From positions 1-42,584 of the forward strand of contig CAMAHD010000004.1 of assembly GCA_945834405.1 (NCBI GenBank): a DNA stretch of 42,584 nt. Direction: 5' to 3'. This document shows, one piece after another, positions 1-42,584 of this stretch. Every line of letters starts with the position of its first letter. Position 1 is the stretch's first letter. The position numbers were made by a program, and so were the translations under genes. A model generated the notes under the pieces. That model was given only the letters and a program-made list of their open reading frames with translations, was not told the DNA's origin and did not search any database. The DNA is from an uncultured Prevotella sp. GTDB lineage: Bacteria; Bacteroidota; Bacteroidia; Bacteroidales; Bacteroidaceae.

Positions 1-179
1 TAAAAAGGGCGATAGATAACAATAAACTACGCTCCGCAGGGTATGCTACTTTAATAGGGTCGTATCTCGAATGGCACCCAAAATAGGAACCGCCGTATGC
101 GGAACCGCATGTACGGTGGTGTGAGAGGTCGGAAAACGAAAGTAGGAAGAAAACTACTTCATTTTCCTCCTACTCGATT
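1..179 (+). mobile_element. 3' end of a group II intron (domain V about 87-120, domain VI about 121-179); the intron body and any maturase lie outside the window
   Basis: The 34-nt segment GAACCGCCGTATGCGGAACCGCATGTACGGTGGT folds as a domain V-like hairpin with a 2-nt 3' bulge. It is followed by GTGAGAGGTCGGAAAACGAAAGTAGG...CTACTTCATTTTCCTCCTACTCGATT, which resembles domain VI and an intron 3' terminus. Confidence 0.75.
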
Positions 180-192
180 TGGGAAGGTCTGG

Positions 193-873
193 TCACTGGC
201 GGCGGTAGTTGCCGACGACCTTGTAAATCTCTACTATGATGTCCTTGGGGATGCTGGACTCTACGGGAGTGCCATCGACCATCTGTGTGAAGTTGATGCT
301 TTGCTCGTCAGGCTGAGTGACAGACACTTTACGAAGGACTTTATACTCGCTGGTAACGACAACACAGATGAAATCACCGGGAATGTACGTTTTCCACGTT
401 GCGAGTTTCTTCAGTGCGATGACATCACCTGGCATGATGATTGGTGCAAGTGATTTGTCATTGTTGATACACATGAAATCGAAATCTCCTGCCATAGGTA
501 AAGATATTGGTATTACGCAACCTGTCGTTATTGGCTGGCCATCATTGCTCAGACATAATTCAAAATCTGTGTTGTAGAACAGTCTTTCATTTTCAGACCT
601 TACATGTTGCTCAAAGGGTTTTATGCCGGCAAGAAACATGTCGCCTTCGCCTGTGTACAACCAAGCTGCGTTTATATTGTATTTCTTACATAGCAGCTCG
701 ATAGATTTCTTTTGAGGCTTTTGCCATCCATTCTTGATTTTGCTTAGTACCTGTTCGTTTGCGACAATGCCGTCGCGGTAGAGTCGCCCTCCGGAAAGGT
801 GCAGTTCTTCAGCAGCCTTTACGAATCTCTGAGCTACGCCCATCCCTGTAGTCTGTTCATTGTCTGTTGTCAT
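193..873 (-). CDS. XRE/HTH and S24-like peptidase family repressor (CI/LexA-like)
   Basis: 226 aa with an N-terminal HTH-like segment and a C-terminal S24-like fold region (PMAGDFDFMCINNDKSLAPIIMPGDVIALKKL...YIPGDFICVVVTSEYKVLRKV). Confidence 0.8.
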   Translation of the reverse strand: MTTDNEQTTGMGVAQRFVKAAEELHLSGGRLYRDGIVANEQVLSKIKNGWQKPQKKSIELLCKKYNINAAWLYTGEGDMFLAGIKPFEQHVRSENERLFYNTDFELCLSNDGQPITTGCVIPISLPMAGDFDFMCINNDKSLAPIIMPGDVIALKKLATWKTYIPGDFICVVVTSEYKVLRKVSVTQPDEQSINFTQMVDGTPVESSIPKDIIVEIYKVVGNYRRQ

Positions 874-928
874 AATGTTTAAATAATGCTAAAATATTAC
901 ATATTCGTGGAATGAAACTTATAAAACG

Positions 929-960
929 TTTGGCTATATTTGTAAAAACATGTAATTTTG
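929..960 (+). promoter_or_regulatory. Predicted Bacteroidetes promoter (TTTG, 20 bp, TAATTTTG)
   Basis: TTTG at 929-932 and TAATTTTG at 953-960, matching the -33/-7 TTTG...TAnnTTTG consensus; points toward the 1088 gene. Confidence 0.6.
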
Positions 961-986
961 CCGCCGTTTTCGTAGCAATCCGGGTG

Positions 987-1018
987 CAAAGATAAGCACT
1001 TTTTGCGGAATATGCAAG
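987..1018 (-). promoter_or_regulatory. Predicted Bacteroidetes promoter for the S24 repressor
   Basis: Minus-strand TATCTTTG (987-994) followed by GCACCC, with CTTG (1015-1018) 20 bp upstream. Confidence 0.6.
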
Positions 1019-1087
1019 AAAAATCAAATAAAAATGATAATAGATATATAAAATATATAAAAATAACGTGTAATTTAGCATAGAGAT

Positions 1088-1375
1088 ATGGAGATACCCA
1101 TAACGACATTACAGGCGATGCTGACCAACGCTGCTACACTCGGAGCGATGTCAGCGGTGAAGCGGCTCGATCCAGTCAAGGATGAGCTGAAAGCGTCAGA
1201 GGTGAGAACTTGGTTGGGAAACGACAGTAAGATGAGTCGGAAGTTTGATGCCATGGTTAGGAAAGGAATGATCAAGGGCTTCAAGAAAGGAACCAGCCAG
1301 AACTCACCTTTTTATTATTCCAAGTGTCAGATAGAAGCAGCGTTTGCTGCTGTAAGATGCAAAGACTTACTCTAA
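1088..1375 (+). CDS. Small hypothetical protein, possibly DNA-binding
   Basis: 95-aa ORF directly downstream of the predicted promoter; basic and compact (EVRTWLGNDSKMSRKFDAMVRKGMIKGF). Confidence 0.55.
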   Translation: MEIPITTLQAMLTNAATLGAMSAVKRLDPVKDELKASEVRTWLGNDSKMSRKFDAMVRKGMIKGFKKGTSQNSPFYYSKCQIEAAFAAVRCKDLL

Positions 1376-1405
1376 TTGAAAATTGAGAATTGAAAATTGA
1401 TAATT

Positions 1406-2293
1406 ATGAGTAGTGAAGAAACAGAACAACGAACGGCTGGGTACATCACATTGCCATTAGCGGTGCTGGATGGCTGGGTTGGGCAGAATGCTCAGTACCT
1501 GAAGTGGTGGACTCAGCTTAGGCGAGAAGCCTCTTGGACGGACAAAACCGTCTGGTATAACCGGCAACAGGTTTACCTCCTAGCAAGACAGGTCATCGTA
1601 ACGGTCAATTCGCTGGTAAAGCAGTGGCAGGTAAGCAAGCCGACAGTGATACACTTCCTGCAACGATTGGAAAGCGAAAAACTCATTGAGCGACAGACCG
1701 ATAGCCGTAAGACAATCATCACCATTACCCCATTGGGATGGGCTGATTCAGAGGTAAAACAAGAGGTAGCATCAGTGGTAAAAGTTGAACACGATGTTGA
1801 CCGCCAACCTTACCACCAACCTTTACCACCTATTATTAATAATAAAGAGAAAAATATTATAGCCAGTGGAGGAGCGCGTACGCGCGAGGAGGAGGTGGCT
1901 AATCATGATTTTGATGAGATTATCTCTTTTTTCAATCAACAGATGAAAGGTAAGGGCATTCAGCAAGTAGCGATTATCACATCAGAGCGCAGACAAGCCT
2001 TTGAACGTCTGATGTCGCAGACTGGCGTGAATAAAGACAGCGTGAAGCAAGCCATCAAGAATGCAGCTGAGAGTGACTTCTTGAATGGAAAAGGCCCAAA
2101 GGGATGGGTGGCCAGCTTCGACTGGATGATGATACCGCAGAACTTTCAGAAGGTGTTGGAGAACAACTACCGCAACAAACCAGTAATACAACAAGTACAG
2201 TATGGGACAACCGATGGATATCAAGACCCTCGTAGAGGTGTTGAAGCGTCAAGGACGAGCTCTTATGCTTCCGGGTATGACAGACCACTCTAA
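1406..2293 (+). CDS. Winged-helix replication/initiator-like protein
   Basis: ORF track begins at TTG 1397; ATG at 1406 (MSSEETEQ) is preferred. wHTH-like segment LVKQWQVSKPTVIHFLQRLESEKLIERQTDSRKTIITITPLGW, and the gene precedes a DnaC-like ATPase. Confidence 0.6.
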   Translation: MSSEETEQRTAGYITLPLAVLDGWVGQNAQYLKWWTQLRREASWTDKTVWYNRQQVYLLARQVIVTVNSLVKQWQVSKPTVIHFLQRLESEKLIERQTDSRKTIITITPLGWADSEVKQEVASVVKVEHDVDRQPYHQPLPPIINNKEKNIIASGGARTREEEVANHDFDEIISFFNQQMKGKGIQQVAIITSERRQAFERLMSQTGVNKDSVKQAIKNAAESDFLNGKGPKGWVASFDWMMIPQNFQKVLENNYRNKPVIQQVQYGTTDGYQDPRRGVEASRTSSYASGYDRPL

Positions 2294-2912
2294 GTTAGGC
2301 GTGGATGAACAAGGACTAACAGCACTGTTGGAGATGGCCTACCGCAAGCAGGTTGCCATGCGCAGAGTTGCTTATGTTCCCAACAACCTGACCAGTGGCG
2401 CCATTAAAAAGCTCGCTCATATTCTGACAGACACTGGTGATAACCGCTTTATGATTGTGCTGGATGGCAGTACCGCCACCGGTAAGACCACGCTGATGAC
2501 TGCTATGCGACAAGCCTTGCGCTGGCTGACAGACCACAGACTGGTGTCAGATGATGTAGGTTTAAGGATTCTTGACGCTACCAAGATCTGCACCTTGATG
2601 GACTCCAGCAGAGAGTGGAACGAACTGTTAAGCTGGCCGTCGTACCTCGGTATTGAAGACCTAGGCTGTGAGCCTGCAGAGATACTGAGATGGGGCAATC
2701 CCCTCTATCCGGTGCGCGAACTTATCACAGAGCGCTATAAGCTACGGCTTCCTATGGTGGTGAGTACCAATCTCGACAGTGACCAATTGAGAGAACATCT
2801 TGGACTGAGGATTGTGTCCAGAATGAACGAGATGGCTTACTATATCCACTTCGAGAATGAAGACTTCCGCAAGATGGCGTGGTACAGTCATCATCCCGAG
2901 GTAAATAGTTAA
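2202..2912 (+). CDS. DnaC-like/IstB-like P-loop ATPase (putative helicase loader)
   Basis: Walker A-like GSTATGKTTLMTAMRQALRW; follows and overlaps a replication-like wHTH gene. The exact start within the overlap is uncertain. Confidence 0.6.
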   Translation: MGQPMDIKTLVEVLKRQGRALMLPGMTDHSKLGVDEQGLTALLEMAYRKQVAMRRVAYVPNNLTSGAIKKLAHILTDTGDNRFMIVLDGSTATGKTTLMTAMRQALRWLTDHRLVSDDVGLRILDATKICTLMDSSREWNELLSWPSYLGIEDLGCEPAEILRWGNPLYPVRELITERYKLRLPMVVSTNLDSDQLREHLGLRIVSRMNEMAYYIHFENEDFRKMAWYSHHPEVNS

Positions 2913-2967
2913 GAGAGAAGAATGAATACCGTGATTATAAATATGATAACAAGATTAAAACAATAGA

Positions 2968-3426
2968 ATGAAAAAACTAAGTGAAGAAAAAGAGCTTCGA
3001 GTGAGGAAACTGGAGCTATTAACCTATGAAGTGGAAGTGGGCAATACCCACAGAGTACGAAAGGTGAAGGGCACGATGCTTAATTCTGCCTTTCTGTTAG
3101 GTGAGTTGAGCGACAGCAGACGAACGATGATAGTCCGCCAAGTGGAGAACGAACGCAAACCTGTGAGAGTAGAAAGCAAGGATTTCGAGGGTGTGCTTGT
3201 AAACATACTCATCGGTTATATTCAGAGCAAGCGCTGTAAGTTACCGTTCAACGAGGCTTTTGCTTGTAAGCGACTGTCGCTGAAGTCTTGGCCTAAAGAC
3301 TATATCGACGGCTTCATACCCAATGATTTCCATGTAAAAAGAGAGTATCTTGATGAGATTGCCAGAATGGTGAGTATCCATGTGACCGCCAACGGTCTGA
3401 CGCTATCTCATTCGGAAGCTGCATAA
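2968..3426 (+). CDS. Hypothetical protein
   Basis: 152-aa ORF in a collinear gene run with no substantial competing ORF. Confidence 0.55.
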   Translation: MKKLSEEKELRVRKLELLTYEVEVGNTHRVRKVKGTMLNSAFLLGELSDSRRTMIVRQVENERKPVRVESKDFEGVLVNILIGYIQSKRCKLPFNEAFACKRLSLKSWPKDYIDGFIPNDFHVKREYLDEIARMVSIHVTANGLTLSHSEAA

Positions 3427-3504
3427 GAGAGATAATAACCGAGCTACTGTAGGCCTTTGTGGTCGCAGTACTACCAAAAACAATTTAATTAAAAATGAAA
3501 AGAT

Positions 3505-4287
3505 ATGACTATGTATGTAATGTCCTCTGGGGAGGGCTTTGAAGACTACTGTCTTCGTACTTTCAAGAACATGCTACATGGTGAGATGTTTCCTTATAGC
3601 TTACGCGAGACATACCACCTTGTGTTTGATTCGTGGGACGAGGCAGTGAATGAGATTAATGAGTATGGCGTAGAGGGTTATTCCTATATGGAGAGCCCTG
3701 ATGCCGATGACTACCTTCTCAGTATGTGTGGATTCACCCGGCATGTTGTGTTGCAGGATAAGTCACTGCAACTGCTTGCCTTGTTTTGTGACACTACCTA
3801 TCGGCAGCAGATGACCATCTTTGACATTCCAGTACGCTTTACAACCAAATGTGAGAAGATGGCAAATGGTAAGATGGGAATAGTGCAGATTCCCATCAAG
3901 GATCATCTGCCCAAGAGTCTGGAAACCCGCAACGACGGCTTCATGTCGTGCTGTGGTGATTTGTATGCCAAGACCTGCTTTGACAAATTCCTGCAGGAGT
4001 CGGGATTTACACAGAGCACAGCAGCTGTCGCCGCATCCTATGGTATTCCGGAAGAAGGGCTACTGTGTATCTTGAGCCAGAACGGCATCATTAAGGAGAA
4101 CGAGGATGATGCAGGTTGGGAGTTGGCAGAGGCGTTAAAGGATTCGGAGCTGATTAGAGAGAAGACAGTAACGGACGGAATGCCAGAAAAGCAATGGACT
4201 TATAAAGGTCAATACTATATCTGGACGTTGCTCACCAACAATTGCTCTGTCAGACCTCGTTGTGATAGAAGCAACTATCAGAAGTGA
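3505..4287 (+). CDS. Hypothetical protein with a possible KilAC/ANT-like C-terminus
   Basis: 260-aa ORF; the C-terminal TAAVAASYGIPEEGLLCILSQNGIIKE...ELIREKTVTDGMPEKQWTYKGQYYIWTLL weakly resembles phage antirepressor KilAC/ANT domains. Confidence 0.5.
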   Translation: MTMYVMSSGEGFEDYCLRTFKNMLHGEMFPYSLRETYHLVFDSWDEAVNEINEYGVEGYSYMESPDADDYLLSMCGFTRHVVLQDKSLQLLALFCDTTYRQQMTIFDIPVRFTTKCEKMANGKMGIVQIPIKDHLPKSLETRNDGFMSCCGDLYAKTCFDKFLQESGFTQSTAAVAASYGIPEEGLLCILSQNGIIKENEDDAGWELAEALKDSELIREKTVTDGMPEKQWTYKGQYYIWTLLTNNCSVRPRCDRSNYQK

Positions 4288-4322
4288 TAATCATACGATT
4301 TGTTTATTAATAAAAAGGAAAG

Positions 4323-4352
4323 GACGCTGGCTCGTGAGGGTCAGCGTTTTTT
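4323..4352 (+). terminator. Intrinsic terminator
   Basis: ACGCTG (4324-4329) pairs with CAGCGT (4342-4347), followed by a T run. Confidence 0.75.
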
Positions 4353-4426
4353 GTGCTCAGATGCGAAGGAAGGAATGAAAAGTATATAAAGCAGATAAAA
4401 GCTCTTTTCGTTTCAGAAACTCTATG

Positions 4427-4434
4427 TAATTTTG
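4427..4434 (+). promoter_or_regulatory. Predicted -7 element of the tra operon promoter
   Basis: TAATTTTG followed by CAGCGC, about 25 nt upstream of ATG 4459; the -33 element is weak. Confidence 0.5.
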
Positions 4435-4458
4435 CAGCGCAAAACAAAAGGAAATACT

Positions 4459-4806
4459 ATGAAATTCACAACACTATTGACAATTATCATCACGGGCTAT
4501 GTCATCTATTATGCCTATCAGATTATCCACGACCTGTTCTTTACCAAGGGCGTGCTGTCTGATGAGCTGCACATAGAGGAAGAGGTGGACATCACAGGCG
4601 AAGTTGAGAAATACCAGCCTGTCAAGGTCAGCAGGGAAGACATCCCGCTGACAAAGACATCCACCAAGGAGAAAACCTCTCAGGATGACGGACTCACCCA
4701 GATGTGCGGTGGCTATACCATTGATGAGCTGCACAATGCCCTTAGAGAGGAACATGACAATCCAGGCAGCACAGCCCTGAAAGATGTGATGAAGCTTTAC
4801 GAATAA
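4459..4806 (+). CDS. Small single-pass membrane protein at the head of the tra operon
   Basis: N-terminal TM segment MKFTTLLTIIITGYVIYYAYQIIHDLFF; first gene of the operon. Confidence 0.55.
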   Translation: MKFTTLLTIIITGYVIYYAYQIIHDLFFTKGVLSDELHIEEEVDITGEVEKYQPVKVSREDIPLTKTSTKEKTSQDDGLTQMCGGYTIDELHNALREEHDNPGSTALKDVMKLYE

Positions 4807-4894
4807 GACCTATACCTTACGGGATAAACATGAAAAACACAGAATCCCCACTTTAAGATGTTCAAAAGACAAAGTAAAAAATGAAAAACACATT

Positions 4895-5257
4895 ATGCAG
4901 AAAAACTGGAGCAAGCTCTGCTCCCTTTTGAAGTCATGTAAGACGAAGCTGTCTTACCAAGGTTTGAGACTCGCCAGCTTGGCATTGATGTTGATGATGA
5001 GCACGGGCTATGCTATGGCCGATGCCGGATCGAGTGCCATCACAGGTGCTGTAGGTACCTTCAAGGGTTACATCGACCCAGTACGAAACCTTCTCTATGT
5101 GATTGCCGCAGTGGTCAGCATCATTGGAGCCTTCAACGTGTTCTACAAGATGAACAATGGCGACCAGGATGTCAAGAAGACCATCATGATGACCATTGGC
5201 GGTTGTGCCGCACTGGTAGCGATGGCCGTTGCCCTGCCTAAGTTCTTTGGCTATTAA
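4895..5257 (+). CDS. traE: Conjugative transposon protein TraE (DUF4134 family)
   Basis: Signal/TM segments and VRNLLYVIAAVVSIIGAFNVFYKMNNGDQDVKKTIMMTIGGCAALVAMAVALPKFFGY, with TraF and TraG immediately downstream. Confidence 0.85.
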   Translation: MQKNWSKLCSLLKSCKTKLSYQGLRLASLALMLMMSTGYAMADAGSSAITGAVGTFKGYIDPVRNLLYVIAAVVSIIGAFNVFYKMNNGDQDVKKTIMMTIGGCAALVAMAVALPKFFGY

Positions 5258-5260
5258 GCT

Positions 5261-5548
5261 ATGGAAGCGAACTACGCAGGTTACCCCGTGTATAAAGGTC
5301 TCCAGATGCCCTTGGAGTTTATGGGCATCCGGGGACGCTTTATCCTCATTGCCGCAGCCACCTTCGGAGCAGCCTTTCTCGGCTTCATTGCCGGATATGT
5401 CCTCTTCGGACTCGGCATTGCCCTGCTTGTGCTGGGTGTCAGTGCCGGAGGCGGTCTGCTTACCATCTATTTGAAGCAAAGAAACGGCTTGCATACCAAG
5501 CAGAAAGAAAAAGGAATCAAACACTATCATCATCTGTATGAGCAATAG
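5261..5548 (+). CDS. traF: Conjugative transposon protein TraF (DUF4133 family)
   Basis: 95 aa (YPVYKGLQMPLEFMGIRGRFI) with two TM segments, located between TraE and TraG. Confidence 0.85.
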   Translation: MEANYAGYPVYKGLQMPLEFMGIRGRFILIAAATFGAAFLGFIAGYVLFGLGIALLVLGVSAGGGLLTIYLKQRNGLHTKQKEKGIKHYHHLYEQ

Positions 5549-8420
5549 GAAAAACACACTGGACGGACTTTTTACGGGCATCGAGGACATAACCGATGCA
5601 CGGGGAAGGGTAGTGAATACCGTGCTGTATAGCAAGGCAGGCAACTACAGTTCTATCTTCGAGATAGAGAACCCCGTGCAGCAGTACTGTACCGATGCAG
5701 ACCAGTACTATGCCTTTATGAACGTTCTGGATCATATCCTCCAGACCCTTGGTGAAGGCTATGCCCTGCAGAAGCAGGACATCTTCTGCCGACAGGCCTA
5801 TCACCATGACATCACCCCTGATATGGAGTTTCTGACCCAGAGCTATTTTAAGTATTATGAGGGCAGACCCTATACCGAAATCCGTACCTTTATCATTATC
5901 ACCCAGGAAACAAGGAAGAGTACCTTCGTGGCCTATGACCCCAAGAAATGGGCAGAGTTCAATAACAAGGTGCAAAAGGTAAAGGACATTCTGGAGGAAA
6001 AAGGCTTACCACATCATCTGTTAGGCAGAAAGGAGATAGACGAATACCTCCACCGCTTTATGGCCTTTGACTTCAAGAAAGGCCCCTTCGGTATGACGAA
6101 CCTAAAGTGTACCGATGACTGTCTGAAGATGAGTGATAAGGTGGTAAAAAGCTTCTCACTCGTTGACATCGACGTGATAGACCTGCCGAATGTCATCCAT
6201 CCCGTGCAGACCAAGCCCGTCAACGGTTATCCGGTCAGCACCGATTTACTGTCGTTCCTCTCCACCGTACCCCTGACGGACTGTGTGGTTTATAACCAGG
6301 TTATTCAGATACCAGCCCAGAGGAAGGAACGTCAGCGACTCATTGGCAAGAGCAAGCGCCATGCCTCCATGCCAGACCCCAGCAACAAGATTGCCAAGGC
6401 CGACATCGACGAGGTGCTGGAGGTCATTGCTACAGAACAGAAGTCCCTTGTCTGGACAAACTTCAACGTTCTCGTTTCCTGTAAGCCAGAGCATCTGACG
6501 AAGGTCACCTCCTACTTAGAGACCAAACTCTTTGAGGTAGGCATAGCTCCAAGTAAGTCAGCCTATAACCAGCTGGAGCTGTTTATGGACTCCTTCCCTG
6601 GCAATGCCTATAGCTTCAATAAAGACTATGACCTCTTCCTGACCTTGCAGGACTCAGCCCTGTGCCTCTTCTATAAGGAGCGTATGAAGCATGATGAGGT
6701 GACACCGCTGAAGGTGTTCTATACCGACAGACAAGGCGTACCCATCGCTATAGATTTCACAGGAAAGGAAGGAGAAAAGAAACTCACCAACAACTCTAAC
6801 TTCTTCTGCTTAGGCCCAAGTGGTAGTGGAAAGAGCTTTTCGACCAATACCGTCGTGCGCCAGCTCATCGAGCAGGACACCGATGTCGTGATGGTTGATA
6901 CCGGTGACTCGTATGAAGGTATCTGTGGCTATTTCCATGGCACCTATATCAGCTACAGCAAGGAGCATCCTATCTCGATGAACCCTTTCAAGGTCAGTGA
7001 TGTAGAGTATCAGCAGAACTTCGGAGAGAAGAAAAACTTCCTGAAGTCCCTCATCTTCCAGATATTTAAGGGCAACAAGGCCCCAGAGAAGCTGGAGGAC
7101 ACCATCATTGACACCGTGCTGAACGAGTATTATGATGCCTACTTCCATCCCTTTAGTGGTTATACCAACGAAGAGAAGGAAGAGCTGCGGAAGCAACTCT
7201 TACTGGCTGACAAGCGTAATGGCAAGTATGGAGAGTATATCGAGGCCATTGAGAATGACAAGGATGTTGTGGAGGAAGGAACCACGGATTCAACAGATTG
7301 TACGGACAGAGCAGGCAGACAGAGCTACAGCGAGGATGAAAAGGCACACCATGCCAAGGTGCAGCGCATCGTAGAGAAACTGCATAACCTCGCCAATGAT
7401 CCTGCTGCCAGTGCTGGAGAGCGTGTACATGCCAATAACCAGCTGATGAGACTGATGCCGGAGCTGATAGAAGGCCACTATCTGATGAAGATAGACCAGC
7501 GGATAGAGCGGATGGAGCGGCAGAAGCGAGACCTGAAAGTGACGAAGTTGAGCTTTGATACCTTCTATGAATATGCCTGTGAGCGCATTCCTCAAATGAT
7601 GGAGGAGAAGAGCATTGCCTTCCCCATCAATGAGTTTGCCGCAATCCTGGAACCCTTCCACAAAGGCGGTAAGCTGGAAACCATCCTCAATAACGACATG
7701 GACTTGAACCTCTTTGATGAAAAGTTCATTGTCTTTGAGATAGACAAGATCAAGGATGACCCTGTGCTCTTTCCTATTGTGGTATTGATTATCATGGACG
7801 TGTTCCTGCAGAAGATGCGTATCAAGAAGGGACGCAAAGCACTGATTATCGAAGAGGCATGGAAAGCCATTTCTTCACCTACCATGGCAGAGTATATCAA
7901 GTACCTGTATAAGACGGTGAGAAAGTTTCACGGCATTGCAGGCGTGGTGACTCAGGAACTCGGTGATGTGATAGACTCTCCGATTGTCAAGGAGGCCATC
8001 ATCAACAACTCAGACATCAAGATACTGCTTGACCAGAGCAAGTTCAAGGACAGATATGATGAGATAGCTGCCATCCTCGGTATCACTGATGTACAGCGAC
8101 AGCAGATCTTTACCATCAACTCACTGGACAACCATGAGGGACGCAACTACTTCAAGGAAGTCTGGATATGTCGGGGACAGAGTGCCGATGTTTATGGTGT
8201 AGAGGAACCGCCAGAGTGCTATATGGCTTATACGACGGAACGTGCAGAGAAGGAAGCCCTGAAAATCTATATCAAGCACTATGGCGATGATACCGAAGAG
8301 GGCATCCGACACTTCTGCAAGGATATGGAGAAGGCTGGACTGACAGGAAAGTACCTAAAGTTCGCCAATGAAGTCAATAAGCAACAAAACGTGATGGAAC
8401 TATGGGACAAAGTAGCATAA
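5538..8420 (+). CDS. traG: VirB4-like T4SS ATPase TraG
   Basis: 960 aa with Walker A GPSGSGKSFSTN and Walker B-like KALIIEEAWKAI; typical VirB4 layout. Confidence 0.92.
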   Translation: MSNRKNTLDGLFTGIEDITDARGRVVNTVLYSKAGNYSSIFEIENPVQQYCTDADQYYAFMNVLDHILQTLGEGYALQKQDIFCRQAYHHDITPDMEFLTQSYFKYYEGRPYTEIRTFIIITQETRKSTFVAYDPKKWAEFNNKVQKVKDILEEKGLPHHLLGRKEIDEYLHRFMAFDFKKGPFGMTNLKCTDDCLKMSDKVVKSFSLVDIDVIDLPNVIHPVQTKPVNGYPVSTDLLSFLSTVPLTDCVVYNQVIQIPAQRKERQRLIGKSKRHASMPDPSNKIAKADIDEVLEVIATEQKSLVWTNFNVLVSCKPEHLTKVTSYLETKLFEVGIAPSKSAYNQLELFMDSFPGNAYSFNKDYDLFLTLQDSALCLFYKERMKHDEVTPLKVFYTDRQGVPIAIDFTGKEGEKKLTNNSNFFCLGPSGSGKSFSTNTVVRQLIEQDTDVVMVDTGDSYEGICGYFHGTYISYSKEHPISMNPFKVSDVEYQQNFGEKKNFLKSLIFQIFKGNKAPEKLEDTIIDTVLNEYYDAYFHPFSGYTNEEKEELRKQLLLADKRNGKYGEYIEAIENDKDVVEEGTTDSTDCTDRAGRQSYSEDEKAHHAKVQRIVEKLHNLANDPAASAGERVHANNQLMRLMPELIEGHYLMKIDQRIERMERQKRDLKVTKLSFDTFYEYACERIPQMMEEKSIAFPINEFAAILEPFHKGGKLETILNNDMDLNLFDEKFIVFEIDKIKDDPVLFPIVVLIIMDVFLQKMRIKKGRKALIIEEAWKAISSPTMAEYIKYLYKTVRKFHGIAGVVTQELGDVIDSPIVKEAIINNSDIKILLDQSKFKDRYDEIAAILGITDVQRQQIFTINSLDNHEGRNYFKEVWICRGQSADVYGVEEPPECYMAYTTERAEKEALKIYIKHYGDDTEEGIRHFCKDMEKAGLTGKYLKFANEVNKQQNVMELWDKVA

Positions 8421-9196
8421 GGCTCTACGATATAATCGTAAGACAAAGGACAAAGGCAGTGGTACTGTTGCTGGCAGCACTGGTCAGCACAGTCCCTGCC
8501 AATGCCTGGTGGCGTTGGAACATTGACTATTGGACTATTGCGCAGGTCGGAGAGAATACCGCTGCCGAGTCTGGAGCAGAGGGAATACATAACAACACCC
8601 TCACTGAGCAGAGAAAGAAGCAGGAGCGCATTGCCGAGTACACCACCGCTATCAATGTCATCAGACAGCTCTATAAGCAGTCCATGCAGAATACCAAAGG
8701 CTTCGGAGAGGAAAGCAGATATTATCAGCTGATAGGTGAGAATGCCCTGTATATCGTGACCAATATCCCTGTAGCTGTGAGCTGGCTCACCAGAAAGCCG
8801 CATATAAATCTGCCTCTGTGCATGAATGAGATCAGTAATCTGACCATGAAGACCGAACAGTGTATAGCAGGCTTTGTGAACATCGTCAACAATGGTCATG
8901 TCAAGTCGCCGCTGAAGGATAATTCGCTAATACCAGGTGGAGGTGGCAGAGCCAGCATCGGCAAGGATGACGGTTATAACTTCATGAGCCGTTCAGACAG
9001 AATGGGTATGGCCAATGATATACTGGAGGACTTGGTGATTGTCAGAAACAACCTCGACTATCTCATCTTCATGTGCCAGACCAACAACGGACTGGAAGAC
9101 CTGTTGATGGAGTTGGATCCTGATACATGGTGTAACGCCATGCAGATGAAGTGGACGGTTGGTGACATTGTCAGTGGTTGGGAAGACTTTGGGTAA
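8402..9196 (+). CDS. Exported T4SS-associated protein in the TraH/TraI position
   Basis: Signal peptide-like N-terminus; shares the C-terminal motif LDPDTWCNAMQMKW with the 22964 ORF. Confidence 0.6.
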   Translation: MGQSSIRLYDIIVRQRTKAVVLLLAALVSTVPANAWWRWNIDYWTIAQVGENTAAESGAEGIHNNTLTEQRKKQERIAEYTTAINVIRQLYKQSMQNTKGFGEESRYYQLIGENALYIVTNIPVAVSWLTRKPHINLPLCMNEISNLTMKTEQCIAGFVNIVNNGHVKSPLKDNSLIPGGGGRASIGKDDGYNFMSRSDRMGMANDILEDLVIVRNNLDYLIFMCQTNNGLEDLLMELDPDTWCNAMQMKWTVGDIVSGWEDFG

Positions 9197-9224
9197 GTGA
9201 AGAGTGAAAAGTGAAGAGTGAAGA

Positions 9225-9905
9225 ATGAAAAAACTGCACCGGATAATAGTAATAGCAATAGTGAGCATGATATGCCCACATACAGGACTTGCTGGTATCT
9301 TGCCAAATGACCTGCCAACCATTGAAGCACTGATAGACCAACATAAGGAGTGTATGAGTGCCGAAGATGAAAGTAACCGTCAGTTGGCAGCCAATGCCTC
9401 TATCAAGGCTATGGTGAAGGATGTTGCTCAGAAGTATGATGATGTCAAGAGTATTCTCGACAAGAAGAGTAATGATGCCTTGTCGTATCTGGCTTTGGCA
9501 GCAGAGATGAGCCGTTGCGTAACGAATACAGTAAGGTTGACGAATGAGTATTCTGAGTTTACCCGCTTTGCAGCAGACCATCTCAAAGGCAAACCGTTGG
9601 TTGCTTGGTATGCCTTTGAAGCCAATTACAAGGTATCGAAAGAGATCAAGAATATCAGGAAACTCTACCTTGCTGTGGCAGCATCAGAAACACAGTTCTT
9701 CAGAGCTACCAACAAGGAACGCATGAATATCATCTGGACACTGAACCAGAGTATCACCAATATGCGCGATGTCATCCAGCAAGCCTATATGTGGTGTGAC
9801 CTGTTGGTAGGTGGGTATATTCACGAGAGTCATATCTGGGAGATTATCGATACGTCCGTACTAGAGGAAATAGGAAAAAGCGTAATAAAAGATTGGCCAA
9901 TATGA
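9225..9905 (+). CDS. Exported tra-operon protein, unknown
   Basis: 226 aa with an N-terminal signal-like segment; collinear and coupled to the next gene by an ATGA overlap. Confidence 0.6.
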   Translation: MKKLHRIIVIAIVSMICPHTGLAGILPNDLPTIEALIDQHKECMSAEDESNRQLAANASIKAMVKDVAQKYDDVKSILDKKSNDALSYLALAAEMSRCVTNTVRLTNEYSEFTRFAADHLKGKPLVAWYAFEANYKVSKEIKNIRKLYLAVAASETQFFRATNKERMNIIWTLNQSITNMRDVIQQAYMWCDLLVGGYIHESHIWEIIDTSVLEEIGKSVIKDWPI

Positions 9906-10582
9906 GAAAGACATTGATTACAATAACGATGGGTTTGGCTTTACTTCCGCAGATAAGTAAGGCTCAGGTCTATGATGAAGAAAAACGTCTGCAATGGCGG
10001 TCGATGGAAACCGGGCCGTTAGAGTTTGAACCGAGGTTTTACTACTGGCTGTTCCATAACAGTTATGCACATCATGAGTGGGAATGGGAGTGGCATGGAT
10101 TGTTCCATAGCGGATTCTATCTGAATCTGAAGCCCCATATGAGTGATGCCAAGCCATTGCTCCCGAAGCGTACGTTAGGTGCTGCCACTGATGAGTGGAC
10201 ACGGGAATCTACTGATGCCCAGGAGAAGAACTTCAAGCATCAGCTGGAGCAAGAGACATTGGCAGCAGCAGACCGCCGGATTGATGCTGCCTATCTGCTT
10301 TTCAAAGATGACTTTGACGAGATGCAGCAGAAAATCTCTGCAGGACTAACCTATTGCATGGCCAACAGCAAAGGCGATACCAATGTCATATCCTTGGTTA
10401 ACAGCCTCTCCAATCAGAACCGCTTTATCACGGAGCAAGTCAGCTACGTACATAAGAGCAGTAACGGCTATGAGCTGGAGAATGCCAAACGAGAAGAGTG
10501 CTATATCAAGCTGAAAGCCGATATGGAGAAGGTGACACAAAGCACCATTGACTTGATGAGATATGTAGAAGTTTCAAAATAG
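9902..10582 (+). CDS. Exported tra-operon protein, unknown
   Basis: ATG 9902 overlaps the upstream TGA (ATGA); signal peptide MRKTLITITMGLALLPQISKAQ. Confidence 0.65.
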   Translation: MRKTLITITMGLALLPQISKAQVYDEEKRLQWRSMETGPLEFEPRFYYWLFHNSYAHHEWEWEWHGLFHSGFYLNLKPHMSDAKPLLPKRTLGAATDEWTRESTDAQEKNFKHQLEQETLAAADRRIDAAYLLFKDDFDEMQQKISAGLTYCMANSKGDTNVISLVNSLSNQNRFITEQVSYVHKSSNGYELENAKREECYIKLKADMEKVTQSTIDLMRYVEVSK

Positions 10583-10590
10583 TAAAAACG

Positions 10591-11874
10591 ATGAATGAAT
10601 TATTAAACTGTAATGTGGGCTGTATCTTCCTGACAATGGGCTTGCCGACACTCGATCCAGTGATGACCAGTGTGTTGGACTATATCCACCAGCATGCCTT
10701 GTTCCTGGGTTCGTGGGGAGGCTTTGCCAAGTCATTGGGACTGATACTTGCCATGTGTGTGACCAGCTATGAATGCTGGATGATGATGCTTGGACGGCGA
10801 GGCATCGACGTGATGAAGCTGTTCAGAATAGTAGGTATCTCATTGTGTATCGTCTCAGCCAATGCCATTGCCGATGCAGTGGCTGCACCAGGGGAACAGA
10901 TGGGACGTGTGATGAAAGCGCAGGCCACCAGAAGCCACCAGCGTATCGATGCCTTGGAGAAACACGAGGCCAAGCTACAGAGCCAGTATCTTGACAAGCT
11001 ACGGGCGCATAATGACTCACTCGACAGGAAACGCAGGGCAGAAGCCAAACTGTCAGAAGATTCCCATTGGTGGGAGGAAGTCGCCTATGCCGTGAAGAAC
11101 ATGGATAATGCCGTGGAGCAGTGGGCCAAGGAAGCCGCTGTTATCGCAGAGACCAAGACGGCAGAGACCATCAATATGCTGATTCGGTATATCGGAGAAA
11201 TCATCTATCAGGTCATCTATTTCGGTATGTTGCTTGGTCAGGCCTTTATGATGAATGTGCTGAAAATCTTCTGTCCTGTAGCCTTTGCCCTGAGTATCGT
11301 ACCACCTTGGGCCAGTGCGTGGAGCCAATGGATCAGTAAGTATGTGAGTCTGTCGCTATGGGCACCCTTGATATATATGTGTAGCATCTATGCGGACATG
11401 ATACTGAAATATACCATCCTACAGGACACCACCGCCTACACCACACTGCTTGGAAGTGCCAGCTATACCTGGGGAGAGATAGGAGGACTTGGAATGCAGG
11501 GCATCGGAAGTACCTGTATGTATGTCGTAGGATTGTTGGTAGGAGCTATGCTCATCAAGTTCGTGCCAGAGCTCGCCTCATGGATAGTACCAGGAGGAGC
11601 CAGCAGCAGTATCGGTTCAGCTGTCAGCAGTATGACCACAGCAGGAGCTGCAGCCGTCGGAGGTACAGTAGGTGGTGTTGTCGGTGGAACCATCGGAGTG
11701 ACAAGACATACTGTAGGCGGAGCCGTCAAGGGAGGCGTGACAGGATATGCATCATCAGAAGGCGGTGGATTGAGCGGCGCATGGAATGGTGCCGTATCTG
11801 GAGGCCGTCGCGGATTCGAGCGAGGTATGGACTTCAATGTCGGTACGCACATGAGAGACAAACAGTATAAGTAA
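10591..11874 (+). CDS. traJ: Conjugative transposon protein TraJ (VirB6-like)
   Basis: 427 aa, polytopic membrane protein with a Gly-rich C-terminus, immediately before TraK. Confidence 0.8.
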   Translation: MNELLNCNVGCIFLTMGLPTLDPVMTSVLDYIHQHALFLGSWGGFAKSLGLILAMCVTSYECWMMMLGRRGIDVMKLFRIVGISLCIVSANAIADAVAAPGEQMGRVMKAQATRSHQRIDALEKHEAKLQSQYLDKLRAHNDSLDRKRRAEAKLSEDSHWWEEVAYAVKNMDNAVEQWAKEAAVIAETKTAETINMLIRYIGEIIYQVIYFGMLLGQAFMMNVLKIFCPVAFALSIVPPWASAWSQWISKYVSLSLWAPLIYMCSIYADMILKYTILQDTTAYTTLLGSASYTWGEIGGLGMQGIGSTCMYVVGLLVGAMLIKFVPELASWIVPGGASSSIGSAVSSMTTAGAAAVGGTVGGVVGGTIGVTRHTVGGAVKGGVTGYASSEGGGLSGAWNGAVSGGRRGFERGMDFNVGTHMRDKQYK

Positions 11875-11905
11875 GTGAAAAGTGAAAAATTAAACAGATA
11901 TAACC

Positions 11906-12505
11906 ATGTTAATAGAAAGTTTAGAGAAGAAGACAAAGCTCGCCATGTTCACGGTATTGCTGGCAGTCAGTGCCAGCACCGTGATTTGCGGCCTGTGCTT
12001 TTACTTTGCCACCAAGCTGGTCAGAGACCAACAGCAGCAGGTGTATGTGCTGGACGGGAGCATTCCCTTCATGGCAGAGCGCAGTAAGAACGAGATGACC
12101 TTTGACATCGAGGCCAAGGCACACATCCAGTTGTTCCACCAGTATTTCTTCAACCTCTCGCCAGATGACGAGTACTTGAAGTGGACGTTTGGAAAAGCTA
12201 TGTATCTGGCTGATGAGAGTGCCCTGAGGCAGAAGCAGGCCATCGAGGAAACAGGTTTTTACTCGCAATTGCTCTCCAGCTCAGCCGTAGAGACCATCGT
12301 AGCGGACAGTATTGAACTCGACAAAGACCAGATGAGTTTCAAGTATTATGGTACACAGATGATCAAGCGCAGAACCAACAGCGTAAAGCGTAGCATCATC
12401 ACCGTAGGAAAGCTGCAGAATGTGCCGAGGACACAGAATAATCCTCACGGACTGCTGATAACCAACTGGCGAACACTGGAGAATAAAGACCTGAAATCAT
12501 ATTAA
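11906..12505 (+). CDS. traK: Conjugative transposon protein TraK (VirB8-like)
   Basis: 199 aa, single N-terminal TM, EAKAHIQLFHQYFFNLSPDDEYLKWTFGKAMYLADESALRQKQAIEETGFYSQLL. Confidence 0.85.
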   Translation: MLIESLEKKTKLAMFTVLLAVSASTVICGLCFYFATKLVRDQQQQVYVLDGSIPFMAERSKNEMTFDIEAKAHIQLFHQYFFNLSPDDEYLKWTFGKAMYLADESALRQKQAIEETGFYSQLLSSSAVETIVADSIELDKDQMSFKYYGTQMIKRRTNSVKRSIITVGKLQNVPRTQNNPHGLLITNWRTLENKDLKSY

Positions 12506-12543
12506 GTGAAAAGAGAAGAGTGAAAAGTGAAAAATGATGTACC

Positions 12544-13017
12544 ATGAATATATTCAAGAACAAGCAAACACACGAGTATAAGGAGAAGGAGCGTTACCGA
12601 CTGAGAAGAGCCAGAATCTGGGGCTATAAGATAGGTAAGAAGTACGCCATCGGAGAGAAGATCGCCAAGGCCAATGCCTGGGCAGACGGTCACAGACGAA
12701 AGACTGCAGGAATCTTGTTCTCCGTGAATGCCACCATCTACGTTATCGGTTTCCTGCTGTGTATGTCTGGAAATGACAGTAATAGCATCAATGACCCCAT
12801 GCAGGACTTTGCTCAGGTACAGCCCATGTTTGCACAGCTGCATCGTATCGAAGACATGAAGACCGTTCAGAAGAATACCTTTGTGACCCTGAGCAATAGG
12901 GCAGTAAGACTGAAACACGAGGTCGATTCGCTGATGGCCAAACCCGGTAAGACCCATGCAGATTCCGTGCTTGCACTGGAAAAGTATGATGAACTCCAAA
13001 TGATTATGAACAAATAA
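12544..13017 (+). CDS. TraL-position membrane protein
   Basis: 157 aa, one TM segment, between TraK and TraM. Confidence 0.6.
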   Translation: MNIFKNKQTHEYKEKERYRLRRARIWGYKIGKKYAIGEKIAKANAWADGHRRKTAGILFSVNATIYVIGFLLCMSGNDSNSINDPMQDFAQVQPMFAQLHRIEDMKTVQKNTFVTLSNRAVRLKHEVDSLMAKPGKTHADSVLALEKYDELQMIMNK

Positions 13018-13033
13018 CCAAATAGAAAGAACC

Positions 13034-14239
13034 ATGAAGATAGATTTCAAGAAGATTGATTTTCGACAGGGAAAGTACTGGTTTCCGCTGGTACTGTTCG
13101 TTCCCTTGGTGGCTATTGCCTATTTCTCCTGTGAGATGTTCAAAGGCCCGACAGAGCAGACAGGTATGGTCACCGATAGTATCAATACCATGATGCCAGA
13201 GCCAGCCGGTGACGGTCTGCATGGTAAGTTCGCTGCCATGGAGGACAACATCCTCAGAGGTGACGGCTATACCGCCATCAATGCCCTTGGCGAGGAAGAA
13301 CAGGGAGAGAGCGATGACGAGAACGTCTATAGCGAAAGTGAGATGGACAGAATCGACAAGGAGAAGGCCGAGAAGAAACGCCAGGAGCAAGAGATGGCAG
13401 CCCTCCAACAGCAGCTCAAAGAGTCGAGGATGCACATCAACCAATATGATGACCGCTATACAGGTCATGGCAGTAATGGCAGTCAGCAGCGTGAGATGGA
13501 GCAGTTTGAGGAGCAGATGCGACAGATCCAGGAACGAAGCAGAAAGATGGCACGTGAAATCACTGGTGATGACTATCCTTCAAGGAATGGTCAGCAGGTA
13601 CAGCCCAATCTGAATGGCCAGATAGCAGGCTATGACATCTACGGCAATCCTATCATGGCTAACCAACAGCCCAAGAAAGACACCATAGCCGTTGTTGCCA
13701 AGGCTGATGATACCCATGCAGAAAGCTTCAATACCATTGCTGATGATGAAAAGCTCGATGCCCCACTGATTAAGGCTATGATAGACAAGACTACCAAGGC
13801 CCATGAGGGAACCAGACTCCGTTTCAAGCTGTTGGATGATGTAGTTGTCATGGGTGTGAAGCTGAAGAAAGGCACCTACCTCTATGGAATAGTGACCGGC
13901 TTCGGTCAGCAGCGAGTGATGGCAGACATCACGAGTATTCTGGTGAAGGATAAGTTCCTGAAGATCCACCTGTCTGTCTATGACCTTGATGGTATGAAGG
14001 GCTTTTATGTGCCGGAGTCAGCCTTCAGGGATATGATGAAGAATGCCGGTAGTGCTGCCATGCAGAGCAACATCAGCTTTGACTCCAACGGTGGTAGCGG
14101 TATCTCAGCACAGGCACTGGCTCTGCAGGCTCTGCAGAATGCCTATCAGAGTACGTCAAGTGCCATCTCACAGGCTATTAAGAAGAACAAGGCAAAGATT
14201 AAGTATAACACCATTGTATATCTGATTAACGAACAATAA
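13034..14239 (+). CDS. traM: Conjugative transposon protein TraM (VirB10-like)
   Basis: 401 aa; N-terminal TM, Gln/Glu-rich linker, C-terminal RLRFKLLDDVVVMGVKLKKGTYLYGIVTGFGQQRVMADITSI. Confidence 0.87.
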   Translation: MKIDFKKIDFRQGKYWFPLVLFVPLVAIAYFSCEMFKGPTEQTGMVTDSINTMMPEPAGDGLHGKFAAMEDNILRGDGYTAINALGEEEQGESDDENVYSESEMDRIDKEKAEKKRQEQEMAALQQQLKESRMHINQYDDRYTGHGSNGSQQREMEQFEEQMRQIQERSRKMAREITGDDYPSRNGQQVQPNLNGQIAGYDIYGNPIMANQQPKKDTIAVVAKADDTHAESFNTIADDEKLDAPLIKAMIDKTTKAHEGTRLRFKLLDDVVVMGVKLKKGTYLYGIVTGFGQQRVMADITSILVKDKFLKIHLSVYDLDGMKGFYVPESAFRDMMKNAGSAAMQSNISFDSNGGSGISAQALALQALQNAYQSTSSAISQAIKKNKAKIKYNTIVYLINEQ

Positions 14240-14260
14240 CCCCATAAACACACAAACGAT

Positions 14261-15100
14261 ATGAAAAGTATGAAAAAGTTTTTATTTGCAGCAGTGGCTT
14301 TGATGGCCATGAGCACAACCAATGTAAGTGCAGAGACAACACAGTCCAATGACGTATATCTGAGCACCATCTATGTCAATGAGCAGGTGACCACCCACCT
14401 GATTATGCCAGAGACCATCCGACTGGTGGATATCTCCACTGATACCATCGTCGGCAACCAGGTCAATGACAATATCGTGCGTCTGAAACCCAAAGGAGCG
14501 ATGCAGGACTATGAGCAGGCTGGCATCGTGACTGTCATCGGAGAACGGCATATCGCCCAGTATAAGCTTATCTATCGCAGTTGTCTGCCCTTTGCCAGTA
14601 CCCGCTTCACTGTTCCGTACTGGGATATGCAGGTATACCAGAATCCCGATGTGAGTATGTCTGTAGGAGAAATGAGCCGCTATGCCATCCGTATCTTTAA
14701 CACCAAGCGCAGTGTGGAGAATATCCATACCAAGAAAGACAAGATGAAGGCATGGGTAAACCATATCTGTTCAGCAGGTGACTACTTCTTCATCGACTTC
14801 TCACTGGAGAACAAGACCAAGATACCCTACGATATTTCAGAGATCCGTGTCAAGCTGGAGGATAAGAAGCAGAAGAAAGCCACCAACTACCAGAGTATCG
14901 AGCTGACACCGGAGTATATGCTGAACTACAACAAGCACTTCAAGAAACGTTATCGCAATGTGCTCGTAGTAAAGAAGCTCACCTTCCCAGAGGCCAAGGT
15001 CTTGAAAATCGAGGTCAGTGAGAACCAGATTTCCGGCAGAACCATCGAGCTGAACATCAACTATGATGATGTGCTGGATGCCGATTGCTTTGACGATTAA
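14261..15100 (+). CDS. traN: Conjugative transposon protein TraN (VirB9-like)
   Basis: 279 aa with signal peptide; VYLSTIYVNEQVTTHLIMPETIRLVDISTDTIVGNQVNDNIVRLKP. Confidence 0.87.
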   Translation: MKSMKKFLFAAVALMAMSTTNVSAETTQSNDVYLSTIYVNEQVTTHLIMPETIRLVDISTDTIVGNQVNDNIVRLKPKGAMQDYEQAGIVTVIGERHIAQYKLIYRSCLPFASTRFTVPYWDMQVYQNPDVSMSVGEMSRYAIRIFNTKRSVENIHTKKDKMKAWVNHICSAGDYFFIDFSLENKTKIPYDISEIRVKLEDKKQKKATNYQSIELTPEYMLNYNKHFKKRYRNVLVVKKLTFPEAKVLKIEVSENQISGRTIELNINYDDVLDADCFDD

Positions 15101-15120
15101 ACAAACAAAGGTAGAAGAGC

Positions 15121-17445
15121 ATGATTCAGGAAACCAAGGAACAGCAGCAGATGTATAATCTGTTCCGCTCGTTCATCTATATTTTCTTGATTATCGAGTT
15201 GGTGATGCACATGCCTGTCCATACAGGGAGTAGCATTGCCAACTCCTTTTTGCAGATGATAGCCAGACTGGGCTTCTTCAATTCTGTGGTGTCGTGTAAG
15301 GTGATAGAGTTGGTGACTATCTTGATTACCTGTGCAGGAACAACGGCACGACGGAGCTTAAAGTTTGATGTGAGGACGATGGTCGTCTATCCCTGTGCGG
15401 CAGGAATCACCCTGACTGTGCTATGCATCTTTGTCCAGCCCAGTCATTGGGGAACCCATATTGCAGGCTATTCGCTGAACCGCATCCTCTATCTTGTTAC
15501 CTCGATAACAGGCGTGATGTGTATTCACCGAAGCCTCGATGCCATTGCCCAGTACTTCAACTGCAAGTTAGGTGAAGACCGCTTTAACTTTGAGAACGAG
15601 AGCTTCCAACAATGTGAGCAGTTGGTGGAGAATAAGTATAGCGTCAATATCCCGATGATCTTCTACTATAAGGGACGAATGCGTAAAGGCTGGTGCAATG
15701 TGGTTAATCCTTTCCGAGGTACATGGGTAGTGGGAACGCCAGGTAGTGGTAAGTCCTTCTCTGTGGTAGAACCTTTCATCAGACAACACTCAGCCAAGGG
15801 CTTTTCGTTAGTTGTGTATGACTACAAATTCCCAACACTTGCCCAGATGACCTTCTATCACTTCAATAAGAACAAGATGCTGGGCAACATCCCTGAAGAT
15901 ATGGACTTCAATATCATCAACTTTACCGATGTGGAGTACTCCAACCGAGTAAACCCCATCCAACGGAAGTACATCCCAGATTTGAGTGCTGCCTCAGAGA
16001 CGGCAGCCACACTGCTTGCAGCCCTGAACAAAGGTGCAGGACAGGCAGGCGGTGGGGGAAGTGACAAGTTCTTCACCAACTCAGCCGAGAACTTTCTGGC
16101 AGCCATCATCTATTTCTTCGTCACCTTCCGTCCAGTGGCATGGAAGAATGGCAGGAAGTTGCATCACATGATTATCAGTGACGGAAGAAAACTGGAAATC
16201 AAGATACGCATGTGGGACGACTTCGTCGCATTAGATGCCGATGGGAATGTCGTTCTCGACTTCACGGATAAAGACGGCAATAATGTCAGCACCGATGCCG
16301 ATGGAATGCCTGTCACCTTGAAAGGCTTCTCGTATGTCGATAGAGAGGGGAGAGTAGTCTTTATCGAAGATGAGTTCTATGAGGATGATGAAGGACGTAT
16401 CACCCAGCCGGACACCTATACGGGCGAGTATAGTGACATGCCTCATGTGCTCAGCTTTCTGCAGCTTAGTTATGAAGATTCCTTTAATATCCTGATGCAA
16501 GATGAAAACATCATGTCACTGATGGCTCCATTCAAATCTGCGTATGATAATAACGCGATGGATCAGTTGGAAGGTATGGTTGGAACGCTCCGTGTCAACG
16601 CTGCACGACTGGTATCACAGGAAGCCTATTGGGTATTCTCGGGTGATGACTTCGACCTTAAAGTGTCAGACCCTAAAAGTCCGTCTTATCTGATTATCGC
16701 CAATGACCCGGAGAAGGAACAAGTGATAGGCTCTCTGAATGCACTTATCCTGAACCGTCTGACCACGAGAGTTAACAGCGGACAGGGAAAGAACGTGCCA
16801 GTCAGCATCATCATCGATGAGCTGCCGACACTCTATTTCCATAAGATAGACCGTCTGATAGGTACAGCCCGAAGCAATAAGGTAAGCGTGACGATGGCAT
16901 TCCAGGAACTGCCGCAGTTGGAGGCCGACTATGGCAAGAACGGTATGCAGAAGGTAATCACCACATGCGGTAATGTGTTCGCTGGCTCAGCGAGAAACAA
17001 GGAAACGCTGGAATGGTTGCAGAATGACATCTTCGGTAAGGTCAAGCAGACCACCCAGAGCATCAGCATCAATGATGAGCGGGTATCAACCTCCTTTAAT
17101 GAGAAGATGGACTGTTTGGTTCCTGCTGCCAAGATTGCCGATATGGCCACTGGCTGGATCTGCGGACAGACAGCCCGAGACTTTACGCCCACAGAAGCGG
17201 CAACTATGCATAGTGTGAACCTCGAAGAGACGGATGAGTTCAAGACCACCAAGTTCTTCTGTAAAACCAACTTCGATATGAGCCATATCGAGGAAGAGAA
17301 GAAACACTATACCCCCTTGCCCAAGAAATACTGCTTCGAGAACGAGCATGAGAAAGAAGTGATGCTGGCAAGAAACTTCCGACGCATCAATGAGGAAGTG
17401 ACTCAGCTCACAGCCAGTTTGCTTGGAAAAGAAAACGCCCAATAA
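15121..17445 (+). CDS. VirD4-like type IV coupling protein
   Basis: 774 aa with N-terminal TM segments, Walker A GTPGSGKSFSVVEPFIRQ, Walker B-like SIIIDELPTLYF and RSNKVSVTMAFQELPQLE. Confidence 0.9.
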   Translation: MIQETKEQQQMYNLFRSFIYIFLIIELVMHMPVHTGSSIANSFLQMIARLGFFNSVVSCKVIELVTILITCAGTTARRSLKFDVRTMVVYPCAAGITLTVLCIFVQPSHWGTHIAGYSLNRILYLVTSITGVMCIHRSLDAIAQYFNCKLGEDRFNFENESFQQCEQLVENKYSVNIPMIFYYKGRMRKGWCNVVNPFRGTWVVGTPGSGKSFSVVEPFIRQHSAKGFSLVVYDYKFPTLAQMTFYHFNKNKMLGNIPEDMDFNIINFTDVEYSNRVNPIQRKYIPDLSAASETAATLLAALNKGAGQAGGGGSDKFFTNSAENFLAAIIYFFVTFRPVAWKNGRKLHHMIISDGRKLEIKIRMWDDFVALDADGNVVLDFTDKDGNNVSTDADGMPVTLKGFSYVDREGRVVFIEDEFYEDDEGRITQPDTYTGEYSDMPHVLSFLQLSYEDSFNILMQDENIMSLMAPFKSAYDNNAMDQLEGMVGTLRVNAARLVSQEAYWVFSGDDFDLKVSDPKSPSYLIIANDPEKEQVIGSLNALILNRLTTRVNSGQGKNVPVSIIIDELPTLYFHKIDRLIGTARSNKVSVTMAFQELPQLEADYGKNGMQKVITTCGNVFAGSARNKETLEWLQNDIFGKVKQTTQSISINDERVSTSFNEKMDCLVPAAKIADMATGWICGQTARDFTPTEAATMHSVNLEETDEFKTTKFFCKTNFDMSHIEEEKKHYTPLPKKYCFENEHEKEVMLARNFRRINEEVTQLTASLLGKENAQ

Positions 17446-17450
17446 ATAAA

Positions 17451-17480
17451 GAAGCCTGCCTCCAATTCGAGACAGGTTTC
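17451..17480. terminator. Bidirectional terminator between convergent genes
   Basis: GAAGCCTGCCTCcaattcGAGACAGGTTTC stem between the coupling protein and the hydrolase gene. Confidence 0.65.
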
Positions 17481-17485
17481 TTTCG

Positions 17486-18574
17486 TTATAGCGTATTTGC
17501 TATGGCTCTGACTTTAGCGTTATAACTGTCCATGTTTTCCGCATAGCCGATACGCTTTAGGAAGGCATAGTAGTCTTTGTCCTTCTTGGGGTCATAGCGT
17601 CGCTGTATCATGCGCACATAGCCAACAACAGATTCCTCCCAGGAATGGAAGCGGTAGTAGTCACGTTGGGATGAATTATAGAGCCCGAAGAGATTGTTAT
17701 AGTTCCGGCATACGTTACTGCTTCCATAGCCGGTCTCAAGACAGTACTGAGCTGCAACAATCTTCGGGAAGAGGACACCGCAGTCCTTCATGACCTTGAA
17801 TAGGTTGTGAAGGTTAAGCGGTCTGTCAGGGCTGGAGGCAAAATGCAGGTTCTCCATCTCCTCCTGTAGCCCACATATATAACTGTTCAGATGATTGATG
17901 AACGGTTCAGGGTCTATTGACTTCCATACACCTTCTACAAGCCGCTCCGCTTTCAAATGAAGATGCGGACCAGTTGACTTACCTGTATCAGAGGACAAGG
18001 CCACTATCGTTCCTGCTGATACAACATCCCCTTCTCTGACTGCTATCAGTCCTAAGTGACCATACAGGATGCGCAGTCCTATATGGTTGATGATGACATG
18101 ATGACCATAGCCCGTTTCGCTATATACCACCTTTTCAATGACTCCTGGCATCATCGCATAGACTAAAGAGCCTTTGGCACAGCGCAAGTCTATTCCGTTG
18201 TGGAATGTCCCTTTTACAAAAGTAACAGGATCCTGACGATAGCCATAGTCAGAAGTGATATGGATGAAGTCCAAAGGAAGAGCCACGGAAGTACGACGGT
18301 TCAGAAGTTCCATCATCATGCTGTCCTTGACAGAAACGAACAACGGAATATCGTACTCTAACGCTATTTCCTGATGCGAAGGAAGGTCAAAGTATTCTTT
18401 TGAGCTCTTTTGTTCAGAAGCCGCTAAATTACAGGAATCAGTCTGAACATCTGAAATCGGCTTACTTTTAACCACCTGTGGCAGCTTTTGAACCGTATTA
18501 AACTGTGCCGGACAAGATACTGGAATTGTCGGCAGGAATAAGAAGTATAAGAAATAATTTTTTCTGCTTTTCAT
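17486..18574 (-). CDS. Peptidoglycan hydrolase: M23 peptidase plus glucosaminidase domain
   Basis: M23 motifs FHNGIDLRCAKGSLVYAMMPGVIEKV and GPHLHLKAE; C-terminal KIVAAQYCLETGYGSSNVCRNYNNLFGL. ATG at 18574 (MKSRKN) is preferred over the track start at 18739. Confidence 0.85.
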   Translation of the reverse strand: MKSRKNYFLYFLFLPTIPVSCPAQFNTVQKLPQVVKSKPISDVQTDSCNLAASEQKSSKEYFDLPSHQEIALEYDIPLFVSVKDSMMMELLNRRTSVALPLDFIHITSDYGYRQDPVTFVKGTFHNGIDLRCAKGSLVYAMMPGVIEKVVYSETGYGHHVIINHIGLRILYGHLGLIAVREGDVVSAGTIVALSSDTGKSTGPHLHLKAERLVEGVWKSIDPEPFINHLNSYICGLQEEMENLHFASSPDRPLNLHNLFKVMKDCGVLFPKIVAAQYCLETGYGSSNVCRNYNNLFGLYNSSQRDYYRFHSWEESVVGYVRMIQRRYDPKKDKDYYAFLKRIGYAENMDSYNAKVRAIANTL

Positions 18575-18748
18575 GGTATTATTTGTTTTAATTTTGCACT
18601 CGGTTTGAGAAACCAAGTCACTCCTGAATACGGGTGCAAAGGTACGGAAAACTGACGAGGAAATCGAAAGAATAAAAACTTTATATCCTCTTTGGTAAAT
18701 CCTGCCACATTTAAATAATAAGGTATAACAATCAAACAAAAGAAGAGA

Positions 18749-19513
18749 ATGGGAAAGCTATTTGGTGAAAGAGAACTGAGTAAGAAAGACTTTGAGCGTA
18801 TCGACATTGATGTAAGGTCGATGCCCAAGGAAGTCAAGGAGAAGCTGCTGAACGGTGAACTCACTCCACTCGTGGAAATCCGTGACCAGCTGGATAACGG
18901 CATCATTGCCACCATGCCTGTGAAACTCCGCCTGCAACGCGATACCGAGGGCAATGCCGTGCTGAAAGCCTATCCAGTGAGCAGGGATATTGTGAGTGAC
19001 CTGAAGCTACAGGATGCAGAGCAGAAACGTCTGCAGGCTGGTGAGGTTATCCAGAAGGACATCCGTGAGGGTAATCGCATGAGAACCATGTTCCTGCAGT
19101 TGGACCAGGAAACGAAGTCGCTGTTGAAGCGTGAGGTCAACAAGGCCGAGATTGACAAGCGCGTCGACGAGCTGGAGCATGTGAAGGACATCACCCTTGG
19201 CCAGAACCAGCGTCAGGCCATCAGGGAAGGAAAGCCCGTGGAACTGGAGATAGGCGATACCAAGGTAACAGTCGGTGTTGACCTCCGTCAGAACTCAGGT
19301 TTCAAGGCCATTGACGGTGACATGTCAGAGTGGAAACGTCAGCAGGAAATCAAGTGGGACATGGCCAATCCCGGTCAGATGGGCTACTGGCAGACCGAAG
19401 AGAACCGTTGGGAGTACAAGCAGGTACAGGAGAAGTACAAGATGCCAGAGGCCAAGAAGGAAGAGAAGAAGACTGTCAAGGAGGAAGTGCGACAGACGAT
19501 CCACTTCAAGTAA
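18749..19513 (+). CDS. DUF3945/DUF4099-like mobile-element protein
   Basis: 254 aa; repeated pattern such as RQAIREGKPVELEIGDTKVTVGVDLRQNSGFKAID. Confidence 0.65.
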   Translation: MGKLFGERELSKKDFERIDIDVRSMPKEVKEKLLNGELTPLVEIRDQLDNGIIATMPVKLRLQRDTEGNAVLKAYPVSRDIVSDLKLQDAEQKRLQAGEVIQKDIREGNRMRTMFLQLDQETKSLLKREVNKAEIDKRVDELEHVKDITLGQNQRQAIREGKPVELEIGDTKVTVGVDLRQNSGFKAIDGDMSEWKRQQEIKWDMANPGQMGYWQTEENRWEYKQVQEKYKMPEAKKEEKKTVKEEVRQTIHFK

Positions 19514-19645
19514 GAGAACAAAGGTATAACAAAGTAAAGATTGAATAAAGGATAACAACAATGATTCTTGCCATTTCTTAGATACTATGAAAACACGAGA
19601 CCTTATAATCTATACTGTGAAAACACACTTTTAAATTCAGGAAAC

Positions 19646-19843
19646 ATGGAGAAAACAGGAAATACTTATGAAGAGCTTGTACAGCTCAAAGAATCAGGAG
19701 AGATAGGCTGGCGCGAGTTTATCCGCAGACAGCCTGAGATGGAGGATGACTACTATCACTGGTGCGTGGACAACGACCTCGATATGAACGAGGACACGGC
19801 AGAAGCCTTTATGACGCTCACCGAGGAACACGTAGTGGCATAG
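19646..19843 (+). CDS. Small acidic hypothetical protein
   Basis: MEKTGNTYEELVQLKESGEIGWREFIRRQPEMEDDYYHWCVDNDLDMNEDTAEAFMTL; internal ATG 19646 preferred over 19568. Confidence 0.55.
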   Translation: MEKTGNTYEELVQLKESGEIGWREFIRRQPEMEDDYYHWCVDNDLDMNEDTAEAFMTLTEEHVVA

Positions 19844-19885
19844 TAGCAGTACTCAAAACAATAAACACTAAGAAAAGAATACACT

Positions 19886-21748
19886 ATGGAAGATAACAAG
19901 GATAACAGTGTAAAAGAGACTGAGCAAAAGCCCCAGGAACAGACTGAGGGCAAGACTGGCGGTAAGACGATGGCAGAAAAGGCCATCGACCGCTTCGCTC
20001 AGATGATGGTCACCCGTTTGGAAGAAATGAAAGGGCAACAGTGGGAAAAAGGCTGGATTGACGGAGGCGGCAGGACACACGGCCTGCCCCAGAACCTCTC
20101 TGGTCGCCGCTATTCAGGACATAATGACTTCTTCCTCCAGTTGCATACCGCTGCCAACGGCTATGATGTACCCGTCTATGCCACCTATAAGCAGATAAAG
20201 GAAGCTGGAGCCACTATCGCCAAGGGTGAGAAGGCCATGCCCGTCATCTACTGGAACGTCACCCATAAGGATGAGAACGGTCAGAAGGTTTCTGATGAAG
20301 CCTACGAAGCTATGACCAAGGCAGAGCAGGAGAAGGTCAAGACCATCCCCATTATGATGGGTTATTATGTCTGGAACCTACAGCAGACCAACTTCCCTGA
20401 GATCAAGCCGGAGCAGTATGCCAAACTGCAGGATAAGTTCAAGGCACCGCATATCGAGGATGCCACCGGTATGTACACCTCCAAGGAGTTCGACCAGATG
20501 ATTGACAAGCAGGCTTGGGTCTGCAAGATCAACAATGTCGAAGGTGCTGGCGCTTTCTACAGTCCGACGAAGGACGAGATTACCGTTCCGACGAAGAAGC
20601 AGTTCAAGATTCACGATACCCCTGAGGAAATCTACAAGGACGGTATGGAGTACTACAGCTCCATCGCCCATGAGATGGCCCATTCGACAGGTGTAGAGAA
20701 ACGTCTTGGAAGAGACATGGAAGGTCATTTCGGTGATCCGAAGTATGCCAAGGAAGAACTCGTTGCAGAGCTGACCGCTGCCATGGTAGGTAATACGATG
20801 GGCTTTGACAAGCGTATCCTCGACAACAATGCCAAGTATGTCGATTCCTGGATGGACACCCTGAAGAAAGAGCCCCGTTTCATTCTCAGTGTGATGGCCG
20901 ATGTCAACAAAGCCTCGAAGATGATCCTCGACCATGTGGATGCCCAGCGTCTGGAGATGGGCATGACAGCCCTCCAGCCCAAGGAAGAAGCAAACAACGT
21001 AAAAACAACGGAAGCCAAGGTAGCCCCAGAGACCAAGATGGATATAGCAGCAGAACCTATCGCCAAGCCCAAGACCAAGGCAGAAGAAAAGGCAGAACTT
21101 GCCAAGGAAACAGCAGCCGTCTTTAAGGACTTGAAGGAAAAGCATCCCGATGCTCTACTGTTAATGCGCAAGGGTGACTTCTATGAAGCCTTTGAGGAAG
21201 ATGCCAAGAAAGTAGCCAAGTCAACAGGCTTGAAGGAACAGCATATCATCAAGGAAGGCTTTTCCAATAAGGAAAACAAAGAAGGTGAAAAAGGCGTTTC
21301 CTATGTCAACTTCAAAAACACCAGTCTTGATAAGTACCTGCCTAAGCTCGTCCGTGACGGTCATCGTGTCGCTATCTGTGACAGTCTTGAAGACATCGCC
21401 AAGCAGCGTATCAGTGAGAGAAAAGAGCTGCAGGAACAACAGGTAGCGGCAAAGGCACAGCAGCCTGCCCAGTCAGCCAAGACCATTCCTTTGGATCAGT
21501 TCAACAAGCTCGAAACTGAGGATGGAAAAAAGATAGACCATTTTGCCGTTTTCAAGATGAAGAGCGGTAACTACGGAGTGAGGGCTATGGTGGACGGTCA
21601 GCAGATGAGTGTCAAGGCACTGGATAAAGAAGACCGCAATGCCTTCTTCGAGCATACCACTACCAAGGCTGCACTCGTCCAGAAGTACTATGGCAAGGAG
21701 CTCTCCCAGCCAAAGCATGAGGAACGTAGCAGAGCCAGAGCGATGTAA
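19886..21748 (+). CDS. ArdC-like antirestriction protein (zincin-like) fused to a MutS N-terminal-like domain
   Basis: ArdC-like N-terminus, HExxH-type motif SSIAHEMAHSTGVEKRLGRD, then FKDLKEKHPDALLLMRKGDFYEAFEEDAKKVAKSTGL resembling MutS domain I. Confidence 0.85.
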   Translation: MEDNKDNSVKETEQKPQEQTEGKTGGKTMAEKAIDRFAQMMVTRLEEMKGQQWEKGWIDGGGRTHGLPQNLSGRRYSGHNDFFLQLHTAANGYDVPVYATYKQIKEAGATIAKGEKAMPVIYWNVTHKDENGQKVSDEAYEAMTKAEQEKVKTIPIMMGYYVWNLQQTNFPEIKPEQYAKLQDKFKAPHIEDATGMYTSKEFDQMIDKQAWVCKINNVEGAGAFYSPTKDEITVPTKKQFKIHDTPEEIYKDGMEYYSSIAHEMAHSTGVEKRLGRDMEGHFGDPKYAKEELVAELTAAMVGNTMGFDKRILDNNAKYVDSWMDTLKKEPRFILSVMADVNKASKMILDHVDAQRLEMGMTALQPKEEANNVKTTEAKVAPETKMDIAAEPIAKPKTKAEEKAELAKETAAVFKDLKEKHPDALLLMRKGDFYEAFEEDAKKVAKSTGLKEQHIIKEGFSNKENKEGEKGVSYVNFKNTSLDKYLPKLVRDGHRVAICDSLEDIAKQRISERKELQEQQVAAKAQQPAQSAKTIPLDQFNKLETEDGKKIDHFAVFKMKSGNYGVRAMVDGQQMSVKALDKEDRNAFFEHTTTKAALVQKYYGKELSQPKHEERSRARAM

Positions 21749-21788
21749 CAGGAAGTAGTAAAAAAAGAAAAAGTACAAAGATAAAACG

Positions 21789-22967
21789 ATGTTTGAAGAA
21801 TACAAGGCGTTCAAGGAAAAGGTCGGTGTGGATGATGTCGCTGCCTATCTTGGCTATAAACTCGATAGAAAAGCCGGAGTCGGCAAATATGTCGAGTACA
21901 ATATCCGCGATGGTCGGGGACGTAAGATTGACTCCATTGTCATCAGTCACCCGGGCGACAAATCCAGCCAGACCTACTTCCATAGGAACGGAGCCAGTGG
22001 CGGCGATGCCATCAGTCTGATAAAGGCAAACATCAATAGTTTTGACGTGACAGGCAGCAGCGAAGCAGAAATGCTTGCTGCCGTCATGTCGAAGCTTACC
22101 AGCGATGATACTTTCATTACCAAGGTCGAGGACAGGTATAGGGACATGAAGCCCCAGACCTTTGACATTGGGCGCTTCCAGATGGAGAATGCAGCAGAGC
22201 ACTTCGAGGCAGTGATGTCCTTCTTCAGGGCACGTAGCATCGATGAAGAGACTGTCAGGACATTCCTTCCCTTTATCATGCGAGTCACTGATACCGAAGC
22301 CCAGTATAAGTACAAGGATTTGGCATTCCCCTATACCAAGCCAGGCTCAGAGAAGATAGATGGTTTTGAGTTACGCGGCTATAATAACTTCCGCCAGAAG
22401 GCACCAGGCACGAATAGCAGTAGTGCAGCATGGATTGCCGACTTCACAAAGGAACAGCCCGATAGTGCCAAGAATGTCTATTTCTTCGAGAGTGGCTATG
22501 ATGCGATGGCTTTCTATCAGGTGAACAAGTCAAGGCTGATTCTCGAAACCTCCGTATTCGTCTCTACGGGCGGTACCTTTTCCAGTCTGCAGATCAAGGG
22601 CATCACAGACTATTATCCGCAAGCCAGATACTGGGACTGCTTTGACAATGACATCCCCGGCATCCTCTATGGTGTCAGGATGGAGTCGCAGCTGAGTGGG
22701 CAGTTTGTCAATATCGTTACTACCGATGACACCATCATCTTCCAGAAAGGAGCAGATGAACTCCGCTTGAAGAAAGAGGAAGTCACTCTGCCCAAGGTCA
22801 GAGAGAAGTTAGGCTTGGAAAGACATATCTATGTATGGAAAGCCCCGAAAGCCTTTAAGGACTGGAATGACGTGACAATGAACAAACCCATGAAAGACCT
22901 GCCTATAAAGAGCAAGTATCAGAGAAACGAGAACCTGAGGGAAAAGAGAAGAAAAGGTACATTATGA
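21789..22967 (+). CDS. Toprim-domain primase-like protein (DUF3991/Toprim_2 type)
   Basis: YFHRNGASGGDAISLIKANIN; toprim-like FFESGYDAMAFYQ and CFDNDIPG. Confidence 0.8.
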   Translation: MFEEYKAFKEKVGVDDVAAYLGYKLDRKAGVGKYVEYNIRDGRGRKIDSIVISHPGDKSSQTYFHRNGASGGDAISLIKANINSFDVTGSSEAEMLAAVMSKLTSDDTFITKVEDRYRDMKPQTFDIGRFQMENAAEHFEAVMSFFRARSIDEETVRTFLPFIMRVTDTEAQYKYKDLAFPYTKPGSEKIDGFELRGYNNFRQKAPGTNSSSAAWIADFTKEQPDSAKNVYFFESGYDAMAFYQVNKSRLILETSVFVSTGGTFSSLQIKGITDYYPQARYWDCFDNDIPGILYGVRMESQLSGQFVNIVTTDDTIIFQKGADELRLKKEEVTLPKVREKLGLERHIYVWKAPKAFKDWNDVTMNKPMKDLPIKSKYQRNENLREKRRKGTL

Positions 22968-23653
22968 GAAGAATACAATATACCATCATCATGCTGTTGA
23001 TGGCAGTAACAAACATCCATGCCCAGCAGACAGACCCAGCACTGACGGCAGCCGTAACAACTCAGACTTTTACCTTAAAGAGTCTTTTTGATGCCCGTCA
23101 CAGCACGCAGGAAAAGATATTGGCTGCAACAGGTATTGAGAACGTACAGTTGCAGCAGCTCCATGACATAGAGAAGAAGGTGCTGGACTATATGGCCAAT
23201 GTCTCAGGACTGATGCAGAACCTCTATCAGGTGAAGCGTACGACAGAACTTGTCACCGTAGAGATACCAAAGAATATCAATGAGGTGACGAAAGCCTGCA
23301 AGGGACATCTGAAAGGTACAGCTATTGCTTTGGCCGTCTCTGATGAGGTGAAGAGTGTCTATACCGAGATTGCCAGTCTCTCTGCTCTTTGTACCTCATT
23401 GGTTAAGACCAAGACCGTTGACGGCAACAAGGTCAACCTCCTCAATGCAGCTGAACGCTATTGGCTGTGCGAGAAGATTGTATCGTCACTGGAAGATATC
23501 AATTCAGCACTTTACATCCTCTCCTGGCAGATACAATACTTGTCATGGGAAGACCTCTGGCGAGGACTTGATCCAGAGACCTGGTGCAACTACATGCAGG
23601 GAAAATGGATGGCTGAGTCATGTATCAGGGACTGGGATGACCTGTTGAAGTAA
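22964..23653 (+). CDS. Exported protein related to the 8402 tra protein
   Basis: Signal peptide; C-terminus LSWEDLWRGLDPETWCNYMQGKWMAESCIRDWDDL matches the 8402 ORF. Confidence 0.65.
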   Translation: MRRIQYTIIMLLMAVTNIHAQQTDPALTAAVTTQTFTLKSLFDARHSTQEKILAATGIENVQLQQLHDIEKKVLDYMANVSGLMQNLYQVKRTTELVTVEIPKNINEVTKACKGHLKGTAIALAVSDEVKSVYTEIASLSALCTSLVKTKTVDGNKVNLLNAAERYWLCEKIVSSLEDINSALYILSWQIQYLSWEDLWRGLDPETWCNYMQGKWMAESCIRDWDDLLK

Positions 23654-23732
23654 AAGGTAAGATGTAAAAAGTAAGAGAGAAGAAAGAATAGGATAACAAT
23701 AGTAAATACACTTTAATCAAACAAAAAAGAAA

Positions 23733-24557
23733 ATGGAAAGCACTAAATCAATCGGCATCTGCCCCATTTGTGGACAGGGTCACATCACAGAGCACCCTTT
23801 CGGATGGGCATGTGACAACTCAAAGAAGAATGATGACGGAACGTGGTACAACTGCAAGTTCGTCGTGTTCCGACAGTACCACGGAGCAAACATCACCGAG
23901 GAAGACGTAAAGACACTCTTGGCAACAGGTGAGACAGGTGAGCTTCAGATGTGCAACAAAGAAGGGAAACCCTTTATTGGAAAACTCGTCATCAAGGAAG
24001 GTAAGGTACAGTTGGCATTTCCTCCCCGTTACCTCGAAGGACGTTGCCCCGTCTGTGGAGGTCGTATCAAGGTGACTGGTAAGGGATATGCCTGTGAGAA
24101 CTACTTTAAGAAGGATGAAGGGCACTGTAACTTCTTCATCAGTAGCACACTCTGTAACAGAGTTATCACGGAACAGGAGGTGGAGAACTTCCTGGCAGGA
24201 AAGAAGCAGATTCTTGATGGCTTCTGTTCCAAGGCAGGCAAACATTTTTCGTCTTTGCTGTCCACCACGGTTGAAGGAAAGGTGATGCTGAACTCCACCA
24301 TCTGCCAGTGTCCTCAGTGTGGCGGTGAGATACGAGTCGGGCCACGAGCCTATAACTGTTCCAACTACAGCAACGAGGATGTCAAATGTCAGTTCTCCAT
24401 CTGGCGAACCATCGACGGCCATGAGGTGACACCCGAAGAAGTCAAGCAACTCTGTGATAAGGGCGAGACAGATGAGGTCATTCATTTCTACCGTAAGGAC
24501 GGCAGCCAGTTCGACAAGAAACTGAAGCTGGAGGATGGCAAAGTCATCCTGGCATAA
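23733..24557 (+). CDS. Topoisomerase C-terminal zinc-ribbon repeat protein, stand-alone
   Basis: Three Cys-rich units (CPICGQGH, CPVCGGRI, CPQCGGEI), each followed by a further Cys pair or Cys and a VTEEEVxxLLxxGxT-like segment. Confidence 0.75.
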   Translation: MESTKSIGICPICGQGHITEHPFGWACDNSKKNDDGTWYNCKFVVFRQYHGANITEEDVKTLLATGETGELQMCNKEGKPFIGKLVIKEGKVQLAFPPRYLEGRCPVCGGRIKVTGKGYACENYFKKDEGHCNFFISSTLCNRVITEQEVENFLAGKKQILDGFCSKAGKHFSSLLSTTVEGKVMLNSTICQCPQCGGEIRVGPRAYNCSNYSNEDVKCQFSIWRTIDGHEVTPEEVKQLCDKGETDEVIHFYRKDGSQFDKKLKLEDGKVILA

Positions 24558-24612
24558 GCATAATCATGTATAATCCTTATAAAATAGTATCATAACAAAC
24601 AAAAGAAACAAA

Positions 24613-25206
24613 ATGAAAATCACAAAGTTTATTCCATTAGCCATGCTCTCAGTGGTGCTGCTGGCATCCTGTCAGAGCAGGGAGAGTAAGATCAACAAGT
24701 TAGTATCGAGCCATCTGGAGCAGTCACTGGAGAATCCTCAGAACCTGAAGGTGCTGGAGATTGCAGAGCCAGACTCTGCTTTTGGTCTGAACTACTTTAC
24801 AAAGCAGGAACAGGCCTATATGCTCGGCACAGTTACCAACGTCACCAAGGTTCTGATGGAGCGCACGGAGTACATGACCAAGCCTGACTTGGATGATGCC
24901 TATACCATGACCCTTGCCGACTTGGAGATGCGTATGTCCACAGGACTCTTTTCGGGAATGCTCGGCGACTGCAAGAAAGGAGCCTGGTCAGGCTGGAAGG
25001 TCAGAGTTACCTATACCTGTAAGAGTAAGTACGGCTGCATGTACAAGGCACAGCGATGGTACTTCCTCGACAAAGACTGCCAGACCGTAATCCGAAGCTT
25101 TGACCTGCCCATTGTAGAGACAAGCAAGGCAGACAAATCCACAAAAACAACTACAAAGAAGCAGGGAAATGCTGCCAGCAAAATCATGTTATCAACAGGA
25201 AAGTAA
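24613..25206 (+). CDS. Putative lipoprotein
   Basis: Lipobox-like LLASC after a signal peptide. Confidence 0.65.
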   Translation: MKITKFIPLAMLSVVLLASCQSRESKINKLVSSHLEQSLENPQNLKVLEIAEPDSAFGLNYFTKQEQAYMLGTVTNVTKVLMERTEYMTKPDLDDAYTMTLADLEMRMSTGLFSGMLGDCKKGAWSGWKVRVTYTCKSKYGCMYKAQRWYFLDKDCQTVIRSFDLPIVETSKADKSTKTTTKKQGNAASKIMLSTGK

Positions 25207-25231
25207 TAACCCATAAAAACGCAAAGAAGTA

Positions 25232-25666
25232 ATGAAAAACACAGTCAACAAGTATTTCGAGATCAAGGTCAAGATGCAGAAGACCCAGGAGGATGGCACT
25301 CAGAAGAAGGTCAGTGAGCAGTACGTTGTAGAAGCCGCCACCTTTGGCGAGGCAGAACGTCGTATTACAGAATGCCTGAAGCCCTATATCGAGGGGGAGT
25401 TTGATGTTACCGACATCAAGATAGCTGGATATGTTCAGATTATCAACACCAATCAGGATGCAGACAAGTTTTTCAAGGCCAAGGTCTCTTTTGTCACCTT
25501 GGATGAGACTACAGGTAAGGAGAAGAAAACCTCTGAGCTGTATCTAGTGCAGTCTGATACGCTGGAATCTGCAGAGAGTGATGTGAAGTCATTCCTGAAT
25601 GATGGTAATACCGCTATCAGCAGCATTTCTGAGACAGTCATCCTTGATGTGTTCCAACTGGATTGA
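25232..25666 (+). CDS. DUF4494-like protein
   Basis: 144 aa: KYFEIKVKMQKTQEDGTQKKVSEQYVVEAATFGEAERRITECL. Confidence 0.65.
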   Translation: MKNTVNKYFEIKVKMQKTQEDGTQKKVSEQYVVEAATFGEAERRITECLKPYIEGEFDVTDIKIAGYVQIINTNQDADKFFKAKVSFVTLDETTGKEKKTSELYLVQSDTLESAESDVKSFLNDGNTAISSISETVILDVFQLD

Positions 25667-25671
25667 AGACC

Positions 25672-27741
25672 ATGAAGGTAGTATTAGCTGAGAAACCCAG
25701 CGTTGCCCAGAGCATTGCCCGTATCGTAGGAGCCACCCATAAGAAGGATGGCTTCTTCGAGGGCAACGGCTGGCAGGTGACCTATGCCTTTGGTCATCTG
25801 ATACAGTTAGCCATGCCTGAGAACTACGGCTATAACAGTTGGTCGAAAAGCAATCTTCCTATGTTGCCCAAGGAGTTCCTGATGATTCCCCGACAGAAGA
25901 AAGAGGGCAAGACCTATAAGAATGATCCAGGCGTGATGAAGCAGCTTAAAATCATCAAGCACCTCTTCGAAGATGCAGACTCCATCATCTGTGCGACTGA
26001 CTCAGCCAGAGAGGGAGAAGCCATCTTTAGGTATATCTACAATTATCTCGGCATCAAGAAACCAGTCTTGCGCCTGTGGATCAATAGTCTGACTGATGCC
26101 GCTATCAAGGACGGCTTTTCAAATCTCCAGCCTGATAGCAACTATGATAATCTCTTTCTTGCTGCCAAGGCACGTAGCGAAGCTGACTGGCTCGTGGGTA
26201 TGAATGCCACACAAGCCTGTAGCATTACAGGGAAGTCGCTCTATTCCATTGGCAGGGTGCAGACACCTACACTGGTGATGATCGTGGAGCGATACCTGCA
26301 GAATAAGGATTTTAAGTCTGTTCCTTTCTGGCAGGTCGCTCTGAACACAACCGATGGCGTGAAGCTGATGAGTGCTGGCAAGTGGGATGAGAAGGGTCAT
26401 GCAGAGCGAGCCTATAACACGGCAAGCAAAGCCCGTAACGGAAATGTCATCAAGGCAGAGAAGAAGCAGAAGACGGAACTGCCTCCATTGCTGTTCAGCC
26501 TGACAGATTTGCAGAAGGCTGCAAACTCCAAGTATGGCTATTCAGCAGACAAGACGCTGAACATTGCCCAGAGTCTCTATGAGAAGCAGCTCATATCCTA
26601 TCCACGAACTGGCTCTTCGTATATCCCCGATGATGTGTATGACACTATCCCTAGACTACTGAAGAATCCAGTCTTTGATAAGTTCAGAGCAAGTGTTGAT
26701 ACCATCGTAAAGCCTTCCAAGCGTAGTGTCGATGCCTCGAAGATAGAAGACCACCATGCATTGCTTGTAACGGGAGTTAATCCTAAGACCAAGGACACCA
26801 AGCCCGATGAGCAGGTTATCTATGATATGATACTCGGCAGGATGGTGGAAGCCTTTTCAAAACCTTGTGAAAAGGAAATAGATACCTACACCGTTGATGC
26901 CGGAGGCTATCTCTTTACAGTGTCGAGTACCATCATCCTTCAGAAAGGCTGGAGGGCTGTCTATGGTGCTGATGACAAAGAACGTATGGCTGTTCCTTCA
27001 TGGTATCATGGTGAGACCATCTGTTTTACTGGTGTAGAATTGCAGCAGGGGCAGACCAAACCCAAGCCGCTGCATACCGAGGGTACATTACTGGCAGCTA
27101 TGGAAACCTGTGGTAAGGACATCGATGACGAAGCGCAAAGAGAAGCCATCAAGGATAGTGGTATAGGAACACCAGCCACCAGAGCCGGCATCATCGAAAC
27201 CCTTGTTGCCCGGAACTATGTGGTCAGGGAAAAGAAGTCACTCGTTCCAACAGCCAAGGGTATGGAAATCTACAAGATCGTGAAGGACATGGATATTGCC
27301 AATGCCAGTCTGACGGGAATGTGGGAGGCAAAGCTTGCTGCCATCGAGCGAGGTCAGATGAATGTCAGCCAGTTCAACAGTGACATTGTGGAGTACACCA
27401 AGCATGTGACTGACGAGTTCCTGCATTCAGACCTGAAGCCAATCCTTACCGGTAAGCAGACAGAGATAGAATGTCCGCTATGCCATCAGGGACATATCCG
27501 CTTCTTTGATAAGGTCGCCAATTGCTCCAACGAAGGCTGTAACTTCCATATCTTCCGTACCATCTTGGGAAAGAAGCTGACCAATACTGAGCTGACAGAC
27601 CTTATCATCAAAGGTCAGACCCGTGAACTGTCAGGCTTCAAGTGTAAGGATGGGAAGCCATTCAAGGCAAAGCTGAAGAGAGATGATAAGGGAGGCATAG
27701 CCTTCGTGTTCAGTCAGAAGAAAGGAAATAATCAGCGATGA
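25672..27741 (+). CDS. topB: DNA topoisomerase III (type IA)
   Basis: MKVVLAEKPSVAQSIARIVGA, toprim and type IA motifs (CATDSAREGEAIFRYIYNYL; SIGRVQTPTL), C-terminal zinc ribbon. ATG 25672 preferred over TTG 25663. Confidence 0.93.
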   Translation: MKVVLAEKPSVAQSIARIVGATHKKDGFFEGNGWQVTYAFGHLIQLAMPENYGYNSWSKSNLPMLPKEFLMIPRQKKEGKTYKNDPGVMKQLKIIKHLFEDADSIICATDSAREGEAIFRYIYNYLGIKKPVLRLWINSLTDAAIKDGFSNLQPDSNYDNLFLAAKARSEADWLVGMNATQACSITGKSLYSIGRVQTPTLVMIVERYLQNKDFKSVPFWQVALNTTDGVKLMSAGKWDEKGHAERAYNTASKARNGNVIKAEKKQKTELPPLLFSLTDLQKAANSKYGYSADKTLNIAQSLYEKQLISYPRTGSSYIPDDVYDTIPRLLKNPVFDKFRASVDTIVKPSKRSVDASKIEDHHALLVTGVNPKTKDTKPDEQVIYDMILGRMVEAFSKPCEKEIDTYTVDAGGYLFTVSSTIILQKGWRAVYGADDKERMAVPSWYHGETICFTGVELQQGQTKPKPLHTEGTLLAAMETCGKDIDDEAQREAIKDSGIGTPATRAGIIETLVARNYVVREKKSLVPTAKGMEIYKIVKDMDIANASLTGMWEAKLAAIERGQMNVSQFNSDIVEYTKHVTDEFLHSDLKPILTGKQTEIECPLCHQGHIRFFDKVANCSNEGCNFHIFRTILGKKLTNTELTDLIIKGQTRELSGFKCKDGKPFKAKLKRDDKGGIAFVFSQKKGNNQR

Positions 27742-28592
27742 AAAGAACTATGTCTTACATTGTGGCAGACCAGCACCGTCTCTCTGTTGAGCGTGATGAG
27801 CAGCGCGTCCATGAGCTTGGTTTCGGTAATCCTGACAAGAATTTCAGAAATTACAAGTTCTTTACCTGTGACATACGTTTTGGCATTGCTCAGCCTGTTC
27901 TAGAGGAAGCTGCCTTCCAACTGCTCGGCTATGAGCGTTTTTCCATTACCGGTATGGGTGACAAGACTGTCATGCCAAACCCATGGGATGACCTTTTTAA
28001 TACGCTTAAGTGGGCTATTGACAATAAGGGACTTAATCCGGACTACCTTAGACGTGTGAGCAAGTATGACTTCTCCGTTTCTGAGAATAAGAAAGGCGAA
28101 CGTCCACAGCATACTTCTGATGATGAGTGGGAGCATTATGTCAAGCAGGTGAATAGCAATGAACGGCGTATCTTCTCATCTGAGGAACTTCGTGAAATTG
28201 CCGCTATTCTGCCGGATACGTTAAAGCTTGACCTGTTCAATGACCTTGTCAATATCAGCCGTATTGCTGATGTGCATGCAGTTGTCAACCATATCCTTGT
28301 GCAAAATGATGGTGACGATGCCGTGCGTTTCGTGAATGCCGTCAAAGAACGTCGACAGCAGCTTCATGAACAGGGACTGCCTATTGGTCCGGAAGCAACC
28401 CGTAGCATTATCCGTGAACTTCTCGCTGAACATCCGCTTCTTGCTATGCCAAAGACAAGGGGTGCAGAACGGAATCGTGTGCCTGAATCATCAGAACTCT
28501 TGGGTAAACAGAAGTCAAACAATAAGTTGACGAAGATAGTAAAGATGAATGACAGACAGGAGGAAACCCCTCGCAGATCGTTTCATCGTTAA
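27738..28592 (+). CDS. Hypothetical protein
   Basis: 284-aa ORF, ATGA-coupled to topB. Confidence 0.6.
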   Translation: MKRTMSYIVADQHRLSVERDEQRVHELGFGNPDKNFRNYKFFTCDIRFGIAQPVLEEAAFQLLGYERFSITGMGDKTVMPNPWDDLFNTLKWAIDNKGLNPDYLRRVSKYDFSVSENKKGERPQHTSDDEWEHYVKQVNSNERRIFSSEELREIAAILPDTLKLDLFNDLVNISRIADVHAVVNHILVQNDGDDAVRFVNAVKERRQQLHEQGLPIGPEATRSIIRELLAEHPLLAMPKTRGAERNRVPESSELLGKQKSNNKLTKIVKMNDRQEETPRRSFHR

Positions 28593-28633
28593 GGTGAAGA
28601 GTGTAATAGGATAAATATCAAACCAAAGTAATA

Positions 28634-29551
28634 ATGAATAATATGAAACAGACAAAATCAACAAAAACAGTAGCTGCAAACATGGTAGTGAAAAGAGTAG
28701 TACTCAAACAGCTCAATAATGAGAAGTTCGGTACGGTAAAAGTTGTCAAGACCGAAGATGGTGAAGGATTTGCCTGCCTTGACGACCTATGTGACATTCT
28801 GAATCTGTCCAAGAAAGAAGTGATAGAAAAACTTGATGGCCACCTGCATACAGTCTCACCCAAAAAGACTGAGGTGACAAAGTATGACACGGACTATGTG
28901 GATGAAGTCGGCATCTATCTGCTGTATTTCCTGAGTAAGGAAAAGTATACCATTCAAGTACAGAATTGGTTGGACAAGGAGTTTTTCCAGTCGCTGCATG
29001 AGCAACACCGTGACGATACAGCTACAGATCATGACACGCTTGTCTTAGATGTGGACTTTCAACGTCAGGTGCTGCGCAACATGGCCACCGCCGACAATGT
29101 GATAAAGTCTGGTCATTTCATGAAAGGAAAGGATATTCCAGAACTGACGCAGTCACATCTGATAGGGTGGTGGCATAATCTCAATGACCAGACGATTTTT
29201 ATGCTTCAGTTTAACTGCCAGTCTGACAGTTATGTCTATGAGAACGTCAGAATGAATGTCTATCTGCGAAAGATGGTTGACGGTAGGATTGATATGTGCG
29301 CCATGCACATCAGTTTCCTTGATCTCGATGATGACAATCGTGAGTTCCTTGTAATCGATACTATCATTCCCAGTAGTGTAGTATTGGACGGCTCGATTCT
29401 GGATTTTATCATGGAAGACCAGTTTGCAGACGTGGATATTTTGGAACCAGGGGATCTTAACACTATTATGATTTTGAATGGTACAATGTCGTTCCATCGG
29501 TCACGTCGTATCGAGAAGAAGGAACAGCAGGGTATCATAGAGTTTTTGTAA
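28634..29551 (+). CDS. BRO-N-like phage antirepressor family protein
   Basis: GEGFACLDDLCDILNLSKKEVIEKLDGHLHTVSPKKTEV...DEVGIYLLYFLSKEKYTIQVQNWLDKEFFQSL. Confidence 0.6.
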   Translation: MNNMKQTKSTKTVAANMVVKRVVLKQLNNEKFGTVKVVKTEDGEGFACLDDLCDILNLSKKEVIEKLDGHLHTVSPKKTEVTKYDTDYVDEVGIYLLYFLSKEKYTIQVQNWLDKEFFQSLHEQHRDDTATDHDTLVLDVDFQRQVLRNMATADNVIKSGHFMKGKDIPELTQSHLIGWWHNLNDQTIFMLQFNCQSDSYVYENVRMNVYLRKMVDGRIDMCAMHISFLDLDDDNREFLVIDTIIPSSVVLDGSILDFIMEDQFADVDILEPGDLNTIMILNGTMSFHRSRRIEKKEQQGIIEFL

Positions 29552-29572
29552 TAAGGTTACGCTAGAAAGAAT

Positions 29573-29605
29573 AAGGCAGGAATTCAATTCTCTGCCTTTA
29601 TTTTT
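29573..29605 (+). terminator. Intrinsic terminator
   Basis: AAGGCAG (29573-29579) pairs with CTGCCTT (29592-29598), followed by a T-rich run. Confidence 0.7.
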
Positions 29606-29722
29606 GTGTAGGTGGTATACTTTTCATTATTACAGTGGTATACTTTTCGATTATTATAACCAAAAAGTTAGTTGTCTTTTTGTTTTATGTTTATATAGTA
29701 TATACCAACGCACTTTTTATTT

Positions 29723-30193
29723 TTAAAAACTACTCTTTACGAGAACTGCACCCGCTTTCGCGATGTTGTACAGATTGTACGCAACACTGATGGGCAGGGC
29801 TATGATGCCGATGACCATAGATATTGCAAGTTTGATGACTATGAAGATTAGCATAGTCAGACAACCGCCGATGCAAATCATATTGTTCATGAAGCCGGAC
29901 AGCACTGACAGACCACAGAAGAGAGCTGCCATAGCATAGCCGTCAAAGATACGTCCATCAGGTACGTTGTCGAATACAAGGTTAAGCCTGTACCCGATGA
30001 TGAAGAGTACAATGTAGGTCACCAGACGCAGGAAAGCCTCACGGAAAGCCCTTGCCTCGTTATAGTCGCTGAATACCAAAGAAAGAATCCGTCCCATTCT
30101 CTTGAATACCGTCGTGTTTGTTGTTGTCATCATAGTCGTACTGTCTTTAAAGTTGATAAATGTGAATTGAGCCATATCCCTTTTGTGGAGCAT
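29723..30193 (-). CDS. Small membrane protein in the mob/par operon
   Basis: Multiple TM segments (AFLRLVTYIVLFIIGYRL; TMLIFIVIKLAISMVIGIIALPISV). Start uncertain (30193 or 30175). Confidence 0.55.
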   Translation of the reverse strand: MLHKRDMAQFTFINFKDSTTMMTTTNTTVFKRMGRILSLVFSDYNEARAFREAFLRLVTYIVLFIIGYRLNLVFDNVPDGRIFDGYAMAALFCGLSVLSGFMNNMICIGGCLTMLIFIVIKLAISMVIGIIALPISVAYNLYNIAKAGAVLVKSSF

Positions 30194-30291
30194 CTATCTC
30201 CATCAGGGTGCAGCCAAGACACATTAGCGTGTCTCACGTGGACTGGGCATGTAATGTGTCAGGCTTGTCACCCGATGGAAGAAACTGCCTG

Positions 30292-30798
30292 TCAAAGAAT
30301 ACCTCCCTTGTCTTTCTGCATCCGCTGGATCTGTTCCTTGTTCCGCTCGATGAAAGTCCGACATACCGCATTGAGGATGTTGCCGAAGTTGAACTGTCTG
30401 CAGTTGATGCGGATGATGTCAAGAGCCCGCTTGATGTCCGGGTTCAGAACCACGGTAATCCTGTTCTCGTCGGGATGGTCGTTGTAGAACTCCGCATACC
30501 TGACCATCATATCCCATTCACCAGAGCCAGCCTCGATGATAGGCTGCACATTCGTCTGCTTTCCTCGACGTGCTCTTGCTACTTTTGGTCTTTGTGGTGT
30601 CGTATCTACAGGTGCAACCGCAGGACTTTCATTCTGAACAATCTCTTCACCCTCAGTATCAGAAGCGGTTTCTTCTGCTTTTGTAACCGCCTTCTCTTCC
30701 GATACAGTAGGAATCGGATCATTCTGTGCATCCATGAATGCGCCCAGAGAATCCAGATTGAGGATGTCGGGCTGCTGAATTAACTTGTTTGCTGCCAT
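30292..30798 (-). CDS. TraB-like DUF3408 protein
   Basis: 168 aa; GEWDMMVRYAEFYNDHPDENRITVVLNPDIKRALDIIRINCRQFNFGNILNAVCRTFIERNKEQI, directly after the parA gene. Confidence 0.7.
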   Translation of the reverse strand: MAANKLIQQPDILNLDSLGAFMDAQNDPIPTVSEEKAVTKAEETASDTEGEEIVQNESPAVAPVDTTPQRPKVARARRGKQTNVQPIIEAGSGEWDMMVRYAEFYNDHPDENRITVVLNPDIKRALDIIRINCRQFNFGNILNAVCRTFIERNKEQIQRMQKDKGGIL

Positions 30799-30800
30799 AC

Positions 30801-31487
30801 TTATTCCAGTTTTTGAAGTTCATTGTAAATCATGTCGAAGGCAGGTGCTACGCACTCAGCCTGAATCTTGGTGTTCCCGAAGGTGTTGTAACGGGCAATG
30901 TCAGCCCTGTCAGCTACCATCGGTGTTACGATGCCACCTGCCTGTGCCAGTGCCTCGTCTGTCTTTTTCCAAGTCTGCAGCTCCGCTGCCGTACCCCGGG
31001 TACGGATGACGAGATTCGGTACGAATATCAGTTTCGGCTTCTGCCGTCCTTTGAGGTAGGTTATCCAGATCTTTCCCACCAGATTGAGAAACTTCTGCGT
31101 TGCACTCAGACAGTTGAACTCATACTGATACGGACAGACAATCACATCACTGAAGCCCAGCAGAGGCACCATACCCTCCAGATAGATATTACCGGGAGAG
31201 TCGAATAGATAGATGCCGTTGGCAGTCTTTACAGACTTTAAGAGCTGTGCCGACTGCTGCAGACGGTCAATCTCAATCTGCTTGACCTCGTAAGGCTCCT
31301 TATCTGTTTGCAGGCTCTGACTGTCGAACTTGCGCTTGTCAACGATGGAGTGCTGACGGTCACAGTCCAGGACACAGACATCAGAAAACTTTTTCTCAGA
31401 CAGATAGTTGGCGAAGAGCGTACACAGGGTGGTCTTACCTACGCCACCTTTCTCATTCGCCCAAGTAATGGTAATGTTCTTTTTCAT
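30801..31487 (-). CDS. ParA/MinD-like ATPase (TraA-like)
   Basis: ITWANEKGGVGKTTLCTLFANYLSE deviant Walker A, YLFDSPGN Walker A'. Confidence 0.88.
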   Translation of the reverse strand: MKKNITITWANEKGGVGKTTLCTLFANYLSEKKFSDVCVLDCDRQHSIVDKRKFDSQSLQTDKEPYEVKQIEIDRLQQSAQLLKSVKTANGIYLFDSPGNIYLEGMVPLLGFSDVIVCPYQYEFNCLSATQKFLNLVGKIWITYLKGRQKPKLIFVPNLVIRTRGTAAELQTWKKTDEALAQAGGIVTPMVADRADIARYNTFGNTKIQAECVAPAFDMIYNELQKLE

Positions 31488-31536
31488 TGCGATACATATT
31501 TAGTTATTACTAATTCGATACTACTTATATACTCAG

Positions 31537-33108
31537 TCAAGACCGGCGGATCATTGCCTTTTCATCATCCACTTCACCGTAGCTGTTACGGTTGGCATCC
31601 GGATTGTAGTTGATGCGGTCACTGCTGCCAATATCATTCGATATAGGACGGGTCTTGCCAGATTGGGCATGATGCTTGTGTTCCGATGTCTCGATGTCTG
31701 CAGAACGTGAAGCTTTGAACTTGCTCATGTCTATGCCACTGGCTTCAAGGTCAACCACCTCCCTCTTCGACGGATTCACGCAGAAGAACTTGTCTTCAAA
31801 GCGGTACGTCCAGATACCCTCGTCATTCAGACGGTCAAAGATACTCTCGTTGCAACCCTTATCCTTCCCTAACTCCAACTGCTCGTTGATGGTGTAAAGG
31901 GTGGAATAAATGTTATTGCCATTCTCAGAGACATGCAGATGCTCAGAAGATACATTGAACATTTTGGAGAGTAAACGAACCTGTTGGTCGTTGACAGGCG
32001 AAAAACCCTGTACCCAAGCCACCTTATCGTTGTACTTGATCTTCTGTACGAGATAGTCGGCCAGCTCCACCTTGTCCTTTCCCATGATGATATTGCCGTG
32101 CTTGATATAGCAGCCATAGAAACGGTGAAGGTCATGATTGAGGTCGAAGGTCGTTGCCAACGGATTCTCCCGAAGCTTGTCCTCGATGAAGAAGTCCACC
32201 TTCTGAAGCTTCTCCTCACGGCTCTGGAACTGGAGCAGCTCCTTGATGCCGAGAATGTCACCACCCTTGAATACCGACTTGGTCGCATTATCCACCACCA
32301 TATAGCCATAAGGCGAAAACTCATTGCCAAGGAACTTGATACTGATGCCGAATTTCTTTTTCAGCATTGTCTCCAGTTCCTCACGGCTGGTACTCTGGTC
32401 GCTGTATTTTTTTAGGATAGCCCGAAGCTGACGGATGCGCTTCTTCTCATCCTCACCGTTCTTGCGACATAGTTTTTCCACATCCTTGACGGCAATCTTA
32501 TCCTGTACCTGCCCACCTCTTTTAATATAGATGTCCTTGTCCTGAATATAAGCCTCGTAGCCCGAAGTCTCGAAGATGGCCATGAACTGAGAGACAGACT
32601 CGAAGTGATAGGACTTGGCCAGTTTCATCATTTCAGAGTTCTGGTGCTTCTGGTCAATGCTCATAATTGACTCGATGGCCTTCAGTGAACGGATGTTCTC
32701 CATCGAGTCAGCAATCTTCTTTCCTTCCGGACTGATACGGCTTGTCACGATATGCAGATGGTTGTTGTCCGTATCATGATGAAAGTACATCAGCACAGGC
32801 TGCCCCTCATTGTTATAGCCCATCTTGTCCAGATACTTCCATGCTATACTAATCAGCTCTTCCTTGGAATACTCAGAACCCTTACAGGAAATGGCAGCAT
32901 GAAACTGAGTCATCCGTGTACGGTCATTCCTGGCAGAATAATCCATGAGATAGTTACGAAGAGACGTGATGCCTCTCATATCGGGAGCATCCTGCAGATA
33001 CCCGAAGTTACGAATGGCCACTAATTCAGCTACACCATTCTCCACCTTCCGCTCGTTGTAGCGGACTGCAGAGAAGGAACTGCTTGACTTTAGAATCGTT
33101 GCTATCAT
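31537..33108 (-). CDS. Relaxase/mobilization nuclease (MobB-like)
   Basis: N-terminal Tyr region and HHDTDNNHLHIVTSRISPEGKKI His motif; overlaps the MobA-like gene. Confidence 0.88.
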   Translation of the reverse strand: MIATILKSSSSFSAVRYNERKVENGVAELVAIRNFGYLQDAPDMRGITSLRNYLMDYSARNDRTRMTQFHAAISCKGSEYSKEELISIAWKYLDKMGYNNEGQPVLMYFHHDTDNNHLHIVTSRISPEGKKIADSMENIRSLKAIESIMSIDQKHQNSEMMKLAKSYHFESVSQFMAIFETSGYEAYIQDKDIYIKRGGQVQDKIAVKDVEKLCRKNGEDEKKRIRQLRAILKKYSDQSTSREELETMLKKKFGISIKFLGNEFSPYGYMVVDNATKSVFKGGDILGIKELLQFQSREEKLQKVDFFIEDKLRENPLATTFDLNHDLHRFYGCYIKHGNIIMGKDKVELADYLVQKIKYNDKVAWVQGFSPVNDQQVRLLSKMFNVSSEHLHVSENGNNIYSTLYTINEQLELGKDKGCNESIFDRLNDEGIWTYRFEDKFFCVNPSKREVVDLEASGIDMSKFKASRSADIETSEHKHHAQSGKTRPISNDIGSSDRINYNPDANRNSYGEVDDEKAMIRRS

Positions 33109-33512
33109 ACTGGTTTCTCGCTAAAAATACGTGTAAAGATCTTATGTTCCGTAGCTGCAATATCACTATTCAGAGAGAGCAGTTGGTGCAGTAATGGCTC
33201 AACAGAAGAAGTGATTACCTGCATATTATACTCACCATTTGCAGCAAGCAGGTTGCAGTAATGCGCTATCTGATTGAGGTTGTTCCCGATGCGGTTCAGA
33301 TCTGATTCGTGTTTCGATATGAGCGGATAAAGCAGGTTCATCGACTCAATGCGACGCTTCATGAGCGTGTCATCATAGTGGGCTACCGCATCACGTATCA
33401 TGGCGCTGATGGAGCCATAGTTTGCCGCCTTTGCCTCGAACATATCCCTTTCCGCACCGCTTACTCGGAGCTTTACTATCTGGTCTTTGTTTCCGGAATC
33501 TTTCATGGTCAC
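33105..33512 (-). CDS. Relaxosome accessory protein (MobA/MobC-like)
   Basis: KLRVSGAERDMFEAKAANYGSISAMIRDAV RHH-like N-terminus and LNRIGNNLNQIAHYCN. Confidence 0.85.
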   Translation of the reverse strand: MTMKDSGNKDQIVKLRVSGAERDMFEAKAANYGSISAMIRDAVAHYDDTLMKRRIESMNLLYPLISKHESDLNRIGNNLNQIAHYCNLLAANGEYNMQVITSSVEPLLHQLLSLNSDIAATEHKIFTRIFSEKPV

Positions 33513-33563
33513 TGAAAAAGTCTGTGAGTTGCGAACAGACTTTCCTCCCCAGCCGAAGGTCTG

Positions 33564-33710
33564 GCAAGTGGCGTTTTGTGGTCACAAACGCACAACTTGC
33601 AATCCCATCAACGATGGAGCCGTCTGTCCTGTTGGACACTCTCCGGAATAAAGGTCGGTCAGAGCCGTTGGCGGAGGCCTGCCAAAATTGAAGCCGATGG
33701 AAATCCATCG
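33564..33710. promoter_or_regulatory. Candidate oriT/leader region upstream of mobA
   Basis: Imperfect inverted repeat GCAAGTgGCGTTTTGTGgtCACAAACGCacaACTTGC (33564-33600) and CGATGGaaatCCATCG (33695-33710), immediately 5' of the relaxosome genes. Confidence 0.5.
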
Positions 33711-33722
33711 CCGAAGTCGTTG

Positions 33723-33730
33723 CAAAAGTA
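33723..33730 (-). promoter_or_regulatory. Predicted -7 element for the mob operon
   Basis: Minus-strand TACTTTTG followed by CAACG; no clear -33 element. Confidence 0.4.
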
Positions 33731-33765
33731 CTCATTTTCATTTGTCTATGATGTCGTTTTAAAAA

Positions 33766-34085
33766 GTTTATTCACTTGTGCATTCATGCGGTTATACCCT
33801 TGTACACTTGTGCTTGCACGAAAGTACAACCGTACACATGCATACCCTTGTGCTGTTATATCCTTGTGCCCTTGTACATGCATAATTGCACACACTTATG
33901 CAGTCGTCATTTCATGCAGTCGTGTCCTTGTACGTTTGTGCAAGCACGATTGCACTGTCTTGTTCAGTTGTGCCCTTGTGCCTGCACAACTGCACACAAT
34001 GATGCGGTTATGCTTTCGTGCTCTTGTGCTCGTATGCTCTCGTGCTTGCACTCACGCATACATTCGTGCAGTTGTATGTTTGTGC
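33766..34085. repeat. Array of 40 degenerate, in-register 8-bp units
   Basis: Minus-strand reading splits without indels into octamers such as GCACAAGG GCACAACT GTACAAGG GCATAACC GCATGAAT GCACAAGT; main consensus G(C/T)A(C/T)(A/G)ANN. Confidence 0.9.
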
Positions 34086-34092
34086 AAAGGTA
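34085..34092 (-). promoter_or_regulatory. Predicted -7 element reading into the octamer array
   Basis: Minus-strand TACCTTTG followed by CAC; -33 not clear. Confidence 0.35.
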
Positions 34093-34144
34093 GCAGGATA
34101 GACAAGGCTCAGAAGAGAACCCTGCCATCCTGCCTATATGATGG

Positions 34145-34516
34145 CTATGCCCAGCAGAACCTTACCCACTTGCTCTCCTTGTCGCACTTGTCCAAAGCCT
34201 CGCGGAGCAGAGATACCAACTCGTCCTGGCTGATGCCGAAGTTCGTACAGATGCAGTCAATGTCATCGCCGTCCTCCAGATGCCAGGTGGCTACCTGCTC
34301 TACTACGCGTTCCAAGTCCTCCCTGTCAACCTGGAACTCGTCGGGGATAGCCTCGCCCTGCCCGTCTGTGAGAAAATCCACGTTGCACTCAAATACGATG
34401 TTGAAGAGACGGAGGAAATAGTCCTTGCTCACATCGTCATAGTTCCTAATCCACTGCTGTAGGTCGCCCTGTTCATAGCTGACCCTGTTAACTGTTGCAA
34501 CTCTTAGCTCTTGCAT
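34145..34516 (-). CDS. Hypothetical acidic protein
   Basis: 123-aa ORF ending before the octamer array. Confidence 0.55.
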   Translation of the reverse strand: MQELRVATVNRVSYEQGDLQQWIRNYDDVSKDYFLRLFNIVFECNVDFLTDGQGEAIPDEFQVDREDLERVVEQVATWHLEDGDDIDCICTNFGISQDELVSLLREALDKCDKESKWVRFCWA

Positions 34517-34583
34517 GTCGTTTGAAAAATTGTGGCGGGCTGGTTAGACCCGCCGTTACCTTTGTTATCAATGATGGCGGTCG

Positions 34584-34868
34584 TTATGCCGCTTTCTTAT
34601 GCTCGATGTACTTGGCTCCCGTTATGAGTACCTGGTCATCCCGGAACTTGACCCTGCACTGGAGTACAGACCAGCATCGGTGGTTCTTACGCCTGTAGAG
34701 TCTGATGTAATAGACCTCCTGCTGATTACCCGTCTCCTTCGCATAATGCTTGATATGCTGGCAGGCGATTCGATACGAGGGCAGTTCACTGGCAATCTGC
34801 TGCCCGTTGCTTTCTGCCTCTACATTGAAGTAGAAGCGATGTTTGGGATAAACTGTTGTTTGAGTCAT
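34584..34868 (-). CDS. Hypothetical protein
   Basis: 94-aa ORF: MTQTTVYPKHRFYFNVEAESNGQQIASELPSYRIACQHIKHYAKE. Confidence 0.5.
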   Translation of the reverse strand: MTQTTVYPKHRFYFNVEAESNGQQIASELPSYRIACQHIKHYAKETGNQQEVYYIRLYRRKNHRCWSVLQCRVKFRDDQVLITGAKYIEHKKAA

Positions 34869-35147
34869 AACTGTGAATTTGAATTTTATCGACTAAGCCT
34901 GAGTCCCGAGGGGGATGAGATTTTTCCTTTTTCTCCGTCTCCTGGAGTGCAAGCTTTTTTTTATTTCCTTCATCGGCTGAAGCATCGCCGTCGGGGTTTT
35001 CGATTTTTCCGGTGCCGTTAAAAGTGAAAGATCAAGAGCTCATGACCGGATAATTTCGTGCGTTCTTCTGGAATACCCGGCTTTGTCCGAGTATCAGACA
35101 AAACGGGAAGGCTGCCGGAAGAAAGCAAGCGAAATAGCAACGCGGTA

Positions 35148-35177
35148 TTTGGTCATCAGCTCCTTTCACTACCTTTG
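35148..35177 (+). promoter_or_regulatory. Predicted promoter (TTTG, 18 bp, TACCTTTG)
   Basis: TTTG 35148-35151 and TACCTTTG 35170-35177, followed by CACCGC. Confidence 0.6.
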
Positions 35178-35183
35178 CACCGC

Positions 35184-35720
35184 AAAATCAGAAAACCAAG
35201 GCGTAGCAGGGACAATAAGATGAGGGAAAAGTGGCGAGCACTCCAGAAGAGACAGACGGAGAAAAGCATAAGGACTTCTCATACATGAAGCCATAAGGCA
35301 TTCCCGAATGCGGAGCCAAAAGGAATTTGTAAGTGATGGCACAGCAAACCTGCTATGCCGACTCTCCCGACATGCCAGTTCCGTTTGCCGGCAAAGGCCT
35401 CACGGGAATGAATGCAGAGGATGAATGGTGCTGCGGTTCATCGTGGGCGATGACAGACCTTGTCCTGCCGAGCGTTTCGGTATATTAGGCTTGCCCAATA
35501 TACCGAATCCCGAGAGCAGGATATGGTCTGAGCAGCAAGGGAAATACTTGTCAGAAGTGTGCGTGTCTGAACAGGACACCCGCACTCCTGACGTGTATGA
35601 CCAGATCCAGGCATCCTGCATCCGTCCCATGTGAGGACTGTCGGCAAGCGGAACAGTAAGGTACAGTGACAGCCGTGCCTTACGCTGGCAGAAGGGAAAC
35701 CAAAAGGCTCTTTCCTTGGC
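35184..35720 (+). ncRNA. Candidate large structured RNA
   Basis: No convincing ORF; several hairpins downstream of the predicted promoter, including TCGGTATATT/AATATACCGA (35477-35506) enclosed by CCTGC/GCAGG. Confidence 0.45.
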
Positions 35721-35787
35721 CAACTGTCACATCAAAAGTATGCCAAATAACCAAACGAAAACTTGCCAAATAACCAAATGATCAATG
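35719..35787. repeat. Three 23-bp degenerate tandem units
   Basis: GCCAACTGTCACATCAAAAGTAT, GCCAAATAACCAAACGAAAACTT, GCCAAATAACCAAATGATCAATG. Confidence 0.75.
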
Positions 35788-35872
35788 CAAATTATAAAGA
35801 AAAATAGCATTTAGGGTGTATAGCCATAATAATAGGTTCACAGTCAATGGCTATGAACCTAATCCTGTGATT

Positions 35873-36064
35873 TTAGTCACGAACCACCCTTGCTAACCAG
35901 CAAGGCACGTTATGGAAGAAGTTTATCTTCCGTAACATGGTATTTGCCGCTTCGCGAGAGTCAAAGGTCTTTGCGCACTCAGGGGCTTTAGTCCAGGTAA
36001 TACGCTTTTTGCTGAAAGCTGCCATGTATTCCTCGTTGTCATTCTGTATGATGTACTGTGTCAT
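35873..36064 (-). CDS. Small hypothetical protein
   Basis: 63 aa: MTQYIIQNDNEEYMAAFSKKRITWTKAPECAKTFDSREAANTMLRKI. Confidence 0.5.
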   Translation of the reverse strand: MTQYIIQNDNEEYMAAFSKKRITWTKAPECAKTFDSREAANTMLRKINFFHNVPCWLARVVRD

Positions 36065-36134
36065 AACCGATAATTTGAAGGTTGATCATAAAAAGAAAAA
36101 TGCCCGTATAGCCGGTAGCACAGCTTATAGACGG

Positions 36135-36479
36135 TCATTCTTTGCCGTCCTCGTTATCTTTCATAGTTAGAATTTCCAGCTTGGTGACAGCGAAGATGAT
36201 CTTGCTGCGCTTCTTGCCATCCTCTTCCCATGTGTCGGGCTTGAAGAATCCGTGGCAGCCAACGTACTTACCTTTCAGGTCCTTCAGCTCATCCTTCTTG
36301 TCGTTGGAGATCCACTTCTCAACAGGAAGCAGTGCAGTCTTGGTAGACTTCTCATCACCCTTGTTCTCTGTGTGGCTCACTGAAAGGCAGAAACGAGCAA
36401 CAGAGCTCTTCTCAAATTCCTTAACTTCAGGTACTGTAGCGACGAATGCGCTGATTGAAAACTCATTAAACTTTTTCAT
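36135..36479 (-). CDS. ssb: Single-stranded DNA-binding protein
   Basis: OB-fold-like: MKKFNEFSISAFVATVPEVKEFEKSSVARFCLSVSH...EKWISN...GKYVGCHGFFKPDTWEEDGKKRSKIIFAVTKLEIL. Confidence 0.75.
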   Translation of the reverse strand: MKKFNEFSISAFVATVPEVKEFEKSSVARFCLSVSHTENKGDEKSTKTALLPVEKWISNDKKDELKDLKGKYVGCHGFFKPDTWEEDGKKRSKIIFAVTKLEILTMKDNEDGKE

Positions 36480-37319
36480 AATTTCTAAATTTTAATTGGT
36501 TTATATTCAATTTATTCGAGGCAACCAAACGACGCGGAAAAGTGGTGCGACGGGGATTTATCTGTGAATACACGTTTTGTTTATTGCCCATAGGCAAAGA
36601 CTTGTCGGTAAAGAAAAAGGAAGATTCATGGAAAAATCATTGTCCAAGGCCGGAGGCAGTCCACGCAGGGCCGAAATCAAAAAGGCACCCGCTTCGTAAC
36701 TTCGCGGAGAATAAATGAGTATAACGCCAAGATTAAAATAGAAAGAAAAAGTATGAGTTGAGAGCGCATAGGTAACAGTGCCGTTATGGAATGGAAGAAA
36801 AAGCCAGTTGCTTCTGCCAGTGAGCCAGAAAACAAGCGTGATGAGTACCAAGGATGCTCCCATGTTGAGACGGTACCTCAGAGAATAAACGACAAGATGA
36901 ATGAGCAGGCTAAAGGGATGACCAGGCTGCTACACCGGTAAACGCAGAGACAGGAAGAGGATAGTAAGAAGCCAGCATAGGATGAAAGCAACCATTGGAG
37001 ATTCATGAAAGATAATGGGGACGGCAAAGCCCAAACAGAGCTTGTGCTACTGGCCATACGGGCATGACTGCAGACACAGCACATCAGGCATGGCACACTG
37101 ATAAATAGCTTTGTAGAACTTGTAATAGCTGGCCCAGAGTGCGCAGGCTAATCATGGAATAAGTATGAAACCACCAACCATTACTCAGGCAACAGCCTAA
37201 CGAAAGGTCATTTTTGCGTATTCACTCCTGCGTTTCTTGTTCGCTTCCTTATTCTTGGCGCATCACCAAAGAATAAGGAAGCCAGGCTTTTATGCCTGGC
37301 TCCATCAGAATGGGGAATC

Positions 37320-38045
37320 TTATATTTTTCCTTGTTCAGAGTAACTATAGTAGCATCCATCCGTCACTATCACATGGTCGGCTAAGTGGATGCGCATGAC
37401 CTCACAAGCTTTCTTCACGCTCTGAGTCAGCATATCATCATACTTGCTGGGATGGAGGCTACCACTGGGATGGTTATGGCATATGGCCATGATAGTTGCA
37501 TTATTAAGGACAGCTTCACGCATGACGATGCGTACGTCAACACTTACCTCTGTCAATCCTCCCATGCTGATACACTCAGCCTTTATAAGTCTGTAGTTAT
37601 TGTTCATCAGCAGGATGTAGAAATGCTCCGTTTCCAAGTCCATCATCTTCGGCAGCATATAGTTATAAATACGTGTTGCGGTTCCCATATCGGGCTTGAG
37701 TGCTGCCATTGCATTCTGCCTGCGTTTGCCGAGTTCTACGGCTGCAAGCACTTTGCAGGCGGTAGAGGTGCCCACGCCTTCTACATCGTTGATTTCATCG
37801 AAACGAGCCTTGCCGAGGTCGTTCAGATTTTGGTCGAACTTGTCGAGGAGGTTCTGAGCGATGTCAACGGCGGTGTTCTTGCTTGTTCCGCTGCCAATGA
37901 GGATGGCGAGGAGTTCAGCGTCAGAGAGCGATTTCACTCCATACATCTGAAGTTTAACACTTGGGCGGTCTTCGTTTGCCCACTGTCTGATGGTCAGTTT
38001 CACGGTTCCTGCCGTGGCTGCCTTTACTGCTGTAGTTGTATTCAT
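37320..38045 (-). CDS. radC: RadC/JAB-domain protein
   Basis: SLSDAELLAILIGSGT, HFYILLMNNNYRLIKAECISMGGLTEVSVDVRIVMREA, HNHPSGSLHPSKYD. Confidence 0.92.
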   Translation of the reverse strand: MNTTTAVKAATAGTVKLTIRQWANEDRPSVKLQMYGVKSLSDAELLAILIGSGTSKNTAVDIAQNLLDKFDQNLNDLGKARFDEINDVEGVGTSTACKVLAAVELGKRRQNAMAALKPDMGTATRIYNYMLPKMMDLETEHFYILLMNNNYRLIKAECISMGGLTEVSVDVRIVMREAVLNNATIMAICHNHPSGSLHPSKYDDMLTQSVKKACEVMRIHLADHVIVTDGCYYSYSEQGKI

Positions 38046-38056
38046 AATCTTGAATT

Positions 38057-38596
38057 TTAATTAAGTTGTTTCTTCTTGAACTGCTTGGTCTTTGCGAGGA
38101 ACATGGCCATTCTGACGTGTGCGCCTGCCTGCTCCATCTTCTCACGGAAATCATCGGAGGTTCTGCCCGTGGTGCAGATGTCATCGATAATGAGGATGCG
38201 CTTGCCTTGAAAGAAGTCCGTGTCAATCCATACGTTATCCTCGGCTGCATGTTCTCCGCTGATATGAACCTTTTCACGTTTGCCGATAACCTTGATGTGG
38301 TCGAAGCCGTTGATGGCACCGGTCTTGGCACATACATTCTCGGAGAACTTACGGAAACGTCGGGTATAGGTCTGCTGACAACTTGCAGGGATGCAAACGA
38401 TGATGGTGTCTTTCAAGTCCATGAGCGAAAGAGTCTTTGCAAAGAGTTTTGATACTCTCTCGGTGGCGTACTTGCGTCCACTTTTGAAGTCTATGATAAG
38501 GCGGTCTGCCTCCTGCGCCTCAAATGATGCGTGTCTGAGGTATTTTTGTGGGAGGTAGCTCATCAGTGCGTACTTGAAAATGCCTTGCTTGTCCAT
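38057..38596 (-). CDS. ComF-like phosphoribosyltransferase
   Basis: PRPP-binding motif RILIIDDICTTGRTSDDFREKM and IIVCIPAS. Confidence 0.75.
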   Translation of the reverse strand: MDKQGIFKYALMSYLPQKYLRHASFEAQEADRLIIDFKSGRKYATERVSKLFAKTLSLMDLKDTIIVCIPASCQQTYTRRFRKFSENVCAKTGAINGFDHIKVIGKREKVHISGEHAAEDNVWIDTDFFQGKRILIIDDICTTGRTSDDFREKMEQAGAHVRMAMFLAKTKQFKKKQLN

Positions 38597-38959
38597 GTTC
38601 TGCGATTTTGCTTTTTTTATGCGGATTCAGGAGCTGTGAAGTGAGTTCCTATTGAATCAAGTCCGAACTCCGTGAACCCTTCGTTTTTTTTTTGCGTATT
38701 TCTATCGCCGTTTGTTTCGTTCCTGCGGCTTTCAAGAAGGTCGCTGAATGGATAAGGCAAGTTTTTCAGGCAAAATACTACCCCTGATAAGGGTGTGGAG
38801 ATTTTCCCGGAAACCCTTGGGCCAGAACTTGACATTCCAAACTGCGGGTTTACCTTTGCCACAGGAACGTATCTAACGGGCGTAACGGAAATACACAGCG
38901 AAGGTTCACGGTTCGGACGGCCAAGCACATAGGGCTTGCACTATGAAGAGGTTAGTCAC

Positions 38960-39055
38960 TTCCTTGTCAAAGCACCACAAGGAAATGTTCAAGAAATCGA
39001 TGTTGTTCACAAATTCGTGAACAAGCTCGAAAGTTTGAACAAGTGGTTACACTTG
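38960..39055. promoter_or_regulatory. Candidate res/recombination site with three dyads
   Basis: TTCCTTGT/ACAAGGAA (38960-38984), TTGTTCAC/GTGAACAA (39003-39024), CAAGTG/CACTTG (39040-39055), directly upstream of a serine recombinase. Confidence 0.55.
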
Positions 39056-39115
39056 CAATCGTTATAGTTAAACAGTTCTAAAAAACCACCGTTTTATATA
39101 AAAACAGATAAGATA

Positions 39116-39147
39116 TTTGTTTGGTTATGAAATTATGCCTATCTTTG
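39116..39147 (+). promoter_or_regulatory. Predicted promoter of the serine recombinase
   Basis: TTTG (39116-39119), 20 bp, TATCTTTG (39140-39147). Confidence 0.6.
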
Positions 39148-39205
39148 TCTAACAACTCATATATTTATCAAGTTATAATAAACCCTCATATAAACAAGTA
39201 ATTAG

Positions 39206-39772
39206 ATGATTATTGGTTATGCACGTGTTTCAACGGAACAACAAAGTCTGAATCGGCAAATTGACAGGCTTCAAGAAGCTCACTGTGAGAGAATCTTCTC
39301 GGATAAGGTGAGCGGTACCAAAAAAGATCGCCCAGAGTTTACGATGATGATGAACACGATACGCGAAGGCGACATCATCATTGTCTGCGAGCTTTCGCGT
39401 CTTAGTCGTAAAGTCAAGGATATTTTTGCCATTGTCGACAAGATACACGAATTGGGCGCGGACATTAAATCTTTGAAAGAAGAATGGCTCGATACAACGA
39501 CTCCTACAGGTAAATTGCTCTTTACGTTTATAGCAGGCATTAGCCAATTTGAGCGTGACATGATTCATGAAAGGACAATGGAGGGGTTGAATGCTGCTCG
39601 TAAACGTGGACGCTTGGGAGGTCGCCCAAAAATTCCAAAAGATGATGTCGAGGCAGCTTTGAAGATGTATGACAGCAAGAGCTTTACACTGGCAGAAATA
39701 GAAATGCGTACAGGTGTAAAGCGTCCGACTCTTTATCTGTATTTGAATAGGAGAAAAAATGGAGAACTTTGA
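39206..39772 (+). CDS. Serine recombinase (resolvase/invertase family)
   Basis: MIIGYARVSTEQQSLNRQIDRL, GDIIIVCELSRLSRKVKDIFAI, C-terminal HTH LAEIEMRTGVKRPTLYLYL. Confidence 0.93.
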   Translation: MIIGYARVSTEQQSLNRQIDRLQEAHCERIFSDKVSGTKKDRPEFTMMMNTIREGDIIIVCELSRLSRKVKDIFAIVDKIHELGADIKSLKEEWLDTTTPTGKLLFTFIAGISQFERDMIHERTMEGLNAARKRGRLGGRPKIPKDDVEAALKMYDSKSFTLAEIEMRTGVKRPTLYLYLNRRKNGEL

Positions 39773-39817
39773 TGCTTGAAAACTCTCATTTTTGAGGAAT
39801 GGTATTTACAATAAAAA

Positions 39818-39874
39818 CGCTTATATTACTACGGTAACTCGAAAAAAAAGTGGGTTACCGAAGTAATATAACGC
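39818..39874. repeat. Long imperfect inverted repeat
   Basis: CGCTTATATTACTACGGTAAC (39818-39838) versus GTTACCGAAGTAATATAACGC (39854-39874). Confidence 0.8.
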
Positions 39875-39881
39875 AATTTTG

Positions 39882-40019
39882 GCCAAATTGGTGAATAAAA
39901 TAGCGTCAAATGGGTGAATGAAAGTCGTCCAACTGTCGCATCAAAAAACAGCCAACTGTCGCATCAAAATAAGTCCAACTGTTGTGTCAAAAATCGGCCA
40001 ACTGTCGCATTAAAATTTG
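39882..40019. repeat. Six 23-bp tandem units
   Basis: GCCAAATTGGTGAATAAAATAGC, GTCAAATGGGTGAATGAAAGTCG, TCCAACTGTCGCATCAAAAAACA, GCCAACTGTCGCATCAAAATAAG, TCCAACTGTTGTGTCAAAAATCG, GCCAACTGTCGCATTAAAATTTG. Confidence 0.92.
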
Positions 40020-40050
40020 TTTAAAACGACTGATTATGGAAAATTTTTCG

Positions 40051-40058
40051 TAACTTTG
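40051..40058 (+). promoter_or_regulatory. Predicted -7 element for the DUF4143 ATPase gene
   Basis: TAACTTTG followed by CACCC, 22 nt before ATG 40080. Confidence 0.55.
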
Positions 40059-40079
40059 CACCCAAAATAGTGTAAGATT

Positions 40080-41390
40080 ATGAAATACAAGAAAAGAATA
40101 GCAGACCAGATACTTGCTGATAAACTAGAATCATCAGGTGCCGTTCTTATAGAAGGGCCTAAGTATTGCGGAAAGACAACACTGGCCAAGCAACAGGCAG
40201 GGAGCGTCTTGTCAATGGCAGATCCTGACACTTTAGCTCAGAATCTTGCTCTTGCTCGGACGAACATTTCGAGACTTCTTGTTGGAAAGACACCAAGATT
40301 AATAGATGAGTGGCAAATTGCACCTCAGTTTTGGGATGCAATTCGAAATGAGGTGGATAATCGTGATGATGATGGACAATTCATGCTTACAGGTTCTGCT
40401 GTCCCTCCGAAACCCAAAAAGGATGAAAATGGAAATCTTATAGAGGAAGAACAAATACACCATACAGGAACTGGTAGAATCTCCCGACTAAAACTTCGTA
40501 CTATGACATTATGGGAGTCAGAGGATTCGACAGGAATGGTTAGTTTGGGTGAGTTGTTTAAGAATTCAGATTATGTCGATGGGGAGAGTCATATAGATTT
40601 GGAACGTTTAGCTTATCTGACATGTCGGGGGGGGTGGCCGAAAGCTGTATTGAGAAAAAGTGAGAAAGCTGCGTTGGCACAAGCATTTGACTATTTCGAT
40701 TCGGTGGTAAGCACCGATATTAAGAGAGTTGATGACGTGGAAAGAGATGAGGAAATGGCCAAACGTATTATGCGTTCTTATGCCCGTAACCAAGCTAGTC
40801 AGGCAACAGCGGGAACCATATTGGCTGATATAAAGAACAACGGTGATGAACTTTTATCTGATAGCACCGTGTATAGCTATATTAAGGCATTGAAGGAGAT
40901 CTTCGTTATAGAAGACTCCGTTGCATGGAACCCAAATTTGAGGAGTAAGACAGCTATTAGAACCTCAGACACCCGTTATTTCACTGACCCGTCTATTGCC
41001 ACTGCTGCTTTGGGCTTAGGACCGAATGATTTGATTAATGATTTGAACACTTTTGGACTTATTTTTGAAACTCTTGCTGTGAGGGATTTGCGTGTCTATG
41101 CGGAATCGCTTAATGGAAAGGTTTACCACTATAGAGACAAAAACAATCTGGAATGTGATGCAGTCGTTCATCTTCGAAATGGTTCTTACGGTCTGATAGA
41201 AGTAAAGCTCGGAGGGTATGAATTAATAAAAGAAGGGGCTGAGAGTCTAAAAGCACTATCAGATAAGATTGATACTACTAAGATGAAGAAGCCTTCCTTC
41301 TTAATGGTTTTGACAGGTGTTGGTGACTATGCATACAAGCGTCCAGAGGATGGGGTGTTAGTAGTTCCAATTGGATGTCTAAAAGAATGA
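40080..41390 (+). CDS. AAA+ ATPase, DUF4143 family
   Basis: P-loop LIEGPKYCGKTTLAKQQ, RLIDEWQIAPQFWDAIR, LTGSAVPP; C-terminal ECDAVVHLRNGSYGLIEVKLGG. Confidence 0.88.
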   Translation: MKYKKRIADQILADKLESSGAVLIEGPKYCGKTTLAKQQAGSVLSMADPDTLAQNLALARTNISRLLVGKTPRLIDEWQIAPQFWDAIRNEVDNRDDDGQFMLTGSAVPPKPKKDENGNLIEEEQIHHTGTGRISRLKLRTMTLWESEDSTGMVSLGELFKNSDYVDGESHIDLERLAYLTCRGGWPKAVLRKSEKAALAQAFDYFDSVVSTDIKRVDDVERDEEMAKRIMRSYARNQASQATAGTILADIKNNGDELLSDSTVYSYIKALKEIFVIEDSVAWNPNLRSKTAIRTSDTRYFTDPSIATAALGLGPNDLINDLNTFGLIFETLAVRDLRVYAESLNGKVYHYRDKNNLECDAVVHLRNGSYGLIEVKLGGYELIKEGAESLKALSDKIDTTKMKKPSFLMVLTGVGDYAYKRPEDGVLVVPIGCLKE

Positions 41391-41423
41391 ATAACGATTA
41401 TTGATAAGGAAGTATAATTTAAT

Positions 41424-41459
41424 AATGGCTCGATACCGATAGAAAAGTGTCGAGCCATT
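41424..41459. terminator. Bidirectional terminator
   Basis: AATGGCTCGA (41424-41433) and TCGAGCCATT (41450-41459), 10-bp perfect arms between convergent genes. Confidence 0.75.
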
Positions 41460-41483
41460 GTTGTGTTCAAAGATGATGTACGG

Positions 41484-42584
41484 CTACAGTTTCTTGTTAT
41501 CCTTGAACGAATAGTACTGTTCATCCGCAAGGATGATATGGTCGCGCAAGGTCATCCGTACAGACTCTGCAGCCTGAGTAAGTTTAGCAGCAATGGTGCT
41601 GTCGAACTTTGTAGGAGAGGGATTTCCACTGACATGGTTATGTACTGTAACAATGTAGGTCGCATTGTAGAGCACCCCGAATCGCATGATGTTTCTCGGG
41701 TCGGCAGCATTTTCAGAAACTTCACCTCTGCAGATCCTGACTCTTCTGAGCAATTCATGTTTCGGATTGAGGAACAATGCCCAGAACTCCTCCACATCCA
41801 GGTCTTCAAGTTGTGGCATCATGTAGTCACCGATGGCCAAGGCATTCTTCAGAACAGGTTTCTCCTCTGGAGCTGTCTTTCTAAAACGCTTCCCGAACTC
41901 GCAGGCAGCGACTATAGCGATAGCCCGGTTCTTACCAATGCCACGGTAGCACATCAGTTCTTCCATTGTCTTCTTACCCAGTTTGGAAAGGTCATTGCCG
42001 CAGTCATCCAACATCTGATTCATGAGATCTACAGTTGGAAACTCCTTCGGGCCGTTGCCAATGATGATGGCCAAAAGCTCGCTCTCACTGAGCTGGCTGA
42101 CACCATCCGTCTGGAATTTCTCCATTGGGATGTCATCATTAGTCCATTTTTTGATTGACGGAACAGGATCCTCTTCCTGATTCTTCTGGACGGTGATAGC
42201 CGAAGTAGGGTACAGTTCATGAAGAGAAGCTTCCAGCATGGACATCCTTTTCTCATGTTCCTCAAGTCTTCTGCTGTCTCTTTCTCCGAAATCTCTACTT
42301 CTCCTTGGCCGTCTGCTTTCCTCCCTATCCTCAAAATGACGAAATGATTCCCTGCCATCCTTTGGACGGAATTCGTCTCTTGAACGACTGCGTCTTCTGG
42401 ATTTATCCTCTTTCTCTGGATTTACATAACCTAATACACCAGTGGGACGATAACTGCCACGTGCGACTCCAGGTCTATATGGAACACTTGGAGCAGAGTC
42501 AGACCGTCCAGTAACAGGGTGATAAGTCACCTTGTTACTTGGCTTACGTTCATTGCCTCTTCGTCCTTCCTCCCTGTCAAGCTC
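41484..42584 (-). CDS. radC: Second RadC/JAB-domain protein with an Arg/Ser/Asp/Glu-rich N-terminal extension; open at the window edge
   Basis: RadC motifs QLSESELLAIIIGNGP and HNHVSGNPSPTKFD. The frame stays open beyond the GTG at 42530 to the window end (ELDREEGRRGNERKPSNKV). Confidence 0.88.
   Translation of the reverse strand, partial: ELDREEGRRGNERKPSNKVTYHPVTGRSDSAPSVPYRPGVARGSYRPTGVLGYVNPEKEDKSRRRSRSRDEFRPKDGRESFRHFEDREESRRPRRSRDFGERDSRRLEEHEKRMSMLEASLHELYPTSAITVQKNQEEDPVPSIKKWTNDDIPMEKFQTDGVSQLSESELLAIIIGNGPKEFPTVDLMNQMLDDCGNDLSKLGKKTMEELMCYRGIGKNRAIAIVAACEFGKRFRKTAPEEKPVLKNALAIGDYMMPQLEDLDVEEFWALFLNPKHELLRRVRICRGEVSENAADPRNIMRFGVLYNATYIVTVHNHVSGNPSPTKFDSTIAAKLTQAAESVRMTLRDHIILADEQYYSFKDNKKL

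What the first reader, a model, noticed from the sequence alone, without database searches (positions are those of the whole stretch)
33766..34085. Forty contiguous 8-bp units in perfect register
Reading the minus strand from TACCTTT, 320 bp divides into exactly 40 octamers with no indel. Most fit G(C/T)A(C/T)(A/G)ANN (GCACAAGG, GTACAAGG, GCATAACC, GCACGAAA). About a dozen are an alternative class with GTGC/ATGC/GTAC at positions 3-6 (CAGTGCAA, TCGTGCTT, GTGTGCAG), mostly in adjacent groups. Heavy substitution without loss of the 8-bp phase implies selection on spacing. The array lies between the mob promoter/oriT candidate and a minus-strand TACCTTTGCAC element. It could be a multimeric binding platform (partition, relaxosome or nucleoprotein filament) or a repetitive structured RNA. 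I know of no described element of this kind.
Basis: partly seen in the sequence, partly recalled or inferred. Interest (0 to 1): 0.88.

Follow-up and report, generated by a model that had tools for sequence, protein, structure and literature searches.

The report
Eight-base repeat array beside oriT
A 320-base run of forty 8-base units sits next to the origin of transfer of a Prevotella mobile element, and related elements keep the 8-base spacing at the same place while using different sequences, which suggests a protein scaffold that helps or controls DNA transfer.

Summary
The array is real: 40 contiguous octamers on the minus strand of 33766-34085. Period-8 information is 5.5 bits against 0.40 +/- 0.13 in 3,000 shuffles. 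Each unit is a 6-bp core plus a 2-bp spacer. The array lies 166 bp from an inferred oriT core (33563-33600), next to mobC and a MOBP-type relaxase gene. Close relatives have 32-40 units, always whole multiples of 8 bp. Upstream of 31 of 38 relaxase homologues a period-8 array exceeds the 99th percentile of control segments. No other period behaves so. The unit sequence differs between lineages ("dialects"). Most elements with two arrays use the same dialect in both. The array follows oriT, not mobC orientation, and occurs without ParA. Best reading: an oriT-linked nucleoprotein platform read by an element-encoded protein; MobC, a ribbon-helix-helix relaxosome protein, is the leading suspect. 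ParA/DUF3408 centromere, structured RNA and slippage are weaker rivals. I found no published description.

The parts
33766..34085 (-). Array of 40 contiguous octamers, 6-bp core (GYAYRA or inverted TYRTRC) + 2-bp spacer
33563..33600 (-). Inferred oriT core: GCAAGTTGTGCGTTTGTGACCACAAAACGCCACTTGCC, nested inverted repeats
   Evidence: GCAAGTTG present in 27 of 32 compared loci between array and mobC; array-to-core gap 166 bp here, 79-244 bp elsewhere. Nicking not tested; nic position unknown
33105..33512 (-). mobC: relaxosome accessory protein (135 aa, GTG start; ATG at 33506), N-terminal ribbon-helix-helix plus long helical stalk
   Evidence: PF05713 E=1.8e-8, PF21983 NikA-like; profile matches PcfF 6qeq E=4e-4 and NikA 2ba3 E=0.015; AlphaFold2 model pLDDT 83.5
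31537..33108 (-). Relaxase, MobA/VirD2 type
   Evidence: PF03432 E=8.8e-18
30801..31487 (-). ParA-family ATPase downstream of the relaxase
   Evidence: PF01656/PF13614
30292..30798 (-). DUF3408-like protein (sub-threshold match) with an RHH-like C-terminus; rival candidate reader
   Evidence: PF11888 13.7 bits, cut-off 29.9; model with helices 120-132 and 138-152, mean pLDDT 58.6
34085..34092 (-). TACCTTTG, match to the Bacteroidetes TAnnTTTG -7 element, at the distal edge of the array
   Evidence: Sequence; consensus from memory; absent in relative L007, which still has the array
33723..33730 (-). TACTTTTG, second TAnnTTTG-like element between array and oriT core
   Evidence: Sequence; present in all four aligned relatives

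Best explanation
The array is an oriT-linked nucleoprotein platform. An element-encoded, probably two-fold symmetric DNA-binding protein occupies successive 8-bp units in either orientation, with protein-protein contacts between neighbours that require unbroken 8-bp register. The resulting filament beside oriT would assist relaxosome assembly and/or control the mob promoters. The leading candidate is the neighbouring RHH protein MobC. SHOWN: the array, its register, its conservation next to oriT, dialect turnover between lineages, and dialect sharing within an element.
For: Period-8 arrays lie upstream of 31 of 38 relaxase homologues, against 99th-percentile controls, and across deep branches of the relaxase tree. 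Array lengths of close relatives are 320, 320, 256, 280 and 264 bp, all multiples of 8. The array keeps the same side of the oriT core at 79-244 bp even when mobC is inverted. In elements with a second array between mobC and the relaxase gene, the distal matrix recognises its own proximal region best, or ties with a same-dialect relative, in 8 of 10 elements; this is expected of one trans-acting reader. Only relaxase and MobC are linked to the arrays in nearly all loci (26 and 24 of 26). MobC is RHH and resembles PcfF and NikA. RHH proteins are known to bind contiguous short repeats in direct or inverted orientation with a strict contiguity requirement (pSM19035 ParB, 7-bp units, PMC9499535). 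RHH MobC of RA3 binds its promoter beside oriT and stimulates transfer (PMC4175270).
Against: The MobC predicted DNA-reading strand does not track dialect: L073 (TIVRKVRL) and L100/L078 (TKRLWVRL/TKRLWIRL) share one dialect (r 0.92-0.93), while L070, L071 and L078 share nearly the same strand but have different dialects. Most arrays outside the window's clade are not significantly palindromic. One clade with the same oriT core, including Bacteroides-type elements, lacks the array, so it is not essential to this oriT family. RA3 MobC binds one palindrome rather than an array, and its binding near oriT is not strictly required for transfer.
Confidence: 0.55

Rival explanations
1. Partition centromere: the ParA (30801-31487) and DUF3408-like RHH protein (30292-30798) use the array as parS, as delta/omega of pSM19035 use contiguous heptads, possibly also stimulating conjugation.
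For: ParA and an RHH-like small protein lie in the same gene run; pSM19035 parS is a contiguous array of direct and inverted 7-bp units.
Against: A parA homologue lies near only 10 of the 26 loci compared; G251 (99% complete) has the array and no detectable ParA, and in G210 and G507 ParA is over 200 kb away. Elements with the same dialect differ in having parA nearby (L070/L072 yes, L075/L077 not within 5 kb). Several ParA-bearing elements have no array (L111, L113, L115, L117, L121).
Confidence: 0.15
2. Neutral or host-driven octamer slippage: Prevotella DNA tends to form 8-bp tandem arrays in intergenic DNA, and the mob array is one of them.
For: Short octamer arrays (6-19 units) occur upstream of ordinary Prevotella genes, and several host genomes have their own recurring unit.
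Against: Period-8 signal is rare in control segments (99th percentile z 5.9, maximum 8.0, n=297) but present in 31/38 mob loci. Dialect follows the element across host species (window, L061, L062, L063 lie in different species genomes). Slippage does not explain in-place core inversions or two separated arrays sharing a dialect, though exchange between arrays could explain the latter.
Confidence: 0.15
3. Operator array only: the reader represses the mobC and relaxase promoters, with no direct role in the relaxosome.
For: Second arrays end at the relaxase start codon in several elements; RA3 MobC autoregulates.
Against: In the L079-L090 group mobC is inverted and the array lies beyond its 3' end, still beside oriT.
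Confidence: 0.1
4. Transcribed leader or small RNA: transcripts from TACCTTTG run into the array, and inverted units pair into hairpins that regulate mob expression.
For: TAnnTTTG-like element at the array edge; the window array folds better than shuffles on both strands (z -3.3 and -4.5).
Against: Any array with inverted units folds on both strands. L007 keeps the array without that promoter. mobC may be inverted relative to the array. Other dialects fold weakly (L070 z -1.7, L068 z -0.8, L076 z -2.6). No Rfam match.
Confidence: 0.05

Closest known systems
pSM19035 parS / RHH ParB (omega) heptad arrays (PMC9499535)
   Same: Contiguous short units, direct or inverted, in strict register, overlapping promoters; RHH reader
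   Different: 7-bp units of one consensus, few repeats (seven in one native site), partition function; here 8 bp, 32-40 units in the window's clade, oriT-linked, sequence differs between elements, often no ParA
MetJ met-box operators (from memory)
   Same: Tandem 8-bp units bound cooperatively by an RHH dimer
   Different: 2-5 boxes of one palindromic consensus at metabolic promoters
MOBP accessory proteins: RA3 MobC (PMC4175270), PcfF (PMC6514445), NikA
   Same: RHH protein encoded next to a MOBP-type relaxase and oriT; MobC here carries the NNLNQIA motif
   Different: RA3 MobC binds one palindrome and PcfF binds oriT inverted repeats; I found no long phased array described for them
Agrobacterium overdrive / Ri-plasmid transfer-stimulator 8-bp repeats with VirC1 (ParA-like) and VirC2 (RHH) (from memory, a lead only)
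   Same: Short repeats beside a transfer origin that stimulate transfer, with ParA-like and RHH partners
   Different: Not verified here; repeats are of one sequence; many of the present elements lack ParA

Membership tests
MOBP-type oriT/mob module with RHH accessory protein | MobA/VirD2-type relaxase | tested here: met
   PF03432 E=8.8e-18
MOBP-type oriT/mob module with RHH accessory protein | RHH accessory protein with the LxxuGxNlNQia motif | tested here: met
   LNRIGNNLNQIA in window mobC; NikA-like profile in 28 of 31 relatives; motif defined in PMC4175270
MOBP-type oriT/mob module with RHH accessory protein | Nicked oriT next to the genes | not testable with these tools
   Conserved core with inverted repeats found; nicking not assayed
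RHH ParABS centromere (pSM19035 type) | Contiguous array of short units in direct and inverted orientation | tested here: met
RHH ParABS centromere (pSM19035 type) | Linked ParA and RHH ParB in each array-bearing element | tested here: not met
   Present in the window itself, but parA lies near only 10 of 26 loci and is absent from G251
RHH ParABS centromere (pSM19035 type) | Required for stable inheritance | not testable with these tools
   No experiment possible
Known Rfam RNA family | Match at gathering score | tested here: not met
   Only a group II intron at 88-178
Simple tandem repeat / iteron | Near-identical copies | tested here: not met
   Neighbour identity at lag 8 is 0.49; TRF finds only 4.5 copies

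The most novel reading that the evidence does not exclude
The array is an element-specific address code: spacing is fixed by a conserved filament geometry while core sequence and reader specificity co-evolve, so that each mobile element marks its own oriT and related elements in one cell do not cross-assemble relaxosomes.
Probability: 0.15. Interest if true: 0.85.

Novelty: new variant of a known kind. Interest (0 to 1): 0.68.

Why it matters
It is a DNA element whose spacing is conserved while its sequence is replaced, which ordinary homology and repeat searches miss. It adds a probable missing component to origins of transfer of a large family of Prevotella mobile elements, and it offers about ten natural dialects for testing how DNA-binding specificity and transfer-origin identity evolve.

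Tried and rejected
Relaxase search of viral contigs found no relative. Foldseek of the MobC monomer against PDB was uninformative, matching only long helices; a profile search was used instead. The DUF3408 model has low confidence. An order-level search for the oriT core found nothing, but the pattern was too strict (it does not match the window's own GCGTTTG) and the sample held few relatives, so it is uninformative. Two viral-contig loci found by oriT core carry the MobC subclass that lacks arrays, and indeed lack one. The window oriT has no plasmid match. Two of the strand folding coordinates (L073, L090) missed the array and are ignored. A 22-bp repeat near mob in NZ_CP103211.1 (L030) is made of near-identical iteron-like repeats, not the same thing. 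MobC strand identity as the dialect determinant was tested and not supported. Paper searches for octamer arrays at oriT, or for this arrangement in Bacteroides or Prevotella, gave nothing relevant.

Full report
OBSERVATION. The minus strand of 33766-34085 divides into 40 octamers without an indel. Period-8 information is 5.52 bits against 0.40 +/- 0.13 in 3,000 dinucleotide shuffles, maximum 1.02. The units form one class, not two: a 6-bp core GYAYRA (20 exact) or its reverse complement TYRTRC (5 exact), followed by two freer bases; 37 of 40 units match at 5 or 6 positions. Inverted units come mostly in twos and threes (order FFF=RF=FFFFRRFFFRRFFFFFFRRFFFF=RRRFFFFFF). Nothing else in the window has two in-phase exact units.

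SURROUNDINGS. On the minus strand the order is array, 166 bp, oriT core, mobC, relaxase, parA, DUF3408-like gene. mobC is an RHH relaxosome-accessory protein: PF05713 and NikA-like matches, profile matches to PcfF and NikA, and an AlphaFold2 model with two short helices after an N-terminal extended segment and then a long helical stalk. The window also encodes conjugation genes: a TraG ATPase, a coupling protein and TraM. Close relatives are from Prevotella or Prevotella-like genomes, and one (G542) lies inside a single-contig 3.7-Mb genome, so that element is integrated.

CLOSE RELATIVES. L002/L061, L062, L063/L003 and L007 carry the same-dialect array at the same place. The part of the L007 array that could be delimited is 264 bp; the others are 320, 256 and 280 bp, all multiples of 8. 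Gaps in unit-level alignments are therefore whole units. L007 has different DNA upstream and no TACCTTTG element yet keeps the array. In aligned cores most changes are transitions; a minority to about half, depending on the pair, keep the GYAYRA class.

DISTANT RELATIVES. Relaxase homologues at 35-49% identity were taken from 50 of 399 congeneric genomes, and later from the family. A composition-corrected period statistic, computed in the 1.4 kb upstream of each relaxase gene, exceeds the 99th percentile of 297 control segments for period 8 in 31 of 38 loci. For periods 5, 7, 10, 11, 13 and 14 the numbers are 0, 1, 8, 2, 1 and 6, the 10- and 14-bp cases lying largely in the same strong arrays. 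Unit sequences differ: AWTCAGAA, ATATTnnn, WWnTCRnn, AWAATAnW, nYTATAnn and others. In a relaxase tree, array-bearing rows (z of at least 7) occupy most deep branches; the label needs 7 changes against 17 in shuffles. One clade has instead a 9-bp array (L094) or a 35-bp repeat of five 7-bp steps (L095), and one large clade lacks a clear array. Loci are related, so the number of independent lineages is nearer ten than thirty. Control segments are mostly coding.

LINK TO oriT. A core GCAAGTTGT...ACTTGCC is conserved between array and mobC in 27 of 32 loci. The array ends 79-244 bp from it, always on the same side. In the L079-L090 group mobC is inverted, but array and oriT core keep their order. 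The array is thus tied to oriT rather than to a transcript. That this core is the functional oriT is inferred from position, inverted repeats and conservation.

ONE DIALECT PER ELEMENT. Several elements have a second array between mobC and the relaxase gene, ending at its start codon. A matrix trained on the distal array was scored on the proximal region of every element. It recognises its own best, or as well as a same-dialect relative, for L067, L068, L083, L098, L070, L123, L071 and L073; L125 and L064 do not fit. This points to one element-specific reader for both arrays; sequence exchange between them is not excluded. The window has no second array, since its mobC and relaxase genes overlap.

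WHO READS IT. Only relaxase and MobC accompany nearly all arrays. parA lies near 10 of 26, and G251 has the array without any ParA. But MobC's N-terminal strand dissociates from dialect in both directions: L073 against L100 and L078 (different strand, same dialect), and L070 against L071 and L078 (nearly the same strand, different dialect). MobC is the best single candidate by linkage and fold, not by specificity; a relaxase domain or another protein is not excluded.

COMPARISON. The nearest mechanism on record is RHH ParB of pSM19035, where each dimer binds one 7-bp unit in either orientation and at least four contiguous units are needed for full ParA activation (PMC9499535). RA3 MobC is RHH, autoregulates at one palindrome beside oriT and stimulates transfer (PMC4175270). 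PcfF binds and bends oriT inverted repeats (PMC6514445). MetJ's 8-bp boxes and the Agrobacterium overdrive/transfer-stimulator repeats with VirC1/VirC2 are parallels recalled from memory and not checked here. None that I found has a long array with fixed phase and replaceable sequence.

VERDICT. Observation confirmed and strengthened: the feature is a conserved trait of a Prevotella mob family in which spacing is conserved and sequence is not. Function is inferred. The oriT-linked nucleoprotein platform is favoured at 0.55, MobC as reader at about 0.35.

Noticed in passing
L013-L028 (congeneric genomes); e.g. L019, L020, L025, L026: Short octamer arrays (6-19 units, e.g. TCACAAAC, TTGTGAAA, TTATGAGT) end at or shortly before start codons of ordinary Prevotella genes: chaperonin, ribosomal protein L3, queuosine synthesis, glycosyl hydrolase. 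Several genomes have their own recurring unit. Purpose unknown.
   Followed up: partly
window 1374-1405, 9196-9229, 12504-12537, 23647-23676: Four short 7-bp tandem arrays of related sequence (AATTGAA, AGTGAAG, AAGTGAA, GAAGTAA) at or near gene starts of the element.
   Followed up: no
L073/L076 versus L100, mobC: mobC proteins nearly identical after about residue 30 but with a swapped N-terminal strand (TIVRKVRL versus TKRLWVRL), suggesting recombination inside the DNA-binding segment.
   Followed up: partly
L094 -720..-520 and L095 -990..-690 relative to relaxase start: Sister elements have a 9-bp array or a 35-bp (5 x 7) repeat in the place of the 8-bp array.
   Followed up: partly
window 19886-21748: One reading frame combines an ArdC N-terminal domain, a metallopeptidase domain and a MutS domain I.
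   Followed up: no
window 39927-40016: Two 46-bp near-identical tandem copies (23-bp substructure, CCAACTGTCGCATCAAAAAACAG) near a resolvase gene.
   Followed up: no
window 88-178: Group II intron domain match at gathering score at the window edge.
   Followed up: no
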